This document shows positions 1 through 64,000 of a DNA stretch of 64,000 nucleotides, piece by piece. Location of the stretch: contig NZ_SMBP01000002.1 in NCBI RefSeq assembly GCF_004341945.1, positions 1 through 64,000 of the forward strand, given 5' to 3'. Source of the stretch: Longicatena caecimuris (GTDB taxonomy: Bacteria > Bacillota_I > Bacilli_A > Erysipelotrichales > Erysipelotrichaceae). Position numbers and translations under genes: made by a program. Position 1 is the stretch's first letter. Each line of letters starts with the position of its first letter. The notes beneath the pieces were generated by a model, which did no database searches, was not told the origin of the DNA, and worked only from the letters and a program-made list of their open reading frames with translations.

Positions 1-93
1 CTCACGATATGAAACTTGCAAGTCGCTCTTGGGTTCGTCGATAACTACGCCCCGAGGGATTTTCACCCTAGATATGTGGCATGCCCGCCACAC
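1..93 (-). mobile_element. Class C group II intron, 5' end (cut by window edge)
   Basis: On the minus strand a GUGUG-type intron start lies at position 93 and reads GTGTGGCGGGCATGCC. About 20 bases on comes CTAGGGTGAAAATCCC, and further in GAACCC and AAGAGCGACTTGCAAG. From memory these match the start of bacterial class C (IIC) introns such as the Oceanobacillus iheyensis one (GUGUG..GGCAUG..UAUAGGGUGAGAGUCCC). The bases before position 93 are TTTTTTAT, the tail of a Rho-independent terminator, which is the standard insertion site of IIC introns. Only domain I is in the window, so whether a reverse transcriptase ORF follows cannot be seen. Confidence 0.72.
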
Positions 94-95
94 AT

Positions 96-123
96 AAAAA
101 ATGCCATGCATTCACATGACATT
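96..123 (-). terminator. Rho-independent terminator of the spx-like gene, IIC intron target
   Basis: Minus-strand stem AATGTCATG / CATGGCATT (115-123 with 100-108, one G-T pair), a 6-base loop and a T run. The T run ends exactly where the group II intron begins. Confidence 0.8.
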
Positions 124-219
124 TCTATAATATATGAGTATATAATTTTAAAACTATCAACTATGACAATTATGAATGGTCATAACGGCTCATATACAAA
201 ATCTAACATGGCGATATGA

Positions 220-654
220 TTATACTGCTTCTTCCCGCACCTTACCACAGATTGGATAATTCGCACAGCTTGGATTACAAGCCTTCTCAGCAGTCAAGCG
301 TAGTTTAGCAGGTACCAAAGCAGTAATTTCATCATCATCATAACCAACCACAAAACTATTTTCATTAATCATAATCGGACGTTTTAATATAGATGGATTT
401 TTCTGAATGATGCTGACAAGTTCCTTCACGGATAAATCATCTACATCCCGATGCAGTTCCTGAAACGCTTTACTACGCGTTGAGATAATATCTTCCGTTC
501 CATTCTCTGTACGCTGTAATAAATATTTGATTTCATCTTCTTTTAACAACGTCGTGAAAATGTTTTTTTCTATGAATTTCATATCATTATCTTTCAGCCA
601 TTGTTTCGCCTTACGGCAGCTGGCACATCCAGGTGAGGTATACAAGATAATCAT
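220..654 (-). CDS. spx: Spx/ArsC-family thiol-responsive regulator
   Basis: A 144-residue thioredoxin-fold protein with the redox CxxC motif (C10-A-S-C13) followed by RKAKQWL, as in Spx. The RPIM segment is typical of the Spx/ArsC family. Spx binds the C-terminal domain of RNA polymerase alpha and redirects transcription under disulfide stress. It is slightly longer than Bacillus Spx (131) because of a tail with three more cysteines (C126, C130, C136), which could be an extra metal or redox site. The start was set at the ATG at 654 because AAGGAGG lies 9 bases upstream; an in-frame TTG at 660 is too close to it. A TATAAT sits at 691-686 on the minus strand. The gene is monocistronic. Whether it is Spx or a related arsenate-reductase-like member such as MgsR cannot be settled by eye. 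Confidence 0.85.
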   Translation of the reverse strand: MIILYTSPGCASCRKAKQWLKDNDMKFIEKNIFTTLLKEDEIKYLLQRTENGTEDIISTRSKAFQELHRDVDDLSVKELVSIIQKNPSILKRPIMINENSFVVGYDDDEITALVPAKLRLTAEKACNPSCANYPICGKVREEAV

Positions 655-691
655 AAACAACGACCTCCTTTTTCTTTACTCTATCATTATA

Positions 692-1073
692 ACGAATTGT
701 TTATTAATAGAAAAGTTATTTTTGGATAATTTTTATTTTTCCCATTCCTTATACTTACCAGCTATCAATACGCTCCATCAATATTTGAAATACCCTAATT
801 CTGAATTTTTTCCCTCTTCCTTCACCATATGAACAGCGCTATATCTCTTCTTTTTTTATATTTTCGCACATTACAACAAAGTTATTAGGCATAGCAAGTA
901 GAATACCTCATGTTTGTGACTATACATGTTCAGAAAAAAATCACGAATCCTAAAGGATGAGAGTTATCTTTATGCTGACTGCTGTAGGCAAAGTATCTGA
1001 ATTTAATGGTGCAACTAAAAAAGGTAGGCATATAAAACACTTCTTGCATCTGTACTATTTTTTATTTAACCTC
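692..1073. other. Non-coding stretch upstream of the trpS promoter
   Basis: AT-rich. Short open frames on the plus strand (527-832 and 957-1160) have no ribosome binding site and no recognisable family, and the second runs through the trpS promoter. I see no gene or RNA structure here. Confidence 0.6.
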
Positions 1074-1102
1074 TTGTCAAGTTTTCTCAATGATAGTATG
1101 AT
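1074..1102 (+). promoter_or_regulatory. Sigma-A-type promoter of the T-box/trpS unit
   Basis: TTGTCA at 1074-1079, a 17-base spacer, and TATGAT at 1097-1102. It lies about 50 bases before the first conserved part of the T-box leader. Confidence 0.75.
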
Positions 1103-1149
1103 ATACAGGAAAAGTACATGCGATGAAGAAGGTATAGTAAAATACAGAA

Positions 1150-1335
1150 ACTGTTTATAGAGAACTGATGGTTGGTGTAAATCAGTACAGCCTGCTATTT
1201 GAAATGGAACTTTGGAGCATATTCCTTTAAGGAATCGGTGTCACCGTTATCGACAGAGTGATTCATCATAAAGAAGATGAATAAGAAGGCTGGTACCACG
1301 CATGCATCATGCGTCCTTATTGGGTACCTTTTTTA
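1150..1335 (+). promoter_or_regulatory. T-box riboswitch (tRNA-Trp responsive)
   Basis: The leader before trpS carries the T-box core TGGTACCACG at 1291-1300, whose bulge pairs with the NCCA end of uncharged tRNA. A GCG-type helix, TCC, and a terminator made from GGTACC (1292-1297) pairing with GGTACC (1323-1328) before a T run follow. A Stem I-like region lies at about 1158-1230. Within it GAAATGGAAC places a probable UGG (Trp) specifier at 1205-1207, matching the downstream gene. Low charged tRNA-Trp should favour antitermination and read-through into trpS. Confidence 0.9.
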
Positions 1336-1356
1336 TTTTAGGAGAGGATATATATT

Positions 1357-2343
1357 ATGAAAAGAATGTTAAGTGGCATTAAACCAACCGGGCGATTAAC
1401 ACTTGGAAATTATATCGGAGCCATCCGTAACTTTGTCGCCTACCAGGATGATTATGAAATGTTTGTTTTCATCGCTAATATGCACGCCATTACAGTTGCC
1501 CAAGATAAAGCGGAATTAAAGAAAAATACCAGAGATGTCATTGCCCTGTATCTAGCATGTGGCCTGGATCCTGAAAAAACCACCATTTTCCTGCAGAGTG
1601 ATGTACATGAACATGCCGAATTGGGTTGGATCATGACTTGTAATTCCTATATGGGAGAATTACAACGCATGACACAATATAAAGATAAGACTGCCAAGGG
1701 CGAGACCGGAATAACAGCAGGACTGTTCACATATCCTTCCCTTATGGCTGCGGATATCTTATTATATGATGCTGATTATGTTCCTGTAGGAGTTGACCAA
1801 AAACAACATGTCGAGTTAACCAGAAATCTAGCTGAACGCTTCAACAATCGTTATGGAGATACCTTTACCATTCCAGAACCTTTAGTCGCAAAGGTTGGTG
1901 CCAAAATTTATTCCTTACAAGATCCAACAAAAAAGATGTCTAAATCTGAAGATAATCCAAAAGGTACGATTGATTTGCTAGATGAGCCTGCAGTTGCACG
2001 TAAAAAGATTATGTCAGCTGTTACAGACTCTCTTGGCATCATTCAATATGAACCAGAAAAGCAGCCAGGCATTGCCAATTTACTGACGATTTTATCTTCT
2101 TTAAATGGCGAAGAAATTGATCATATCGTAGCTCGTTATGAAGGCAAAGGATATGGAGAATTGAAAAAGGAAGTTGGACAGGCTGTATTTGACTTTTTAA
2201 CGGAATTGCAAATAAAGTACCATGAAATCATAAAAAGTGGTGCTGCTGAAAAAGTTATTAAAGAAGGTAATGAGAAAGCCAGCTATTTTGCGCATAAAAA
2301 ATTAATGAAAGTAAAAAAGAAAATCGGTTTCCAGATCTTCTAA
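1357..2343 (+). CDS. trpS: Tryptophanyl-tRNA synthetase
   Basis: Charges tRNA-Trp with tryptophan in the cytoplasm. It is 328 residues, the normal size for the compact bacterial class Ic enzyme. The HIGH counterpart is PTGRLTLGNYIG (residues 10-21) and the KMSKS loop is KKMSKSEDNPKG (K193-S197). The C-terminal A..K.L.KVKKKIGF segment is typical of TrpS. GGAGAGG lies just upstream of the ATG. The gene has its own T-box leader with a Trp specifier and its own terminator, so it is a single-gene unit. The downstream convergent gene is uppP. No oddities. Confidence 0.97.
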   Translation: MKRMLSGIKPTGRLTLGNYIGAIRNFVAYQDDYEMFVFIANMHAITVAQDKAELKKNTRDVIALYLACGLDPEKTTIFLQSDVHEHAELGWIMTCNSYMGELQRMTQYKDKTAKGETGITAGLFTYPSLMAADILLYDADYVPVGVDQKQHVELTRNLAERFNNRYGDTFTIPEPLVAKVGAKIYSLQDPTKKMSKSEDNPKGTIDLLDEPAVARKKIMSAVTDSLGIIQYEPEKQPGIANLLTILSSLNGEEIDHIVARYEGKGYGELKKEVGQAVFDFLTELQIKYHEIIKSGAAEKVIKEGNEKASYFAHKKLMKVKKKIGFQIF

Positions 2344-2357
2344 ATAACCATTTTCCT

Positions 2358-2420
2358 GCTGTCGTACATGTAAACACCCTAATGTATCATGAAAAGGGGC
2401 ACATGAGCGACAGCTTTTTT
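2358..2420 (+). terminator. trpS terminator
   Basis: GCTGTCGTACATGT (2358-2371) pairs imperfectly with ACATGAGCGACAGC (2401-2414), followed by TTTTTT. The loop is long (29 bases). Confidence 0.7.
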
Positions 2421-2582
2421 ACTGGCATAAAAACAAAAAATATGTATAGAAACAAACCGTGTATCAAACAAATAGTGAACCAAAAGAAACCCTCTTGTAT
2501 TTACACAATTTGCAAAAGATGCTAAACACGATGCATTCACCTGTAATAGGTAAATAATAAAGTACACAGCTAGCTGCAACAT

Positions 2583-2615
2583 AAAAAAAGCTGATATTCA
2601 TATAGGAATATCAGC
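2583..2615 (-). terminator. uppP terminator
   Basis: Minus-strand stem GCTGATATTC / GAATATCAGC (2606-2615 with 2590-2599), loop of 6, then seven T. Confidence 0.85.
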
Positions 2616-2625
2616 ATGGCTCTAT

Positions 2626-3465
2626 TTACATTTTAATGATTCCCATAAAGAAACAGGCTAAGACAACAACGCCTAGAACAATACGATAATAGCCAAAGAT
2701 CTTAAAGTCATGTTTCTTAATATAGCTCATCAAGAAGCGAATAACGATGACAGAAACGAGAAAGGCTACGATCATGCCCGTGCATAAGATTGCTAATTCA
2801 GCACCAGTAAAGGATAAACCAAATTTCAGCAATTTTAATAAGCTTGCGCCAAACATGACCGGAATTGCTAAAAAGAAGGTAAATTCTGCCGCAATTGTTC
2901 GACTGACCCCAATCATCAAGCCGCCTAAAATAGTTGCCCCGCTGCGTGAAGTTCCCGGAAAGATAGCTGCAATTAACTGGAACACGCCAATCTTAAGTGC
3001 GTCTACATAACTTAGTTCCTGCAAACTAGTCACTCTTGCCCGTTTATGACGGTTACGATTTTCAATAATAAGAAAGGCAATACCCACCAACACCAGCATT
3101 GTCGCTACGACCACTGATGTATACAGATATTTCTCCAAGATGTCATCAAATGCGATACCAACGATGGCAGCCGGGATACAAGCAACCAAAATTTTGCCCC
3201 ATAAGTTCATGATATCATAGCGGATAAAAGGACGATTCTTATTTTTAAAGTTAAAAGGAAATATTTTATTCCAATACAGTAAAACGACCGCCAAAATCGC
3301 CCCCAGTTGAATGACTACCAAAAAAACATTCCAGAAGTTTTCTGATACTTTCATGGGAAGAATTTCTTCAAACAGGATCATATGGCCGGTAGAGCTGACG
3401 GGCAACCATTCTGTAATGCCCTCAAGGATTCCATATAGCGCAGCTTTTAAGATTTCTATAAACAT
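2626..3465 (-). CDS. uppP: Undecaprenyl-diphosphatase (BacA/UppP)
   Basis: Integral membrane phosphatase that recycles undecaprenyl diphosphate to the monophosphate lipid carrier used for peptidoglycan. At 279 residues it is family-sized, with about eight hydrophobic segments. The two family motifs are present: EGITEWLPVSSTGH near the N-terminus (catalytic Glu-rich motif) and PGTSRSGAT in the middle. The start ATG has AAAAGGAG 5-6 bases upstream. The gene follows murD in the same direction after about 95 bases and has its own terminator. That places it next to the wall-precursor cluster, where its carrier is consumed by MraY. High expression of this family gives bacitracin tolerance. Confidence 0.96.
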   Translation of the reverse strand: MFIEILKAALYGILEGITEWLPVSSTGHMILFEEILPMKVSENFWNVFLVVIQLGAILAVVLLYWNKIFPFNFKNKNRPFIRYDIMNLWGKILVACIPAAIVGIAFDDILEKYLYTSVVVATMLVLVGIAFLIIENRNRHKRARVTSLQELSYVDALKIGVFQLIAAIFPGTSRSGATILGGLMIGVSRTIAAEFTFFLAIPVMFGASLLKLLKFGLSFTGAELAILCTGMIVAFLVSVIVIRFLMSYIKKHDFKIFGYYRIVLGVVVLACFFMGIIKM

Positions 3466-3559
3466 GTTTTTCTCCTTTTAGATTTTTTTCATACTACCGC
3501 AAATTGCCATAAAACGCAAGTCGATAGTATCGTTTTTTTATAACGATTTTGTAAGGTTT

Positions 3560-4876
3560 TTAGGCCTTTTCCAAATATGCCCGCACCATTTCTTTAAACA
3601 ATGTACCTCTGACCTCATAGTTAGGAAATTGATCATAGCTGGAACATGCCGGCGATAATAAAATGATATCTCCACTTTGGGCCTTGGCGATTGCGGTATG
3701 CAATGCCTCTTGCATTGTTTCAACAGTTTCCACATGCGTGAAAATTGGTTTAAATTGCTCTCTAGTTTCACCAAATGCGATACAGCATTTTACCCGATCA
3801 TCATATTGTTTTAAATCTAGAAAGCTGATGCCTTTATCATGTCCTCCCGCTAACAGTAGGATATTTTTATCAAAGCTGCTTAAAGCTGCGGTAACTGCAT
3901 GTGTATTTGTTGCTTTACTATCATTATAAAATTTAACCCCATCTTTTTCCCCAATATATTCTAAACGATGTTCGACTGGTTGAAAACTAGCAATCGTCGC
4001 TTGAATATCCGCTAAAGACACACCAAGCTTATAGGCCATACAGGCAGCGACCATCGCATTCGATAAATTATAATCACCGACAATAGGAAAACGGCTTTCT
4101 TCAAACAGCATGAGATCATGTAGCCATACCTTGCCATCTTTGCGATACAGATCCACATCTTGACGCGTTAATGAAAAATCAATAGTGGTACAAGGAATAT
4201 TTTTCGCATAGGCAACTACTGTAGGATCGTCGACATTTCTTAAAAACCAGTCCTCTTTTTGACAATTTTCATATATCCGCATCTTGCTTTCATAATATGC
4301 TTCAACTGATGGCATATAATCCAAATGATCTGGTGCTAAATTACAGACAACGCTGACCTCTGGTGCAAAAGTTTCAATACCTAACAACTGAAAGTTGCTA
4401 AGTTCTAATGCCACATATTTTTCTTCCTCTTCAAAATCATAGGCCAAAGCGGATAATGGAAAGCCAATATTGCCTGCGACAATCGCATTCCCTTTTCTCT
4501 GCAGCATTTCATAGAGCATAGTCGTAATCGTGGTTTTGCCATTTGTGCCAGTAATCGCTCCATAATGAAAATGCGATGCATAACGATATCCGATTTCTAC
4601 TTCGGTTACTATTTTAACTTGATGTTGAACAAAGTAGTTTACAAATGGCACTGTATATTTGATACCGGGATTTTTTACAATAAACGCGTAATCCTCGCGT
4701 TTTAATATATCCGGATGACCTTTTTCATAAACTTGGATACCACGTTCTTGCAATTCAGCTTTTTCTTTAATTTCCTGCATATCCGTGATGATGACAGCAT
4801 AACCATGACGATTTAACAGTTTGGCTACGGCAACACCACTTTTGGCAGCACCGATAACTAATACACTTGGTTTCAT
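3560..4876 (-). CDS. murD: UDP-N-acetylmuramoyl-L-alanine:D-glutamate ligase
   Basis: Adds D-glutamate to UDP-MurNAc-L-Ala in cytoplasmic peptidoglycan precursor synthesis, using ATP. It is 438 residues. The N-terminal Rossmann-like segment is VLVIGAAKSG, the ATP loop is GTNGKTT (about residue 115), and the Mur ligase C-terminal part contains FYNDSKATNTHA. The open frame extends 12 codons upstream into mraY. The ATG at 4876 was chosen because it lies 1 base after the mraY stop with GGGGGTG at a good distance, and MKPSVLVIG is a typical MurD start. It is the last gene of the local dcw cluster; spoVE/ftsW and murG, which often follow, are absent here. Confidence 0.96.
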   Translation of the reverse strand: MKPSVLVIGAAKSGVAVAKLLNRHGYAVIITDMQEIKEKAELQERGIQVYEKGHPDILKREDYAFIVKNPGIKYTVPFVNYFVQHQVKIVTEVEIGYRYASHFHYGAITGTNGKTTITTMLYEMLQRKGNAIVAGNIGFPLSALAYDFEEEEKYVALELSNFQLLGIETFAPEVSVVCNLAPDHLDYMPSVEAYYESKMRIYENCQKEDWFLRNVDDPTVVAYAKNIPCTTIDFSLTRQDVDLYRKDGKVWLHDLMLFEESRFPIVGDYNLSNAMVAACMAYKLGVSLADIQATIASFQPVEHRLEYIGEKDGVKFYNDSKATNTHAVTAALSSFDKNILLLAGGHDKGISFLDLKQYDDRVKCCIAFGETREQFKPIFTHVETVETMQEALHTAIAKAQSGDIILLSPACSSYDQFPNYEVRGTLFKEMVRAYLEKA

Positions 4877-4877
4877 A

Positions 4878-5840
4878 TTACAGCACCCCCAGCCATAATC
4901 CAACAACCGCAAAGATTAAGCCGATACACCAAAACATCAATACGACATTGGTTTCCTTCATACCACCTAGTTCAAAATGGTGATGCAAGGGAGACATCCG
5001 AAATACACGTTTTCCGGTCGCTTTAAAGCTGGTTACCTGAATAACCACACTTAATAATTCCATCACAAAGACTCCGCCAATCAGCACTAACAAAATTTCC
5101 TGTTTCAGAATCATCGCACTAGCTGCCAACAAACCGCCAATGGCCAAAGAACCCGTATCACCCATAAAAATTTTGGCAGGATGAATATTAAAGCGTAAAT
5201 AACCAAGCAAGGCACCACTTACCGCTAATAGAAACATCGCCAGATCATTGTTTTTTTGTAATAAAGCAAAGATGACAAATGGTGCAATGGCAATTAAGGA
5301 AGTTCCTGCACATAAGCCATCCAGACCATCTGTTAAATTCACCGCATTACTTTCACATGTAAACATAAAGAAAATCAAGATGAAATATAAGAACCCCAAT
5401 TCCAGTGTCATATGGAGTACAGGAATCTGAATCGTAGTTTTTGCTATCTGGGTATAAGCAAAATAAAAGATTACTGCTAACACACTTTGCATCAAAAACT
5501 TCATGGATGGTTTTAAGCCATCGTTATTCTTCTTTACGACAATTAAGAAATCATCGATAAAGCCAATCAAAGCATATCCTAAATAGGCGAAGACGACAAT
5601 GAGCATTTCTGGTGTTAGAAAAGCCTTATAGTTTAAGATGGCCATGACCAATATAGGCACTAGGACAAACACGATGCCGCCCATGGTTGGTGTCCCGGTT
5701 TTTGCCATATGGCTTTTTGGACCTTCCTTACGCACACTTTGTCCAAATTTAATTTTATGTAGAAACGGAATGAGCTTGGGCATTACCAACAGTGTCAATA
5801 CCAAGCTACATCCGAATGCAAGTAAATATTTTATTTCCAA
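4878..5840 (-). CDS. mraY: Phospho-N-acetylmuramoyl-pentapeptide transferase
   Basis: Membrane enzyme that moves phospho-MurNAc-pentapeptide to undecaprenyl phosphate, making lipid I. It is 320 residues with about ten membrane segments. The motifs are NLTDGLDGL, MGDTGSLAIGG and PLHHHFE (catalytic Asp and the His triad). The start is a TTG at 5840 overlapping the murE stop. AAGGAGG lies 7 bases before it and no better ATG exists, so the rare start codon looks genuine. It sits between murE and murD with overlapping or 1-base junctions, implying translational coupling. Confidence 0.96.
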   Translation of the reverse strand: MEIKYLLAFGCSLVLTLLVMPKLIPFLHKIKFGQSVRKEGPKSHMAKTGTPTMGGIVFVLVPILVMAILNYKAFLTPEMLIVVFAYLGYALIGFIDDFLIVVKKNNDGLKPSMKFLMQSVLAVIFYFAYTQIAKTTIQIPVLHMTLELGFLYFILIFFMFTCESNAVNLTDGLDGLCAGTSLIAIAPFVIFALLQKNNDLAMFLLAVSGALLGYLRFNIHPAKIFMGDTGSLAIGGLLAASAMILKQEILLVLIGGVFVMELLSVVIQVTSFKATGKRVFRMSPLHHHFELGGMKETNVVLMFWCIGLIFAVVGLWLGVL

Positions 5841-7300
5841 AATAGTTCCTCCTTCGCAAAACGTTTTCTTACACAGTCCGCATCATCGAAGGGGTACATC
5901 CTGCCTTCCACATCCTGTGTCTTTTCATTCCCTTTTCCAGCGATTACTATTATATCACTTTCTTTTGCTATTTTAATAGTGTATTTTATCGCAAAATAGC
6001 GATTTTCTACTACCTCATAATTTTGATAAGTGGTCTTACACATATCCAAAAGGATGGTAGATAGTGATTCATGACGTGGATTATCACTTGTAAAAATCGC
6101 CATATCACTATATTTACAAGCTGCATCTGCCATTAGTTTACGTTTGCTGCGATCACGCTCACCACCACATCCGACGATAATATAGAGCTTTCCTTGACAA
6201 ATAGACCGTGCGAATTCCATTAATTTTTCCACAGCATCCGGTGTATGTGCATAATCTAATAAGACCGTATGTTTTTTTCCTTTCATCAATTCCATACGCC
6301 CACTTACATATGGAAGATCTTGACAGCTGGCAATCAGTTGTTCATAGGTGATATTAAGCATATGGCACAGGGCAATAGCTTCGGTTGTATTATAAACATT
6401 CATCTTGCCCAACAAAGGAATAACAAAAGAATATCCATTGATTGTAAAGATGGCGCCTTGTTCACTAAGATGCATATCCTCAATGGTGAAATGGGCAGCA
6501 TCAAAGCCGATAGTTATGAGTTTAGCATCACTTAAGTGCTGTAATTTCATTAAATAAGGAAAATCCTTGTTTATGATAATAAAGCCATCTTTTTTCAAAT
6601 AACGGCGTAACTTAAATTTTGTATACATATAATGTGTACGCGTGAAATGATAATCCAAATGATCTTGTGTAATGTTTGTATAAACAATAGCATCATAACT
6701 CATAAAACAAATACGATTCTGATCAATTGCATGCGAACTCACTTCCATAACAATATGCGTAAAGCCTTGTTGAATTGCTTCTTTTAGTAGATTAGCTAAA
6801 GTGAAAGAGTCCGGTGTAGTGTTTGGAATCGCTTGTATATGTTGATTATCATCTATCTCATGGGTGCCAATGCGAAAGGTTTTTTTCTGTTGTTTCCGTA
6901 AGATATGTGTGATGATACAGGCAACACTGGTTTTCCCACTCGTTCCACTGACACCAATCACACACAAGTGTTTACACAAATCACCAAAGTATAATTCAAT
7001 CAGTGCTTGTGCAATCGCTTCTACATCTTCACACGCATAGACTTGTTCTTTTTCCTGATGAGATGTTGCTTCTACTTTTTGTCCATTTTTTCGCCATTTC
7101 CTTTTTTTATCACATAATACAACTGCGCCTTTTCGTAAAGCATCATCTATATAAGCAGCGCCATCATGGGTAATCCCTTTTCGACAGACAAACAGCCAAT
7201 CTTTTTTAACTTTGCGACTATCATCACTGACACCTTGCAAGATGCGTGTGTCATCACATGCGATATGAAGCATGCCTAATAGTTCATTTAACCTTGTCAT
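5831..7300 (-). CDS. murE: UDP-N-acetylmuramoyl-tripeptide synthetase
   Basis: Adds the third, diamino acid residue to UDP-MurNAc-L-Ala-D-Glu. It is 489 residues. The N-terminal segment MTRLNELLGML matches the family start, so the ATG at 7300, inside the end of the upstream PBP gene, was chosen over an in-frame ATG at 7351. The ATP loop reads GVSGTSGKTS, with Ser in place of the common Asn and Thr. The amino-acid selection motif is DNPRHE. A DNPR motif is usually linked to meso-diaminopimelate, whereas L-lysine enzymes vary at the Arg, so meso-DAP is the likelier substrate by inference. It overlaps both neighbours, which supports one transcript. Confidence 0.94.
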   Translation of the reverse strand: MTRLNELLGMLHIACDDTRILQGVSDDSRKVKKDWLFVCRKGITHDGAAYIDDALRKGAVVLCDKKRKWRKNGQKVEATSHQEKEQVYACEDVEAIAQALIELYFGDLCKHLCVIGVSGTSGKTSVACIITHILRKQQKKTFRIGTHEIDDNQHIQAIPNTTPDSFTLANLLKEAIQQGFTHIVMEVSSHAIDQNRICFMSYDAIVYTNITQDHLDYHFTRTHYMYTKFKLRRYLKKDGFIIINKDFPYLMKLQHLSDAKLITIGFDAAHFTIEDMHLSEQGAIFTINGYSFVIPLLGKMNVYNTTEAIALCHMLNITYEQLIASCQDLPYVSGRMELMKGKKHTVLLDYAHTPDAVEKLMEFARSICQGKLYIIVGCGGERDRSKRKLMADAACKYSDMAIFTSDNPRHESLSTILLDMCKTTYQNYEVVENRYFAIKYTIKIAKESDIIVIAGKGNEKTQDVEGRMYPFDDADCVRKRFAKEELFWK

Positions 7301-9203
7301 CGCCAAGATAGATCCAAACCTCCCCACCTTCTGCCGGAAGGGTCGTTCCATCTACCGGCATTTGTTCAAGTACGGTATCTCCCTCACCAAGAAAAGTGAA
7401 GGTCACACCTTCCTGCTGCACATCTTTTTTCTTTTTCCCAACAAAATTTTTAACTTTGATATTTTCAGTCTCTGGCCAAATTAACTTTTTGGGTATCTGT
7501 TTTTCCGCTTTTTCCACTTTTAAATAAGGAAGAATATCTTCATAACAAGATTTCGCAATTGGCGCAATGACCGTACCTCCATATAAAATATCATTTTGTG
7601 GACTATCGGCAGCAATATATAACACGATTTGAGGATCATCAATAGGTGCTGCGGATAAAAACGATAGAATATAATTACTTGTGGAATATACTCCATTTTC
7701 CGCTATCTGTGCTGTTCCAGTCTTACCACCTATCTTATAGCCTTCCATATAGGCAGGTTTTCCTCCCCCATTTGCCACAACGCTTTCTAATGCATAGCGC
7801 ATAAGTTTACTTGTTTCTTCACTGATTACCTGACGTTTCTTGGTAGGTTTAAATTCTAGTATCGGATCATGGGTAATGGGATCATTAATGCTTTTGGTAA
7901 TGTATGGTGTATACAAAGTGCCGCCATTGACAACTGCCGAAAAAGCCGTTACCAATTGAATCGGTGTTACACTCAGTCCCTGGCCAAAAGCAACTGTAGC
8001 CTGTTCTAGCTCACCCATCACTTCTTTTTTGAACATAATACCTTTACTTTCCCCCGGCAGATCAATGCCGGTCTTTTGTCCAAAACCAAATTTAGTCACA
8101 TACTCATATTCCCTATCCAAGCCCATACGTCGTGAAATTTCCACAAAGCCCGGGTTACTTGAGTTTTCTAACACTTGAAGAAAGGTCTGATGCCCATGAC
8201 CGCCTGCTTTCCAAGATTTAATGCGGGCACCGCCAACCATCTCATACCCCTTATCATCATAAGTGTCTTTAAACATATCATATAATTTCAATTCCAAACC
8301 ACTTGCGAAAATCACGGATTTGAAAGTAGAACCTGGTTCATAACTTTTCCAAATCGGCAAATTCCGGTTGTAAACATCACTGGAATAATCTTTATAATGA
8401 TTTGGGTCAAAATCTGGTTTTGATACCATAGCAAGCACTTCTCCTGTTTGCGGATTCATTGCTAATGCCAATGCTGACTTAGGATGATAACGTTTCATCA
8501 AATTATTCATTTCTCGTTCCACGATATCCTGAATTTTGGCATCTATTGTCAATTGTACATCCATGCCCCTACCGGGAGCTTCATAAGTTTCCTGATACAG
8601 TTCTACTTTATGCCCTTTCGCATCAAAAGGAATATTCAATCCTCCACTTTTGGCTGATAAAATATCATTATATTGTAATTCCAAGCCTGCCAGCCCCTGA
8701 TTATCAATACCGGTAAACCCCAATACCTGAGCCAAATAGTTATTATTCGGATAGTTACGCAAAGAATCTTGTACCAGATAGACACCTTCCAAATCCATGG
8801 CCTCTAACTTGCGTGCTTTCTCATCACTAATCAACCGACCTTCTGGTTGGATTTTCTGTGTTGAGACATGTTTCGTAATTTTTGTTTTTATGGTTTTTTC
8901 GTCTGCGTTTAACACTTGTGCTAATTGTTTTGCGGTTTCATCAGGATGCTTAATCTGTGCCGGTACGACCATAACCGATGTCGATGGTATATCATGGGCC
9001 AATACCTTCCCTTGTTTGTCTAAGATAGAACCCCGCAAACCGGCAACGGTAAAATCACGTTCCCATAAATCCAATGCCTTCTCCATGATATCCGTATGAT
9101 GAAAGATCTGTTCATAGCCCAGTTTTCCAAGGATGCAGCCAAAAATTACAACAGCGCATAGAAAGATGATGGAAATCCTTGTTTTGACCTTTCCTCGTAT
9201 CAT
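7284..9203 (-). CDS. Class B penicillin-binding protein with one PASTA domain (SpoVD/PBP2B-like)
   Basis: Peptidoglycan transpeptidase anchored by one N-terminal membrane helix (residues about 10-28). It is 639 residues. The order is membrane anchor, PBP dimer domain, transpeptidase, and a single C-terminal PASTA domain (about residues 575-639). The catalytic SxxK is STFK in EPGSTFKS, the second motif is SSN in ENSSNPGF, and the third is KTGTAQ. GAGGTG lies ahead of the ATG. The position directly before murE matches spoVD in Bacillus, but the sequence alone cannot say sporulation versus division, so no symbol is given. A terminator and a 300-base gap separate it from the upstream PBP, so it probably has its own promoter. 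Confidence 0.92.
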   Translation of the reverse strand: MIRGKVKTRISIIFLCAVVIFGCILGKLGYEQIFHHTDIMEKALDLWERDFTVAGLRGSILDKQGKVLAHDIPSTSVMVVPAQIKHPDETAKQLAQVLNADEKTIKTKITKHVSTQKIQPEGRLISDEKARKLEAMDLEGVYLVQDSLRNYPNNNYLAQVLGFTGIDNQGLAGLELQYNDILSAKSGGLNIPFDAKGHKVELYQETYEAPGRGMDVQLTIDAKIQDIVEREMNNLMKRYHPKSALALAMNPQTGEVLAMVSKPDFDPNHYKDYSSDVYNRNLPIWKSYEPGSTFKSVIFASGLELKLYDMFKDTYDDKGYEMVGGARIKSWKAGGHGHQTFLQVLENSSNPGFVEISRRMGLDREYEYVTKFGFGQKTGIDLPGESKGIMFKKEVMGELEQATVAFGQGLSVTPIQLVTAFSAVVNGGTLYTPYITKSINDPITHDPILEFKPTKKRQVISEETSKLMRYALESVVANGGGKPAYMEGYKIGGKTGTAQIAENGVYSTSNYILSFLSAAPIDDPQIVLYIAADSPQNDILYGGTVIAPIAKSCYEDILPYLKVEKAEKQIPKKLIWPETENIKVKNFVGKKKKDVQQEGVTFTFLGEGDTVLEQMPVDGTTLPAEGGEVWIYLGDDKVK

Positions 9204-9440
9204 ACACTCACCTCATTGCAGTGTATGCCTATTTCAGCAAAAACATGTCTTTGTTGTTTTACCTTCTTAACCATATCGCATTTTCATGCACCCTTATGTA
9301 ACTATGTGCTCTTAGTACCATCTTGCATGATACAGTTTAAAACTTACCAATCCTGCAACAGCATCTATGCTAAACATGATGAAGGTGAAACATAGCCGAT
9401 AGCCATATTCTTTCTTTATCATTTGTTTCTGTTTCAAACA
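9204..9440. other. Gap between the two PBP genes
   Basis: About 240 bases with no credible ORF. It must hold the promoter for the downstream PBP-murE-mraY-murD block if the terminator at 9441-9505 is efficient. I see no convincing -35/-10 pair at standard spacing. Confidence 0.5.
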
Positions 9441-9505
9441 TTAAAAACAGTGATTCCTCTTTTAACGATTTACATAGATAAATCTTTTCCAAAGAGAAAT
9501 CACTG
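9441..9505 (-). terminator. Long hairpin terminator splitting the dcw cluster
   Basis: CAGTGATTCCTCTTT (9448-9462) pairs with AAAGAGAAATCACTG (9491-9505, one mismatch), with T runs on both sides (TTTTT in minus, TTTTTTT in plus). It follows the first PBP gene by 5 bases on the minus strand. Confidence 0.8.
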
Positions 9506-9510
9506 TTTTT

Positions 9511-11700
9511 TTATTTCATCTTGACTTTAATAATCGTATCCTTACTAATGGTTTTCCCCGTCTTAACATTCTGAGAACGCACACTGCCGCTTCCTTCCAT
9601 CTGTACCTCAATATGAGTCAGATTCCAAAAGGCAGTAATATCTTTTTTTGTCCAACCTTTCATATTAGGCATAGCGATTTTCGCCCCATCACTCAGCAAA
9701 AACATACGTTGATTGCTCATAATAGCATCTCCAGCTTTCGGAAATTGTGCTACGATACTATTTCCATTGCCAATAACAACGGTATCTATATCCATTTCCT
9801 TTAATTTCTGTTTTGCATAACGCAATGTGTGATTCACTAAAGATGGCATTGTATACTCTTTCCATTCCACATGATTTTGTTTTTTTGTTTCCTGATTCTG
9901 TCCCTCTTCCCCTGTAATGTTTTCCGCAACTAAAGCAGCCTTCATCACTTCTTTAAAAGGATCACCGGAATAGCTTAAATACTCAGAACTTTCAAACGCA
10001 TAATAAACCATGACTTTGGGATCATCTGCCGGCGCCGCTGCCATAACAGAGTTCGTATAAATATCACCATACTGCCCGTGTTCATTGGCGATCTGTCCAG
10101 TACCGGTCTTTGCGACAATAGAAACATCGTCCATCCTATAACGTATATGACCAGTTCCCATTTTATCGTCAATTACCTGTTTCATAAGTTTCTTTACATA
10201 ATCTGCACTCTTTTTTGAGATTGGCTGTCCTACTTGCTTTGTGTCATACTGTTGAATCGTTTTGCCACTGCTGGCATCAATAATACGTTCCACCACATAT
10301 GGCCGCACCATCTTGCCATCATTTAAAATTGCTGTATAAGCCTGTGCCATTTGCAAAGCTGTTACAGAAATACCTTGACCAAAACCAGTATTCAGCTTTT
10401 CTGAAGCATAAGTAAAGTTCATATTTCCTTTACTGTTTTCCACAAAAGGAATATCAACTTTTTGATTAAATTTAAATTTATTCAATACATAATCCTGATA
10501 GATGCTTGGATCCATATATTTAGTAAGCAATTCACATATAGCGATATTACTGGATACAATAAAACCTTTATCAAATGAAATCGTGCCATAATTCTTGTTT
10601 AATGCATCATAAATCGGCTGAATACCGCCTACTTTTGTAGCACTTCGATAAATTTTTCCTTTTTCATCTGTACCAAAATAAAAGACCCCACTATCATATT
10701 TTTTATTATATGGATAATTACCGCTATCTAATGCGGCTGCGTAAGTAATGCCTTTCATAACCGAACCTGGTTCATATAAGTATTGACTTGGTACATCCAG
10801 ATAATCTTTTATATCGCGCTTATTTAAGTCAAAACTCGGTAAACCAGCCCAGCCTAGCACCTTACCTGTTTCCACTTCCATGACCAGTCCCCAACCACGA
10901 TCGGCTTTAACTTCTTTCATCGTTTTTTTCAGACTGCTTTGTAAAGCAAGTTGTACATTGCGATCTAGGGTAAGATACACATCATTTCCATTCTTCGCAT
11001 ATTTTTTCGTATATTTTGTTCCTGGTAAAATATTGCCATTGGCATCTTTTTGGTAAACCTCTATACCGTCTTCTCCTTGTAAAAAAGTATTCAACGATTT
11101 TTCCAATCCCATCTGTCCTTCGATTTGACCGCTTTGTTCATTATATTGTGCATAACCGATTAAATGCGAAGCAAATGTGCCCGTAGGATAACTGCGTTCC
11201 ACTGACTTGGTAAATGTAATACCAGGTAATTCTAATGCTTCAATGCTCTCTTTTACACTTTTGGAAAGATTTTTTCCTTTTGTTCCTAGTTCAGTCTGAT
11301 ATTGTTTATTATCAATTGCATTTTGTAAGATATCACGTATAGAATCTTCCTTCATATCTAGCTTTGGTGCTAGTAAACGCGCCGTCTTATCCACATTTTT
11401 TACATATGCCGGCACATTGCCGATTCCTTTGCGACTTTTATCCAAAATCGCAACAAGCGTATAGGTATCTTCATCCTGTGCGATTACTTCTCCACCGCGA
11501 TCATAAATCGTCCCCCGGTTTCCTTTTAATACCGTTGTGTTAGAGATATCGGGTTCTTTAAAATCTTTTACATTGACACCACTACGAAAATGCTTCTGCG
11601 TCACCATAGTAAAAAGCACATTTGATAAAATGAGTGTTGCTATTACCATCATGATGATTAGCAATCCTGCCAATGTACGATTACTTCTTCTAGGATTCAT
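9511..11700 (-). CDS. Class B penicillin-binding protein with two PASTA domains (PBP2x/FtsI-like)
   Basis: Septal-type transpeptidase. It is 729 residues: membrane anchor (about 13-32), dimerisation domain, transpeptidase, then two PASTA domains (about 610-665 and 668-729). The catalytic motifs are SVMK in EPGSVMKG, SSN in VSSNIAI, and KTGTGQ. The start at the second ATG (11700) gives AAAGGTGG a 6-base spacing; the ATG at 11706 is too close. The place right after ftsL is that of pbpB/pbp2x, the division PBP. FtsL-like proteins partner this class in the divisome. Two PASTA domains here against one in the next gene suggest division of labour. Confidence 0.93.
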   Translation of the reverse strand: MNPRRSNRTLAGLLIIMMVIATLILSNVLFTMVTQKHFRSGVNVKDFKEPDISNTTVLKGNRGTIYDRGGEVIAQDEDTYTLVAILDKSRKGIGNVPAYVKNVDKTARLLAPKLDMKEDSIRDILQNAIDNKQYQTELGTKGKNLSKSVKESIEALELPGITFTKSVERSYPTGTFASHLIGYAQYNEQSGQIEGQMGLEKSLNTFLQGEDGIEVYQKDANGNILPGTKYTKKYAKNGNDVYLTLDRNVQLALQSSLKKTMKEVKADRGWGLVMEVETGKVLGWAGLPSFDLNKRDIKDYLDVPSQYLYEPGSVMKGITYAAALDSGNYPYNKKYDSGVFYFGTDEKGKIYRSATKVGGIQPIYDALNKNYGTISFDKGFIVSSNIAICELLTKYMDPSIYQDYVLNKFKFNQKVDIPFVENSKGNMNFTYASEKLNTGFGQGISVTALQMAQAYTAILNDGKMVRPYVVERIIDASSGKTIQQYDTKQVGQPISKKSADYVKKLMKQVIDDKMGTGHIRYRMDDVSIVAKTGTGQIANEHGQYGDIYTNSVMAAAPADDPKVMVYYAFESSEYLSYSGDPFKEVMKAALVAENITGEEGQNQETKKQNHVEWKEYTMPSLVNHTLRYAKQKLKEMDIDTVVIGNGNSIVAQFPKAGDAIMSNQRMFLLSDGAKIAMPNMKGWTKKDITAFWNLTHIEVQMEGSGSVRSQNVKTGKTISKDTIIKVKMK

Positions 11701-11712
11701 AGTCATCCACCT

Positions 11713-12033
11713 TTACTCATTGTTCTTCTTGTCCTCATCCCCCATGACAACGACCTGATCCTGATTCGTTTTAATGCCATCTTTTTCTGCCATGCCTAAT
11801 ACACGTTCACGATTTTCTAATTTATTTACTTCGTTTTCTAGACTACTAACAGTTTCTTTTAAGGTTGTTGCTTTTTCTTCTACCTTACTAGCTTCAATGG
11901 AAAGGTTATAGTTATACGATTTCAATCCGATACGCGCACCTAAAAATAACAGCACTGCCAGTGTCAACAGCAGTGTTGCCACACCTTCGATACGGAATCT
12001 TCTTTTTCGTTTTACTAATTTCGCCTTTGCCAT
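11713..12033 (-). CDS. ftsL: FtsL-like divisome protein
   Basis: Small bitopic membrane protein of 106 residues. It has a basic cytoplasmic N-terminus (KRKRRFR), one membrane helix (about residues 19-37), then a coiled-coil stretch (about 45-80) with heptad Leu/Val spacing, and an acidic end. Sequence conservation in FtsL is poor, so the call rests on this architecture and on its place between rsmH and the division PBP. FtsL joins FtsB/DivIC and DivIB and activates FtsW-PBP septal synthesis. The junctions are 6 bases on each side. Confidence 0.82.
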   Translation of the reverse strand: MAKAKLVKRKRRFRIEGVATLLLTLAVLLFLGARIGLKSYNYNLSIEASKVEEKATTLKETVSSLENEVNKLENRERVLGMAEKDGIKTNQDQVVVMGDEDKKNNE

Positions 12034-12039
12034 TGTTAC

Positions 12040-12975
12040 TTACCTTATCCTTTCTATAATTCTTAATTTCGCTGAATGACTGCGGTTGTTTTCCATCAGT
12101 TCTTCTTCTTGCGCGGTAATTGGTTTTTTGTTGATGAGTTTATAGGGCGCTTCTTCCATATCACTTGGTAAGATAGGAATGCGCTTGTCATATTGCTTAG
12201 GACGACTTGCTGTTTGGAAAGCCTCTTTTACGATACGATCTTCCAACGACTGAAAACTGATCACGCAAATTCGTCCATGAGGATTCAGCATTTGCAAGGC
12301 CTCTTGCAACACTTCTTCTAATTCCCGTAATTCATCGTTTACGGCAATCCGTATCGCTTGAAACACCTTTTTCGCAGGATGTCCTTTCTTATTCAGTACC
12401 TTTGCCGGAAGTGATGCCTTAATAACATCTACCAATTCAAAGGTTGTACGAATTGGTTTATCTATGCGTTTCTTTTCAATATTGCGCGCAATCTGTTTAG
12501 CAAACGTCTCTTCTCCATAGGTATAAAAAATCTTTACTAAATCTTGATAGCTCCAAGTGTTTACGATCTCATAAGCATTTAATGCCTGACTTTGATCCAT
12601 TCGCATATCCAATGGAGCATCAAAACGATAAGAAAAGCCGCGTTCTGCTTCATCGAATTGGGGAGAACTTACTCCTAAATCCAGTACCAAACCATCAATT
12701 CTATTTACACCATAAGCCGAAAGTTCTTCTTTCAGATGAGAGAATGGGCTATGGATGCATGTGAAGTTATCTGCCACCTGCAATAGTCTTGGTGTCGATT
12801 CTTCAATCGCACTGGCATCACGGTCAAATGCATATAAGTGACCGTCAGGAATTTGTTTCAAGATCTCACAACTGTGTCCTCCTCGACCCAGCGTTCCATC
12901 CACATAAATGCCATTATGTTGTATATGTAGTCCTTCTATGCTTTCCTGCAGCAAGACACTGTAATGTTTGTTCAT
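12040..12975 (-). CDS. rsmH: 16S rRNA (cytosine-1402-N4)-methyltransferase
   Basis: SAM-dependent methylation of C1402 N4 in 16S rRNA, formerly MraW. It is 311 residues. The SAM-binding segment is VDGTLGRGGHS (about 27-37) and a family signature RGFSYRFDAPLDMRMDQ follows mid-protein. The C-terminal VISFQSLEDRIVK is also typical. The start ATG overlaps the mraZ stop (ATGA), showing translational coupling with the repressor gene. It is the second gene of the mra operon. Confidence 0.96.
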   Translation of the reverse strand: MNKHYSVLLQESIEGLHIQHNGIYVDGTLGRGGHSCEILKQIPDGHLYAFDRDASAIEESTPRLLQVADNFTCIHSPFSHLKEELSAYGVNRIDGLVLDLGVSSPQFDEAERGFSYRFDAPLDMRMDQSQALNAYEIVNTWSYQDLVKIFYTYGEETFAKQIARNIEKKRIDKPIRTTFELVDVIKASLPAKVLNKKGHPAKKVFQAIRIAVNDELRELEEVLQEALQMLNPHGRICVISFQSLEDRIVKEAFQTASRPKQYDKRIPILPSDMEEAPYKLINKKPITAQEEELMENNRSHSAKLRIIERIR

Positions 12976-13403
12976 AATAGAAACTCCGTAAGATTTTCCG
13001 CAATCTCTTCAAATGCAGCATCACCATCTTCATCCAGTGGTTCCCAGCGCTCTTTGGACCAGATTTCCACATGGTTAGCAGCACCGATGATACGGCATTC
13101 TTTTGTCAGATCCGCAAGTTTGATTAATGAGGATGGGATTAAGATCCTTCCCTGTGCATCAATTTCACATTCTGCCGCTTTGCTTGTCATCATACGTACA
13201 AACATGCGGGCATCTTTCTTGGTGGATGGCAATTTCATCAGCTGTTCATAAATGAGCTGCCATTGTTCCTTTGTATAAATACTTAAGCAGCCGTCTAAAC
13301 CGCGTGTGATGATGAGCGTATCGCCTAGTTCTTCACGGAATTTTGCCGGAATGATGATACGCCCTTTTTTATCAATATTGTGTGCGTATTCACCCATGAA
13401 CAT
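12972..13403 (-). CDS. mraZ: MraZ, transcriptional regulator of the dcw operon
   Basis: 143 residues with two tandem SpoVT/AbrB-like (MraZ) domains. The first begins MFMGEYAHNIDKKGRIIIPAKFR and the second contains AECEIDAQGRILIPSSL. MraZ forms ring-shaped oligomers and binds decamer repeats in its own promoter. The open frame can be extended to a GTG at 13418, but that codon is part of the GTGGAGG ribosome binding site and operator. The ATG at 13403 gives the canonical MFMGEY start. Four decamer repeats lie immediately upstream. Confidence 0.96.
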   Translation of the reverse strand: MFMGEYAHNIDKKGRIIIPAKFREELGDTLIITRGLDGCLSIYTKEQWQLIYEQLMKLPSTKKDARMFVRMMTSKAAECEIDAQGRILIPSSLIKLADLTKECRIIGAANHVEIWSKERWEPLDEDGDAAFEEIAENLTEFLL

Positions 13404-13407
13404 GACG

Positions 13408-13478
13408 TTTACCTCCACTTTCCACCACTTTGTGCTACTTTACTCCACCATTATATCGCTTTTTATGCTATTTGTATA
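13408..13478 (-). promoter_or_regulatory. mra promoter and MraZ operator (four decamer repeats)
   Basis: On the minus strand TATACA (13478-13473), a 17-base spacer and TATAAT (13455-13450) form the promoter. Directly after it come GTGGAGTAAA, GTAGCACAAA, GTGGTGGAAA and GTGGAGGTAAA (13448-13408), the last containing the mraZ ribosome binding site. The 10-base period and GTGG cores match the repeat type bound by MraZ in other bacteria. The second repeat is the degenerate one. Binding would cover the transcript start and leader. Confidence 0.82.
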
Positions 13479-13670
13479 GATAATTTCTAACTTTTATTTG
13501 TCGCTTTTTTACAAATGCTTACAAAATCTCCTTTCTTTCCAGTTTTTTCTGAGTATCTTATGTGGCATATAAGTTGAAATACGCAAGAAGCAGATGAATT
13601 CTCTCTTACATCATTTGTAAAACGAATTGCTTCTCAACAACATTTCTGTTTTTCTTATGCTTAACGCCGC

Positions 13671-13695
13671 AAAAAAAGCCATGGTGTTCCATGAC
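13671..13695 (-). terminator. Terminator downstream of the ClC gene
   Basis: Minus-strand GTCATGG / CCATGGC with a 4-base loop and seven T. Confidence 0.8.
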
Positions 13696-13759
13696 TTTAT
13701 CATTTTATTTCATTTCATCTTTTTTACTCCGACAAAACGATTCAGGAAAAAAAGTAACA

Positions 13760-13963
13760 TTATATTTCATCAGCAATGCACAAGCAAATCCACACAACGC
13801 CAAATTGACAAGGTATAAGGTATATAGAAAACAGCAAAAGGTAGGATGCAAGCAAGACATCATGTAACGCCTCATAGGTCATAAAATTAATGGTGCTTCC
13901 TACAATCCATAACATCGATATATACAGAAAACGACTAAGTTTTATTCGTTTTCTAAGTAACAA
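13760..13963 (-). CDS. Possible small membrane protein (67 residues)
   Basis: An open frame starts at a TTG 3 bases after the ClC stop and lies before the terminator at 13671-13695, so it would be on the ClC transcript. It has a basic N-terminus (LRKRIKLSR) and two hydrophobic segments (about 12-30 and 36-62). No ribosome binding site is evident and no family is recognised. It may be a real small protein coupled to clc, or just 3' untranslated sequence. The rest of the interval up to the mra promoter (13479-13670) holds nothing I can support. Confidence 0.25.
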   Translation of the reverse strand: MLLRKRIKLSRFLYISMLWIVGSTINFMTYEALHDVLLASYLLLFSIYLIPCQFGVVWICLCIADEI

Positions 13964-13966
13964 CCA

Positions 13967-15544
13967 TTACGATAACTTTCTAGTACATAATTTTTCTAAA
14001 GCATGTTGCACATAAGGAGCATCCTCATCATTGATCAAAGCCATTAATGTATCTCCGGTAAATAAGACAGTATCTCCCTTAGGAATAATTTCGGCATTTC
14101 CTCGATGAATGCTGATAATCAGACATTTGCCCGGCCAGGCAATATCACTGACCTTTTTCTCACATACCTCGCTGCCGATTTCAATTGCGGCTTCAACGAT
14201 ATGTTTCTTTCCTTGAAACGCATCTAAATTCACACCATTCTTCCATAAAAGCTTATGCAATAAACTTTCATAAATGGGATCACAATTCAATATATTGGCC
14301 GTTAAGTAAGCACATAAGGAAACTAGCGCTAAAGGTAATAAATGCGTCAAAGTGCCACTCATTTCCGCAATCAAAATAATACCGGTAATCGGTGCTCGTA
14401 CGATTGCCGCAAAGAAAGCAGCCATGGCCATGATAATAAAGTTTGCCAGATACATCTCAGGAATCTGAAAATACTGTATGGCGATAAGGCCATAAATGGC
14501 TCCTACAAAACTGCCGAGCACCAACAATGGGAAAAAGATGCCACCCGGTGCTCCACTGCCAAAGCTAGCTAAAGAAAAGATAAATTTTACTACCAGCAAT
14601 AAAATCAAGGTTTTTAAGAGCAATGGCTCTTTTCCACTTAACATCTCGATCATCGTATGCCCACTGCCTAACACTTCAGGAAGGATGAGCATAAGCACAC
14701 CGGCAATCATTAAAGGAATCAAAACACGATAATGGGCTTTTAGTCTTGGCACTTTTTCATACCAATCCTGAAACTTTAACGTCATCTTATTATATAGGAC
14801 ACCACATAAACCACAAATGATGCCTAACAACAGAATGCTTCCATAATAGCCTAATGGTAAAGTTTCTGTGACTACAAAATGAAATGCCGGTTCTAAGCCA
14901 AACACATATTGTGATAGAAAATCACCGGTAACACTGGCACACATGACCGAAACTAAAACAGAAACGGAAAAGTTTTTATGTACCTCTTCCAAGGCAAACA
15001 TGACACCTGCCAAAGGCGCATTAAATGCCGCACTAAGTCCTGCCGCTGCACCACAAGTCAATAATAATTTTTCTTCCATCTTCACGCGATGAAAAATACG
15101 TGACATACCCTTGCCACCCATCGCTCCTAATTGAATACTTGGTCCTTCTCGCCCTAACGATAACCCTCCAAAAGCACATAAGGTCCCAGCAACAATTTTA
15201 TAAGGCAATATTTTATACCATTTTTGATCAAGAAACGAAATGATTTCTCCTTCCACCTGGGGGATACCACTTCCTGAAATCAATGGTTCTTGTTTTAAAC
15301 ACCAGCCAATCAAAACACCAAGCACTAACAAAAAGAGAAACCACCCTATAATATAGAGAAGGTTATCCCAAATCACGGATGCCATAAAGGCAATAAACTG
15401 TTCCGCATAGCCTAATAGCAAACGATAGATAATGGCGATCAATCCGGCAAGTAATCCACAAGCCAAGCCTTCCATGATCAACACATATTTAAAATTTCCT
15501 TCACTCTCTAAAATATGACGAGTACTGCCCTTCTCCTTTTTCAT
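13967..15544 (-). CDS. ClC-family chloride transporter with C-terminal TrkA_C domain
   Basis: 525 residues: a hydrophobic ClC core of many helices (about 25-430), then a soluble RCK_C/TrkA_C-type domain (about 440-520, with KGDTVLFTGDTLMAL). The ion-pathway motifs are GSGIPQ, GREGPSIQ and GGIFFPLLV. The gating glutamate of GREGP is present. The second acidic residue pair in FALEEVHK corresponds to the proton glutamate of exchangers, so Cl-/H+ antiport is more likely than a channel (inference). The start at 15544 has GAGGGAG upstream; the frame extends to a TTG at 15562 that lies before that site. Family members contribute to acid tolerance and anion balance. Confidence 0.93.
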   Translation of the reverse strand: MKKEKGSTRHILESEGNFKYVLIMEGLACGLLAGLIAIIYRLLLGYAEQFIAFMASVIWDNLLYIIGWFLFLLVLGVLIGWCLKQEPLISGSGIPQVEGEIISFLDQKWYKILPYKIVAGTLCAFGGLSLGREGPSIQLGAMGGKGMSRIFHRVKMEEKLLLTCGAAAGLSAAFNAPLAGVMFALEEVHKNFSVSVLVSVMCASVTGDFLSQYVFGLEPAFHFVVTETLPLGYYGSILLLGIICGLCGVLYNKMTLKFQDWYEKVPRLKAHYRVLIPLMIAGVLMLILPEVLGSGHTMIEMLSGKEPLLLKTLILLLVVKFIFSLASFGSGAPGGIFFPLLVLGSFVGAIYGLIAIQYFQIPEMYLANFIIMAMAAFFAAIVRAPITGIILIAEMSGTLTHLLPLALVSLCAYLTANILNCDPIYESLLHKLLWKNGVNLDAFQGKKHIVEAAIEIGSEVCEKKVSDIAWPGKCLIISIHRGNAEIIPKGDTVLFTGDTLMALINDEDAPYVQHALEKLCTRKLS

Positions 15545-15670
15545 GTTACTCCCTCTTTCCAATTACATAAAAAGTATAGCATTATCTTTACATAGTGACA
15601 AATACAAATCTTTTTCTCCTATGCAATGTGCTTTAGGAACACATATCTCATAAAACTTTTCCTTATCATC

Positions 15671-15722
15671 AAAAAAGACTTATCCCACACACTTTGATTA
15701 CGATCATATGTGGTGATAAGCC
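15671..15722 (-). terminator. polC terminator
   Basis: Minus-strand CTTATCaCCACA pairs with TGTGgGATAAG across an 18-base loop, followed by TCTTTTTT. Confidence 0.75.
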
Positions 15723-15776
15723 TTTTCTATGATTTTCCTGTTGTTGCTTGTTTCTAATCGTATATGATTCAGCTTT

Positions 15777-18700
15777 TTAAAATAAGGACATCTGATTTTC
15801 TTCCTGTAAACCTTCTAAAACCCCCATCGACTCCAGTTTTTTAATCAGCGTACCACTTAAGGCGGTTCTTCGCTGTAAATCCTCTTTGGATAAGAATGCC
15901 CCATTCTTGCGAGCTTCCACAACAGTATCCGCAACACTTTCTCCCAAGCCATCAATACTGGTGAAAGGAGGAATAATGTAGTTAGGTCGTTCTGGATCGA
16001 CAATAAAATCACGACTGGCGGAACGCATTAAATCAATATTAGCGAAATAATAACCACGCAATGTCATTTCCAATGCCAGCTCTAAAGTATTATAAGTATC
16101 CTTATCCTTCTTGGTGACATCCTTTTTCTGCGCGTTGTCATGCAACTTAAAGTCAATTTCCTGCATCTTTTTACGAATGGATTGTTCTCCCTTGATCATT
16201 GTTTCAATATCATATGCATCACAACGAATACTAAAGAACATACAATAGTAATATTGCGGTTCATGCACCTTAAACCAAGCAATGCGGATGGCCATCATGA
16301 CATAGGCAACGGCATGGGCTTTCGGGAACATGTATTTGATCTTTTTACAAGATTCAATATACCAGTCTTCCACCCCGTTTTCTTTCATCTCCGGTATCCA
16401 TTCATCCTTCAGTCCTTTTCCTTTACGAACACTTTCCATGATCGTAAAGGCCAGTTTTGGACGCAAGCCCTTGTGCAATAAATACACCATGATGTCATCA
16501 CGACATCCGATTACGCTCTTCAATGTACAAATACCATCATCAATTAAATCCTTGGCATTGCCTAACCATACATCTGTACCATGAGATAAACCGGATATTT
16601 TCAATAATTCATCAAATGTGGTTGGACGTGTTAACTCCAGAATTCCACGAACAAACGGTGTACCGAACTCCGGTAAGCCGGCAGCTCCGGTTTCTTCGGT
16701 ATTCTTACTAGTATCTATTTTTAATGCATCCACCTTAGAGAAGATACTCATGGTTTCTGGATCATTCATAGGAATGGTCGTTACATCAATTCCGCTCATA
16801 CGCTCCAACATCTTCATCGCTGTAGGATCCACATGACCAAGGATATCAAATTTCAAGATATTATCATGAATCTGATGGAAGTCAAAATGCGTCGTCTTCC
16901 ATTCCGCATACGGGTCATTGGCAGGATATTGTACCGGTGTAAAATCATGCACATCTAAATCCAATGGGACGACGACGATGCCACCTGGATGTTGACCGGT
17001 CGTTCGTTTGACGCCTTCACAACCTTTTGCTAAACGCAAGATCTGGGCATTGCGCATACTGCCTTCAATTCCCATTTCTTCCTCATAGCCTTTCACATAA
17101 CCAAACGCCGTTTTTTCGGCTACCGTACCAATCGTACCGGCACGATATACATGGTCTTCACCAAACACTTCTTTGGTATAGGCATGGGCATTGGGCTGAT
17201 AATCACCGGAGAAATTCAAGTCGATATCCGGCACCTTATCACCTTCAAAACCTAAGAAGGTTTCAAAAGGAATATCGTGTCCATCACCGCGAATTGTTTC
17301 TCCACAATTCGGACATTCAATATCTGGTAAATCATAGCCATTTAACACACTGCCATCGGTAAAGAACTTTACATAATGGCATTTCGGGCAGACATAATGA
17401 GGTGCTAAAGGATTTACCTCAGTAATCTCTGACATCGTAGCGACAAAGCTAGATCCTACCGAACCTCGCGAACCTACCAGATATCCATCATCCAAGCTCT
17501 TCTTTACCAATAAATGAGAAATATAGTAAACCACATAATAACCGGCGCCGATGATACTATCCAATTCTCGATTTAAGCGTTTCTCCACGATATCCGGTAA
17601 GACAGGACCATATTTCTTATGGGCATTTTCAAAACAGATTTCTCTTAGCTTTTGATCAGAACCTTCAATATCCGGTGGATATAAAGCATCCTTAACCGGA
17701 CGTATCACTTCAATCTGATCCGCTATCGCCTTGGTATTCTTAATGACCATATCATAAGCACGCTGTTGACCCAACCAAGCATATTCTTTTAACATTTCAT
17801 CCGTGGTACGCAAATGCTGATCCGGGCTTTTAAACTTGCGGCGACGTTCCTGATTGTAAATATATAAGGCATGGCGCATACCGCCAATCGCCTGAGAATT
17901 GATATAAATGTCACGAATCAGCTTTTCATTAGGATGCACATAATGCGCATCACTAGTTGCCACGACGATTTTTCCCATCTCTTCTGCCTTTTCCACGATG
18001 GACAGCAAGATTTCTTTTAACCGCGCTTCATCTACGATAGAATTGCGTTCAACTAAGAAACGATAGTTGGCAAGTGGCTGTATTTCGATGTAGTCATAAA
18101 ACTGCATGACCTCCGCTAACTCTTTTTCACTGCGCGTCTGGGCCATGTCAAAAACTTCCCCATTCACACAGGAAGAGCCGATCAATAAATTGCCGTTCAC
18201 CCGGCGCTTTTCTATTTCTTTACGAATGATGCGCGGTTCTGCGACAACATTTGCTGTACTTTTACGATTATAGCTTAAATATTCCGTATGCGAGAGTGTA
18301 ATCAGCTCAAACAATTCCTTTAAACCTGCCATGTTTTTCGCAAGGATAGTCACATGCTTATCTCTGACTTTATTAAAACAATCAGGATCTTGCATATCTT
18401 GTAACTGTTTCAAGGTTTTGATATGCTTTAGATCATTTAACATATGCATAAAGACCTGAGCCAACACTTCAGCATCATAATCAGCACGATGGGCTACATC
18501 TTCATCATAGCGAATACCATACTGACGTGCCAGATTGCCCAAGCGATAACCTTTGCGATCCATCATACTGCGGGCCAGATCCAAGGTATCAATGACCGGA
18601 TTCATTAATGGCTTACGGCCGATACGTTCTAATTCCGCATTTAAGAAGCCATAGTCAAAGCTGGCATTGTGGGCAACTAAGATACTATCACCGATAAATT

Positions 18701-20108
18701 CCAGAATCTCATCGACACATTCCGCAAACGGTTTGGCATTCTTCATGTTTTCTTCTGAAATATTGGTTAATTCAGTTGTGAATGCACTTAAGGCAATCGG
18801 TGGTTTGACAAACAGCTGTAAGCTTTTGATGCAGGTGCGATCTTTCATGATCTGCCCGCCAAACTCAATGATATGATCAAAGCGCGAAGATAAACCGGTC
18901 GTTTCTAAGTCGAATACACAATAGGTTCCCTTTTCCAGTTCCGTGTCATCCCCATTGCGCACGATCTGTAACATAGGGTCAACCATATTCATTTCCACAC
19001 CATATAAGATCTTCATCGGTGTTTCACGTTTCTTGTTAATGCCATCAACCACCGTCTGTGCAGTAGGAAATGCCTGAACAACACGATGATCAGTCAACGC
19101 AATCGCATCCCAGCCCCATTCATTCGCTGTTTTGATATACTCACTGATATCACATACTCCATCCATTTCAGATAGCTTCGTATGTACGTGTAACTCTACA
19201 CGCTTTTCTTCTGCTTCATCCACACGTTTGACTTCAGGTACCTTCTGGATCACATCCGGCATAAAGACCAGTTCACGAGAATAGGAATCAAACTCCACCC
19301 GTCCATATGCAACGACACAATCTCCAGCACCGATTTCATTAAGAACTTCTTTTGTGATAGAACCACGTTCAAAACGCTTCATGATGATGGCATCATCGTC
19401 ATCCGCAATCCACAGTGTCTGAATATCCTTGCCATTTCGTAAAGTTCTTACTTCACTGTCAAAGATCTTCCCATGGATGCGAATATCATGACATTCTTCA
19501 CTAATGTCATGAATGGAAAAGGGCACATACCCATCTAAGCCCTTTTTCTTTTTAGGTTTAAAGCTATAGGCTTTTTTCTCTTCATATACTTGTGTCGGCT
19601 TAGGCGCTTCCTCTTTCATCTTCACCGTTGGAATCTTTACGCTGACCTTCATTTCTTCAACCGTAATTGCCAATTGGAAGCCACAGTTTTTCAAAAACTC
19701 TTCAAGCAGATGTTTATTTTGAATTGCGATATCACGATCAGTTTCATTCGCAATATGATAAATCAGATACTTTTTCTCTAAGGATGGCAGACTGTCCTGA
19801 AAAATACGCAACGTTGGATGCAGACTGACAAAGTGCTGAATATATTCACTTACTTCTAAGATCGACGTATCACTGTTTTCTACGGTAAGATATACTTCGG
19901 TTTTACAACGAGTAATTTTTGCTAAACGCATACAAAAAACATGCCATACCTGAAAAGGCAATAGCTTAGGTAAGGCCAATTCCATATGCAAAACATTGCT
20001 GCGCTTGCGATATACCGGTTTCATGGTAAAAGAGCCTTGTTCAAAATAGACAAGATCGGGATTATCCTCTTCCATTTTCTTTACTAAATCAATCAGTTTC
20101 AGTTCCAT
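15777..20108 (-). CDS. polC: DNA polymerase III PolC-type alpha subunit
   Basis: Replicative polymerase of low-GC Gram-positives, with built-in 3'-5' proofreading. It is 1443 residues, usual for PolC. The order is N-terminal domain, OB fold (about 215-300), PHP domain starting ELHVHTKLSEMDG (about 305), DEDD exonuclease inserted in it (FDLETTG at about 396, RIGRKPLMNPVIDTLDLAR), zinc ribbon CPKC...CPNC (about 905-940), polymerase DIDLNFSG (about 963) and GQHPGG, then HhH region and tail. The ATG at 20108 has GAGG at a proper distance; the in-frame ATG four codons earlier includes that site. It is a single gene between terminators. PolC rather than DnaE1 alone supports a Firmicute host. Confidence 0.98.
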   Translation of the reverse strand: MELKLIDLVKKMEEDNPDLVYFEQGSFTMKPVYRKRSNVLHMELALPKLLPFQVWHVFCMRLAKITRCKTEVYLTVENSDTSILEVSEYIQHFVSLHPTLRIFQDSLPSLEKKYLIYHIANETDRDIAIQNKHLLEEFLKNCGFQLAITVEEMKVSVKIPTVKMKEEAPKPTQVYEEKKAYSFKPKKKKGLDGYVPFSIHDISEECHDIRIHGKIFDSEVRTLRNGKDIQTLWIADDDDAIIMKRFERGSITKEVLNEIGAGDCVVAYGRVEFDSYSRELVFMPDVIQKVPEVKRVDEAEEKRVELHVHTKLSEMDGVCDISEYIKTANEWGWDAIALTDHRVVQAFPTAQTVVDGINKKRETPMKILYGVEMNMVDPMLQIVRNGDDTELEKGTYCVFDLETTGLSSRFDHIIEFGGQIMKDRTCIKSLQLFVKPPIALSAFTTELTNISEENMKNAKPFAECVDEILEFIGDSILVAHNASFDYGFLNAELERIGRKPLMNPVIDTLDLARSMMDRKGYRLGNLARQYGIRYDEDVAHRADYDAEVLAQVFMHMLNDLKHIKTLKQLQDMQDPDCFNKVRDKHVTILAKNMAGLKELFELITLSHTEYLSYNRKSTANVVAEPRIIRKEIEKRRVNGNLLIGSSCVNGEVFDMAQTRSEKELAEVMQFYDYIEIQPLANYRFLVERNSIVDEARLKEILLSIVEKAEEMGKIVVATSDAHYVHPNEKLIRDIYINSQAIGGMRHALYIYNQERRRKFKSPDQHLRTTDEMLKEYAWLGQQRAYDMVIKNTKAIADQIEVIRPVKDALYPPDIEGSDQKLREICFENAHKKYGPVLPDIVEKRLNRELDSIIGAGYYVVYYISHLLVKKSLDDGYLVGSRGSVGSSFVATMSEITEVNPLAPHYVCPKCHYVKFFTDGSVLNGYDLPDIECPNCGETIRGDGHDIPFETFLGFEGDKVPDIDLNFSGDYQPNAHAYTKEVFGEDHVYRAGTIGTVAEKTAFGYVKGYEEEMGIEGSMRNAQILRLAKGCEGVKRTTGQHPGGIVVVPLDLDVHDFTPVQYPANDPYAEWKTTHFDFHQIHDNILKFDILGHVDPTAMKMLERMSGIDVTTIPMNDPETMSIFSKVDALKIDTSKNTEETGAAGLPEFGTPFVRGILELTRPTTFDELLKISGLSHGTDVWLGNAKDLIDDGICTLKSVIGCRDDIMVYLLHKGLRPKLAFTIMESVRKGKGLKDEWIPEMKENGVEDWYIESCKKIKYMFPKAHAVAYVMMAIRIAWFKVHEPQYYYCMFFSIRCDAYDIETMIKGEQSIRKKMQEIDFKLHDNAQKKDVTKKDKDTYNTLELALEMTLRGYYFANIDLMRSASRDFIVDPERPNYIIPPFTSIDGLGESVADTVVEARKNGAFLSKEDLQRRTALSGTLIKKLESMGVLEGLQEENQMSLF

Positions 20109-20201
20109 CCAATTCCTCATTTCTTACGTTTCTTATGATATCATAAATCGTTCTTTAGCAAAAGTAAAAAGGCAAAGGATTTCGATTTTCATTTTTTCAC
20201 A

Positions 20202-20236
20202 TAAAATAAAAGCAGCCTCATTTTTATAAGCTGCTT
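20202..20236 (-). terminator. Terminator after the CHAP-protein gene
   Basis: AAGCAGC / GCTGCTT (20210-20216 with 20230-20236) and a T-rich tail TTTTATTTT on the minus strand. Confidence 0.72.
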
Positions 20237-20271
20237 TCTTTGTGATGAAGATGGTACATTCCTCTATAATA

Positions 20272-22212
20272 TCAGGGTTTTTTCTTGATGATGATGGAAA
20301 CACTCCCACTTACATCTTTATAATTGGGATTGGTAATTTTGTAATAAACCTTTGTTGTACCTACGCTTGTGCGTGTAGGTTTTATCTTCGACCATTTTTT
20401 CTTTGTATTGCTACGATAGTAGATTGTTGAATGGGGTTTTATCTGCGTCATACAAAGAGTATGCTTTTTATGGTCATAGTTGCCATTATATCCTTTTATC
20501 TTTGGCTTTTGCGTAGCTTTCGATACTGTGATATTGGCTTTGCCGGTGATTGTCTTTCTTGCATTAGGATTGCTAATTTTATAATACACGCTTGTCGTGC
20601 CAACGTTCGTTCTCATTGGCTTTTCCTTTGTCCAATCCTTTTTTAAGCTAGTGCGATAATATATGGTTGAGCCTGGTAGTGTTTTTGTGATAGAAATCGT
20701 ATGTTTCTTTTCATCATATGTATGTTTATAATCATTGATACGAGCTTTGCAATTCGCTTTATGTACGATGATCTCTGCACTGCCATACATATCTTGCGCA
20801 TAATGTGGATTCATCACATGATAGTAAACCATTGTTGTACCTGCATTTGTTCTAGTTGGTTTCTTTGAAGACCATCCACTCTTGGTGCTGGTACGATAAG
20901 TAATCGTAGAGCCTGCAGGTACATTTTGTAATGAGATACTGTGTGCTTTCCCATCATAACTACCTTTATACGCATTTACGTTAACAGGCAATGTGATTCC
21001 GCCTTTTTGTATCCTAAAGCTCTGTGAGGTCGTCAAGGCTATCCTGTTTATTTGTATCGGCGTTGTTCTTTCTGCTTTTTCTCCTTTTACCCCGCATACA
21101 GCATAAGCTGTATCACTAGGCTGTAATGCATAACCTTTTTTTAACTTTCGAAGAAAAAATGCCTGATTCTTTGTATCATCTATGTTTGTAAAAAATAAAT
21201 CTACATTATTTTTTTGTCGCATAGAGGTCAGTAATTCTTTAGTTTTCGTATCTTTTATCGTATAGCTGCCATCTTTTTGACGTATAAATTCGTATATTCC
21301 TTTGTCATCATTTGTCGCTGTTTCCAACATTGCCGTATGGTTAACATTTTTTACATAGATATCACCAAATGCAATTTGGGCATAAAAATGCGTTCCTAGA
21401 TTTTGCTTTGTCCCCATCAGATGATATGCTGCCGGATTCACTCCCACCGTATTAGAAACACTAGCAAAGTCACCATGTTGTGCATGTACTCTTACCCAGT
21501 AAGGTTGATCGGCAAATGCTTTGGTGAAGGTGAGTTTGCTTGTAACAAATTCGTCAGTTAATTCACATTCCGCATCATGACATACATCAATCTGATAAGT
21601 AGTAGCATCGGCTATTTTGTCCCATTGAAAAGTGTAATTCATCCCTGAACGGCTAACCCTTAGCTTCGGTTTAGCAAGATTGACGGCAGGTGTAAAATCG
21701 TGCAAATAGAGAAATCCTTGAAATCCCGGATAATACGTTTTTAGATATGCGAAGGTATTGGTCTGTGTGTAAAAGGCTTCCCCACCATAACTGGAATTGG
21801 AAATGGTCAGATATTCTCCTTCAATTTTTTCCACAATAGCCACATGACCTCCCCAATCTCCATTCCAACACATCACACTGCCAACCTTAGGTATAGAACC
21901 ATACGCATAATAATGATGTTTTGCATTGTAATCGTACCATTCTTTCGCCATCCCGGTAGATAATTGTGGGGGTTCTCCTAATATTTCATAGGCTCTTCCC
22001 CACGCATATGCCGTACAATTGGGCATACCATAATCATATTTATAATATATATTTTGATCCGAATAATAATGAAAATCACTTTTTGAAGGTGCGCTGCTGC
22101 GAGCAAAGAAATAGGTCTTCGCTTTCAGCTGATATGTACCATTAACAAAGCTTGTTAAAACAGCTAAGGTGATTGCCAAGAATGAAACGATGAATTTCTT
22201 TAAAAAGCGCAT
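20272..22212 (-). CDS. Secreted CHAP-domain peptidoglycan hydrolase with three MBG-like repeats
   Basis: 646 residues. A signal peptide (about 1-32) is followed by a CHAP amidase/endopeptidase domain (about 55-165) with catalytic Cys66 (NCTAYAW) and His123 (GGHVAIVE). A fibronectin-III-like segment (about 178-260), a ricin-like or RICIN-type stretch (about 265-385), and three tandem repeats of about 70-75 residues (about 405-646) follow. Each repeat has the pattern Y.G.YD.K.H.I, a G/HSTIYYR-like core, P.RT..GTT.VYY and an IIV.KA end, resembling MBG surface domains. No LPxTG or membrane anchor is seen, so it is probably released or held by the repeats. It likely cuts cell wall peptides; whether it serves growth or attack on other cells is unknown. 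It is monocistronic. Confidence 0.88.
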   Translation of the reverse strand: MRFLKKFIVSFLAITLAVLTSFVNGTYQLKAKTYFFARSSAPSKSDFHYYSDQNIYYKYDYGMPNCTAYAWGRAYEILGEPPQLSTGMAKEWYDYNAKHHYYAYGSIPKVGSVMCWNGDWGGHVAIVEKIEGEYLTISNSSYGGEAFYTQTNTFAYLKTYYPGFQGFLYLHDFTPAVNLAKPKLRVSRSGMNYTFQWDKIADATTYQIDVCHDAECELTDEFVTSKLTFTKAFADQPYWVRVHAQHGDFASVSNTVGVNPAAYHLMGTKQNLGTHFYAQIAFGDIYVKNVNHTAMLETATNDDKGIYEFIRQKDGSYTIKDTKTKELLTSMRQKNNVDLFFTNIDDTKNQAFFLRKLKKGYALQPSDTAYAVCGVKGEKAERTTPIQINRIALTTSQSFRIQKGGITLPVNVNAYKGSYDGKAHSISLQNVPAGSTITYRTSTKSGWSSKKPTRTNAGTTMVYYHVMNPHYAQDMYGSAEIIVHKANCKARINDYKHTYDEKKHTISITKTLPGSTIYYRTSLKKDWTKEKPMRTNVGTTSVYYKISNPNARKTITGKANITVSKATQKPKIKGYNGNYDHKKHTLCMTQIKPHSTIYYRSNTKKKWSKIKPTRTSVGTTKVYYKITNPNYKDVSGSVSIIIKKKP

Positions 22213-22318
22213 ACGTCCACTTCCTTTTATGTGTCTATTATATCAGTTTTCACCGCAAAATAACATATGTATCACACCAAATGATGGACATTTGTATTTT
22301 GATGTTATCTTTCACAAG

Positions 22319-22343
22319 AAAAAAGGCCAGTGTTTTTCTGGCC
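22319..22343 (-). terminator. Terminator of the small lipoprotein gene
   Basis: GGCCAG / CTGGCC with a 7-base loop and a T run on the minus strand. Confidence 0.85.
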
Positions 22344-22382
22344 TTTCATCACACATTTGTCAAATATTTATATTCCATCTTA

Positions 22383-22787
22383 TTATCCATATCCGCAACC
22401 ACTAGGATATATTTTCCAGACTCCTGATGCATCTTTTACTAACATGATCTGCCATTCAGGATATTCACTGTTTTTATTTAATGTATCACTGCTAAAGTTG
22501 CCGGTTTTATAATCCATGAAAAACAAAAGGGTATCTGCTTTTGTATAGTACTCTCCATGTTCTTTTGATTGTTTATCCCCGGCATACACCAAACGTTCCA
22601 TCGTACAATCTTCAAATGATCGTACAAAATCTTTTTTTATGACGTTTACCGCTTTTTCAAGTTCTAGTCTGGAATACTTTGTGGAAACTCCATAGTCGAT
22701 CTCTACATCGTTGCTGATGGTTCCTTTACAGCCTGTGAAGATAACACAAAGCACAACACTCAACATAATAATACGGAATCGTTTCAT
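22383..22787 (-). CDS. Small secreted lipoprotein, unknown function
   Basis: 134 residues with a lipoprotein signal peptide: MKRFRIIMLSVVLCVIFTGC, lipobox FTGC (Cys20). The mature part of about 115 residues is NTF2-like in flavour (TMERLVYAGDKQ..., WQIMLVKDASGVWKIYPSGCGYG), resembling DUF4829-type lipoproteins, but I cannot confirm the family. It has its own terminator and lies between two other surface protein genes. Role unknown. Confidence 0.7.
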   Translation of the reverse strand: MKRFRIIMLSVVLCVIFTGCKGTISNDVEIDYGVSTKYSRLELEKAVNVIKKDFVRSFEDCTMERLVYAGDKQSKEHGEYYTKADTLLFFMDYKTGNFSSDTLNKNSEYPEWQIMLVKDASGVWKIYPSGCGYG

Positions 22788-22872
22788 ACCCTTCCACCTT
22801 CCTTCTTCTTTATGATACCAAAAATCTATCTTTCATATCTTAATAAATCCTAAAGTATTTCTATTTATTCTG

Positions 22873-22906
22873 TAAGAAAAGAAGAGACAATTCATCTTGC
22901 CTCTTC
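22873..22906 (-). terminator. Terminator of the GH32 gene
   Basis: Minus-strand GAAGAGGCAA / TTGTCTCTTC (one G-T pair), 6-base loop, then TTTTCTT. Confidence 0.8.
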
Positions 22907-22914
22907 AAGTTCAT

Positions 22915-25900
22915 TTATTCTTCTACATACTTTCTTTTCTTGCGCAATACCGCTAAGACAGCTCCACTTAAGATAACCATGATACCTGCTGTTTGTGCCT
23001 GCGAAGTATCCCCTGTTTTAGGCGTATCTGTTTTGTCTGTTGTGTTAACTGGCTCTTTTTTGTGTTGCTCAATTGCTTTCAACTGTTGTAATGCTGTCAC
23101 AAGTGTTTCATATGCTTGTTGAATTTCAACTTTTGTTGCATCTTTCTTTTGTAAGATGTTTTTAGCATCTTTTAATGCTTTTTCAAATGTTTTCCAAGAT
23201 GTAGCGGTATAAGCACTTTCTTTTTTCTTTTCAGCTTTTTCAACTAAGTTTTGTAAAATCGCTTTGGCACTAGTTTGACTAACTGCCTCTAAGGATTGAA
23301 TTGCTTTTTGAATATTCTTTACTTGTACTTTCACATCATCTTGACTTGCTGCAGCGTCGGCATAAACTTTTTCGGCTGCTTTGATCGCTTTCTGTAACTT
23401 CGCATAGCTTGCACTTGTAAAGCCCTCTGCCTGTATAGCTTTGGCTTCATCTAATGCTTTTTTCAGCTCTGCTTTGTTTACAACGATTGGTTTTTCTTCC
23501 TTTTCCAATGCTGCAATGGCTTTTTCGATTGCTGTTACTTGTGCATTTACAGCATCCTGTGTTGCCTTATCATCGGCATATACCTTTTCAGCTGCCTTGA
23601 TTGCTTCTTGTAGTTTCGCATAGCTTGCACTTGTGTAGCCATCTGCCTGTACAGCTTTAGCTTTATCTAACGCTTTTTTCAGCTCTGCTTTGTTTACAAC
23701 AATTGGTTTTTCTTCCTTTTCCAAAGCGGCAATGGCTTTTTCGATTGCTGTTACCTGTGCATTTACAGCATCCTGTGTTGCCTTATCATCGGCATAAATT
23801 TTTTCAGCTGCCTTGATTGCTTCTTGTAGTTTCGCATAGCTTGCACTTGTGTAGCCATCTGCTTGCATAGCTTTGGCTTTATCTAATGCTTTTTTCAGCT
23901 CTGCTTTGTTTACAACGATTGGTTTTTCTTCCTTTTCCAATGCTGCAATGGCTTTTTCGATTGCTGTTACTTGTGCATTTACAGCATCCTGTGTTGCCTT
24001 ATCATCGGCATATATCTTTTCAGCTGCCTTGATTGCTTCCTGTAACTTCGCATAGCTTGCACTTGTGTAGCCATCTGCCTGTACAGCTTTGGCTTCATCT
24101 AATGCTTTTTTCAACTCTGCTTTGTTTACAACAATTGGTTTTTCTTCCTTTTCCAATGCTGCAATGGCTTTTTCGATTGCTGTTACCTGTGCATTTACAG
24201 CATCCTGTGTTGCCTTATCATCGGCATATACTTTTTCAGCTGCTTTGATTGCTTCTTGTAGTTTCGCATAGCTTGCACTTGTGTAGCCATCTGCCTGTAC
24301 AGCTTTAGCTTTATCTAACGCTTTTTTCAGCTCTGCCTTATTAACAACAATTGGTTTTTCTTCCTTTTCCAAAGCGGCAATGGCTTTTTCGATTGCTGTT
24401 ACCTGTGCATTTACAGCATCCTGTGTTGCCTTATCATCGGCATATACTTTTTCAGCTGCCTTGATTGCTTCCTGTAACTTCGCATAGCTTGCACTTGTGT
24501 AGCCATCTACCTGTATTGCTTTGGCTTTATCTAATGCTTTTTTCAGTTCTGCTTTATCTACAACAATTGGTTTTTCTTCCTTTTCCAAAGCTGCAATAGC
24601 TTTTTCGATTGCTGTTACCTGTGCATTTACAGCATCCTGTGTTGCCTTATCATCTTTCAGAACTTCCTTTGCTTTTGTTACAACTGTCATAAGATTCAGA
24701 TAACTTTCTTCTGTATAAGCATCTGCTTCATACGTATCTGCCTGCTCGATGATCTTCTTCAAAGCTGTTTTATCAGCTTGTACAAAGACACATAGTTCTA
24801 CTTCTTTTCCTAAAACTGTGCCTTTGACCTTGTAATCACCAGATACAGCAGTATCGACGTTGCTAAGATCCCAAGAAATCGTTTCTTTTAACACATTTCC
24901 ATTATCCAATGTTACCATGACATCTTTTGGCAGTTTCGCTGTCACATCATTTTCTTTAAAGGCTACTAGTACCTCTTCAGGCAATGTAACATCGTTTACA
25001 ACTGCTTGTGGGAATGCCACCTTTATATGATTAAAGACGGTTGTAGATCTAAAGGTTTGTACACCAATATAGCCATCTACAATATCTGCATCACTTTTCT
25101 GTGCAATCTGTAGATCATTCACATAATAGGTCAAGGTTCCCTTACCATCATAAGCAACCTTCAAATGATATGTATCCGCATCCACAATTGCTGGTGGTAA
25201 TAGTTTATCAATATGCCAGTCTTGGCCATTCATATTTTTAAAGATTTTTGCGATTGCGCCATTTTCATTACGTTCCACATTTACACAGAACCATAATGAT
25301 GTAGGAGCATTTTTATCTTTTACACCAAATACTAAACCGGCCGCAATACCTTCCTTGATGCTCATATCAGCTTCTAATACAAATGGCTGATCCTTAGAAA
25401 TCTTCGTATCACTTAATTGGAAGCTATCTCCACCGGTATTTTTCCCTTCCATACCTTTTTCAGTGATTTCCCAAACCTCATTGGTATTCCAATTTGTGAT
25501 ATTAGAATCTAGTGATGGTACAATAGCTTGTACACTAACTTCATCACTTAACTCCCCTACCGTTGCCTGAATCCGATAGACACCGGCCTTTAAAGCTTTT
25601 ACTGTAATACTGCCTTTCTCTTCTTTAACGATTTGTAAGCCTTCAGGAAGTGTCCACTTGATATCGTTCATTTCACTTGGATTTGGATACACATTTGCAT
25701 CAACCGTGAACGCTGTATCTACATGAACACGCTCTTTAGCGGATACGTATAGCTGTGTTTTCGCCGTCTCACTTCCCGATTTTTTGCTATACATAGACTT
25801 CATATCATAAATCTTTAGATCATCAATCGTTACATCCCCATCGTTTGTGAAAAAGGACATGGCAATATTATGATTATCTTGATAAAGTGTTGTTGAAATA

Positions 25901-28740
25901 TTTGCTTCACCATCATTACCAAATGCTTCTACAGCACCTTGATCAACTAAAATACGCAGTTTGATTTTATTTCCTTCTAATGGTGTCAACTGATAAGAGA
26001 AATTACCACTGTTCATATAATGACCAGCATTTCTAGCATCCAGTACCATCTTTTTATTTACCACATCGTATTTATAGATAAGTTCTTTTCCACCGCCTTG
26101 ACGCAGTTTAAAGCCAAATTCTTTACTACTGCCTAGTGTAAACGTACCCTCTACATCATAGTAAATACCTGATACACCACGTAATATATTATCATCGTTT
26201 GCGGAAACTTTCTTATTTGTAATCTGATATAGGATATGTTCTTGGTCACGCAGTTTATTGACTTCTTCAACCACATTACTAGTTACTACATATTTACCAT
26301 CACGATCGGTTATCAAACCATATTCCTGTGGCAGAGATTGTGACCCTTTATATATCTTGCCATCAAACTCTGTAAAGTCTTGCAGCCAGCTGATTCCGAT
26401 TTGACGATTCTTTCCGGTACCATCTTCAAAGAATGTCATGGTTGCATATTTTCCAAAACCACGCCATGGATCCTCATTAGAATCCACATTGATACGATCG
26501 GTATCAGCTACCCATTTGAAAACATCGCCATCTCTTTCCATGTGACCGATGACATAGAAACCGGCACTACCGTTATAAATCCACTTCTGCTCACCGGTTC
26601 CATTCACTTTTGCAGGAATAAGCCCTGGACATTCTGAATAAATCTGATCACCATTTTTATACGTAAGATTTTGTGTGCGTGTCCATGTTTTCAAGTCTTC
26701 ACTTGCAAACAGCTGGGCAGCGCCACCGGCAGTAATCATATACCATTTTGTATCCCCATCGATCTTAAATACTTTAGGATCACGGAAATCATTTCCACTA
26801 AGTGTATTTCCTTCATTTGGCAAGACTGGATTTCCTTCATATTTGATCCAAGTTGTTCCATGATCTTTTGAATATGCAATGGCTTGTGATTGTTTACCAT
26901 TCTTTTCATTATGATAAGTAAAAATAGCTACTAATTTAGAATCCCCTTCTTGATTATCCGTAAAGAAACCAGAAGTGTTATCCTTATCTTCTACCGCAGA
27001 TCCAGAGAAGATTAATCCAAGATCATCAATCTGGATACCTAGAGGCTGTTGTTCCCAATTCACGAGATCCTTTGAACGAACATGTGCCCATGATTGTTTA
27101 TAAAAGTTATTATTTGGTGAATACTGATAAAACAAATGCCAATAGCCATCGGTAGAATCATATACCATACCATTTGGATCATTCATGAAATTGATTTGTG
27201 GTGTTACATGGAACTGCGCACGATTTTCTTGAGCTGCCAATTCCTCATTGCTAAACCATTTATTCACAGCAAATTGATAGTTTTTTGTAAAACCATCACG
27301 TTCAACACTGATCATGACATTGGCAAAGTTAGTTTCAAAATCATCAGCACGCAATGTATAAGCATCTTTCACTTCTTCACGTGGACGTGTCACGCGTAAA
27401 TTGCGATCTTTTATCGTAATATAGACCTTTCCATTGCCACTAGGCTTCAATGTCACTTCATCAATACCGGCAGCTATATCCATACCATAAATAGTTGTGC
27501 CTGGATCAATAGCTGGTGTGATACTTACACCATCACTTAATGCAAGTGCTGTTAATTCTGGTTCTGAAATGTTTGGACGTTCTGTTTCATTTTGATAATA
27601 TAAATTTTGATATACGACACTGCCATCCCAAGTAAGCAGGCCTAAATATCCATCACGATGACGATCATCCTGAACATGTGCAACCCCTTTTCCATTGACA
27701 TAAGCATAAATATCAGAGCCAACTACAGTAACTTTCAAATCATAGGAACCATCTTCATTCGGTGCCACTTCACTTAGCGGAATTTCAGCTAAACTGCCAC
27801 CTGTTGGAAATTCAAATAATTTGAAGATGTTATTTGTGTAATCGGCGTTAAATGCATAACAACCAGCTTTAGGATCGTTAGGGTTTTCGACACGGAACAA
27901 TAAAGCTCCTGCGCCTTTACCATGTTTATTGACCGTATGCACCTGATAAGTAAAATCTTGACTTTTAGTATCGGATATGGCGAAGTTATCACCGGTTCCA
28001 GAGGATGTAAGACCATCCTCGCCTTTTGTCCAAATACCTTGAAGTCCTCTCAAATTTTCAATATTTGTTTTGAAATTATCTACGGTACGAATCGTTCTGT
28101 CCGTAAATTTTATGTTAGAATAGGCAGCTTCTGTTTTAAAGGTCAAAATACCGATATAGCCTCCTACCCATGCATCGATTTTACCTTCCATCTGATATAA
28201 ACTGCCACCTTCACTTTGCACCTTATAAATAAAGGTACCATCTGCTTTTACATCCAGATCTAAGTGAATTTTCTTCGTGATATCATAATCTGTTAATTGG
28301 ATTTGCTCGGCATAATCTTCTCCCGCCGGAACTTTGAAGACACGCATGATGTTGCCATCTTGTTCCCTAACAACATTGGCTCCTTTCCATGTAGTCGAAG
28401 GTTTATCTTTATCCCCTATGCCAAATACCAGAGCCGCTGAATTTTCACCACCAGCCGTGAGTTCAACATCAGCGCTGTAATGAAAATCATTGACCAACTC
28501 ATTGATTTCATTACTTACCGCAAAGTTATCGCCACCCGTATTTTTTAAGAGAATGCGATTTTCTTGCACATCCTTTTCTCCCCCAATAAAATCAGATAGT
28601 GTCATTTCCTCTATGCTTTTTTGCATTTGGGAAACCATCTTTGGATTTGTGGCCGCTACGATAGAAGTTGGAGCGATGCTGCTTACCACCATCGAACAGG
28701 TCATGAGCACTGTTGCAGCTTTTAATACTTTTTTTGTCAT
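22915..28740 (-). CDS. Giant cell-wall-anchored GH32 fructan hydrolase with FIVAR repeats
   Basis: 1941 residues. The order is signal peptide (about 1-30), two LamG/CBM66-like beta domains (about 45-215 and 225-390), a GH32 catalytic beta-propeller (about 505-820), the GH32 C-terminal beta-sandwich (to about 990), Ig-like (about 1000-1060), a third LamG-like domain (about 1075-1235), Ig-like (to about 1310), eight FIVAR repeats (about 1315-1880), then TPKTG, a hydrophobic stretch and RKKRKY. The catalytic set is complete: Asp521 in MNDPNG, Asp654 in FRDP, Glu703 in ECPG. The product should be an exo-levanase/inulinase or similar beta-fructosidase displayed on the wall by sortase. The sorting signal has Thr instead of the usual Leu. 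FIVAR domains likely act as a stalk or adhesin. No fructose transporter is nearby. Confidence 0.93.
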   Translation of the reverse strand: MTKKVLKAATVLMTCSMVVSSIAPTSIVAATNPKMVSQMQKSIEEMTLSDFIGGEKDVQENRILLKNTGGDNFAVSNEINELVNDFHYSADVELTAGGENSAALVFGIGDKDKPSTTWKGANVVREQDGNIMRVFKVPAGEDYAEQIQLTDYDITKKIHLDLDVKADGTFIYKVQSEGGSLYQMEGKIDAWVGGYIGILTFKTEAAYSNIKFTDRTIRTVDNFKTNIENLRGLQGIWTKGEDGLTSSGTGDNFAISDTKSQDFTYQVHTVNKHGKGAGALLFRVENPNDPKAGCYAFNADYTNNIFKLFEFPTGGSLAEIPLSEVAPNEDGSYDLKVTVVGSDIYAYVNGKGVAHVQDDRHRDGYLGLLTWDGSVVYQNLYYQNETERPNISEPELTALALSDGVSITPAIDPGTTIYGMDIAAGIDEVTLKPSGNGKVYITIKDRNLRVTRPREEVKDAYTLRADDFETNFANVMISVERDGFTKNYQFAVNKWFSNEELAAQENRAQFHVTPQINFMNDPNGMVYDSTDGYWHLFYQYSPNNNFYKQSWAHVRSKDLVNWEQQPLGIQIDDLGLIFSGSAVEDKDNTSGFFTDNQEGDSKLVAIFTYHNEKNGKQSQAIAYSKDHGTTWIKYEGNPVLPNEGNTLSGNDFRDPKVFKIDGDTKWYMITAGGAAQLFASEDLKTWTRTQNLTYKNGDQIYSECPGLIPAKVNGTGEQKWIYNGSAGFYVIGHMERDGDVFKWVADTDRINVDSNEDPWRGFGKYATMTFFEDGTGKNRQIGISWLQDFTEFDGKIYKGSQSLPQEYGLITDRDGKYVVTSNVVEEVNKLRDQEHILYQITNKKVSANDDNILRGVSGIYYDVEGTFTLGSSKEFGFKLRQGGGKELIYKYDVVNKKMVLDARNAGHYMNSGNFSYQLTPLEGNKIKLRILVDQGAVEAFGNDGEANISTTLYQDNHNIAMSFFTNDGDVTIDDLKIYDMKSMYSKKSGSETAKTQLYVSAKERVHVDTAFTVDANVYPNPSEMNDIKWTLPEGLQIVKEEKGSITVKALKAGVYRIQATVGELSDEVSVQAIVPSLDSNITNWNTNEVWEITEKGMEGKNTGGDSFQLSDTKISKDQPFVLEADMSIKEGIAAGLVFGVKDKNAPTSLWFCVNVERNENGAIAKIFKNMNGQDWHIDKLLPPAIVDADTYHLKVAYDGKGTLTYYVNDLQIAQKSDADIVDGYIGVQTFRSTTVFNHIKVAFPQAVVNDVTLPEEVLVAFKENDVTAKLPKDVMVTLDNGNVLKETISWDLSNVDTAVSGDYKVKGTVLGKEVELCVFVQADKTALKKIIEQADTYEADAYTEESYLNLMTVVTKAKEVLKDDKATQDAVNAQVTAIEKAIAALEKEEKPIVVDKAELKKALDKAKAIQVDGYTSASYAKLQEAIKAAEKVYADDKATQDAVNAQVTAIEKAIAALEKEEKPIVVNKAELKKALDKAKAVQADGYTSASYAKLQEAIKAAEKVYADDKATQDAVNAQVTAIEKAIAALEKEEKPIVVNKAELKKALDEAKAVQADGYTSASYAKLQEAIKAAEKIYADDKATQDAVNAQVTAIEKAIAALEKEEKPIVVNKAELKKALDKAKAMQADGYTSASYAKLQEAIKAAEKIYADDKATQDAVNAQVTAIEKAIAALEKEEKPIVVNKAELKKALDKAKAVQADGYTSASYAKLQEAIKAAEKVYADDKATQDAVNAQVTAIEKAIAALEKEEKPIVVNKAELKKALDEAKAIQAEGFTSASYAKLQKAIKAAEKVYADAAASQDDVKVQVKNIQKAIQSLEAVSQTSAKAILQNLVEKAEKKKESAYTATSWKTFEKALKDAKNILQKKDATKVEIQQAYETLVTALQQLKAIEQHKKEPVNTTDKTDTPKTGDTSQAQTAGIMVILSGAVLAVLRKKRKYVEE
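23465..24640. repeat. 216-bp tandem repeats encoding FIVAR domains
   Basis: Near-identical units with a 216-base period (for example the string CAGCTCTGCTTTGTTTACAAC recurs at 23465 and 23681). Five central units differ only by a few substitutions (VQAD/MQAD/IQVD, DKAKA/DEAKA, KVYADD/KIYADD). They are flanked by diverged units on each side. In-frame expansion or contraction by recombination is expected. Confidence 0.95.
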
Positions 28741-28792
28741 TGTTTCTCCTTTCCCTTTTCTTTTTTACCCTGTGAGTACAGGTGCTATCCTC

Positions 28793-28821
28793 ATTATAGA
28801 AAAAAGATCTTGTATTCACAA
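28793..28821 (-). promoter_or_regulatory. Promoter of the GH32 gene
   Basis: Minus-strand TTGTGA (28821-28816), 17-base spacer, TATAAT (28798-28793). An inverted repeat ATTCAC-AA-GTGAAT at 28814-28827 overlaps the -35 box and could be an operator. Confidence 0.7.
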
Positions 28822-28850
28822 GTGAATTATGTAACCTCTTTCATTGACAA

Positions 28851-28865
28851 ATGTAAGCGTTTAAT
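28851..28865. promoter_or_regulatory. Candidate cre (CcpA) site
   Basis: ATGTAAGCGTTTAAT agrees with the degenerate cre consensus WTGNAANCGNWNNCW at all but one fixed position. It lies about 30 bases upstream of the -35 box, unlike a simple roadblock site, so its role is uncertain. Confidence 0.45.
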
Positions 28866-29102
28866 TATTTTCTATATGATTATAAACTCAACAATAATGT
28901 TCTAAAAAGAACAAGGAAGATCGTTTATTTCTAACAAATTAATACCATATAAAACCGTTGCCGAAATTCTTACTTTTCTGATTATTTTCATACTATGTTT
29001 ATTCTCATAGCCCGATGTGAGAATGCAAAATATTCACTTACTCTCACCTATATCATAGCCCATTATATGCGTAATTCTAGTTACGCTACGCGCATGCGAG
29101 CC
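28866..29102. other. Non-coding gap
   Basis: AT-rich sequence between the GH32 regulatory region and the icd terminator. A short inverted repeat GTTCT-AAAA-AGAAC occurs near 28900. The 78-codon open frame at 28995-29231 has no start signals and crosses the terminator, so I do not call it. Confidence 0.5.
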
Positions 29103-29161
29103 AGCAAAAAAAATGATGCCCCTATAACGTATATTTTACACTACGTCATCCTAGCATCATT
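29103..29161 (-). terminator. icd operon terminator
   Basis: AATGATGC (29112-29119) pairs with GCATCATT (29154-29161), with eight T on the minus strand. Confidence 0.72.
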
Positions 29162-29214
29162 TTTATTTCTATCTGCCATATTTGGCATTATTTATATCAT
29201 GAAAACACTCTTGT

Positions 29215-30210
29215 CTATAAATGTGCAATGATAGCATCTCGATAAGCTTGCGTAGTTGCATTGCCATGAAGATCAGGAGTGAGCACCTTAGCTTCCTCTA
29301 ACACCGCATCAACAGCATTGCGAATCTTAGTGGCAATATCTTCCATACCTAGATTCTCTAGCATCATACAGGCGCTCCACAACAAAGCGGTTGGATTGGC
29401 GATATGCTTTCCGGCAATATCCGGTGCAGAGCCATGCACTGCCTCAAACATCGCATATTCACTACCCAAATTGCAGCTTGGCAAAAGTCCCAAACCACCA
29501 ATTAGACCACTGGTAAGATCTGATACAATATCACCATACAGATTAGGCATGACCATGACGTCAAAGGTTTCTGGATGCATGACTAGCTGCATGCATACAT
29601 TATCAACAATCTTATCATCTGCCTCAATATCAGGATATTCTTTGGCAATCGTTTGAAAAATATTTAAAAACAAACCATCACTCATCTTCAAAATATTCGC
29701 CTTATGCACACAAGTGACCTTTTTTCTTCCATGCTCTTTCGCATAAGCAAAAGCATCATGAATAATACGTTCACTTGCCTTGCGCGTAATGATTTTTGTC
29801 GCATGTACAGTATTTTCATCAATCTGTTCTTCCACTCCGACATACAGATCCTCTGTATTTTCACGAAATGTCACGATATCCACATTCTCAAATCTGGTCT
29901 TTACGGCGCTGTTTGATTTCGCAGGGCGAATGTTTGCGTAAAGGTCATACTTATTACGCAGCGTGACATTTAAGGAACGAAATCCCTTACCGATCGGTGT
30001 CGTAATTGGTGCTTTTAAAAGTACTTTATTTTTTTCAAAGGACGCAAAGGCAGCATCCGGAATCAGTTTCCCATGACGCTCATATTCTGCTGCCCCTACT
30101 TCAAAACACTCATAAGATAAGGGGGCTTTGGCAGCCTCTAAAATTTTTAAAACGGCATCTACAATTTCAGGCCCAATGCCATCTCCCTTAAATACGGTAA
30201 TTGTTTTCAT
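29215..30210 (-). CDS. icd: NAD-dependent isocitrate dehydrogenase
   Basis: Oxidative decarboxylation of isocitrate to 2-oxoglutarate. It is 331 residues, the short IDH3-like form. The signatures are FKGDGIGPEI at the N-terminus, the substrate segment GFRSLNVTLRNKYDLYANIRP, the metal-binding NLYGDIVSDLTSGLIGG, and HGSAPDIAGKHIANPTA. The Asp in APDIAGK indicates NAD rather than NADP. Isopropylmalate dehydrogenase is the main alternative, but the LRNKYDLYANIRP segment and the citrate synthase partner favour IDH. It starts 3 bases after gltA with GGAGGAG upstream, so the two are one operon. Confidence 0.92.
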   Translation of the reverse strand: MKTITVFKGDGIGPEIVDAVLKILEAAKAPLSYECFEVGAAEYERHGKLIPDAAFASFEKNKVLLKAPITTPIGKGFRSLNVTLRNKYDLYANIRPAKSNSAVKTRFENVDIVTFRENTEDLYVGVEEQIDENTVHATKIITRKASERIIHDAFAYAKEHGRKKVTCVHKANILKMSDGLFLNIFQTIAKEYPDIEADDKIVDNVCMQLVMHPETFDVMVMPNLYGDIVSDLTSGLIGGLGLLPSCNLGSEYAMFEAVHGSAPDIAGKHIANPTALLWSACMMLENLGMEDIATKIRNAVDAVLEEAKVLTPDLHGNATTQAYRDAIIAHL

Positions 30211-30213
30211 ATA

Positions 30214-31548
30214 CTAACGCTCCTCCATTTTTACATACTCTTTTACGGCTCCTACATATTTCGTAGCCGGGCGCATAATCCTGCCATCATATGCTTTATT
30301 TTCAATGTTATGTGCCAGCCAGCCGACAGTTCTTGCTGTCACAAACAATGGTGTATACAAATCTTCAGGTATGCCCATCATCTCATATACAAAACCACTA
30401 TAGAAATCGACATTACTAGAGACATGAATGCCTTTGACATCCCATATTACCTCTTTGGCACACCGCTCAAAACGCTGATAGAATTCATATTCATTCGACT
30501 TATGCTTGCTTTCAGCCAGCTTTTCAATATAACCCTGCAACACCTCACTGCGCGGATCACTCAATGTGTAAATGGCATGACCCATTCCATAGATCAGACC
30601 GCTGCAATCATAAAACTCCTTATTTAATATGCGATACAACAATGCCTTGATTTCCACATCATTATCCGTATAGCCAATTTCACGAATAACTTCCTTCATC
30701 ATGGAACTGACCTTTAAATTGGCGCCTCCATGACGAGGTCCTTTCATGCTGCCAATAGCACCAACGATCGAAGAATAAATATCAGTTCCGGTAGAAGAAA
30801 TGACTACATTTGTAAAAGTAGAGTTATTCCCACCGCCATGATCTGCATGTACGATCAGCATCATATCCAAAATTCTAGCCTCTAATTCACTAAAGCGATG
30901 ATCTTTCCTTAACATATATAAAATATTTTCCGCGATGGACAGCTTTTGCTGAACCGGATGGATGACCAATGATTTCTTATTATAGCGATGCATCTTGCTC
31001 TGATAGGCATAGCAGATGATGCTTGGTAATTTGGCCAAGATATTCAAGCCTTGCTCTAGCGTATTCTCCACGCTGATATCATCGGCAGCATCATCATAAT
31101 CATAAAGTGCCAACACCGCTTGTTGTAAACGATTCATAATATTTTTACCCGGCATATGCAGAAATTTGGTTTCCAAAAAATCATCCGGCAATTCATAGTG
31201 ATCCTTTAAAATCTTACAAAAATCTTGTAATTCCTCACGATTAGGCAGATAGCCAAACAGTAATAAAAAACAGGTTTCTTCATACCCACATACCTGATTT
31301 TTGCTAATATTCGCTATAATATCGCGAAGCTCGATACCACGATAATATAACTTCCCTTCATCATCTGTTTTCACTTCATCTACATATTTATAACCGACGA
31401 CATCTGCAATGCGTGTCAGACCGACGCGAACCCCCGTACCATCATCATTACGCAATCCTTTTTTGACATTATATTTATGAAACAATTCATTAGGAATATC
31501 CGAATACTGTTTCGATTTTTGATAAAATGTGTGCAATGCATCAATCAT
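30214..31548 (-). CDS. gltA: Citrate synthase
   Basis: Condenses acetyl-CoA and oxaloacetate. It is 444 residues, of the long form seen in Clostridia and relatives. The catalytic elements are HADHGGGNNSTFT (first His), GPRHGGAN, GHAIYTLSDPR (second His) and NVDFYSGFVYEMMGIPEDLYTPLF (Asp). The ATG at 31548 was chosen over a GTG three codons earlier since AGAGGTGAG lies 8 bases before it. Together with icd behind it and the divergent aconitase it makes the complete route from oxaloacetate to 2-oxoglutarate, presumably for glutamate synthesis. Confidence 0.96.
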   Translation of the reverse strand: MIDALHTFYQKSKQYSDIPNELFHKYNVKKGLRNDDGTGVRVGLTRIADVVGYKYVDEVKTDDEGKLYYRGIELRDIIANISKNQVCGYEETCFLLLFGYLPNREELQDFCKILKDHYELPDDFLETKFLHMPGKNIMNRLQQAVLALYDYDDAADDISVENTLEQGLNILAKLPSIICYAYQSKMHRYNKKSLVIHPVQQKLSIAENILYMLRKDHRFSELEARILDMMLIVHADHGGGNNSTFTNVVISSTGTDIYSSIVGAIGSMKGPRHGGANLKVSSMMKEVIREIGYTDNDVEIKALLYRILNKEFYDCSGLIYGMGHAIYTLSDPRSEVLQGYIEKLAESKHKSNEYEFYQRFERCAKEVIWDVKGIHVSSNVDFYSGFVYEMMGIPEDLYTPLFVTARTVGWLAHNIENKAYDGRIMRPATKYVGAVKEYVKMEER

Positions 31549-31580
31549 AAGGCTCACCTCTCACTTTCAAGTTACTTTCA

Positions 31581-31609
31581 ATATTACATCATATTTTTCA
31601 TAAAATCAA
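31581..31609 (-). promoter_or_regulatory. gltA-icd promoter
   Basis: Minus-strand TTGATT (31609-31604), 17-base spacer, TAATAT (31586-31581), in the 121-base intergenic region shared with the aconitase promoter. Confidence 0.6.
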
Positions 31610-31629
31610 TGAAATATTTTCATGATTTA

Positions 31630-31638
31630 TGATATAAT
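31630..31638 (+). promoter_or_regulatory. Aconitase promoter, extended -10
   Basis: TGATATAAT gives an extended -10 (TG-n-TATAAT). No good -35 box is evident. The start codon is 32 bases downstream. Confidence 0.6.
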
Positions 31639-31669
31639 GTTACCTGTATATGAGAAAGGAAGAGAATTT

Positions 31670-33589
31670 ATGCCAACGATAACTGAGAAAATCATCAGCG
31701 CACATCTCATCGAGGGTGAGATGAAACGCGGCGAGCCAATCGCCATTCATATTGATCAGACATTAACACAGGACGCTACTGGCACTATGGCGTATCTGCA
31801 ATTAGAAGCGATGGGCGTCGAGCAGGTAAAAACCGAATTGTCCATCAGCTATGTCGACCATAATACCTTACAAAGCGGTTTTGAAAATGCCGATGATCAT
31901 AAGTATTTACAAACGGTCGCTATGAAACACGGTATCCGCTTTTCACGTCCAGGAAATGGGATCTGTCATCAAGTTCATTTGGAACGCTTTGCCATTCCCG
32001 GCAAAACATTATTAGGAAGTGATTCTCATACTCCAACTGCCGGAGGTATGGGAGCTTTAGCTATCGGTGCCGGTGGTTTGGATGTAGCCTGTGCCATGGC
32101 AGGTAGAGCTTTCCATTTAAACATGCCACATATTATCAATGTGAAATTACATGGTGCCTTGACAAAAGGTGTTTCCAGTAAAGATATCATCTTAAAGGTC
32201 TTACAGCTGTTAAGTGTAAAAGGCGGGGTAGGCAGTGTCATTGAATACAGTGGAGATGGCGTTGCCTCTTTAAGCATTCCCCAACGTGCTACAATTACGA
32301 ATATGGGAGCAGAATTAGGCGCAACAACCTCCGTTTTCCCAAGTGATGAAGTAACAAAAGACTTTTTAAAAAAGCAGCAACGTGAAGAAGATTGGGTAGA
32401 AATCGTTGCAGATGAAGATGCGGTATATGATAAAGTCATTGAAATTGATCTAACAACCTTAGAACCAATGATTGCCATGCCCCATTCTCCGGACAATGTC
32501 CTGCCTATTTCTGAAGTACTAGGCTTAAAGGTCGATCAAGTTGCCATCGGCAGCTGTACCAATTCCTCTTATCGCGATATGATGAGCGTTGCTAACATTC
32601 TACAAGGTAAGACCATTGATGAAAATGTCAGTCTGGTCATTTCACCGGGTTCTCGACAGGTATTAAACATGATTGCCCAAAATGGTGGTTTATCAGCCAT
32701 GATCTCTGCCGGTGCCAGAATTTTAGAAAGTACTTGTGGTCCTTGTATCGGCATGGGACAATCTCCTATTACCAATGCTTTATCACTACGTACCTTTAAC
32801 CGTAACTTCTATGGAAGAAGTGGAACACTTAGTGCTAAAGTATGCTTAGTTTCCCCTGAAACCGCAGCTGCAAGTGCTTTAGCCGGTTATATCGTAGATC
32901 CAAGAACGATTGATTACACGATACCAAACGATCCTGAAACCTTTGCCATTGATGATTCCATGGTCATTGTACCAGATGCACAGACTGCAGCAGAAACAGA
33001 AGTTATCCGCGGTCCAAATATCAAACCATTGCCTATCAACACACCGTTAGATGATGTTATTGATAAGAAGGTCATGATCAAGGTAGAAGATAATATCACA
33101 ACAGATCATATTGCCCCAGCCGGCGCAAAGGTATTGCCATATCGTTCCAATATTGAAAAGATCAGTGAATTTATCTTTATGAATGTCAAAGCAAGCTTCC
33201 ATGATGATTGTTTACAACATGGTGGTGGCTATATTGTAGCAGGCGCGAATTATGGACAAGGTTCTTCTCGTGAACATGCCGCATTAGCACCTATGTATCT
33301 AGGTATCAAAGCCGTCATTGCCAAAAGTTTTGCCCGTATCCATCGTGCCAATCTGATTAACTTTGGCATTCTTCCATTAACCTTTGTGAATGAAAAAGAT
33401 TATGATACCATTGATGAAATGGATGAATTAAAGATTGAACATCTATCAGATCTTCAAGTAGATGTGCCTTTACAGGTACAAAACATTACCAAAGGATACT
33501 ATTTTGAGGTAGCACATCATCTTACGGCATTAGATATTGAAACCATCAAAGCCGGTGGTACCTTAAATCTGATTCGTCAACATCAGTAA
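31670..33589 (+). CDS. acnA: Aconitate hydratase
   Basis: Isomerises citrate to isocitrate through an iron-sulfur cluster. It is 639 residues, the shorter mitochondrial-like form rather than the roughly 900-residue AcnA. The cluster ligands are Cys296 (GSCTNSS), Cys356 and Cys359 (STCGPCIGMG). Other signatures are GSDSHTPTAGGMGALAIGAGG and, in the C-terminal swivel domain, GANYGQGSSREHAAL. The ATG at 31670 has AAAGGAAGAG before it; the frame runs 16 codons further up, across the -10 box, so the upstream ATG is rejected. It is divergent from gltA-icd. Confidence 0.95.
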   Translation: MPTITEKIISAHLIEGEMKRGEPIAIHIDQTLTQDATGTMAYLQLEAMGVEQVKTELSISYVDHNTLQSGFENADDHKYLQTVAMKHGIRFSRPGNGICHQVHLERFAIPGKTLLGSDSHTPTAGGMGALAIGAGGLDVACAMAGRAFHLNMPHIINVKLHGALTKGVSSKDIILKVLQLLSVKGGVGSVIEYSGDGVASLSIPQRATITNMGAELGATTSVFPSDEVTKDFLKKQQREEDWVEIVADEDAVYDKVIEIDLTTLEPMIAMPHSPDNVLPISEVLGLKVDQVAIGSCTNSSYRDMMSVANILQGKTIDENVSLVISPGSRQVLNMIAQNGGLSAMISAGARILESTCGPCIGMGQSPITNALSLRTFNRNFYGRSGTLSAKVCLVSPETAAASALAGYIVDPRTIDYTIPNDPETFAIDDSMVIVPDAQTAAETEVIRGPNIKPLPINTPLDDVIDKKVMIKVEDNITTDHIAPAGAKVLPYRSNIEKISEFIFMNVKASFHDDCLQHGGGYIVAGANYGQGSSREHAALAPMYLGIKAVIAKSFARIHRANLINFGILPLTFVNEKDYDTIDEMDELKIEHLSDLQVDVPLQVQNITKGYYFEVAHHLTALDIETIKAGGTLNLIRQHQ

Positions 33590-33650
33590 GGATAACGCTA
33601 CAATCAAAAGAATACAGCTTCTTATTAAAAATGAAGCATCAAGTACATTG

Positions 33651-33691
33651 AAAAAAGCAATTCCTGTTTTGTTAAAGGAATTGCTTCTTTT
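33651..33691. terminator. Bidirectional terminator between acnA and the MFS gene
   Basis: AAGCAATTCC (33655-33664) / GGAATTGCTT (33677-33686), loop of 12, with A run before and T run after, serving two convergent genes. Confidence 0.85.
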
Positions 33692-33757
33692 GTGTCTATC
33701 AGCAAAAGACTTATTATTTATGTAACCGTATTTAGCTGAAGATGAAATTTCTCTATT

Positions 33758-35074
33758 TTAAACTTTTTTCTTTTTCCTAAACTTTTGTTCACTTTCAGGA
33801 TCCTTCACAAACATCAAGAAAATCATTCCTAACACCATCATAGGAATCAATCCCAGAATTCCATAACGCGTTTCTCCTGTTATCATAATGATGATGGATA
33901 CCGCGATAGGTCCTAAAATAGCCGAGAATTTCGAGAACACAGAGAAGAAACCAAAGAACTCATTGCTATCTGCCTTATCAGGAATCAGTTTCGCAAAATA
34001 GGAACGTGATACGGACTGAATACCTCCCTGAAACATACCCACCAATAAAGCCACTAACCAGATAAAGGATGGATTGCTTTGTATCATGGCACCACAGCCA
34101 ACCACCCCGATATATCCAATGATGCCGGCATAGATCATTTTCTTGGAGCCAAAATTTCCTACCAATTTACCAAATAAGATGGAGAAAGGACAAGCGATGA
34201 TATTGATAAAGATAACAACTACTAAACTCATCGTATCCGTAATTCCCATTTCGGTTGCTAAAGATACTGCCATTTTAATGACCGTATTCACACAGTCGAT
34301 ATAGAAGAAATAAGAGATACAGAAAAGAAAGATATTTTTATTTTTCTTAACATCCCGAAAGGTATGCCACAAATGAGCGAACGATTCTTTTATTACATGA
34401 GGAACCGGTTCATGATAGTTCTTTTGTTTAACATTTTTTAACATCGGACGTGAATAAATCCACCACCATAAAACTGCCAATCCCATCGTTATTCCACATG
34501 CCATGCGATAGGTTAAAGTAAAGGAACCAATCACCAAGTCACCCGTTACTTTATCACCAAACAACGTAACTGCCGCAAAAGGAATGACAAAAATCAAAAA
34601 CGGTAACACCGAGCCGATATACCCCCAGGCATAGCCGGCTGCACTGACTTTATCCACACGTTCATCATCACAAACATCCACGATGAAAGCATCATAGAAG
34701 ATAATGGAACCATTATACCCCAACATGGCGATAACAAAAACAAGCAAAGCCATCTTGTAATCAATGAACGGCAAGGCTAAGGCAAAACCGCCAAAGATTC
34801 CCATATATAAGAAGAATTTAAACATTCGCATCTTTTTATCTTTATAATCTGCCATTGTACCTAAGACCGGCGATATCAATGCCAAAATAATCGCATAAAT
34901 AGCATTTGCCCATCCAACATAGACACTGCTATCACCCGGTGTAATCTTCGCTATCAACAAAGGGAAAATCACCGTACAGGTCGTTAATACTTGTGCTGAA
35001 TTACCGACATCGTATAATATCCAGCTGGTTTCCTCTTTCGTAAAGCCTAATTTTGTTAAAATTTTTGTGAACAT
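33758..35074 (-). CDS. MFS transporter, UMF1/Atg22-like
   Basis: 438 residues with about twelve membrane helices. The N-terminal WILYDVGNSAQ and the loop GTMADYKDKKMRMF are typical of the UMF1 family (Atg22-like). In yeast the family exports amino acids from the vacuole; the bacterial substrates are unknown. The gene is 22 bases behind a phosphodiesterase gene in the same direction. An amino acid or peptide breakdown product is a guess only. Confidence 0.85.
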   Translation of the reverse strand: MFTKILTKLGFTKEETSWILYDVGNSAQVLTTCTVIFPLLIAKITPGDSSVYVGWANAIYAIILALISPVLGTMADYKDKKMRMFKFFLYMGIFGGFALALPFIDYKMALLVFVIAMLGYNGSIIFYDAFIVDVCDDERVDKVSAAGYAWGYIGSVLPFLIFVIPFAAVTLFGDKVTGDLVIGSFTLTYRMACGITMGLAVLWWWIYSRPMLKNVKQKNYHEPVPHVIKESFAHLWHTFRDVKKNKNIFLFCISYFFYIDCVNTVIKMAVSLATEMGITDTMSLVVVIFINIIACPFSILFGKLVGNFGSKKMIYAGIIGYIGVVGCGAMIQSNPSFIWLVALLVGMFQGGIQSVSRSYFAKLIPDKADSNEFFGFFSVFSKFSAILGPIAVSIIIMITGETRYGILGLIPMMVLGMIFLMFVKDPESEQKFRKKKKV

Positions 35075-35096
35075 ACTTTCTTTCCTCTCTTATCTT

Positions 35097-35624
35097 TTAT
35101 AGGTTGGGTAATGTTTTCATTTCCGCATGGATATGTTTCCCCTCAATTTCAACGATAGCATATCCGGCACCATTCATCCCAAAACTAAGCGAGCCTGGAT
35201 TGATCAGGGTAACACCTTCATATTCCACACAACACTGCTCATGCGTATGACCGAAAAACAGCGTATCACAGCCCTGCCGTTTTGTATAATCAGACAATTT
35301 TTCATATAGGCGCCGCATGCATTCTTCCATCATTTCTTCACCGCTGAGATGTTGCATATGTAAAACCTCTTGTACGGTTTCTTCATCAAAACGATTTCCA
35401 TGCATACATAGCACTTTCCGTTCTCCTAATGTAAAACGCAATTCCATGGGCAGACTGGTATGACGGTCATGATTGCCTCTGACAATATGAAACTGCTCTA
35501 GATACGACAAGGCAAAGCCCACATCTCCCATATGAAAATAGCCATCCATAAGAGGATATTGCAATATCAGATTACGAGTCTTTTCTAATTGTCCATGCGT
35601 ATCACTTATCAGCAGGTATTTCAT
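35097..35624 (-). CDS. YfcE/MJ0936-type metallophosphoesterase
   Basis: 175-residue calcineurin-like phosphodiesterase. All metal-binding motifs are present: SDTHG (residues 7-11), GYFHMGDVG, RGNHDRH, MHGNRFD and GHTHEQ, plus NPGS near the C-terminus. The family hydrolyses model phosphodiesters and its physiological substrate is mostly unknown. It is the first gene of a probable two-gene operon with the UMF1 transporter. Confidence 0.9.
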   Translation of the reverse strand: MKYLLISDTHGQLEKTRNLILQYPLMDGYFHMGDVGFALSYLEQFHIVRGNHDRHTSLPMELRFTLGERKVLCMHGNRFDEETVQEVLHMQHLSGEEMMEECMRRLYEKLSDYTKRQGCDTLFFGHTHEQCCVEYEGVTLINPGSLSFGMNGAGYAIVEIEGKHIHAEMKTLPNL

Positions 35625-35969
35625 AACGTTTCCTCCTACCGAACTCTTCTTTTATTATAAACTGTTTTAGAGAAAGTTCCTATCCTAAATTGTTCGATTT
35701 ACAAAGAATTTACAAAAAACAAAACGGTGCTAGGTAAGAAAATCAGTATCCTGTAAAGATGCATCCTGTATATTGATTACAAGGTCCATATCTGCGATTT
35801 TCACCTAGATATTCCAATTATTTCCTCACCTTATATTGATAGGAAAGTTTATGATTATCTACTTCCTATGATAAAATAAGACAAGCAAAAAAAGCTATCC
35901 AGATAGGACATATAATAAGAGGAGATGTAATCTTATTTCCGTTATAATGAATAGGAAAGGAGTCTACCC
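35625..35969. other. Intergenic region between divergent genes
   Basis: 345 AT-rich bases. TATAAT-like strings occur at 35911 and 35943 but neither has a -35 at standard distance, and the second is too close to the ribosome binding site (GAAAGGAG, before 35970) to be the main promoter. No ORF or RNA structure is supported. Confidence 0.45.
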
Positions 35970-36827
35970 ATGGATTGGAATACAAAATTACAAGATATTA
36001 TAGATTATGTTGAAAACCATTTACAACGCGACCAAGAACCTATCAAGCAAGAGGAAATTGCCCAATTAGCTGGATGTTCCATAGGTTTTTTTCAAAAAGT
36101 ATTTTCCTATATGTACGGTATTAGTTTTGCCGAATATGTTCGATCAAGAAAATTAACCTTAGCTGGCTATGATTTGAAAAGTACAAACTTAAGAGTCATC
36201 GATATAAGTTATCGCTATGGATACGATTCTCCTACTTCTTTTACAAAAGCTTTTCAGCAATTTCATGGAATCACGCCGACACAAGCAAGAAATATTGATG
36301 CCCAATTACGTGTTATCCCTAAGATGCAGATAGCTTTGAAGCAACGCTATACTTGGTCAATAAAACAAAAACCGGGGTTTCGTCTGCTCGGTAAGAAGAT
36401 GCACTATAGAAAAGGGGAACAATATACAAAAATTCCTGCTTTCTGGAGCGAATGTCAACGAGATGGAACGTTTTCTCAATTGATAACGATGGATCAAGGT
36501 ACACCACAAGGCGTATTTGGTTTATATCCTTATGAGAATTTTAACTCCGATAGGCAAAACTATTCTCTCATGGTTATTTCAGATGACGCTCTGCCCAAAG
36601 GCTATTACGAAATATCCATACCCGCAACCACCTGGGCTATTTTTGATTGTCAAGGTCCTGTACCACAAGCCATGCAAAATGGTTGGAAATATTTACACGA
36701 AGAATGGATCATGAAATATCCATTTCAACACGCAGCCTGTCCAGAACTAGAATGGTACAGCAACGCTAATGCCTATGACAGTAATTATAGTAGTCAGATC
36801 TGGATTCCCATTATTCATAAACACTAG
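35970..36827 (+). CDS. AraC-family regulator with C-terminal GyrI-like effector domain
   Basis: 285 residues. The N-terminal AraC-type double helix-turn-helix (about 1-110) has EEIAQLAGCSIGFFQKVFSYMYG and the second recognition helix RYGYDSPTSFTKAFQQFHGITP. A GyrI-like small-molecule-binding domain (about 125-285) follows, as in Rob and SoxS-like fusions. The second half is clearly related to the next protein: IPAFWSECQRDG here against IPAFWSAIQKDH there, and IPATTWAIFDC against IPARTWAIFPC. It probably senses a hydrophobic or cationic compound and regulates the adjacent genes. GGAAAGGAG precedes the ATG. Confidence 0.9.
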   Translation: MDWNTKLQDIIDYVENHLQRDQEPIKQEEIAQLAGCSIGFFQKVFSYMYGISFAEYVRSRKLTLAGYDLKSTNLRVIDISYRYGYDSPTSFTKAFQQFHGITPTQARNIDAQLRVIPKMQIALKQRYTWSIKQKPGFRLLGKKMHYRKGEQYTKIPAFWSECQRDGTFSQLITMDQGTPQGVFGLYPYENFNSDRQNYSLMVISDDALPKGYYEISIPATTWAIFDCQGPVPQAMQNGWKYLHEEWIMKYPFQHAACPELEWYSNANAYDSNYSSQIWIPIIHKH

Positions 36828-36839
36828 AAGGAGAAAAAC

Positions 36840-37349
36840 ATGAAAACCGCATTTCACATAGAAGAAAAACAAAGCATACGTGTCGTAGGCTATTTCCTGG
36901 AAACAACAAATCAAAAGGGCGAAGCAAGAAAAGCCATTCCTGCATTCTGGTCTGCCATTCAAAAAGATCATCTGGATAAGAATTTACTTGCGATGGCAAA
37001 GGATAGTACACAAGGTCTTTTCGGTATTCATATTTATCAAAGTGACCCTTATGATACTCGTAAATTTACCTATATGATTGCTGTTGCAAGTGATCATGCT
37101 GTACAGGGGAATCTTTTTGCATATACCATTCCTGCAAGGACATGGGCAATCTTTCCCTGTACGAAAAAGACAATAGGAAAAACAGAAGCACAGGCAATTA
37201 CAAAATGGCTGCCAAAGTCAAAATATAAACCTTTAAATAAAGGCTATATCACAGGAAGAATGAAAGCAGGAGCTCCAGATATAGAATATTATCATGCCGA
37301 TGGCAACGTTGAGGTATGGATCGCCGTACAAGAAAAGAAAGGAGTGTAA
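36840..37349 (+). CDS. Stand-alone GyrI-like small-molecule-binding protein
   Basis: 169 residues, all one GyrI-like (effector-binding, SOUL-related) domain with no DNA-binding part. It begins 12 bases after the AraC/GyrI gene and looks like a duplicate of that protein's C-terminal domain. Free GyrI-like proteins bind or hydrolyse toxic compounds or, in E. coli, inhibit gyrase. Which of these applies is not shown. Co-transcription with the regulator suggests that both bind the same ligand. Confidence 0.82.
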   Translation: MKTAFHIEEKQSIRVVGYFLETTNQKGEARKAIPAFWSAIQKDHLDKNLLAMAKDSTQGLFGIHIYQSDPYDTRKFTYMIAVASDHAVQGNLFAYTIPARTWAIFPCTKKTIGKTEAQAITKWLPKSKYKPLNKGYITGRMKAGAPDIEYYHADGNVEVWIAVQEKKGV

Positions 37350-37354
37350 ATCTT

Positions 37355-37849
37355 ATGAAAAAAAACATTGATTTCTCAGAATTTATGACAGCTGTATCGC
37401 AAGAAAACCATGCATTTATAGTAAATTTGCATCAAGAGCTTCTTCATCAGGGGTATAGGATACATATTAAAGAAGCCAGAAGTGGCTATGTCGCTGCTTA
37501 TGTATTGCATAATAAGACAATTGCAAATTATATCTTCAGAAAAAAAGGGATGTTGATAAGAATTTATGGCGCTCATGTAAATGAATATGAAGCAGTTTTA
37601 GACACCTTGCCCTTGGAAATGCAGGAAGCCATTTCACATGCACCTGTTTGTAAACGTTTGCTTGATCCACATGCATGTAATCCGAAATGTTCTATGGGAT
37701 ACTCTTTTTTTATGAAGCATGCGTATCATCAGAAATGTCGCAACGGTGCTTTTATGTTTTTGCTTCATCCAGATTATCATCCATATATTCAATCGCTTGT
37801 ATTACATGAAGCAGAGGCATATAGAAAGGAACTTATGTTGTCCCAGTGA
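37355..37849 (+). CDS. Hypothetical protein, third gene of the AraC/GyrI unit
   Basis: 164 residues, soluble, no signal peptide or membrane segment. AAAGGAG sets the start at 37355; the open frame extends back into the previous gene. A cluster CKRLLDPHACNPKCSMGY (about 118-135) and a later CRNGAF hold four cysteines in a pattern that could bind metal. I do not recognise the family with confidence. The 5-base gap to the preceding gene indicates one operon. Confidence 0.75.
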   Translation: MKKNIDFSEFMTAVSQENHAFIVNLHQELLHQGYRIHIKEARSGYVAAYVLHNKTIANYIFRKKGMLIRIYGAHVNEYEAVLDTLPLEMQEAISHAPVCKRLLDPHACNPKCSMGYSFFMKHAYHQKCRNGAFMFLLHPDYHPYIQSLVLHEAEAYRKELMLSQ

Positions 37850-37913
37850 TAAGTATGTAATGCACAATTCTTTATCAGAATAGTGACAAGATGAATCATG
37901 ACACATACAGACA

Positions 37914-37943
37914 TAAAAAAACTTCAAACCTTACGTCTGAAGT
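37914..37943 (-). terminator. tRNA-Leu terminator
   Basis: Minus-strand ACTTCA / TGAAGT with an 11-base loop and six to seven T, just after the tRNA. Confidence 0.8.
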
Positions 37944-37955
37944 AGTCTGTTCCAT

Positions 37956-38039
37956 TGGTGCGGGCGACAGGACTTGAACCTGCACGCGCGAAGCACTAGA
38001 TCCTAAGTCTAGCGTGTCTGCCAATTTCACCACGCCCGC
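37956..38039 (-). tRNA. tRNA-Leu (anticodon TAG)
   Basis: 84 bases including an encoded CCA. The acceptor stem is GCGGGCG / CGCCCGC. The anticodon arm CTAGA-CTTAGGA-TCTAG places TAG at positions 34-36. The variable arm is long as in type II tRNAs, and the T arm is GGTTCAAGTCC. Confidence 0.96.
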
Positions 38040-38050
38040 ATTGCTTAAAT

Positions 38051-38079
38051 ATGATAGCATATTTTTATTTGCTTGGCAA
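38051..38079 (-). promoter_or_regulatory. tRNA-Leu promoter
   Basis: Minus-strand TTGCCA (38079-38074), 17-base spacer ending TGC, TATCAT (38056-38051). Confidence 0.7.
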
Positions 38080-38154
38080 ATACTTTTTTAGAAACTAGTT
38101 TTTTCTTGGATCGTATCATGTTCATTTTATCCTTCTATCACGTTATCTGATTAT

Positions 38155-38739
38155 TTAATGGCTGTTATGAATGCCCACTGCAATTTCATCCTCTCTTTCA
38201 TAGACAGGCTTCCCTTTTAATTGCTTTTTATAGTTCCAGCAAGCTATGGCATCCTGTAAACGGCCATTTTTATGATCAGCAAAATAAGCACGTATATACG
38301 CATTATACGCAAATTGCTCGCCAATCTTTAAATCCTGCGTTGACTTATCTTGTAAAAGCTGGTGATATGCTGCGATAGCATCGGCATAAGTCTTTCCCGC
38401 ATGATGTTTCAACCATTTCTGAAAGGTAACACAAAAGGTAAATGACGATCCTATATGTTGTTTAAAAAAAGTCCGATGTTTCTCACTGCAAATAATATTA
38501 GGTTCAATAAGCGTCGTCAAATAAAGATCATCGTGGATGGCTTTTTTTATTACCCGTTTGCTTGGCTGTAAACAACAACCAGTCTCTAAGAAATAAGCAA
38601 TCCGTTTCGTCAATTCTTGTTTATTGCCTGATGTAGGAAGTCCAAGTTCCTTACAAAAAGCCACTAACTCCTCTTTTAAATAATAGTAGGAAGAAAAGGT
38701 TTCGGCATTCATAAATTTGCTGAGCTCAGGTTTTTCCAT
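38155..38739 (-). CDS. SAP-domain protein (DUF6434-like)
   Basis: 194 residues. The first 60 residues form a SAP-like helix-extended loop-helix (KEELVAFCKELGLPTSGNKQELTKRIAYFL), a motif often used for nucleic acid binding. The rest resembles the DUF6434 region (FCVTFQKWLKHHAGKTYADAIAAYHQL ... AYIRAYFADHKNG). Function unknown. It starts 9 bases after the SRPBCC gene, so the two are probably co-transcribed. Confidence 0.75.
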   Translation of the reverse strand: MEKPELSKFMNAETFSSYYYLKEELVAFCKELGLPTSGNKQELTKRIAYFLETGCCLQPSKRVIKKAIHDDLYLTTLIEPNIICSEKHRTFFKQHIGSSFTFCVTFQKWLKHHAGKTYADAIAAYHQLLQDKSTQDLKIGEQFAYNAYIRAYFADHKNGRLQDAIACWNYKKQLKGKPVYEREDEIAVGIHNSH

Positions 38740-38748
38740 ACGCCTATC

Positions 38749-39150
38749 TTATCCTTGTTTATCTAGGGCATTTGCTAGATCCTGCATATAAGTTTCCTGT
38801 TGTTTTTGTAGAAAGCCTTTTATAAATGGTTTCATATAAAATTTTTTCACCCTTACTTCTTCTGTAAATATCACTTGTGTCCCAGCATCTGTATCATAAA
38901 GACAACCTTCCCAAGAGCCACTCATATTCTTATTCTCAATAGAAAACGCATATACCCGATAAGGTTCTTTCTTAGTAATGGTAAAGGTGGTTGTGATACC
39001 ATCCAAAGATCTTTCTTGAAACTTTTGATCATCCAAAACTTTTATTTCACTTATATCACTGCGCCAAGCATACGTGTCCAATGACGTCATCAAATTCCAT
39101 ACTTGTTGTATGGGATATGGAAATACTTTTTTTATTGTTGAAACAGTCAT
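38749..39150 (-). CDS. SRPBCC/START-like ligand-binding protein
   Basis: 133 residues with a polyketide cyclase/SRPBCC fold pattern. The N-terminus TIKKVFPYPIQQVWNLMTSLDTYAWRSDI is the typical first strand and helix. The middle is beta-rich (GITTTFTITKK, GSWEGCLYDT, TQVIFTEEV), and a long C-terminal helix follows. The ATG at 39150 is placed 9 bases after GGAGGA; an ATG at 39159 is too near. Its ligand is unknown. Confidence 0.82.
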   Translation of the reverse strand: MTVSTIKKVFPYPIQQVWNLMTSLDTYAWRSDISEIKVLDDQKFQERSLDGITTTFTITKKEPYRVYAFSIENKNMSGSWEGCLYDTDAGTQVIFTEEVRVKKFYMKPFIKGFLQKQQETYMQDLANALDKQG

Positions 39151-39159
39151 AATAAACAT

Positions 39160-40374
39160 TCCTCCTTTATTTTCTTAAACGACGATTCGCCTTACCATAA
39201 ATATCTGCGTATGCAGACGTTGCACAATGTGATATATATATTTTAACAGTAAAAATCGCCATTTCAGCTTCTTTATTACCAGAAATTGTCCTTTGCTAAC
39301 GTCAATCATCGTTCCCTGTTTGTTTAACCATCCACATATGAAAAGCGAATAGGTTATTTTATTGTATCATAATCACAAAGCAACACAATATAAAGTACAA
39401 TATGCTTGTTGGTTTTTATCTTTTATCACACTACCTTTTTGATAGGATACCCTATTTTTTTATTTATGATATCACTGTAAGTCATCCATACACATAAAAA
39501 ATTGGTTATTATTTTATGTCTTAACTTATGCTTTATAAGTTTTCACATTCCATCGATAGACATCTTACCTATATATTATACAATGTCATATAGGACAACA
39601 TCCTGTCATATTAACCATGATTTTATCAAAGGTTCATCATCCTATGAATTTTTTACTTTTTGTTTTGTTCATAGAAAAGATATAATATTTACATGATGAT
39701 GACTTCGCAACATCTATACCATGAATGAGAAAACGAGGATGCGGCTATGACAACTGACATAGCAGAATTAGATTAGATATGGCATTAAATAGTATGCATA
39801 TGTATTTTTGAAGTGATTCGCAGCAATTAATATACACTTATTTTGCTAACAGTGAAGCCTTTTTGGGCATTAAAGCAGAATCAATTTAACAGGATATTGC
39901 CTCTTACAGTACAATGCCTGTTGACGCATTTGAAAAGCAGTATCAAATTATTCTGATGACCGTGCCATAATGGATATAGCTTTTCGAATATTTATTGAAG
40001 CTATTCTGCTTCTTATGTAAATAAAGCTTTATATCCGGTGGAGAAATAAAAAGCTTTTATTGCTAATTTCATGCTTTTAAAGATACCCCATTAGTTACAA
40101 CTTTTTGCGTTCTTTGCCAATTGGGTACGGATACTATCGCATTTATAAATGATATATACTAAAATTAACCATACACGAGGTAAAGGATATTTCATCTTAT
40201 ATATTCAGAAACTATTATAAAGAATTATGTGAAGAAAAATCATAAATAATAAACTTGCGATAGGTTTAGATATGACTGTTTCTGAATAGCTTGATATTCA
40301 AAAATGAACGTATCAGCATTTGATGGTGCATAGCAGTATATAAATTTTTAAATCATATATTTAAAATATTGTAA
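39160..40374. other. Long AT-rich non-coding stretch with possible gene relics
   Basis: About 1.2 kb without an intact gene. Between roughly 39740 and 40140 the plus strand reads as short coherent peptides broken by stops and frame changes, for example FANSEAFLGIKAES then ASYSTMPVDAFEKQYQIILM. This is suggestive of a decayed gene, but no family could be identified. The remainder shows nothing I can support. Confidence 0.4.
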
Positions 40375-40412
40375 CATTGTTATGAGTTATTTTATTGTAA
40401 CAATGCTTTTTT
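40375..40412 (+). terminator. Orphan terminator
   Basis: CATTGTTA (40375-40382) / TAACAATG (40398-40405) then TTTTTT. No intact gene precedes it, consistent with a decayed plus-strand gene upstream. Confidence 0.6.
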
Positions 40413-40474
40413 GTGTCTAACTTGAAAAAGTTAATAGTAAATCAAGAGATCGTGAAGCAAATTTTAAATGACCG

Positions 40475-40525
40475 TTGACATTAGTACGGATTCGTACTAA
40501 TGTATAAAGGTACGAATCCGTACTA
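40475..40525 (+). promoter_or_regulatory. marR promoter with nested inverted-repeat operator
   Basis: TTGACA at 40475-40480 is followed by the palindrome TTAGTACG-GATT-CGTACTAA (40481-40500). A second palindrome GTACG-AATC-CGTAC (40510-40523) lies 10 bases later. TAGTACGGATTCGTAC (40482-40497) and GTACGAATCCGTACTA (40510-40525) are perfect 16-base reverse complements. A TAATGT at 17-base spacing is the likely -10. Binding of the MarR protein here would block its own promoter. Confidence 0.8.
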
Positions 40526-40541
40526 TAAAAAGGAGGCTATT

Positions 40542-40976
40542 ATGCAAATTCGAGAACAAATCAAATTAGTCAATATTGCTCTAAGTGGAACATTAGATTT
40601 ATATAGGATATGGGCTAAAAAACATCAATTAAATTATAATGCTCTAGTCATCTTATATACTCTAAATGATTATAAAAAATGCACACAAAAACAAATCTGT
40701 GAATGGTGGGCTTTACCAAAACAGACTGTACATGGTATTTTATTGGACTTTGAAAAAAAAGGATATATCACTATTACAGCCAGTACTAAAAATAAAAGAG
40801 AAAGACTCATTGCATTTACTGAAAACGGTGAGATATTCGCTTCTTCTATTTTGAATAGATTATACCAAATGGAAGAAAACGCCATGCATAAGTTAGGAGA
40901 AGAAAAAAGAAAACAACTTATTGAGAGCAATACAAAATACTATGAATTACTAAAGGAGGAAATAGAAAATGGATAA
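40542..40976 (+). CDS. MarR-family transcriptional regulator
   Basis: 144 residues, winged helix-turn-helix: TQKQICEWWALPKQTVHGILLDFEKKGYITITAS (recognition helix and wing start), then RERLIAFTENG and a C-terminal dimerisation helix. AAGGAGG gives the start at 40542, whereas the open frame begins upstream inside the operator. It overlaps the MATE gene by 8 bases. MarR proteins usually release DNA on binding a toxic ligand, so this is the probable repressor of the pump. Confidence 0.93.
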   Translation: MQIREQIKLVNIALSGTLDLYRIWAKKHQLNYNALVILYTLNDYKKCTQKQICEWWALPKQTVHGILLDFEKKGYITITASTKNKRERLIAFTENGEIFASSILNRLYQMEENAMHKLGEEKRKQLIESNTKYYELLKEEIENG

Positions 40977-42300
40977 AACATTGGCTAAAAATTTTAACTT
41001 TGCTTCATTACTATCATTTGCCATACCAAACGTAATTATGATGATAAGTCTATCCATGTACATTATCATAGATGGCATGTTTGTTTCTCGTTTGATTGGA
41101 ACTACTGCATTATCAGCAGTTAATATGCTTTATCCTGCTATCTGTTGCGAAATGGCCATTGCCATTATGATTGCAACTGGAGGTAGTGCTATTGTTGCAA
41201 GAAAGATGGGCGAGGGAAAACAGAAAGAAGCACAAAATAATTTGAGTTTTCTTATCGTCGTCGAGTTATTAATAGGGATTTCTATTGCTATATTGGGAAA
41301 TTTATTTACTTCAAATATCGTTTCATTTTTAGGTGCCAGTTCAACACAAGCTCCATTATCAATTACTTATGCAGAAATTATATTTACATTTGCACCAGCA
41401 TTTTTTCTACAAACTGCTTTTCAGACCTTCTTTGTAACTGCTGGAAAACCATCATTAGGATTGGTTGTTACAATATTAGCAGGGATAACAAACATAGTAC
41501 TGGATTACGTTTTTATGGCACCATTAAATATGGGAATTGCAGGTGCGGCAGCTGCAACAGGAATCGGCTACTGCATTCCTACTATTGTCGGTATACATTT
41601 TTTCTTGACTGCTAAGCATAATGCGCTGTATTTTGTCCGACCTAAATTTGATAGCAGAGTACTATTGCAGTCTTGTACAAACGGCTCATCAGAAATGATA
41701 ACAAACTTAGCAAATGCAGCTACTACATTTTTATTTAACTATACTCTATTACAGTTTTACGGAGAAAATGGTGTTGCCTCTATAACGATTATTTTATATT
41801 TTCAATATATTTTTACAGCGCTCTATTTTGGCTACGCTAATGGTATCGCACCAATTCTGAGTTATAAGTTTGGAAATGATGATAAAATGCAATTGAAATG
41901 TATCTTTAAAAACAGTATCTTGTTTCTAATCATTAGTTCAATAGTAGCAAACATATTAATGCATATATTCTTGACAAGAGCATTAACTATTTTCACTGTT
42001 GCAAATAGTGATGTTTATAACATAACATTGCATGGGTTCAATATTTACTCTCTAGCATTTACTATTATGGGATTAGGTATTTTCTCATCTTCTATGTTTA
42101 CAGCTTTTTCTGATGGTAAAACATCGGCGATTATATCATTTTCCAGAACATTTATTTTCATCATAGGTGCTATTCTTATTCTCCCAAAGATATTTGGCGA
42201 GATTGGTGTTTGGATAGCTGTTCCAATAGCAGAGATATTAGGATTCATCATAGCTCTTTTTTATCTAGTTATGAATAGAAAAAAGTTTTCTTATATTTAA
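40969..42300 (+). CDS. MATE-family multidrug efflux transporter
   Basis: 443 residues with twelve hydrophobic segments. The family features include the N-terminal SFAIPNVIMMISLSMYIIIDGMFVSR, GGSAIVARKMGEGK in the first half, and the repeated half beginning MITNLANAATTFLFN. Cation-coupled export of cationic drugs or dyes is the family role; the substrate is not predictable. Its translation is coupled to marR. The pair is AT-rich and flanked by sequence that looks decayed on both sides. Confidence 0.94.
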   Translation: MDKTLAKNFNFASLLSFAIPNVIMMISLSMYIIIDGMFVSRLIGTTALSAVNMLYPAICCEMAIAIMIATGGSAIVARKMGEGKQKEAQNNLSFLIVVELLIGISIAILGNLFTSNIVSFLGASSTQAPLSITYAEIIFTFAPAFFLQTAFQTFFVTAGKPSLGLVVTILAGITNIVLDYVFMAPLNMGIAGAAAATGIGYCIPTIVGIHFFLTAKHNALYFVRPKFDSRVLLQSCTNGSSEMITNLANAATTFLFNYTLLQFYGENGVASITIILYFQYIFTALYFGYANGIAPILSYKFGNDDKMQLKCIFKNSILFLIISSIVANILMHIFLTRALTIFTVANSDVYNITLHGFNIYSLAFTIMGLGIFSSSMFTAFSDGKTSAIISFSRTFIFIIGAILILPKIFGEIGVWIAVPIAEILGFIIALFYLVMNRKKFSYI

Positions 42301-42867
42301 AAGATCTTAAATTGAAAAAATTGTTTTAATCGTTGTTATAGTTCTTATCAATTCCCCTCAGTAATAAGATAAATGGGGCAGCCATGATTATGGCGGTGAT
42401 ACTGTTCACAATGATGAAGATTTTATGACTTCATGTAGCTTTAAAATTTCGGACAATGAGAGCGTTAAACTAGTAGACTACTAGATAGCTGATAGAATAT
42501 GATGATTATCTTATGAGCTGTGCTCACCCGTCAATTTATAAAATTAAGTATTAACGTCATCATTTTTACACATGAGTATATCGTTTCTCAGTTTATTGAA
42601 AGCAGAAGTGAAAACTTCTTATTTTCTGCTCATACCTTTGATGACAAAATACCCTTTTAGATTTCTCAATCCCCCTAAAATCATACAAATGAATTTTCAG
42701 CATGGTAAATAAATATTAAATATAAATGAACAGAGACAGTGATATGAATTTAATTTTTCTATTTGAAAAGAAAGTATTAAAATCATGAATAATCCATGTA
42801 CTCAATGATATAAACTTCCTTATACTTGTTCCAATATTAGATATAAATGGTAATACATTGACTTATT
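42301..42867. pseudogene. Non-coding stretch with a probable gene fragment
   Basis: At about 42390-42480 the plus strand reads HDYGGDTVHNDEDFMTSCSF and continues KISDNESVKLVDY. After a stop and a frame change near 42490 it goes on as DDYLMSCAHPSIYKIK. Such runs separated by a stop and a frameshift look like a decayed gene of unknown family. There is no start signal. The rest of the interval shows nothing. Confidence 0.35.
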
Positions 42868-43638
42868 TTATTCAGTTTTTGCAATCATAAAGTTTTCCGG
42901 TAGCTCTTCATCTTCCTGTAACACACCTTCATCGCATAGGATACCGTCAAAACGACTAAAGTCAGTAAAACTGCAAAAACCTTTGATTTTAGTTTTACTG
43001 GAATCAATAAGCAAATAAGATTGTTGAGCAAGCTGCATGGCTTGCTTTTTTACTGCCAGTGTATCCATTTCTGCTGTATAAACCTTATGACGCAATAAGT
43101 CAATACCGGCACAGCCAATAAACGCAAAATCAAAGTTAAAGCGTTGCAAAGTTTCTAACGCTATGGGGCCCACTGCCATCTTATATTCCGGTATCAGTTT
43201 ACCGCCTACTGCGAATAATTCAGCCACATCACTGTCAAAATGCTCTTGAATCAAGGTACTATGAGTAACGATTTTAATCTTTTTCGTTTGCAAATATGAA
43301 AGCATTGGAAAAATACTGGTACCTCCATCCAAAAAAACACAATCCCCATCCTTGATGAATTCTGCTGCTTGCTTACAAACGCGGTTTTTTTGTTCAAAAT
43401 GCAGCTGTAGGCGATCGAGCATACGGCTTTCATCATTCTTTGACAGGATATCCGTTTTCTGATTTTTTTTGGCTCCGCCATGTATTCGTATCAATAAGCC
43501 TTGCTTTTCCATTTCTTCTAAATCTCGACGTATCGTCACCTCACTCACAGCTAATTCCTGTGACAGATGCCGAACATTCACACACCCTTTGGCATTGAGC
43601 TTAGTCAGGATGTAATCATTTCTTTCATGTGCCAGCAT
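42868..43638 (-). CDS. DeoR-family transcriptional regulator
   Basis: 256 residues. The N-terminal DeoR helix-turn-helix has LSQELAVSEVTIRRDLEEMEKQGLLIRIHGGA and the C-terminal part is a DeoRC sugar-phosphate sensor with DGDCVFLDGGTSIFPML and FIGCAGID. GAGGTG upstream sets the start at 43638. It lies directly downstream of the glycyl radical enzyme, but a terminator separates them, so it has its own transcript. DeoR regulators usually respond to a phosphorylated sugar intermediate of the pathway they sit next to, so it is the likely regulator of that operon. Confidence 0.92.
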   Translation of the reverse strand: MLAHERNDYILTKLNAKGCVNVRHLSQELAVSEVTIRRDLEEMEKQGLLIRIHGGAKKNQKTDILSKNDESRMLDRLQLHFEQKNRVCKQAAEFIKDGDCVFLDGGTSIFPMLSYLQTKKIKIVTHSTLIQEHFDSDVAELFAVGGKLIPEYKMAVGPIALETLQRFNFDFAFIGCAGIDLLRHKVYTAEMDTLAVKKQAMQLAQQSYLLIDSSKTKIKGFCSFTDFSRFDGILCDEGVLQEDEELPENFMIAKTE

Positions 43639-43721
43639 GTACTTCACCTCAATATCTTGTTTCATTATACTATAAATTTGTTCTTTTGCGTATCCAACGC
43701 GAAGAAATAACACACAATGGA

Positions 43722-43777
43722 TAAAAATAAAAGGAAAGTCTTACGCGTTCATCCATCTGATTTTAGCAAGACTTTCC
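43722..43777 (-). terminator. Terminator of the glycyl radical enzyme operon
   Basis: Minus-strand GGAAAGTCTT (43777-43768) / AAGACTTTCC (43742-43733) with a 25-base loop, followed by TTTTATTTTT. Confidence 0.78.
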
Positions 43778-43784
43778 TAGATTG

Positions 43785-46214
43785 CTAACAAGTTATTTGA
43801 TTTTCCGTGCGAGCAATAATGGCTTCTTGTGCTTGTGGCATCAAAGAGATGAATTGTGCACAATATCCGGCTACACGTACGATTAAATCGCTATGCTTTT
43901 GCGGATGTTTCTGCGCATCACGCAAGGTTTGGCTGTCAACGACATTAAACTGATTATGATAAATGCCTTTGCGTGCAGATACATACAGAAAGTCAACAAA
44001 CTTTTTTAAATTTTCATCTCCCTGCAATGCCGCAGGTGCAAAACGCATATTTAACAATTGCCCGGCAGCCACCATATGATTTGGCAATTTTGCTACCGAA
44101 TTAATAACCGCAGTAGGTCCTTGGGTATCACTTCCCTGTGTTGGTGAACACCCTTCATTTAAAGGAGTCCCGGCATAACGCCCATCCGGAGTTGCCCCTA
44201 CCACAAACCCATTTGGTACATAAGAGGTGATATTACTAGTAGACATCGTATAACAGCTTACCTTTGGCCCTTTTCCTTTACGCAGCGTTTCATAATCAGA
44301 CAATAAAGCAAGATAAGAATAGAAAACATCCGCTACGATCTTATCAACCTCATCCTGATCATTGCCAAATTTAGCAGCCTTTTTAACAAGCTTATGAATC
44401 TTACGACTTGCTTCTGTTTGCCAATTATCATGCATGGCGGCAAGTAATTCTTTCATGGTAAATCGTTTATCTTCAAAGACCAACTTTTTTATTGCATAAA
44501 GTGAATTTCCAACGACACTGGGTCCAATATTAGATTGTGATATCACATCATAGCGGCATCCGCCTTCTTTTAAAGTCTTCCCTAATTTTAAGGAATCTTG
44601 AATCAGACAGCTAGCAAAAGGATCGGCATCATAAACAGCTAATGAAGCATCACAGATAGCATCACATTGTACACTGATGTCGGAATAAAACTTTAAATAG
44701 GTCTTCCAAGCCTGCCACAGCTCTTCATAATTTTGGAAATCGACAAAGGCTTCCTCACTTGCTGTATATGGCAACATACGGATACCACTTGCTGGATCAT
44801 AGCCATTGTGCAACATGATTTCTAACACTTTTCCCCAGTTAACATAGGTCATGCCCGTAGCTCGATGGCCATATTTACCAGGTACACCGGTTTCCACGCA
44901 ACCAATCGGACAATAATCCAAGGCATCTTCTTTAGGAATGCCCAAAGAAAGCAGACCGGCCACTGCTGTTTCATCATGAAACATACTCGGCATGCCACAG
45001 CCGGTGCGAATAAGCTTAGCGCATGCCTCAACAAAAGAACGTGGAGAATCCTTATGGTAACGTGCCGAAAAATTAGGTTCTGCCAGAGAGCATAAATGCA
45101 TCGCCTCAATACATAAATAGGATAATGTGTTTGTGCCATCTTTTCCATTCGGCATAAGACCACCCACAACCAGATTGGAATAGAGTGGATATCCTTGTGA
45201 AAACCGTGTATGGCCATATGGACGTACCTTATTACAAGAGGAATTCATAAGGAACATATGCGTGATGATTTCTAATGCATTTTCCTTTGTTAAGATTCCT
45301 TTCTTTATATCCTGCTCATATAAGTCCAGCATATATTGATCAAAACGTCCATAACAGAAAGAATGTCCATTGCTCTCGATCATTTGCCAGATATGAATCA
45401 GATAGACGATTTCACAACCTTCATGAAAACTACGTGCTCCCTGTTCTAACATGGTTGCGGCCATATCACTTAATTCTCGATATTCCATCTGTTTCGCAAT
45501 ATCTTTACATGTTTTGGCCTTTTCCTTAAAATAGATCGCAAATCGCTTACAGTATTGCAAAGCTGCCTCTAAAACTAGAATGACTGCCTCATAGTAAGCT
45601 TTTGAAGAAGCACTGATGTCATCTTTTTGCAATGCTGTTTGTGCCTGTTGAATGAAATAGCGAAAACCATAACGTAAAACCATGGCATGATCAGGTACGA
45701 TATGTCCATCCCCACTCATGGAGATACCACCACGATGCAATACTCCCTGTTTCTCTGCCAAACGGATATCATCACTTATATGACGGTTTACTTCATCTTC
45801 ATGGGTATGGGACAACCAAAAAGGCGCGATGTCTTTGATGTCCTGCTTTACCTGTTCACTGATGGTAAATACATCACCATCGCGCTGAGCAAAGCTGTCT
45901 AATTCATCTAACACCCACTGTATGGAATATTCAGGATAAATCGGAGCGGCAAAATTGCACGATGCCATATTTCCAAAGATCAAAGAATCCTCTTCTGCAT
46001 AAATACTCATATGTGTAAGGGTATAAGCAAATGCCTGCGCTTTGCGCAAAATATAAGGTTCTCCTTCATTGTTCTGAAATACTTGTGTATACAGTTTTGC
46101 CCGCTCACTGCAAATGGAAGCCTTACGTTTTTCCATCTTATTGCGCAAACGCTTTATACGTGCTCGATCAAAACGTTGTTCCTGTAGTGGCTCTATCAGC
46201 CAATCTTCCTTCAT
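43785..46214 (-). CDS. Glycyl radical enzyme, PflD/YbiW-like
   Basis: 809 residues. The glycyl radical loop near the C-terminus is RVAGYCAQF (Gly783) and the active-site loop is GCVETGVPGKYGHR (Cys439, Glu441). SGDGHIVPD and ESNGHSFCYGRFDQ carry the two His that dehydratase-type members use. The Asp that B12-independent glycerol and propanediol dehydratases have 14 residues after the Cys is Thr453 here, so a diol dehydratase is unlikely. The GCVE..VPGK..R.TGM pattern, from memory, fits the PflD/YbiW clade. True pyruvate formate-lyase is excluded since it has two adjacent Cys. The start at 46214 has AGAAGGTGAG upstream. It lies behind the DeoC-like aldolase gene. No radical-SAM activase gene is in the window, though one is required. 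Confidence 0.88.
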   Translation of the reverse strand: MKEDWLIEPLQEQRFDRARIKRLRNKMEKRKASICSERAKLYTQVFQNNEGEPYILRKAQAFAYTLTHMSIYAEEDSLIFGNMASCNFAAPIYPEYSIQWVLDELDSFAQRDGDVFTISEQVKQDIKDIAPFWLSHTHEDEVNRHISDDIRLAEKQGVLHRGGISMSGDGHIVPDHAMVLRYGFRYFIQQAQTALQKDDISASSKAYYEAVILVLEAALQYCKRFAIYFKEKAKTCKDIAKQMEYRELSDMAATMLEQGARSFHEGCEIVYLIHIWQMIESNGHSFCYGRFDQYMLDLYEQDIKKGILTKENALEIITHMFLMNSSCNKVRPYGHTRFSQGYPLYSNLVVGGLMPNGKDGTNTLSYLCIEAMHLCSLAEPNFSARYHKDSPRSFVEACAKLIRTGCGMPSMFHDETAVAGLLSLGIPKEDALDYCPIGCVETGVPGKYGHRATGMTYVNWGKVLEIMLHNGYDPASGIRMLPYTASEEAFVDFQNYEELWQAWKTYLKFYSDISVQCDAICDASLAVYDADPFASCLIQDSLKLGKTLKEGGCRYDVISQSNIGPSVVGNSLYAIKKLVFEDKRFTMKELLAAMHDNWQTEASRKIHKLVKKAAKFGNDQDEVDKIVADVFYSYLALLSDYETLRKGKGPKVSCYTMSTSNITSYVPNGFVVGATPDGRYAGTPLNEGCSPTQGSDTQGPTAVINSVAKLPNHMVAAGQLLNMRFAPAALQGDENLKKFVDFLYVSARKGIYHNQFNVVDSQTLRDAQKHPQKHSDLIVRVAGYCAQFISLMPQAQEAIIARTENQITC

Positions 46215-46291
46215 TGCTCTCACCTTCTTTAATAATTATAACATCCATATACGAAAGACAGAAAGCACAACACTCTCTGTCTATCATTTTC

Positions 46292-47005
46292 TTATTTTTT
46301 ATCCAATCCTAAAACTACCGGTACAGAACGATAGCCCACGCCCATACGATCAATGCCCATATCAATGAGTTGTAAGAAGTGTTCTCTTGTACGAATACAG
46401 CCACTTCCCTTCACCTTACATTTTCCATTAACTTCTTCCATCATGACTTTAATGATTTCACAAGTTGCCCCATGTGCCTCATATCCAGTTAAAAAACCGG
46501 TACTCGTTTTTACAAAATCAACACCTGCTTCTATGCAGCATTTACAAGTCTTTCTAACCTGTTCTTCATTTAAAGCATCGGTTTCAAAAATAACTTTTAA
46601 TGCTCTTCCATAGGAATGTGCTAATTCGGCACATGCTTTTAAATCCGCTGTAACAGCATCATATTTTCCACTGCGAATATGCCCGAAATTAGCGACAACA
46701 TCAATTTCCTTTACGGTGTCATATCGAGCAACAATTTCAATTTGTTTTAATTTAGATTCAGTAGAACTTGTGCCAAAAGGAAAATCACATACAGGACAAA
46801 GCATCGTATCGCTGCCCTTTACGATAGGTTCACATAAATCCATATATCCCGGGTTGATGCAGATGGTTGCACAGCCAAGTTCCACACCATCTTTTGTTAG
46901 AGCGATGATTTCTTCTTCCGTAAACTCTGGTTTCAAAACCGAATAATCAATATAGGCTGCTAATTCTTTTACTGTCATTTCATTTGCTTTTTTGTTTGGT
47001 TTCAT
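46292..47005 (-). CDS. DeoC-like class I aldolase with altered phosphate site
   Basis: 237 residues, TIM barrel. The Schiff-base lysine is K166 (FVKTSTG), the second lysine is K199 and the Asp is D102, so aldolase chemistry should be intact. Compared with E. coli deoxyribose-phosphate aldolase, residues that hold the substrate phosphate are changed: Lys172 is Phe171, Gly205 is Cys203, and the GxSS loop is GVGYR (222-226). The substrate is therefore probably not deoxyribose 5-phosphate. There are twelve cysteines, unusual for the family. The start is uncertain: ATG 47005 has no ribosome binding site, while ATG 46978 (M10) lies 1 base after the stop of a short upstream ORF and matches the family start better. 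It is the first gene of an operon with the glycyl radical enzyme. Confidence 0.86.
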   Translation of the reverse strand: MKPNKKANEMTVKELAAYIDYSVLKPEFTEEEIIALTKDGVELGCATICINPGYMDLCEPIVKGSDTMLCPVCDFPFGTSSTESKLKQIEIVARYDTVKEIDVVANFGHIRSGKYDAVTADLKACAELAHSYGRALKVIFETDALNEEQVRKTCKCCIEAGVDFVKTSTGFLTGYEAHGATCEIIKVMMEEVNGKCKVKGSGCIRTREHFLQLIDMGIDRMGVGYRSVPVVLGLDKK

Positions 47006-47030
47006 ATGTTATTTCTAGAGAATCGTACAT
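46980..47030 (-). CDS. Possible 16-codon leader peptide (uORF) before the aldolase
   Basis: ATG at 47030 has AGGAGGAAGGAGA just upstream, the only strong ribosome binding site of the region. It encodes MYDSLEITYETKQKSK and stops with TGA at 46982-46980, 1 base before the aldolase's second ATG (46978). An inverted repeat GAGAAT-CGTAC-ATTCTC (47018-47034) covers its start and binding site, which could be a DNA operator or an RNA hairpin. Translation of the aldolase may depend on coupling to this ORF. Confidence 0.45.
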   Translation of the reverse strand: MYDSLEITYETKQKSK

Positions 47031-47304
47031 TCTCCTTCCTCCTTACTTGTATAATAGAACATTTCCAATCATTTGTAAAGCACTTTTTGTTGTTTTATTT
47101 ACGTTTTAATGTTCGATTGCTTTCGTTTTTAGCATTTCTCGATATTTTCCCTTACCCTCTTCATCAGCCTCTTTCTTTTCTATTCCACATAAGATACATG
47201 TTATTCACAAAATTGTCATAAATCTATGATTAAATACGCGAGAAAAAACAATATGGTGTATAATAAGGATAATAAACGCTTGTTCACCTAGGAGGTAGGA
47301 CATT

Positions 47305-48744
47305 ATGAAAAACATAAAAAAATTAGGGGCAATCCTATTGAGTACCTTATTCCTAATGAGTAGCTGTAGCTCTAACAGCAATCACGGTTTATCTGCTGAT
47401 CAGCCTGTCACTTTACGTTTATGGCACTATTACAGCGGTTCACAAAAAGAAGCTTTCGATGATCTTGTTGAAGAATTTAATACAACCGTCGGAAAAGAAA
47501 AAGGCATTATTGTCGATGCTATCGGAAAAGGAAGCATCAGCAATATCGCAAATGATGTGAATAAGTTATTAAAAAATAAGGAAGAGACGGAAAAACTGCC
47601 TAACATGTTTGCCGCCTATCAGGATACCGCACAGATGGCTATGAATGAACATAAATTGGTATCTATGGAATCTTACCTTAGCGAAAAAGAAATTCACACA
47701 TATGTAGATGGATTTTTAAAAGATGGTCGCTATGTTGGCAGCGATGAAACCATGCTGTTTCCAATCGCTAAGGCCAGTGAGGTCATGATTATTAATAAAG
47801 AAGAATGGGATCGTTTTGCTAGCGCCACTCATGTGAGTAAGGCGGATCTTTCCACATGGGAAGGCTTAGCTAAAACAGCGGAATTGTATTATGAGTATAG
47901 CAATGGCAAAGCCTTTTTTGCCCGTGATGCTTTGGCAAATTATCTCATTTGTGGTGCACATCAGCTACAAGATGATATCTTTCAAGAAAAGGATGGGAAA
48001 GTAGCTTTTGCCATCAGTGATAAAACATTGCGTCGTCTCTGGGATAATTATTACATTCCTTTTATAAAAGGATACTATGTAAAAAACGGACGTTTTGCCA
48101 GTGATGATATTAAAACAAAAGATGTGATTGCTACCGTTTCTTCAACGGCTGGAGGAACCTTTTATCCCAACGAAGTCATTGATGAACATGGGGATAAACA
48201 AAAAGTGAGTTATCTGGTATTGCCAACACCACATTTTGAAAATGCCCAAAATGCGGTCATATCGCAAGGTGGTGGCATAGCCATAACAAAAGCAGATGAA
48301 ACAAGCGAATATGCCTGCATCGTCTTCTTACAATGGTTTACGGAAACAAAGCGTAATATTACATTTTCTGCAGCATCCAGTTATCTGCCTGTTAAAAAAG
48401 AGGCAAACACCTATCAAACATGGGAAACGACCTTGAAGAAACATAATATGAACCCTAACAACTTATTAAAGGATATTGTTAAGACAACGATGGATGAGGT
48501 CAATGATCAAAAACTGTATGCAGCAAATTCCTTTGATGGTTCTTATGAAGCACGCAGCTATTTGGAAAAAGCTGCTAATATGAAAGCCATTGAAGATCAA
48601 AAAGCTATTCAGAAAGAAATACAAGCAGGTAAGAGCCAAGAAGAAGCCATGGCTTATTATCTATCAGATGAAAACTTTGCCAAATGGGTACAGCAATGCC
48701 GTAAAGATATGGAAGCTCTATTACAAGGGGATAAGGCACAATGA
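47305..48744 (+). CDS. Orphan ABC-type solute-binding lipoprotein
   Basis: 479 residues, family 1 (sugar type) extracellular binding protein. The lipoprotein signal is MKNIKKLGAILLSTLFLMSSC with lipobox MSSC (Cys21). TLRLWHYYSGSQKEAFDDLVEEFN is the typical first strand-helix and FLQWFTETKRN the late helix. No permease or ATPase gene follows. Instead the stop codon overlaps the start of a membrane GGDEF-EAL protein (ATGA). This suggests a sensing partner rather than a transport component (inference). AGGAGGTAGG precedes the ATG and a TATAAT lies at 47259-47264. Confidence 0.88.
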   Translation: MKNIKKLGAILLSTLFLMSSCSSNSNHGLSADQPVTLRLWHYYSGSQKEAFDDLVEEFNTTVGKEKGIIVDAIGKGSISNIANDVNKLLKNKEETEKLPNMFAAYQDTAQMAMNEHKLVSMESYLSEKEIHTYVDGFLKDGRYVGSDETMLFPIAKASEVMIINKEEWDRFASATHVSKADLSTWEGLAKTAELYYEYSNGKAFFARDALANYLICGAHQLQDDIFQEKDGKVAFAISDKTLRRLWDNYYIPFIKGYYVKNGRFASDDIKTKDVIATVSSTAGGTFYPNEVIDEHGDKQKVSYLVLPTPHFENAQNAVISQGGGIAITKADETSEYACIVFLQWFTETKRNITFSAASSYLPVKKEANTYQTWETTLKKHNMNPNNLLKDIVKTTMDEVNDQKLYAANSFDGSYEARSYLEKAANMKAIEDQKAIQKEIQAGKSQEEAMAYYLSDENFAKWVQQCRKDMEALLQGDKAQ

Positions 48745-51686
48745 AGCAACGGCATGTGCATTCATTATTTCAACGCCTGTTATTAACTCTGATTATTTTG
48801 GTCTTGCTCATATCTTCGATTTTCTTTATCTCCCTTCTTAACAGCAGTGCCTTGCAAGATTTAAAGGCCAGCAGTTTTAACCTGTTTGATCAGCGTGTCA
48901 TGTATCGCAGTGACGCCATTCAAAAAAACTTAAATGAACGCTGTTTAGATACAGATGATGTAGCCATGATCATCTCTGCTACACATCCACTTTATGAGCA
49001 TAGAAAAACATTAACATCGCCTTACTTAAATGAAGATATTTTAAATCGGCTGCATAGTTTAACCAAAACCAAAAAAATCAACGGCATTTACCTTATTTTA
49101 GACAAAGAGGTTTTTCACAGTAAAGAATATCCAGCCTTTTATCTGCAAGATGCTTCCCCCGAAGAATCTTTCAATGATAAAACAGATATTACGGCCAAGT
49201 ATGGTGATGCTGCCTTATTAAAACAAAATGACTTTATCTTAGATCAGAATTGGAAACCCTCCCTTACGATGAAGGAAGACGAGGATACATTCGATTTTTA
49301 CTTTAAGCCAAAAAAAGCTGCGGAAGAAAACCCTCAGCTGAACATGTTGAACTGTGGCTATTGGAGCACTAGTTCACATATGGCTGACTCCCCTACTCCC
49401 TTACTTAGTTACAACATTCCTTTATTCAACCAGGATCATCAGGTTTATGGTGTACTGGGTATCGACCTTTCCGTTGAGTATCTAAAGAACTATCTGCCCT
49501 ATGAAGAATTAAATGATCATAGTAAAAAAGCCTTCCTTTTGGCCAATCGAGAAAGCGATGATGCCTATCATATCATCCTATCGAATGGACCAGCCTACAG
49601 TGCTTATTTGAAATACGATACATCCATCGTATTAACGGATGCCCCTTATGGGAAACGCATCAGTGCTCCGGCACTCAGTGATGATACCCTTGCTTGTGCT
49701 CATCAGCTAAAGCTTTATTCATCCTTTAGCCCATTTCAAGATACCCTTTGGTATTTAATCGGTGTTGGTTCTGAAGATGAAATCTTTTATTCAACAAAAC
49801 AAATTCATCAGCTTTTGCTATATGCCTGTATCACCGCTTTAATCATTGCGACACTGGTAGCTTTATATGGCAGTATGCTGTTTACGAAACCGATTCGCGC
49901 TTTAGCCACAAGACTTCGGCAAACACCGGTAACAACCAATAAGATTGAACTGCCGAAAACCCATATCAAGGAAATTGATGAATTAAGTGCTTCCATTGAA
50001 GATCTAAGTTATCATTTGCATGGTGCAGAAACTCGCTTATCCTATGTCCTACACACAATCGATATCCCAATTGGAGCTATTGAGATATATAATGAACGTA
50101 AAGTTTTCTGTACAGAAAAAGTAGGAACATTGTTGGGATTTCGTGATCCTTCAAAAATGGAATACACGTTTAAAGCTTTCATGGAAGAAATACAGCTTTT
50201 TAATAAAAAAATCATCTCTAGCGAAAAACAGATAAATACAGAACATAGGACCAGTGACATCTATCTGATACATGTTACAAATTCCGCAGAACAAACATGT
50301 TGGCTGCGTTTCCTCATCAATCGTGTCGAAGGAAATCGTGTGATTGTCGTCAGCGATGTGACTTTGGAAATACAAGAAAAAGAACATCTGATGTATGAAC
50401 GTGATCATGATGTGCTGACCCAACTATTGAATCGCAGAGCTTTCCGTGTCCATTGTGAAGCAATACTGAAACAAGCTGATTTGAAAACCTGCGCCATGGT
50501 ATTATGGGATCTTGACAATTTAAAACTTGTTAATGATACCTACGGTCATGATGCCGGTGACCATTTGATTTGTGCACTTGCAGATGTACTACAAAAGGAA
50601 CGCGGACCTAACTGTATCGCAGCTCGTATGGCTGGTGATGAATTCCTCTTATTCTATCACCATTTTGAAAATGAAGAAGCCATTTTGAAACATATCCGTC
50701 ATATTCATGAAGTTGTTAATGAAACGAAAATGCATTTCGGCAATGACGATATTACCCGTGTAAAAGTATCTGCCGGCATTTCTTGGATGCCAAAAGATGC
50801 TATGGATTTTGATACCTTGATAAAACATGCAGATTTTGCAATGTATGAGGTAAAAAACACACAAAAAGGAAATATCCGTACCTTTAGTGAAGAACATTAT
50901 CTTCACAACAACTTAATATTTGATGGCCGTCAGGAACTGATGAATATCTTAGAAGAGCAACGTGTCAGCTATGCTTTCCAGCCAATTGTTGATGCCAAAA
51001 CTGGTGCTGTACTAGGTTTTGAAGCCCTTATGCGTCCTAATAGTGATATTCTAAAAACCCCATCCGATGTCATGCAAGTCGCCAAAACACAAAAACAATT
51101 GCACCGTGTGGAGTATATGACCTGGACACAATCTTTATCCCATTTCAGTCAACAGGTAGCGATTGATAAACAATGGAAATTATTCATTAATAGTATCCCT
51201 AGTATACCGATGCTTGACGAAATTAAACAATACCTAGAAGAACACTATCATGAATATCTTTCCAAAATTGTTATTGAATTATTGGAAAGCGAAGAAATCG
51301 AACATTCCTATATGCTAAGCAAACAAGACTTCTGTCGCCGCTGGCATGCCCAAACAGCTTTAGATGACTTTGGTAGTGGCTATAGCAGTGATCATCGCTT
51401 ATTCAACGCACAAGCAGACTATGTCAAGATCGATATGGAATTCATTACAAATATCGCCCACGATAAAGGACGCCAAATGCTTGTAAAAAGCGTTGTCAGC
51501 TTTGCTCACAGCCATGATATCAAGGTAATTGCAGAAGGCGTTGAAACACATGAGGATCTGGTATATCTGATACAGCACGATATCGATTATCTTCAAGGAT
51601 ATTATATTGCAAAACCTGCTTATGCTATTAAAGATATTGAAGAAAGCAAACAGCAAGAAATCCGCGCTATTTATAAAGCGGTATAG
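48741..51686 (+). CDS. Transmembrane GGDEF-EAL c-di-GMP protein
   Basis: 981 residues. Membrane helix 1 (about 11-31), a 320-residue extracellular Cache-like sensor, membrane helix 2 (about 355-377), HAMP-like linker, PAS-like segment (about 430-545), GGDEF domain (about 550-715) and EAL domain (about 735-970). The cyclase motif reads AGDEF (631-635), a variant still active in some proteins. The inhibitory RxxD site reads RGPN, so feedback inhibition may be lost. The phosphodiesterase motifs EALMRP (761-766), FINSIP, ELLESEE, DDFGSGYSS and AEGVE are all present, so it may both make and break c-di-GMP. Its overlap with the binding-protein gene suggests the lipoprotein feeds ligand state to the sensor. 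Confidence 0.92.
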   Translation: MKQRHVHSLFQRLLLTLIILVLLISSIFFISLLNSSALQDLKASSFNLFDQRVMYRSDAIQKNLNERCLDTDDVAMIISATHPLYEHRKTLTSPYLNEDILNRLHSLTKTKKINGIYLILDKEVFHSKEYPAFYLQDASPEESFNDKTDITAKYGDAALLKQNDFILDQNWKPSLTMKEDEDTFDFYFKPKKAAEENPQLNMLNCGYWSTSSHMADSPTPLLSYNIPLFNQDHQVYGVLGIDLSVEYLKNYLPYEELNDHSKKAFLLANRESDDAYHIILSNGPAYSAYLKYDTSIVLTDAPYGKRISAPALSDDTLACAHQLKLYSSFSPFQDTLWYLIGVGSEDEIFYSTKQIHQLLLYACITALIIATLVALYGSMLFTKPIRALATRLRQTPVTTNKIELPKTHIKEIDELSASIEDLSYHLHGAETRLSYVLHTIDIPIGAIEIYNERKVFCTEKVGTLLGFRDPSKMEYTFKAFMEEIQLFNKKIISSEKQINTEHRTSDIYLIHVTNSAEQTCWLRFLINRVEGNRVIVVSDVTLEIQEKEHLMYERDHDVLTQLLNRRAFRVHCEAILKQADLKTCAMVLWDLDNLKLVNDTYGHDAGDHLICALADVLQKERGPNCIAARMAGDEFLLFYHHFENEEAILKHIRHIHEVVNETKMHFGNDDITRVKVSAGISWMPKDAMDFDTLIKHADFAMYEVKNTQKGNIRTFSEEHYLHNNLIFDGRQELMNILEEQRVSYAFQPIVDAKTGAVLGFEALMRPNSDILKTPSDVMQVAKTQKQLHRVEYMTWTQSLSHFSQQVAIDKQWKLFINSIPSIPMLDEIKQYLEEHYHEYLSKIVIELLESEEIEHSYMLSKQDFCRRWHAQTALDDFGSGYSSDHRLFNAQADYVKIDMEFITNIAHDKGRQMLVKSVVSFAHSHDIKVIAEGVETHEDLVYLIQHDIDYLQGYYIAKPAYAIKDIEESKQQEIRAIYKAV

Positions 51687-51715
51687 AAGAATCGAAAAGC
51701 GATTCTTCTTTTCTT
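51686..51715 (+). terminator. Terminator of the binding protein/GGDEF-EAL operon
   Basis: GAAGAATCG (51686-51694) / CGATTCTTC (51700-51708) with a 5-base loop, then TTTTCTT. Confidence 0.82.
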
Positions 51716-51796
51716 ATGTCTTCCTCAAGATGCCCTATGATGGCGTAAAGGAAAATCCTATGCAAACAAACTTTGACATAATTTCACAAAATCTTT

Positions 51797-51838
51797 TTAG
51801 CACTCTAGTGTTGACAGTGCTAAAACAAGTGCTATAAT
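51797..51838 (+). promoter_or_regulatory. CIRCE element over the hsp20 promoter
   Basis: TTAGCACTC (51797-51805), nine bases, CAGTGCTAA (51815-51823): 17 of 18 arm bases match the HrcA operator TTAGCACTC-N9-GAGTGCTAA. It overlaps the -35 box TTGACA (51811-51816); TATAAT follows at 51833-51838 after 16 bases. HrcA repression with heat induction is expected. Confidence 0.92.
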
Positions 51839-51911
51839 ATAAGCGAAGATAAGGTAAGACCTTATCGGGTAGTGTTTCATAAATATGAAAACAAAAAAAG
51901 AGGCGATGTAT

Positions 51912-52322
51912 ATGAAACGGCTGCCAGGATTATTCAATGACTCATTCGATGAAGTGTTTAAAGATCCTTTCTTTTCTCGCAATATGGAGTATATGAAAAC
52001 CGATATTCGTGAGAAAGATAACACCTATATCTTGGAAGTAGAACTTCCTGGATATCAAAAAGAAGATATTCATATGGAATTACAAAATGGATATCTCAGC
52101 ATTCAAGCTGCCCATCATCAGGTAAAGGAAGATAAAGATGATAAGGGTAATCTGATTCGTCAGGAACGCTATAGCGGGACATGCAAGAGAAGCTTTTATG
52201 TCGGTGATAACCTGATGGAAAGTGATATCCATGCCAGCTTCCAAAACGGTGAATTAACAATTACATTCCCTAAGGAGGCTCCTGAAAAGGTCGAAGAATC
52301 ACGTTTCATCCCAATTGAGTAA
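51912..52322 (+). CDS. Small heat-shock protein, Hsp20/alpha-crystallin family (first copy)
   Basis: 136 residues. ATP-independent holdase that binds unfolding proteins. The alpha-crystallin domain spans about residues 27-130 (MKTDIREKDNTYILEVELPGYQKEDI ... SYSGT-like strands), ending with the IPI motif in RFIPIE used for oligomer contacts. The start at 51912 is set by GAGGCG 8 bases upstream; the frame extends nine codons further. It is under a CIRCE promoter and co-transcribed with a second copy 25 bases downstream. Confidence 0.95.
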   Translation: MKRLPGLFNDSFDEVFKDPFFSRNMEYMKTDIREKDNTYILEVELPGYQKEDIHMELQNGYLSIQAAHHQVKEDKDDKGNLIRQERYSGTCKRSFYVGDNLMESDIHASFQNGELTITFPKEAPEKVEESRFIPIE

Positions 52323-52347
52323 CGTATAAAAAAGGAAGGTGTATCGT

Positions 52348-52743
52348 ATGATGAAATTATTACCAGGTTTATTTAGTGATGCATTTGATGACATGTTTTA
52401 TGATCGCAGTAATATGAAAACCGATATCCGCATGAAGGATGGCAACTATGTATTGGATATGGAATTGCCTGGATATCAGAAAGAAAACATTCAGATGGAA
52501 CTTAAGGAAGGCTATTTAACTATCCATGCATCCCGCAATACAACAAATGAAGAAAAGGATGCCAAAGGCAATCTGATTCGCCAGGAACGTTTCTCAGGCT
52601 CTTGTTCAAGAAGTTTCTATATCGGTGAAGGCATTACGCAGGAGGATATCAAAGCAAGCTTTGATAACGGAGAGTTGCATGTGCTGATTCCAAAAGAAGC
52701 GCCTAAGAAGGTCGAAGAAAAACGTTTCATTCCAATTGATTAA
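52348..52743 (+). CDS. Small heat-shock protein, Hsp20/alpha-crystallin family (second copy)
   Basis: 131 residues, clearly a duplicate of the preceding gene: LPGLFSDAFDDMF, MKTDIRMKDGNYVLDMELPGYQKENI, NLIRQERFSGSCSRSFY, and the C-terminal IPI in RFIPID. It is shorter by a few residues in the N-terminal arm (DPFFSRNMEY region missing). AAGGAAGGTG precedes the ATG at 52348. Two Hsp20s from one transcript may form mixed oligomers (inference). Confidence 0.95.
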   Translation: MMKLLPGLFSDAFDDMFYDRSNMKTDIRMKDGNYVLDMELPGYQKENIQMELKEGYLTIHASRNTTNEEKDAKGNLIRQERFSGSCSRSFYIGEGITQEDIKASFDNGELHVLIPKEAPKKVEEKRFIPID

Positions 52744-52750
52744 CTATGCT

Positions 52751-52783
52751 AAACAGGGTATTGAAAACCCTGTTTTTCTTTTT
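52751..52783 (+). terminator. hsp20 operon terminator
   Basis: AAACAGGGT (52751-52759) / ACCCTGTTT (52767-52775), then TTTCTTTTT. Confidence 0.9.
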
Positions 52784-52788
52784 GTCAA

Positions 52789-52819
52789 TGGACAAATTGA
52801 TAGAAATATATGCTATACT
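52789..52819 (+). promoter_or_regulatory. Promoter of the GH13-DUF1653 gene
   Basis: TGGACA (52789-52794), 19-base spacer, and TATACT (52814-52819) with an extended TG-C before it. Confidence 0.5.
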
Positions 52820-52843
52820 AATACCATGAGGTGAAAAATTTTT

Positions 52844-54580
52844 ATGAAATCATGGACAAAGGATGCAGTGTTTTATCATATCTATCCACTAGGTTTTTGT
52901 GGATGTGAGCAGTTCCATCAAGAGCAACAAACAAGTCGTATTTTAAAAATTAAAGAATGGATTCCCCATTTACAAAAAATGCATATCAATGCCTTATATT
53001 TAGGGCCTGTATTTGAAAGTTATGAACATGGTTATGATACAAGTGATTATCGCAAAGTAGACAATCGGTTAGGCAGCAATGCTGATTTTCGAGAAGTTTG
53101 TGATGCTTTGCATAAAGCCGGCATTCGCATCGTATTAGATGGCGTTTTCAATCATGTAGGGCGTTATTTTTGGGCATTTCGTGATGTTATGGAAAAGCGT
53201 GAACAATCCCCTTACTGCAATTGGTTCCATAATCTAAACTTTCAATGGGATAACCCCATGCATGATGGATTTACCTATGATACATGGGAAGGACATTACA
53301 ATTTAGTTAAATTGAATTTACAAAATGAAGAAGTTGTTCAGTATTTATTAGAAAGTATTGCGATGTGGATGGATGATTTCCACATTGATGGTTTGCGCTT
53401 AGATGCTGCAGATTGTATTGACCCTGCCTTCTTTCGACGCTTAAAACAATTTTGTGAAGAACATAATCCTGATTTTTGGTTAATGGGTGAGATTATCCAT
53501 GGTGATTATAACCGTTGGGCAAATCCGGATATGTTAGATTCAGTAACCAACTATGAATGTTATAAAGGTTTGTATTCTTCACACAACGAAAAGAATTATT
53601 TTGAAATTGCTTATTCCTTAAACCGTCAGTTTGGTGGTAATGGAGGTATTTATAAGGATCTAGTTCTATATGATTTTGTGGATAATCATGATGTAAATCG
53701 TTTAGCTAGTACGGTAAAGGAAGAACGTGATCTGGCAAATATTTATACCATGTTATATGCAATGCCGGGGATTCCATCAATTTATTATGGTAGTGAATAT
53801 GGCATCAAAGGCACAAAACATGATGGCAGTGATGCCGATATCCGCCCTTGTTTAACTTTGACAGAGCTTGCGACAGAAAATACGGCATTATTTTCTCATA
53901 TCTGCAAACTGGGAAAAGCTTATGACGCTTTACCGGCCTTAAAGCATGGCGATTATCAGCAAGTCATCGTGCGCAATCAACAGTTCGTCTTCGCTCGTAA
54001 AACGGCTGAACAATGCGTATATGCAATTTTCAATGTCAGTGATGAAAGTGCTGATATTGATTTCCCAGTACAATCTGCACATTTATATGACATGTTAAAT
54101 GAAAAAGCCTACAATTGCTTGGAACATCATTTTATCATTTCAATGCCTGCTAAAAGCTCCATGTTGCTGGTGGAGAAGGAAGATGTAGCAGCTGTTTCTT
54201 CAACACCAAGTGATAAAGCAGTAACCTTGCACAACACAGAAACACAAAATGAAACTACGACGAAAAAGAATGCATCTGCGCAGGATGTAACAGCTATGCC
54301 AAAAGTTCCGCTTCCAATAGCAGATGGTTATCAAGAAGAAGATGCATCACAGCTTGCCATAACAACACCTTCTATTCCTCTTGGCGTTTATCAACACTAC
54401 AAAGGAAAACGTTATGCTTTATTATATATTGCAAAACATTCAGAAAATGAAGAAGCTTACGCGGTTTATCGACAGCTGTATGGGGATGGTAAGGTATGGG
54501 TAAGACCATTGCGTATGTTTGTTGAAGAGATTGAAGTTGATGGTGAGAAAACACCTCGTTTTACGTATCTTAAACCCTAG
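52844..54580 (+). CDS. GH13 alpha-amylase-family enzyme fused to DUF1653
   Basis: 578 residues. The GH13 barrel spans about 1-370, with GVFNHVG (region I), GLRLDAAD (nucleophile Asp187), LMGEII (acid Glu216) and FVDNHD (Asp283). A beta domain runs to about 445, a low-complexity Ser/Thr linker (about 450-500) follows, and the C-terminus (about 513-578) is a DUF1653 domain (GVYQHYKGKRYALLYIAKHSE ... VYRQLYGDGKVWVRPLRMF). There is no signal peptide, so it acts inside the cell, probably on maltodextrins or short alpha-glucans. DUF1653 normally occurs as a small free protein; its fusion to an amylase is unusual. Nearby malQ (62.7 kb) suggests glycogen or maltodextrin use. Confidence 0.9.
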   Translation: MKSWTKDAVFYHIYPLGFCGCEQFHQEQQTSRILKIKEWIPHLQKMHINALYLGPVFESYEHGYDTSDYRKVDNRLGSNADFREVCDALHKAGIRIVLDGVFNHVGRYFWAFRDVMEKREQSPYCNWFHNLNFQWDNPMHDGFTYDTWEGHYNLVKLNLQNEEVVQYLLESIAMWMDDFHIDGLRLDAADCIDPAFFRRLKQFCEEHNPDFWLMGEIIHGDYNRWANPDMLDSVTNYECYKGLYSSHNEKNYFEIAYSLNRQFGGNGGIYKDLVLYDFVDNHDVNRLASTVKEERDLANIYTMLYAMPGIPSIYYGSEYGIKGTKHDGSDADIRPCLTLTELATENTALFSHICKLGKAYDALPALKHGDYQQVIVRNQQFVFARKTAEQCVYAIFNVSDESADIDFPVQSAHLYDMLNEKAYNCLEHHFIISMPAKSSMLLVEKEDVAAVSSTPSDKAVTLHNTETQNETTTKKNASAQDVTAMPKVPLPIADGYQEEDASQLAITTPSIPLGVYQHYKGKRYALLYIAKHSENEEAYAVYRQLYGDGKVWVRPLRMFVEEIEVDGEKTPRFTYLKP

Positions 54581-54581
54581 T

Positions 54582-54609
54582 AAAAAAAAGTCCAAGCGGA
54601 CTTTTTTTT
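54582..54609. terminator. Bidirectional terminator
   Basis: AAAAAAAAGTCC / GGACTTTTTTTT with a 4-base loop, after the amylase gene and usable by the convergent S41 gene. Confidence 0.9.
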
Positions 54610-54751
54610 ATACATTATCATTTTTCATACTTTATCATATTAAATTATGCAAGATAGATGCCATACAATAACTTCTTATGACAAACCTTTGTCCATCTAC
54701 CAAATACTCTAGATGATAGCTTTTTTAAATTCTGGATTATTTCATAATGAC

Positions 54752-55957
54752 TTATTTACCATGTGCTGCAATAAGCTGCAAGGTTGTTTGAATACAAACA
54801 TCCTCTTTCGTGCTGACTTCATTAACGGTCGTTGACTTAACGTGCACATCCGGCTGTGTCTTGATCTCATCGTTGATATTTCCATCTTCATCTACACCTA
54901 AGCATATAGCCATACGTATCACTATGCCGCTGTTAGGCAATGCAAATAATACAGGATCACTTCCAATACCATCTCCACCACTCACTCCTCCAACAATCGT
55001 TGCTGCTTTGCTTTGTTTTAGAAAGTTAGCCAGCATTTCACTAGAAGAGTACACATTTTCATCAATCAATAGATAGATTGGTTTCTTAAAACGAATGCTA
55101 TCTTTCGCTGGTACCACCTTCATATCACCTACAATGCCATGTGAGAATTGAGAAAATTCTGATTTTGGGAAGCGGATGTTTGGAAGTTTCATATCCGTAA
55201 TACGTTCTCCTTCGATCATGTTGGCATATTCCCCATCTTTCAGGAAGACATAAGAAGTTACCGTGATTGTTTTATCCACGATCTTTGGCAATAACATTTC
55301 AGACCAATATAGCGAGTTCCCTCCACCATTGCCCCGGATATCCAAGATCAATGCCTTTGCGGATTGATTTGCTTTTAAAAAGGAGGCTAGCATTTCTTCA
55401 TCTTTTTTACTCGTTTCCAGAGATAACATTTTAGGAATGCGGATATACATAACCTGTCCATCTAATAGAAGTGCTTTTGCATTTACCGTAACATTCTCAT
55501 CCGTTGCTGCATTTGGTAAAACATAATCACAGAACTGCTTCTCATCAAAGCCATAGTGTTCATAAACAGCTTTTGTTTTCAACTTTTTTATCATCTGATA
55601 ACGATAATCCCGAGGTTGTTTCGCAAAACTTTGTTCATATAGTTTCATGGTATACATCAGCGATTGTGTATCTTGTATGCGCTGTGTATGACCATTGTGT
55701 AATTTTTCCAATACACCATCAATAATATTCTCAAAATCATTCATAGATGTACAACTTTCCACCTTATCACGTGCTGCTTTTTTTGCCTTCTCCCATTGCA
55801 AATTAGACAAACGTTCACTCATTTCTAAAAATGGATAATTTTCTTCAATGGTTTTGATGAAATAATCAAAATCCTTCAGATATTTTTGTTCGTTAGTACG
55901 GGAACAACCGCTTATGAATAGTACCAAAAGTAGTGATATCATCATGATTTTACGCAT
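54752..55957 (-). CDS. S41-family peptidase-like lipoprotein
   Basis: 401 residues with a lipoprotein signal peptide (MRKIMMISLLLVLFISGC, Cys18). The core is a tail-specific protease (S41) fold: ALILDIRGNGGGNSLYW, IYLLIDENVYSSSEMLANFLKQSKAATIVG with the catalytic Ser in SSSE and a following Lys. No clear PDZ domain is visible, and the N-terminal part HNGHTQ resembles the Tricorn-like S41 cap. It is last in a five-gene operon, 6 bases after the isoprenoid-synthase-like gene. It probably cleaves or senses an extracytoplasmic protein. Confidence 0.83.
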   Translation of the reverse strand: MRKIMMISLLLVLFISGCSRTNEQKYLKDFDYFIKTIEENYPFLEMSERLSNLQWEKAKKAARDKVESCTSMNDFENIIDGVLEKLHNGHTQRIQDTQSLMYTMKLYEQSFAKQPRDYRYQMIKKLKTKAVYEHYGFDEKQFCDYVLPNAATDENVTVNAKALLLDGQVMYIRIPKMLSLETSKKDEEMLASFLKANQSAKALILDIRGNGGGNSLYWSEMLLPKIVDKTITVTSYVFLKDGEYANMIEGERITDMKLPNIRFPKSEFSQFSHGIVGDMKVVPAKDSIRFKKPIYLLIDENVYSSSEMLANFLKQSKAATIVGGVSGGDGIGSDPVLFALPNSGIVIRMAICLGVDEDGNINDEIKTQPDVHVKSTTVNEVSTKEDVCIQTTLQLIAAHGK

Positions 55958-55963
55958 ACACTT

Positions 55964-57082
55964 CTATCCCCTTTCAACCTGTTTTTCTTTTATCTTCATA
56001 AGTACTTTATTTTTAAGCTCTTTGATACATTCATAGGATAATGGCATAGCTGCCTTAATCTCTTCGACAAAGGAAGTTGGAAAGTAGGTTGCCGTTTGTA
56101 AAACTGACAACAACATCATTTCGCGGCAATTTTTGATAATAAAGCGGCAAACTTGCTCATCCTGAATGTGTGTGAAAACGACCTTTTCAAGGAAAACCCA
56201 AAGTTTTTCCAATAAGGCTTTGCGTTCTACCTTATTACATATAGTAGCTAAGGTATGATGGTGATGCTGATCATCTTCTACAACATCTTGTAAATCATCT
56301 GCTACCTGTAAAGTAAAGCCAAACAGCATACAAAACTCCTGTTGCACATCACTTAAATGCCCGTCGATTAAATAACCATCCGCTAAGACGCTAGTACCAC
56401 CTTTCCAAATGGAAATTTCAAGTACGTCCTTCTCAGGTATCGTTTGCTGTTGACGCAAAGATTGTTGCTGTCCCTCTTGGATCAAATATAGGCTTTGATA
56501 CACATCTTGATAACTTGATGGTGCATACTGATGTTCTATTTTTTCCACCAATTGATGCATCTTATTGGCATACGGATGTGCAAAAGCTTCTGTATGATGA
56601 TGCAGTCGCCGCATGAACCAGTGATTAAAAGCCTTCTTTTCTTCCTTATCCATAAGGGTATCGTCTAACACATTATCAGAATATGGATACAGCATACTAT
56701 AACCAAACATGGCTTGATGATATTGTATGGGTTTTTGAAAAGCAACTTCTAACATCCAAATGATCCACATATTGCGTAGTGCCTGAAATACCTCTTCAGC
56801 GTGAAGATTTTCATCAAAAGCTTTCGCATCTTCAATAAATTTTTGGGTGCAAGTTTCAAATTGTTGCTGATCTTGTTTAGACATCCAAGAGATATCAACG
56901 AATGCAGGAAGCAATGCTTTAATTTCCTGCACATCCTCTGTCATATGACTAAGCTGTTCCTGTAGTTTTGCTTCATTATGTTTTCTTTCCGTTTCATCAT
57001 ATGGTGGAAAAGAAAGTGGCTTTCCAGAAGTTTGCTTCCAAAACAACTTTGTGCTTTCGCATAGTGTCTGAATATCACGCAT
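55964..57082 (-). CDS. Class I isoprenoid-synthase-like protein, divergent
   Basis: 372 residues, all-helical. Two acidic clusters match the metal-binding positions of trans-prenyl synthases and terpene cyclases: DNVLDD (residues 136-141) and DDLQDVVEDD (262-271), with KGGTSVLADG between them. It is longer than housekeeping farnesyl or heptaprenyl synthases and lacks their exact DDxxD in the first motif (D-N-V-L-D-D). The product cannot be predicted. The start at 57082 overlaps the end of the DUF4097 gene by 8 bases. Lying inside a PadR/DUF1700/DUF4097 operon suggests a role in the envelope. Confidence 0.72.
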   Translation of the reverse strand: MRDIQTLCESTKLFWKQTSGKPLSFPPYDETERKHNEAKLQEQLSHMTEDVQEIKALLPAFVDISWMSKQDQQQFETCTQKFIEDAKAFDENLHAEEVFQALRNMWIIWMLEVAFQKPIQYHQAMFGYSMLYPYSDNVLDDTLMDKEEKKAFNHWFMRRLHHHTEAFAHPYANKMHQLVEKIEHQYAPSSYQDVYQSLYLIQEGQQQSLRQQQTIPEKDVLEISIWKGGTSVLADGYLIDGHLSDVQQEFCMLFGFTLQVADDLQDVVEDDQHHHHTLATICNKVERKALLEKLWVFLEKVVFTHIQDEQVCRFIIKNCREMMLLSVLQTATYFPTSFVEEIKAAMPLSYECIKELKNKVLMKIKEKQVERG

Positions 57083-57962
57083 GATCAAAAGCGATTTCCA
57101 CACTGCCAGCCTGGCAGTCAATATCTAGTTGATTTTTCGCATCATTACGTACACTGATTTCATTCGATAATCCACTATAGTCTTGCTCTCCAAGTTCAAC
57201 AGAGCCCACTTCATTTTTTATCTGATACCCATACTGATTCTCTTTATCTTGTAAGTACAGATTTACACTACCGGCCTGACAATCAATTTTCGTTTTACCG
57301 CGTAAATCACCGGAAACATCAATACTTCCTGCCTGTACATCAAATTCGCTGTGCTCACTCACCATTTCTTTCATATCTATGCTGCCCGCCTGCGCTGACA
57401 GTTCCATTTTACGTGAAACTTGTACCTTTTGCATTTCTACTTCTGTAGCGTCACCATCTACTATCAGATCTTTTAAACGCAGACCTTGAACCGTTAAATG
57501 ACCTGCGGAAGCATCAATTTCTAACTTTTTCAATAAGTCCTCTTTTTTCAATGTGATATCCAAACGTGCTTTATGTAGAAAATGTTTATTTTTCACATCT
57601 ACTTTCATGGTATTTGTACTCCTAGAAACACTAACCTGATTTTCATAAATATTGGAAAAACGCAAGCTGTTGTTATCACCCACACGTATCGTTGTGTTCA
57701 CGGCTGCTACGTTTAATTCTAACTTGTCTACATCATCAAAAGTTTGTGAGAATGTTTTCGTTTTTGAAATGTCTTCAGCGACCTCTTCAAGGTGAATACC
57801 AAAGCTACCATGAAAGGGCCACCAAGGAGCTGTTTGGTTATCAACTCGTAAATAGGCAATATCCCCATTTTGCACAATTCCCATGCCAATGCAGAAAGCA
57901 CCGATGATGACACAAATTATGGAAATGATTAAAGTTACTTTTATCCCATTATGCTTTTTCAT
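57075..57962 (-). CDS. DUF4097-family membrane-anchored beta-repeat protein
   Basis: 295 residues. One N-terminal membrane helix (about 9-28) is followed by a long extracytoplasmic part made of repeated short strands. Variants of SAQAGSIDM, DVQAGSIDVSG, DCQAGSVNLYL and DCQAGSVEIAF recur about every 20 residues, a right-handed beta-helix-like pattern typical of DUF4097 (YvlB type). It starts 1 base inside the DUF1700 stop with AAGGAGGG upstream. Proteins of this family travel with PadR and DUF1700 proteins in cell-envelope stress operons; the molecular role is unknown. Confidence 0.88.
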   Translation of the reverse strand: MKKHNGIKVTLIISIICVIIGAFCIGMGIVQNGDIAYLRVDNQTAPWWPFHGSFGIHLEEVAEDISKTKTFSQTFDDVDKLELNVAAVNTTIRVGDNNSLRFSNIYENQVSVSRSTNTMKVDVKNKHFLHKARLDITLKKEDLLKKLEIDASAGHLTVQGLRLKDLIVDGDATEVEMQKVQVSRKMELSAQAGSIDMKEMVSEHSEFDVQAGSIDVSGDLRGKTKIDCQAGSVNLYLQDKENQYGYQIKNEVGSVELGEQDYSGLSNEISVRNDAKNQLDIDCQAGSVEIAFDHA

Positions 57963-58563
57963 AATGCTTTCCCTCCTTTGCTTTGTGATAAAGGTTTGTT
58001 ACAAGTCGCATGAATGCCGGCAACAAAGTACGAATCAACCAGATAAATAATAAGAGCAGCAAGATTCCCAATCCGATACATAACAAACCTCCGCCAATGG
58101 CAATCAATGCATTGCCTGGTGTTTCTAAATGATAAAATCCATTAACAAGTAAGGGAAAGCCTGTAAATGCAATCGCTCCTACGGATGCAAGACCGGCGAT
58201 AGCAAAGGCTCCTATTGTTATAAATAGAGCAAATATCACTGCAACCAATGCCAACAGCAAAGGCAATGCGATGGGTAATGCACAGATACCAAGAATAATT
58301 GCAATAATGCTTTTTAGAGAAGATTTCTTGGTTGTATTTTGGTCATTTGCAAATGTCGTGTTATGACGTCGTATTTCTGCATCAGCTCTTATCTGTGCCG
58401 CAAATTTGTAAGGTGAACCAAGATCGGCTATGACCTGTTGCTCATTCCCTTCACCTGCATCATCAAAATATTCTTCACAATAAGATAATGCATCTTCTAT
58501 TTCATCTTGTGATAATCCCTTTAAACGAACCCGAAGTTCTTCTAGATATTGTTGTTTACTCAT
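57949..58563 (-). CDS. DUF1700/HAAS-domain membrane protein
   Basis: 204 residues. The N-terminal HAAS helical domain (about 1-65: YLEELRVRLKGLSQDEIEDALSYCEEYFDDAG, then DLGSPYKFAAQI) is followed by three to four membrane helices (about 85-190) and a basic tail. HAAS domains usually contact PadR-type regulators, linking membrane state to transcription. The start ATG at 58563 overlaps the PadR stop, with GGGAGGCG upstream. Confidence 0.9.
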   Translation of the reverse strand: MSKQQYLEELRVRLKGLSQDEIEDALSYCEEYFDDAGEGNEQQVIADLGSPYKFAAQIRADAEIRRHNTTFANDQNTTKKSSLKSIIAIILGICALPIALPLLLALVAVIFALFITIGAFAIAGLASVGAIAFTGFPLLVNGFYHLETPGNALIAIGGGLLCIGLGILLLLLFIWLIRTLLPAFMRLVTNLYHKAKEGKHYEKA

Positions 58564-58876
58564 CACAAACGCCTCCCTCTAAAATGTCTGTAATTTTACT
58601 GGAAAATTGTTTCCATTCCTCAACATATTCCTCATATTTGACTCTTCCTGTTTCTGTTAAACGATAATATCGTCTATTTCTGCCCATATGCTGCTGGTCA
58701 TATGTCTCTAAATACCCATCTCGCATCAATCGACGCAAAACCGGATATAGTGTAGATTCACTCACGCTCATCACTACTTTTACTTCCTGGGTAAGCCGAT
58801 ATCCATATGTGTCTTCTTTATGCAAGGTCGCTAAGACACAAGCATCCAGCAATGCTGATCCAAGCTGAAATGTCAT
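58556..58876 (-). CDS. PadR-family transcriptional regulator
   Basis: 106 residues. The winged helix-turn-helix starts FQLGSALLDACVLATLHKEDTYGYRLTQEV, with SESTLYPVLRRLMRDGYLETYDQ as the recognition helix and wing and GRNRRYYRLTETG after it. The ATG at 58876 matches the family start (TFQLGS) and has GAAAGG upstream; earlier in-frame GTG/ATG codons are too close. It is the first gene of the operon and is preceded by a 25-base palindrome over the promoter, so it very likely represses itself. Confidence 0.94.
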   Translation of the reverse strand: MTFQLGSALLDACVLATLHKEDTYGYRLTQEVKVVMSVSESTLYPVLRRLMRDGYLETYDQQHMGRNRRYYRLTETGRVKYEEYVEEWKQFSSKITDILEGGVCDE

Positions 58877-58895
58877 ATACATCACCTTTCTTCCA

Positions 58896-58928
58896 TAATA
58901 TTATACATCGTATAGTATTATAATTCAA
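58896..58928 (-). promoter_or_regulatory. PadR operon promoter with 25-base palindromic operator
   Basis: Minus-strand TTGAAT (58928-58923), 17-base spacer, TATAAT (58905-58900). The sequence 58896-58920, TAATATTATAC-ATC-GTATAGTATTA in plus orientation, is a palindrome with 10 of 11 arm pairs matching and covers the -10 box. Confidence 0.8.
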
Positions 58929-59159
58929 TATATATTATATTTTAATTAATTAAATATGTAAAAACGCATAACATATAAAAATGCAGAGCTATTAATCATA
59001 AGCCATCTACTCTTATGAAAGAAACATTGTTGATGTAAAAACCTTAGTATACTCTTAAAATAAATGCGCATTTTTAAAGATTACCATAAGTAAGTAAAAA
59101 GTGTATTAAGCTCCATCTGATAAATAGTCTGGCGGATATTAATTTTTTACAAAAAGTTC
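58929..59159. other. Non-coding AT-rich spacer
   Basis: Between the PadR promoter and the tRNA-Glu promoter. No ORF, repeat or structured RNA that I can support. Confidence 0.5.
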
Positions 59160-59188
59160 TTGACGCTTAAAACCTATTTTGTTATAAT
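59160..59188 (+). promoter_or_regulatory. tRNA-Glu promoter
   Basis: TTGACG (59160-59165), 17-base spacer, TATAAT (59183-59188), 20 bases before the tRNA. Confidence 0.85.
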
Positions 59189-59207
59189 TACGTGGCAACA
59201 GTTAAAT

Positions 59208-59283
59208 GGCGCGTTGGAGAAACGGTTAACTCACATGCCTTTCACGCATGCACTCACGGGTTCGAATCCCGTACGCGTCACCA
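59208..59283 (+). tRNA. tRNA-Glu (anticodon TTC)
   Basis: 76 bases with encoded CCA. Acceptor GGCGCGT / ACGCGTC, anticodon arm CATGC-CTTTCAC-GCATG giving TTC, and T arm ACGGGTTCGAATCCCGT. Confidence 0.95.
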
Positions 59284-59294
59284 GTTAAATATAT

Positions 59295-59324
59295 AAGGTA
59301 AGTTCAAGTGAACTTACCTTTTTT
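59295..59324 (+). terminator. tRNA-Glu terminator
   Basis: Perfect 11-base stem AAGGTAAGTTC / GAACTTACCTT with loop AAGT and a T run. Confidence 0.92.
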
Positions 59325-59384
59325 CAATAAGCGGGATGAGAAACACGTTACGGCTGTTTGGGCATGTGAGTTTTGATAAGCATA

Positions 59385-59415
59385 TAAAAAAGACTGTTGT
59401 TTTTGATCAACAGTC
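59385..59415 (-). terminator. Terminator of the Lys/Ala/Glu-rich protein gene
   Basis: Minus-strand GACTGTTG (59415-59408) / CAACAGTC (59399-59392), 8-base loop, then six T. Confidence 0.88.
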
Positions 59416-59427
59416 CTTTATGCTCAA

Positions 59428-60810
59428 CTATTTATTAATAATATCCATGATATTCTGATAATATGTGTAGCGTCCATCTACGTACTGTAAAGACTCATAA
59501 GCCAACGCTTTTGCTTTATTAAAGTCAATATCTTCATAAACAGATGCAAAGCGATAATAGATATAATCTTTGATTTGATTATCTCGTAAGATATAACCAT
59601 AACATTCATCACCATGCTGGAAATCACCATGCTTGATATATAAATCAGCAACATCCATCAAAATACGCAACTGATATTTTGTAAATAAATCATAATATTG
59701 AGATAATACGGCATATGCGAAATCTTCATAAAATTTCACATCGTCATACTGCCAATCTGGCAATATAGCATATGCCAAATCAAAGAAGTGTGCAACAAAT
59801 GCATCAACATCTGCACCAATCAATTCGCTGACAATCGCTGAATCCCCTATATTCTTGCGCTGACCAATCATTAGCAATTTTTCACAAATCTTAAATTCCT
59901 TCAGATATTCAGCAGCATTTACTTCAGCATCTTCACTGATTGTAGTCTTAACCGCTGTATTCATATCCTTCTTAATATCTTTATAATCCATTGCTTTAAT
60001 GTCCATAGTATCAGCCACCTTACCTAAAGTTACAGCCACTAAGTCGGTATCATAACCATCTTTTTCGTAAGCAAAGTCTGCATTCTTTAAGTTATTTCCC
60101 TCAATGATATCTTTCTCTAGTTTCTTAATGTCAGCCTCATCCATCAAGAAACGTGCATAATCTTCATACACATGCTGTACACCCATGGCTTGCATACGCT
60201 GGATGCATTCTTCTAAAGACAACACTTCATAGACAGCAGTTTTTTCCTTCTTTGTTGGTTTTTTGGCAGCTTTCTTAGCAGCTGGCTTCTTTTCCTTAAC
60301 TGTCTCCGTTTTTTTCACAGCCGATTTTTTTTCTTCTTTCGCTTCTACTTTTTTCGTTTCCGCTTTCTTTGTACTCTTCTTAACCGGTGTTTCTTCTTTT
60401 TTAGGTTCTTCCTTAACGCTCTTTTTAGTAGCAGGCGTTTCTTTCTTCGCCGCTTTGACCGTTTTGGTTTCTTCCTTTTTCACCGTTTTTGCACTCTTTG
60501 TTTCAGCTTTCGCACTCTTTGTTTCAGCTTTTGTACTCTTTGTTTCTGCTTTGGTTTCCTTTTTTACGGTTTTCTTAGGTTCTTCTTTCACAGTTAGTTT
60601 TTCTGGTTCCTTTGCTACCGTAATTTTTTCTGGTTCTTTTGCAGCTGTGATCTTTTTAGGTTCTTTTGCAGTCGTAAGTTTTTTAGCCTCTGGTTTTACG
60701 GCAATACTTTTAACTTCTTCGCTCTTTGTTTCTTTTTTAACAGTTTCAGCTTTTGCTGCAGCACTTTTCTTTGCTGTTGCTGTCATTTTCTTTTTACTGG
60801 TGTTTGCCAT
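59428..60810 (-). CDS. Lysine/alanine/glutamate-rich protein with unrecognised C-terminal domain
   Basis: 460 residues. Residues about 1-205 are low-complexity: MANTSKKKMTATAKK, then repeats such as KEPEKITVAKEPEK and KAETKSAKAETKSAK, and a KKAAKKPTKKEK end, histone H1-like in composition and very basic. Residues about 210-460 form an acidic, Tyr- and Asp-rich, probably helical domain (FLMDEADIKKLEKDIIEGNN ... HGDFQHGDECYGYILRDNQIKDYIYYRFASVYED), with a TPR-like feel at the end. No family is recognised. The start at 60810 has GGGAGGG upstream; the frame extends 27 codons higher. No signal peptide. A DNA- or RNA-associated role is only suggested by the basic tail. Confidence 0.82.
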   Translation of the reverse strand: MANTSKKKMTATAKKSAAAKAETVKKETKSEEVKSIAVKPEAKKLTTAKEPKKITAAKEPEKITVAKEPEKLTVKEEPKKTVKKETKAETKSTKAETKSAKAETKSAKTVKKEETKTVKAAKKETPATKKSVKEEPKKEETPVKKSTKKAETKKVEAKEEKKSAVKKTETVKEKKPAAKKAAKKPTKKEKTAVYEVLSLEECIQRMQAMGVQHVYEDYARFLMDEADIKKLEKDIIEGNNLKNADFAYEKDGYDTDLVAVTLGKVADTMDIKAMDYKDIKKDMNTAVKTTISEDAEVNAAEYLKEFKICEKLLMIGQRKNIGDSAIVSELIGADVDAFVAHFFDLAYAILPDWQYDDVKFYEDFAYAVLSQYYDLFTKYQLRILMDVADLYIKHGDFQHGDECYGYILRDNQIKDYIYYRFASVYEDIDFNKAKALAYESLQYVDGRYTYYQNIMDIINK

Positions 60811-61115
60811 GTGTAATTCCCTCCCACATTTTCTTTTTATATATAAATACGAAAGTATACCGACGTTTACGAACGAATATGTATGATACACATTCCATTG
60901 TTATTATAGCATAGTTAAATGTCGTATTTAAGTAAGAAAAGGGGAATCCTTTACTTTTTGGCATTTTTTTCGTGATTTTATCCCGTTTTTCACATATTTC
61001 CATCCAACTTTGAAAAAAATTCATCTGATTTTCACATATTTATAAAATTTTTTTGAGATAATCTATCTGTATACTAAAAGGCGTAAAGAAAACATACTTA
61101 AAGGAGGAGCAGTAT
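60811..61115. other. Divergent promoter region of the Lys/Ala/Glu-rich gene and htrA
   Basis: 305 bases. A TATACT at 61070-61075 lies about 40 bases before the htrA start and is its probable -10; no clear -35 is seen. The plus-strand A-rich and T-rich tracts may be intrinsically bent. No ORF is supported. Confidence 0.45.
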
Positions 61116-62501
61116 ATGAACGAAAATGAAAACAGTAATGTCGAAAACATGAATAACAAAGATGAAAACAAGTATGATGAGACTGTAGTAAATGAAACAG
61201 TCACTGACACTGAGGAAGAAACAAGTACTCAAAAAGAGCCAGTAAAAGAAGAAACGACGTTAGAAGAAGATGTAAAACAAGAAGAAACCACTTCGACTGA
61301 AGAAGCACTGACTGACAATGGAAAGCAGCCAAAAGTGCCTTTCATAAAAAAGCATAAAAGCGGTGTTATGATGTCAGGTTGTTTCCTGTTGGCTTTAGCC
61401 GGTGGATTTGGCGGTACTTTAGCTGCCAATCATATCAATGGTAATGGCGGTGTCATCATGTATCAATCTGCCAACACCACAAAAACTACAACAACAGCAG
61501 CCAATGGTGACACGATGAGCATTAAACAAATCACCGAAGCTGCCGCAAACAGCGTCGTTGAAATTAAAACCGAATCGGTGTCCACGAATAGTTTCTTTCC
61601 TCAAGCAGTATCATCTGGAGCCGGTAGTGGTGTTATCTTAACCAAAGATGGCTATATTGTCACGAACAACCATGTCATTGATGGTGCTGATAAAGTCACT
61701 GTGACAACAAAAGATGGAAAATCTTATAATGCTAAATTGATTGGGACCGATGCATCCACCGATTTAGCTGTCATTAAAATCGAAGCCAGCAATCTTTCTC
61801 CTGCTGTAATGGGAAAATCCAGCAAGTTGGAAGTTGGTGATACGGCGGTTGCTATCGGAAATCCATTAGGTGAATTAGGTGGAACCGTAACTTCTGGTAT
61901 CATTTCTGCTTTAGATCGTGAAATTACCGTTGATAATCAGAAAATGCATTTATTACAAACGAATGCTGCTATCAATCCAGGTAATTCTGGCGGTGGTTTG
62001 TTTAATGATCGAGGTGAACTGATAGGTATTGTTAATGCCAAATCCAGTGGCAACAATATTGAGGGTCTTGGTTTTGCTATTCCGATTGACCGAGCGAAAG
62101 ATGTCATTGAAAATCTGATTGAAAATGGGTATGTAAAAGGCCGTGCTTCTTTAGGAGTTACCCTTTCAACCGCAACAAATCCTTATGGTGAAAGCATGTC
62201 TGCTGTTTACATCGCTAAAGTGGAAAGTGGTAAAGCCGCAGACAAAGCAGGTTTAGAAGTCGGTGATCAGATTTTAAAGGTAGACGGTAAGAAGGTTAGC
62301 GATATTGCGGATGTAAAAACTGCCGTAAATAGTCATAAAGCCGGAGAAACCATGACAATGAATATACTTAGAAATAATGAAACGAAGACCATCAAGGTGA
62401 CACTTGGTGAAGCTGACGCATCAACAACCACTTCCAATAATGAAAAATCGCAACAATCCGATCAACAAAATGGGATGGATCCATTTTCCAACTTTAATTA
62501 A
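61116..62501 (+). CDS. htrA: HtrA/DegP-like membrane-anchored serine protease
   Basis: 461 residues. An acidic disordered cytoplasmic N-terminus (about 1-75, Glu/Thr-rich), one membrane helix (about 87-106), a trypsin-like protease with His186 (NNHVID), Asp216 (STDLAVIK) and Ser291 (GNSGGG), and a PDZ domain (about 345-430) are followed by a Ser/Asn/Gln tail. It degrades or refolds misfolded exported proteins at the outer face of the membrane. AAAGGAGGAGC precedes the ATG. It is a single gene with its own terminator. The long acidic cytoplasmic tail is more pronounced than in Bacillus HtrA. Confidence 0.95.
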   Translation: MNENENSNVENMNNKDENKYDETVVNETVTDTEEETSTQKEPVKEETTLEEDVKQEETTSTEEALTDNGKQPKVPFIKKHKSGVMMSGCFLLALAGGFGGTLAANHINGNGGVIMYQSANTTKTTTTAANGDTMSIKQITEAAANSVVEIKTESVSTNSFFPQAVSSGAGSGVILTKDGYIVTNNHVIDGADKVTVTTKDGKSYNAKLIGTDASTDLAVIKIEASNLSPAVMGKSSKLEVGDTAVAIGNPLGELGGTVTSGIISALDREITVDNQKMHLLQTNAAINPGNSGGGLFNDRGELIGIVNAKSSGNNIEGLGFAIPIDRAKDVIENLIENGYVKGRASLGVTLSTATNPYGESMSAVYIAKVESGKAADKAGLEVGDQILKVDGKKVSDIADVKTAVNSHKAGETMTMNILRNNETKTIKVTLGEADASTTTSNNEKSQQSDQQNGMDPFSNFN

Positions 62502-62510
62502 TCGCTATAT

Positions 62511-62542
62511 AAAAACTGCACATGACGATATGTGCAGTTTTT
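62511..62542 (+). terminator. htrA terminator
   Basis: AAAAACTGCACAT (62511-62523) / ATGTGCAGTTTTT (62530-62542), 6-base loop. Confidence 0.92.
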
Positions 62543-62623
62543 GATTTTCACTATAAATAAATTACTATATCAGCTTTTTGCTTTGTGTCACAAAACTTAG
62601 AATTATAGCATGGGAAGGAATAT

Positions 62624-62649
62624 AAAAAGGCAAACTAATTTGCCTTTTT
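62624..62649. terminator. Bidirectional terminator, mainly for malQ
   Basis: AAAAAGGCAAA / TTTGCCTTTTT with loop CTAA, T runs on both strands. Confidence 0.88.
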
Positions 62650-62714
62650 ATATATGACGATTCTGAATAAGAAATTTTTCCGTTCCTCATGAAATGATGA
62701 TTTAGCATCATTAC

Positions 62715-64000
62715 TTAATGATCTCTGCCGGTTTCCCTGATCCAATCACCAAGCTTTGGTAACAATTCATAAAAGGTTTTTAAGTTCTTCAGTTTCCATT
62801 CCCAATTAGGTGAACCTATTGTCCCCGGTGTATTGATCCTGCCTTCTTTTTTCAATCCCAGAATATCCTGTACTGGTAAGATGACAACTTCTGCTGCACT
62901 ATTTAAGCAATAGCGAATAACCAGTTCGTGGAAATTACGGTTTTCATAGCCACAGTTGTGAAAATATCTACGCAGTGCAATTTTACGGTTTTGCGGTAAA
63001 TCTTGATAAAAACCTTCCAGCGTATCATTATCATGAGTGCCAGTATATAAAATCACATGCTCTCTGCGTTTTTTCTTTAATTGCTTTGGAACCAATTCAA
63101 ATTCAGCAACATTCATTCCTAATAAGTGATAATGATCTCGCAGCTTATGCACCTGCTTGCGCAAATCACCCAAATCTTCAGCGACGATTTGAATATCAGG
63201 CATCTGACGATATACTTCATCAAAGAAGTCATAAGCCGGTCCGCTTATCCATTCTCCAACCTGTGCCGTAGGACATTCCACCGGAATCTTCCAATACGTA
63301 TCAAATGCCCGAAAATGATCGATACGGGTGATATCAAAGTTGGCAGCACTCCATGCTAAGCGCTTCATCCAGAAATCATAATGCTGCTTTTTCATCTGTT
63401 TCCAATGATAAATTGGATTTCCCCAACGTTGACCATCCTCACTGAAATAGTCAGGTGGTACTCCGGCGATAAAAGTTGGATAACCATCTGCATCCAATAA
63501 GAATTCTTCTTGACGTTGCCACACATCGGCACTGTCTAAACCGACATAGAATGGCATATCACCCATAATCTTAACACCTTTGGCATTCGCATATTCTTTT
63601 ATGCCTGCCCATTGTTTATAAAAGATAAATTGTAGAAACTCCTCATAACGGATTTCATTTTCAAGGCTTTGTAAAGAGTAGTGGCGATCAATGATCCACT
63701 CCCGTTGCTCCTTAGGCCATTGTTGCCAAGGCTTATCATCATTTTGTTTCTTTAAGGTAATAAAGACCGCATATGGATACAGCCATTCTGATTGTGACGT
63801 AAACAGTTGATACTCTTGTTCAAACTCATGAAAATTTTTTTGAAACGTTTTAAATGCCTTTCTTAAATAAGGCTCTTTGAATTTGCGCACGCCTTCATAA
63901 TCTACACGTTCACTAAATTTATTATAGTTACGAATAGAGCTTTGTTTTAAAAGGCCATAATCAGCTAATGTATCTATACTGATGTATAGCTCATCTCCGG
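62715..64000 (-). CDS. malQ: 4-alpha-glucanotransferase (amylomaltase), 5' end outside window
   Basis: GH77 enzyme that transfers alpha-1,4-glucan segments and releases glucose in maltodextrin or glycogen metabolism. The signatures are GVPPDYFSEDGQRWGNPIYHW, RIDHFRAFDTYWKIP (nucleophile Asp), VAEDLG (acid Glu) and THDNDTLEGFY. The reading frame stays open without a stop from position 63890 up to the window edge and reads GDELYISIDTLADYGLL then VDYEGVRKFKEPYL, which fits MalQ. The gene is therefore cut, lacking roughly the first 60-80 codons. A GTG at 63890 is internal. It pairs functionally with the GH13 enzyme at 52.8 kb. Confidence 0.96.
   Translation of the reverse strand, partial: GDELYISIDTLADYGLLKQSSIRNYNKFSERVDYEGVRKFKEPYLRKAFKTFQKNFHEFEQEYQLFTSQSEWLYPYAVFITLKKQNDDKPWQQWPKEQREWIIDRHYSLQSLENEIRYEEFLQFIFYKQWAGIKEYANAKGVKIMGDMPFYVGLDSADVWQRQEEFLLDADGYPTFIAGVPPDYFSEDGQRWGNPIYHWKQMKKQHYDFWMKRLAWSAANFDITRIDHFRAFDTYWKIPVECPTAQVGEWISGPAYDFFDEVYRQMPDIQIVAEDLGDLRKQVHKLRDHYHLLGMNVAEFELVPKQLKKKRREHVILYTGTHDNDTLEGFYQDLPQNRKIALRRYFHNCGYENRNFHELVIRYCLNSAAEVVILPVQDILGLKKEGRINTPGTIGSPNWEWKLKNLKTFYELLPKLGDWIRETGRDH

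Follow-up and report, generated by a model that had tools for sequence, protein, structure and literature searches.

Which bond does a sugar-type glycyl radical enzyme (GRE) cut when the aldolase encoded beside it is of the deoxyribose-phosphate aldolase (DERA) type? YbiW and PflD are Escherichia coli GREs whose role has only recently been tied to anhydro-sugar breakdown, in which phosphorylation by a PTS is followed by conversion to 1-deoxyfructose-6-phosphate by YbiW or PflD (PMC12441222). This review and the PDB titles 8id7 (YbiW with 1,5-anhydroglucitol-6-phosphate) and 8id0 (a PflD with 1,5-anhydromannitol-6-phosphate) bear out the statement, in the original prediction for the locus described here, that the E. 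coli relatives use anhydro sugar phosphates. The same prediction had placed ybiW and pflD beside fsaA and fsaB; ybiW–ybiY does adjoin fsaA, whereas pflD–pflC, although in the fsaB cluster, is separated from fsaB by frwB, frwC and ptsA. Here we analysed a 64,000-nucleotide stretch of Longicatena caecimuris DNA (NZ_SMBP01000002.1, positions 1 to 64,000; hereafter referred to as the window), in which a GRE gene lies beside the gene for a DERA-family aldolase (hereafter DEOC). The pair, whose radical enzyme is of an oxygen-sensitive kind, is real and uncharacterised, and is conserved in many anaerobes of the gut type. It seems to represent a further, new branch of the anhydro-sugar breakdown that anaerobic bacteria were recently shown to carry out. 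The combination of a GRE with a class I aldolase is a known theme, and its DERA-type version is new.

Both genes were found where they had been predicted, at 43785–47005, and form a two-gene operon in the order DEOC then GRE. The features of the region are as follows.

47051..47079, minus strand: promoter-like site upstream of the aldolase gene (TTTACA, 17 nt, TATTAT; 10/12 consensus match)
46292..47005, minus strand: DEOC, a DERA-family class I aldolase of 237 residues (TIGR00126, 172 bits against a cut-off of 117)
43785..46223, minus strand: GRE of clade A, 812 residues as called (Pfam PFL-like and Gly_radical domains, TIGR01774 and tree placement)
43722..43778, minus strand: intrinsic terminator directly 3′ of the GRE gene (13-bp stem, then a U-run)
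42868..43713, minus strand: DeoR-type sugar-operon regulator (HTH_DeoR and DeoRC domains)

The GRE gene is called from a GTG at 46223, and its likelier start is the ATG at 46214 behind GAAGG, which gives 809 residues; the gap between DEOC and the GRE is 68–77 bp. The terminator folds with −19.4 kcal/mol (z −3.9), a stability reached by 0/200 shuffles. Its position directly after the GRE therefore limits the operon to two genes, and the DeoR-type regulator, whose likelier start is the ATG at 43638, probably forms its own transcript. Orthologues of this regulator adjoin the DEOC/GRE pair in four loci (L042, L044, L053 and L054) and DEOC in three (L295, L301 and L306). Matches such as the promoter-like site are common by chance (22 found, against 19.3 expected in shuffles). 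Between 47005 and 47045, a strong ribosome-binding site precedes an out-of-frame ATG at 47030, 25 bases before the aldolase start, which perhaps marks a short leader or translational coupling. Within the window, no activase, transporter, kinase or PTS adjoins the pair and no cre (catabolite repression) site was detected, and a search near the operon returned no known RNA element. Elsewhere in the window (52844–54580), an alpha-amylase domain is fused to a C-terminal DUF1653 domain.

The GRE belongs to the PFL2/glycerol dehydratase type (TIGR01774, 706.8 bits against a cut-off of 678.2), with the glycyl loop RVAGY at residues 783–787 (Gly786) and GCVE at 441–444 (Cys442 and Glu444). The active-site table further contains His174 and His287, and Thr456 in place of Asp447 of the diol/glycerol dehydratases (C. 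butyricum numbering), a replacement present in 37/37 clade-A sequences as well as in the window GRE. A radical enzyme with GCVE and two histidines and without the diol dehydratase aspartate, as first described from the sequence, is thus what the residues show. In a tree of 90 sequences, built by quick search with support given as SH-aLRT without bootstrap, clade A forms a single branch (SH-aLRT 100), and clades A and B together form a separate branch (SH-aLRT 100) with YbiW and clade C outside. The GRE lies outside both the YbiW and the PflD branches, and hence outside the anhydrohexitol-6-phosphate lyase branches. The outcome that the original prediction had set against itself, a GRE grouping in a clade whose known activity is unrelated, was not seen in the tree, in which clade A stands alone. 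The structures and literature searched contained no solved or characterised clade-A member. The structure model of the GRE is of moderate quality (mean pLDDT 77) and matches the diol dehydratases and YbiW about equally well, and therefore does not decide between these two families.

Clade-A homologues occur in 27/196 family genomes and are 59–72% identical to the window GRE. An identity gap separates them from a group that is 37–42% identical, several loci of which have an adjoining FSA gene. When each species was represented by a single genome, a scan placed named clade-A homologues in the Erysipelotrichaceae, Sporomusaceae and Selenomonadaceae. The same genome also encodes a second sugar-type GRE with its own activase and FSA genes (G000:C6, locus L067, 6331–10287); it is 34% identical to the window GRE and is joined to PflD by long branches in the tree.

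The AlphaFold model of DEOC is a confident DERA barrel (pLDDT 93; TM 0.87 to L. brevis DERA). We compared 69 DEOC homologues with 11 ordinary homologues, and found that D102, K137, K166, T169 and K199 are invariant in the former and that D20 varies once. The catalytic residues of DERA, Schiff-base Lys166, Lys199 and Asp102, are thus kept in 69/69 homologues and in the window, consistent with the initial reading that the aldolase retains both lysines and the aspartate. By contrast, the phosphate-binding residues are not those of DERA: the GG and the serine loop, kept in 11/11 ordinary homologues, are changed from KAAGG to KGSGC, with Cys in 51/69 DEOC homologues, and to G-[Y/F]-[K/R]-S, with Tyr/Phe in 68/69 and Lys/Arg in 65/69. 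The window DEOC carries GSGC and GVGYRS, and the family form of the serine loop is [VI]GY[KR]S. Two of the three substitutions originally read as a rewired site, Gly to Cys and the SS loop to GY, are therefore family-specific, whereas the third, Lys to Phe, is no sign of rewiring, since the Phe (KTSTGF) is also found in 9/11 ordinary Gram-positive-type DeoC proteins. Three further proteins of the deoC family encoded by this genome have the same Phe, and on both counts we rejected it as a sign of lost phosphate binding. Phosphate binding might instead have passed to the conserved Lys/Arg226, and the rebuilt loop leaves open a phosphorylated or an unphosphorylated substrate. For proteins annotated as deoxyribose-phosphate aldolase that carry the GY[KR]S loop, a role in nucleoside breakdown should not be assumed.

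The pairing of this GRE with DEOC is far beyond chance. DEOC is present in 27/27 clade-A genomes and in 20/169 others (Fisher P ~9e-21 over the 196 family genomes, a value inflated by kinship), and at the genus level, at which kinship inflates the value less, in 16/16 against 9/44 (P ~1e-8). The genome neighbourhoods of the GRE homologues, proposed at the outset as a check, placed DEOC on the same fragment as the clade-A GRE in 24/35 loci; in most clade-A loci it lies directly upstream on the same strand, with a gap of 4–154 bp. Of the 11 genomes lacking this adjacency, ten have DEOC elsewhere and the remaining one is a draft genome of small size. The partner is DEOC rather than FSA, and both lie nearby in one clade-A locus (Pelosinus, L092). 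The use of a DeoC-type aldolase in this role, first suspected from a single locus, thus extends to many species of three families, in which the DERA type replaces FSA; the literature searched yielded no pairing of a GRE with this aldolase type. A radical-SAM activase adjoins the GRE in 13/35 clade-A loci. The branch holding the window has no adjacent activase, and the genome's five activase-like genes include no orthologue of the activases beside clade-A GREs.

Two operons of Negativicutes describe the likely setting. In Pectinatus (L090) the order is DEOC, mannose-family PTS IIA-IIB-IIC-IID, GRE, activase and aldo-keto reductase, and in L223 it is mannose-family PTS IIA-IIB-IIC-IID, GRE, activase, DeoR and DEOC; the PTS in these operons argues for an imported, phosphorylated, sugar-like substrate. 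Near the Pelosinus pair are a glucitol-type PTS, FSA, a relative of D-erythrulose-4-phosphate isomerase and a transketolase, and transketolase genes also lie near DEOC or the GRE in L094, L185, L222 and L307. The isomerase relative and these five transketolase loci fit a tetrose-phosphate product, and the aldo-keto reductases that adjoin DEOC or the GRE in L090, L188 and L192 fit the release of an aldehyde.

GREs of this type take a hydrogen from an OH-bearing carbon and cut the neighbouring C–O bond. The GRE and DEOC may well catalyse consecutive steps in the anaerobic catabolism of a phosphorylated sugar or polyol, C–O cleavage and then retro-aldol cleavage; both reactions and their order, like the regiochemistry and the particular substrate discussed below, are what we infer, as opposed to observe. 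A radical-SAM activase encoded elsewhere in the genome would put the radical on Gly786, Cys442 would abstract hydrogen from an OH-bearing carbon, and the neighbouring C–O bond, of a ring ether or a hydroxyl, would break as in YbiW and PflD. The GRE product would be a β-hydroxy carbonyl sugar phosphate, on which DEOC would form a Schiff base through Lys166 for DERA-type retro-aldol cleavage. Cleaving a 2-deoxyaldose phosphate in this way would release acetaldehyde and leave a shortened aldose phosphate, which for a six-carbon substrate would be erythrose 4-phosphate.

The central fact, as read from the sequences, is that clades A and B have near-identical pockets, with few of the listed positions differing (Tyr/Trp336, Tyr/Trp451, Gln/Leu790 and Cys/Ser290), and yet different aldolases. 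DERA uses a two-carbon aldehyde as donor, whereas FSA uses hydroxyacetone. A carbonyl placed on C2, as by YbiW and PflD, gives a 1-deoxyketose, which is an FSA-type substrate, and a carbonyl on C1 gives a 2-deoxyaldose, which is a DERA-type substrate. The donor difference therefore turns the partner swap into a sharp prediction of which C–O bond is cut: clade A would remove the C2 oxygen and form a 2-deoxyaldose phosphate, not a 1-deoxyketose phosphate. We put this regiochemistry forward tentatively; going by known aldolase chemistry, the swap would be best explained by a change in the bond that is cut. The full route, from a PTS-fed anhydro-sugar or polyol phosphate through a 2-deoxyaldose phosphate to cleavage by a repurposed DERA, joined in some lineages to HxlA/HxlB and corrinoid modules, is possible although still doubtful, and 2,5-anhydrohexitol 6-phosphate is a candidate substrate that we regard as a long shot.

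The swap could also leave the GRE product unchanged. Clade A would then yield a 1-deoxyketose phosphate as YbiW and PflD do, and the DEOC donor would have shifted to hydroxyacetone, replacing FSA. This agrees with the near-identity of the clade-A and clade-B pockets and with the FSA and glycerol dehydrogenase of clade-B operons, and the DEOC loop could have changed to fit a substrate of different geometry, but we think it unlikely: DERA-family enzymes typically accept acetaldehyde and simple ketones as donors, and 44/47 of these genomes have FSA genes, so there is little need for a DERA in that role. DEOC as a transaldolase stand-in was rejected on related counts (TAL/FSA genes in 44/47 DEOC genomes against 65/149 others); such genes are also present in 12/16 DEOC-bearing Negativicutes checked. 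A replacement of the oxidative pentose phosphate path was likewise rejected, since G6PDH is unassociated with DEOC (13/47 against 46/149, P 0.72). The locus would need no new chemistry at all if its GRE were an anhydrohexitol-phosphate lyase of the YbiW type and its aldolase an ordinary deoxyribose-phosphate aldolase, as might be read from an NCBIfam deoC call above cut-off and from the closest solved relatives of the GRE, which by sequence are of the YbiW type. This is highly improbable, given that the tree strongly supports a position of the GRE away from the YbiW and PflD branches, that DEOC lacks the phosphate-loop residues of all 11 ordinary homologues, and that four more genes of the deoC family are present in the genome, of which the three with motifs read keep ordinary loops.

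A different question is whether the GRE is the main partner of DEOC. Clade-A GREs are missing from 20/47 DEOC-bearing family genomes and also from some DEOC-bearing Negativicutes, in two of which DEOC lies inside a ribosomal protein operon (L220, 8885–9592; L221, 8830–9552). DEOC adjoins other GREs in L226 and L196. The former (11804–14203) is a third kind, nearest glycerol dehydratase and without the His281/Ser282 pair, and adjoins DEOC and a glucitol-type PTS; the latter (10790–14696) is another uncharacterised GRE of ~756 residues, found also in L069 (3105–7030), with a NanE-like epimerase on one side and an activase on the other, and its L196 cluster adjoins DEOC and HxlA/HxlB. DEOC and HxlA each occur in 47 of the 196 family genomes, of which 40 are shared (P ~3e-27; genus level, ~3e-9). 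Because DEOC occurs without the clade-A GRE, sits in ribosomal operons and tracks HxlA, the GRE is not its sole partner.

DEOC might thus serve mainly with HxlA/HxlB in handling a small aldehyde (formaldehyde or acetaldehyde), the GRE being one of several sources. Besides this co-occurrence, DEOC adjoins HxlA/HxlB in L196, L305 and L312, whether or not a clade-A GRE is present, and one operon (L099, L101, L102 and L105) links the GRE, DEOC, HxlA, HxlB, a NanE-like epimerase, a corrinoid protein, methyltransferases, a corrinoid-reactivating protein and a C-GCAxxG-C-C protein; a loop altered at the phosphate site would also fit a small aldehyde lacking phosphate. However, 7/47 DEOC genomes lack HxlA, the closest Negativicutes operons have a PTS and not HxlA, and the co-occurrence of two sugar genes has many possible causes, so that we consider this reading, too, unlikely. 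What lies behind the DEOC–HxlA link may be the handling of formaldehyde or of methyl groups, the most obvious candidate. The GRE, DEOC and an activase share an operon with a corrinoid protein, methyltransferases and corrinoid reactivation in L127 and L137 as well as in the four loci above, and most of these six stretches also carry HxlA/HxlB.

Compared with DeoC/DERA, DEOC has the same fold and catalytic residues but differs in its GG-to-GC change and GY[KR]S loop, in being extra to ordinary DeoC paralogues and, across the loci inspected, in having no nucleoside genes as neighbours. E. coli deoC itself adjoins yjjI (DUF3029; L323, 1–1603), which we take to encode a glycyl radical protein with the activase YjjW, and so another GRE beside a DERA gene. 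The B12-independent glycerol/1,2-propanediol dehydratases share with clade A the fold, the Cys and Glu, both histidines, Ser288 and Tyr345, whereas clade A lacks Asp447, has Arg454 and Thr456, and occurs in a sugar-PTS context. Clade B (Phytobacter, Klebsiella, Chloroflexota and spirochaetes), the likewise uncharacterised sister of clade A, is 51–58% identical to it with a near-same pocket, but has Trp336, Trp451 and Leu790 and is partnered by FSA, glycerol dehydrogenase, NagB and NagA. Its Enterobacteriaceae operons (L109, L112, L115, L116, L120, L121 and L122), with FSA, GldA, NagB, NagA and PTS genes, perhaps encode an anhydro-aminosugar pathway. YbiW/PflD with FsaA/FsaB, which act on 1,5-anhydroglucitol and 1,5-anhydromannitol via their 6-phosphates, follow the same logic of GRE, class I aldolase and PTS, and share the Gly loop and GCVE or GCIE; Arg454 and Thr456 are common to clade A, clade B and YbiW. 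Clade A nevertheless stands separate, with Tyr345 (a residue shared with glycerol dehydratase and replaced by Ser in YbiW and by Phe in PflD), a different 163–177 segment (H163-x-GGISMSGDGH) and a DERA-type partner. The presence of a related branch in three families, paired there with another aldolase, implies that a second product chemistry exists and hence that a sugar-derived substrate in gut and rumen has been overlooked.
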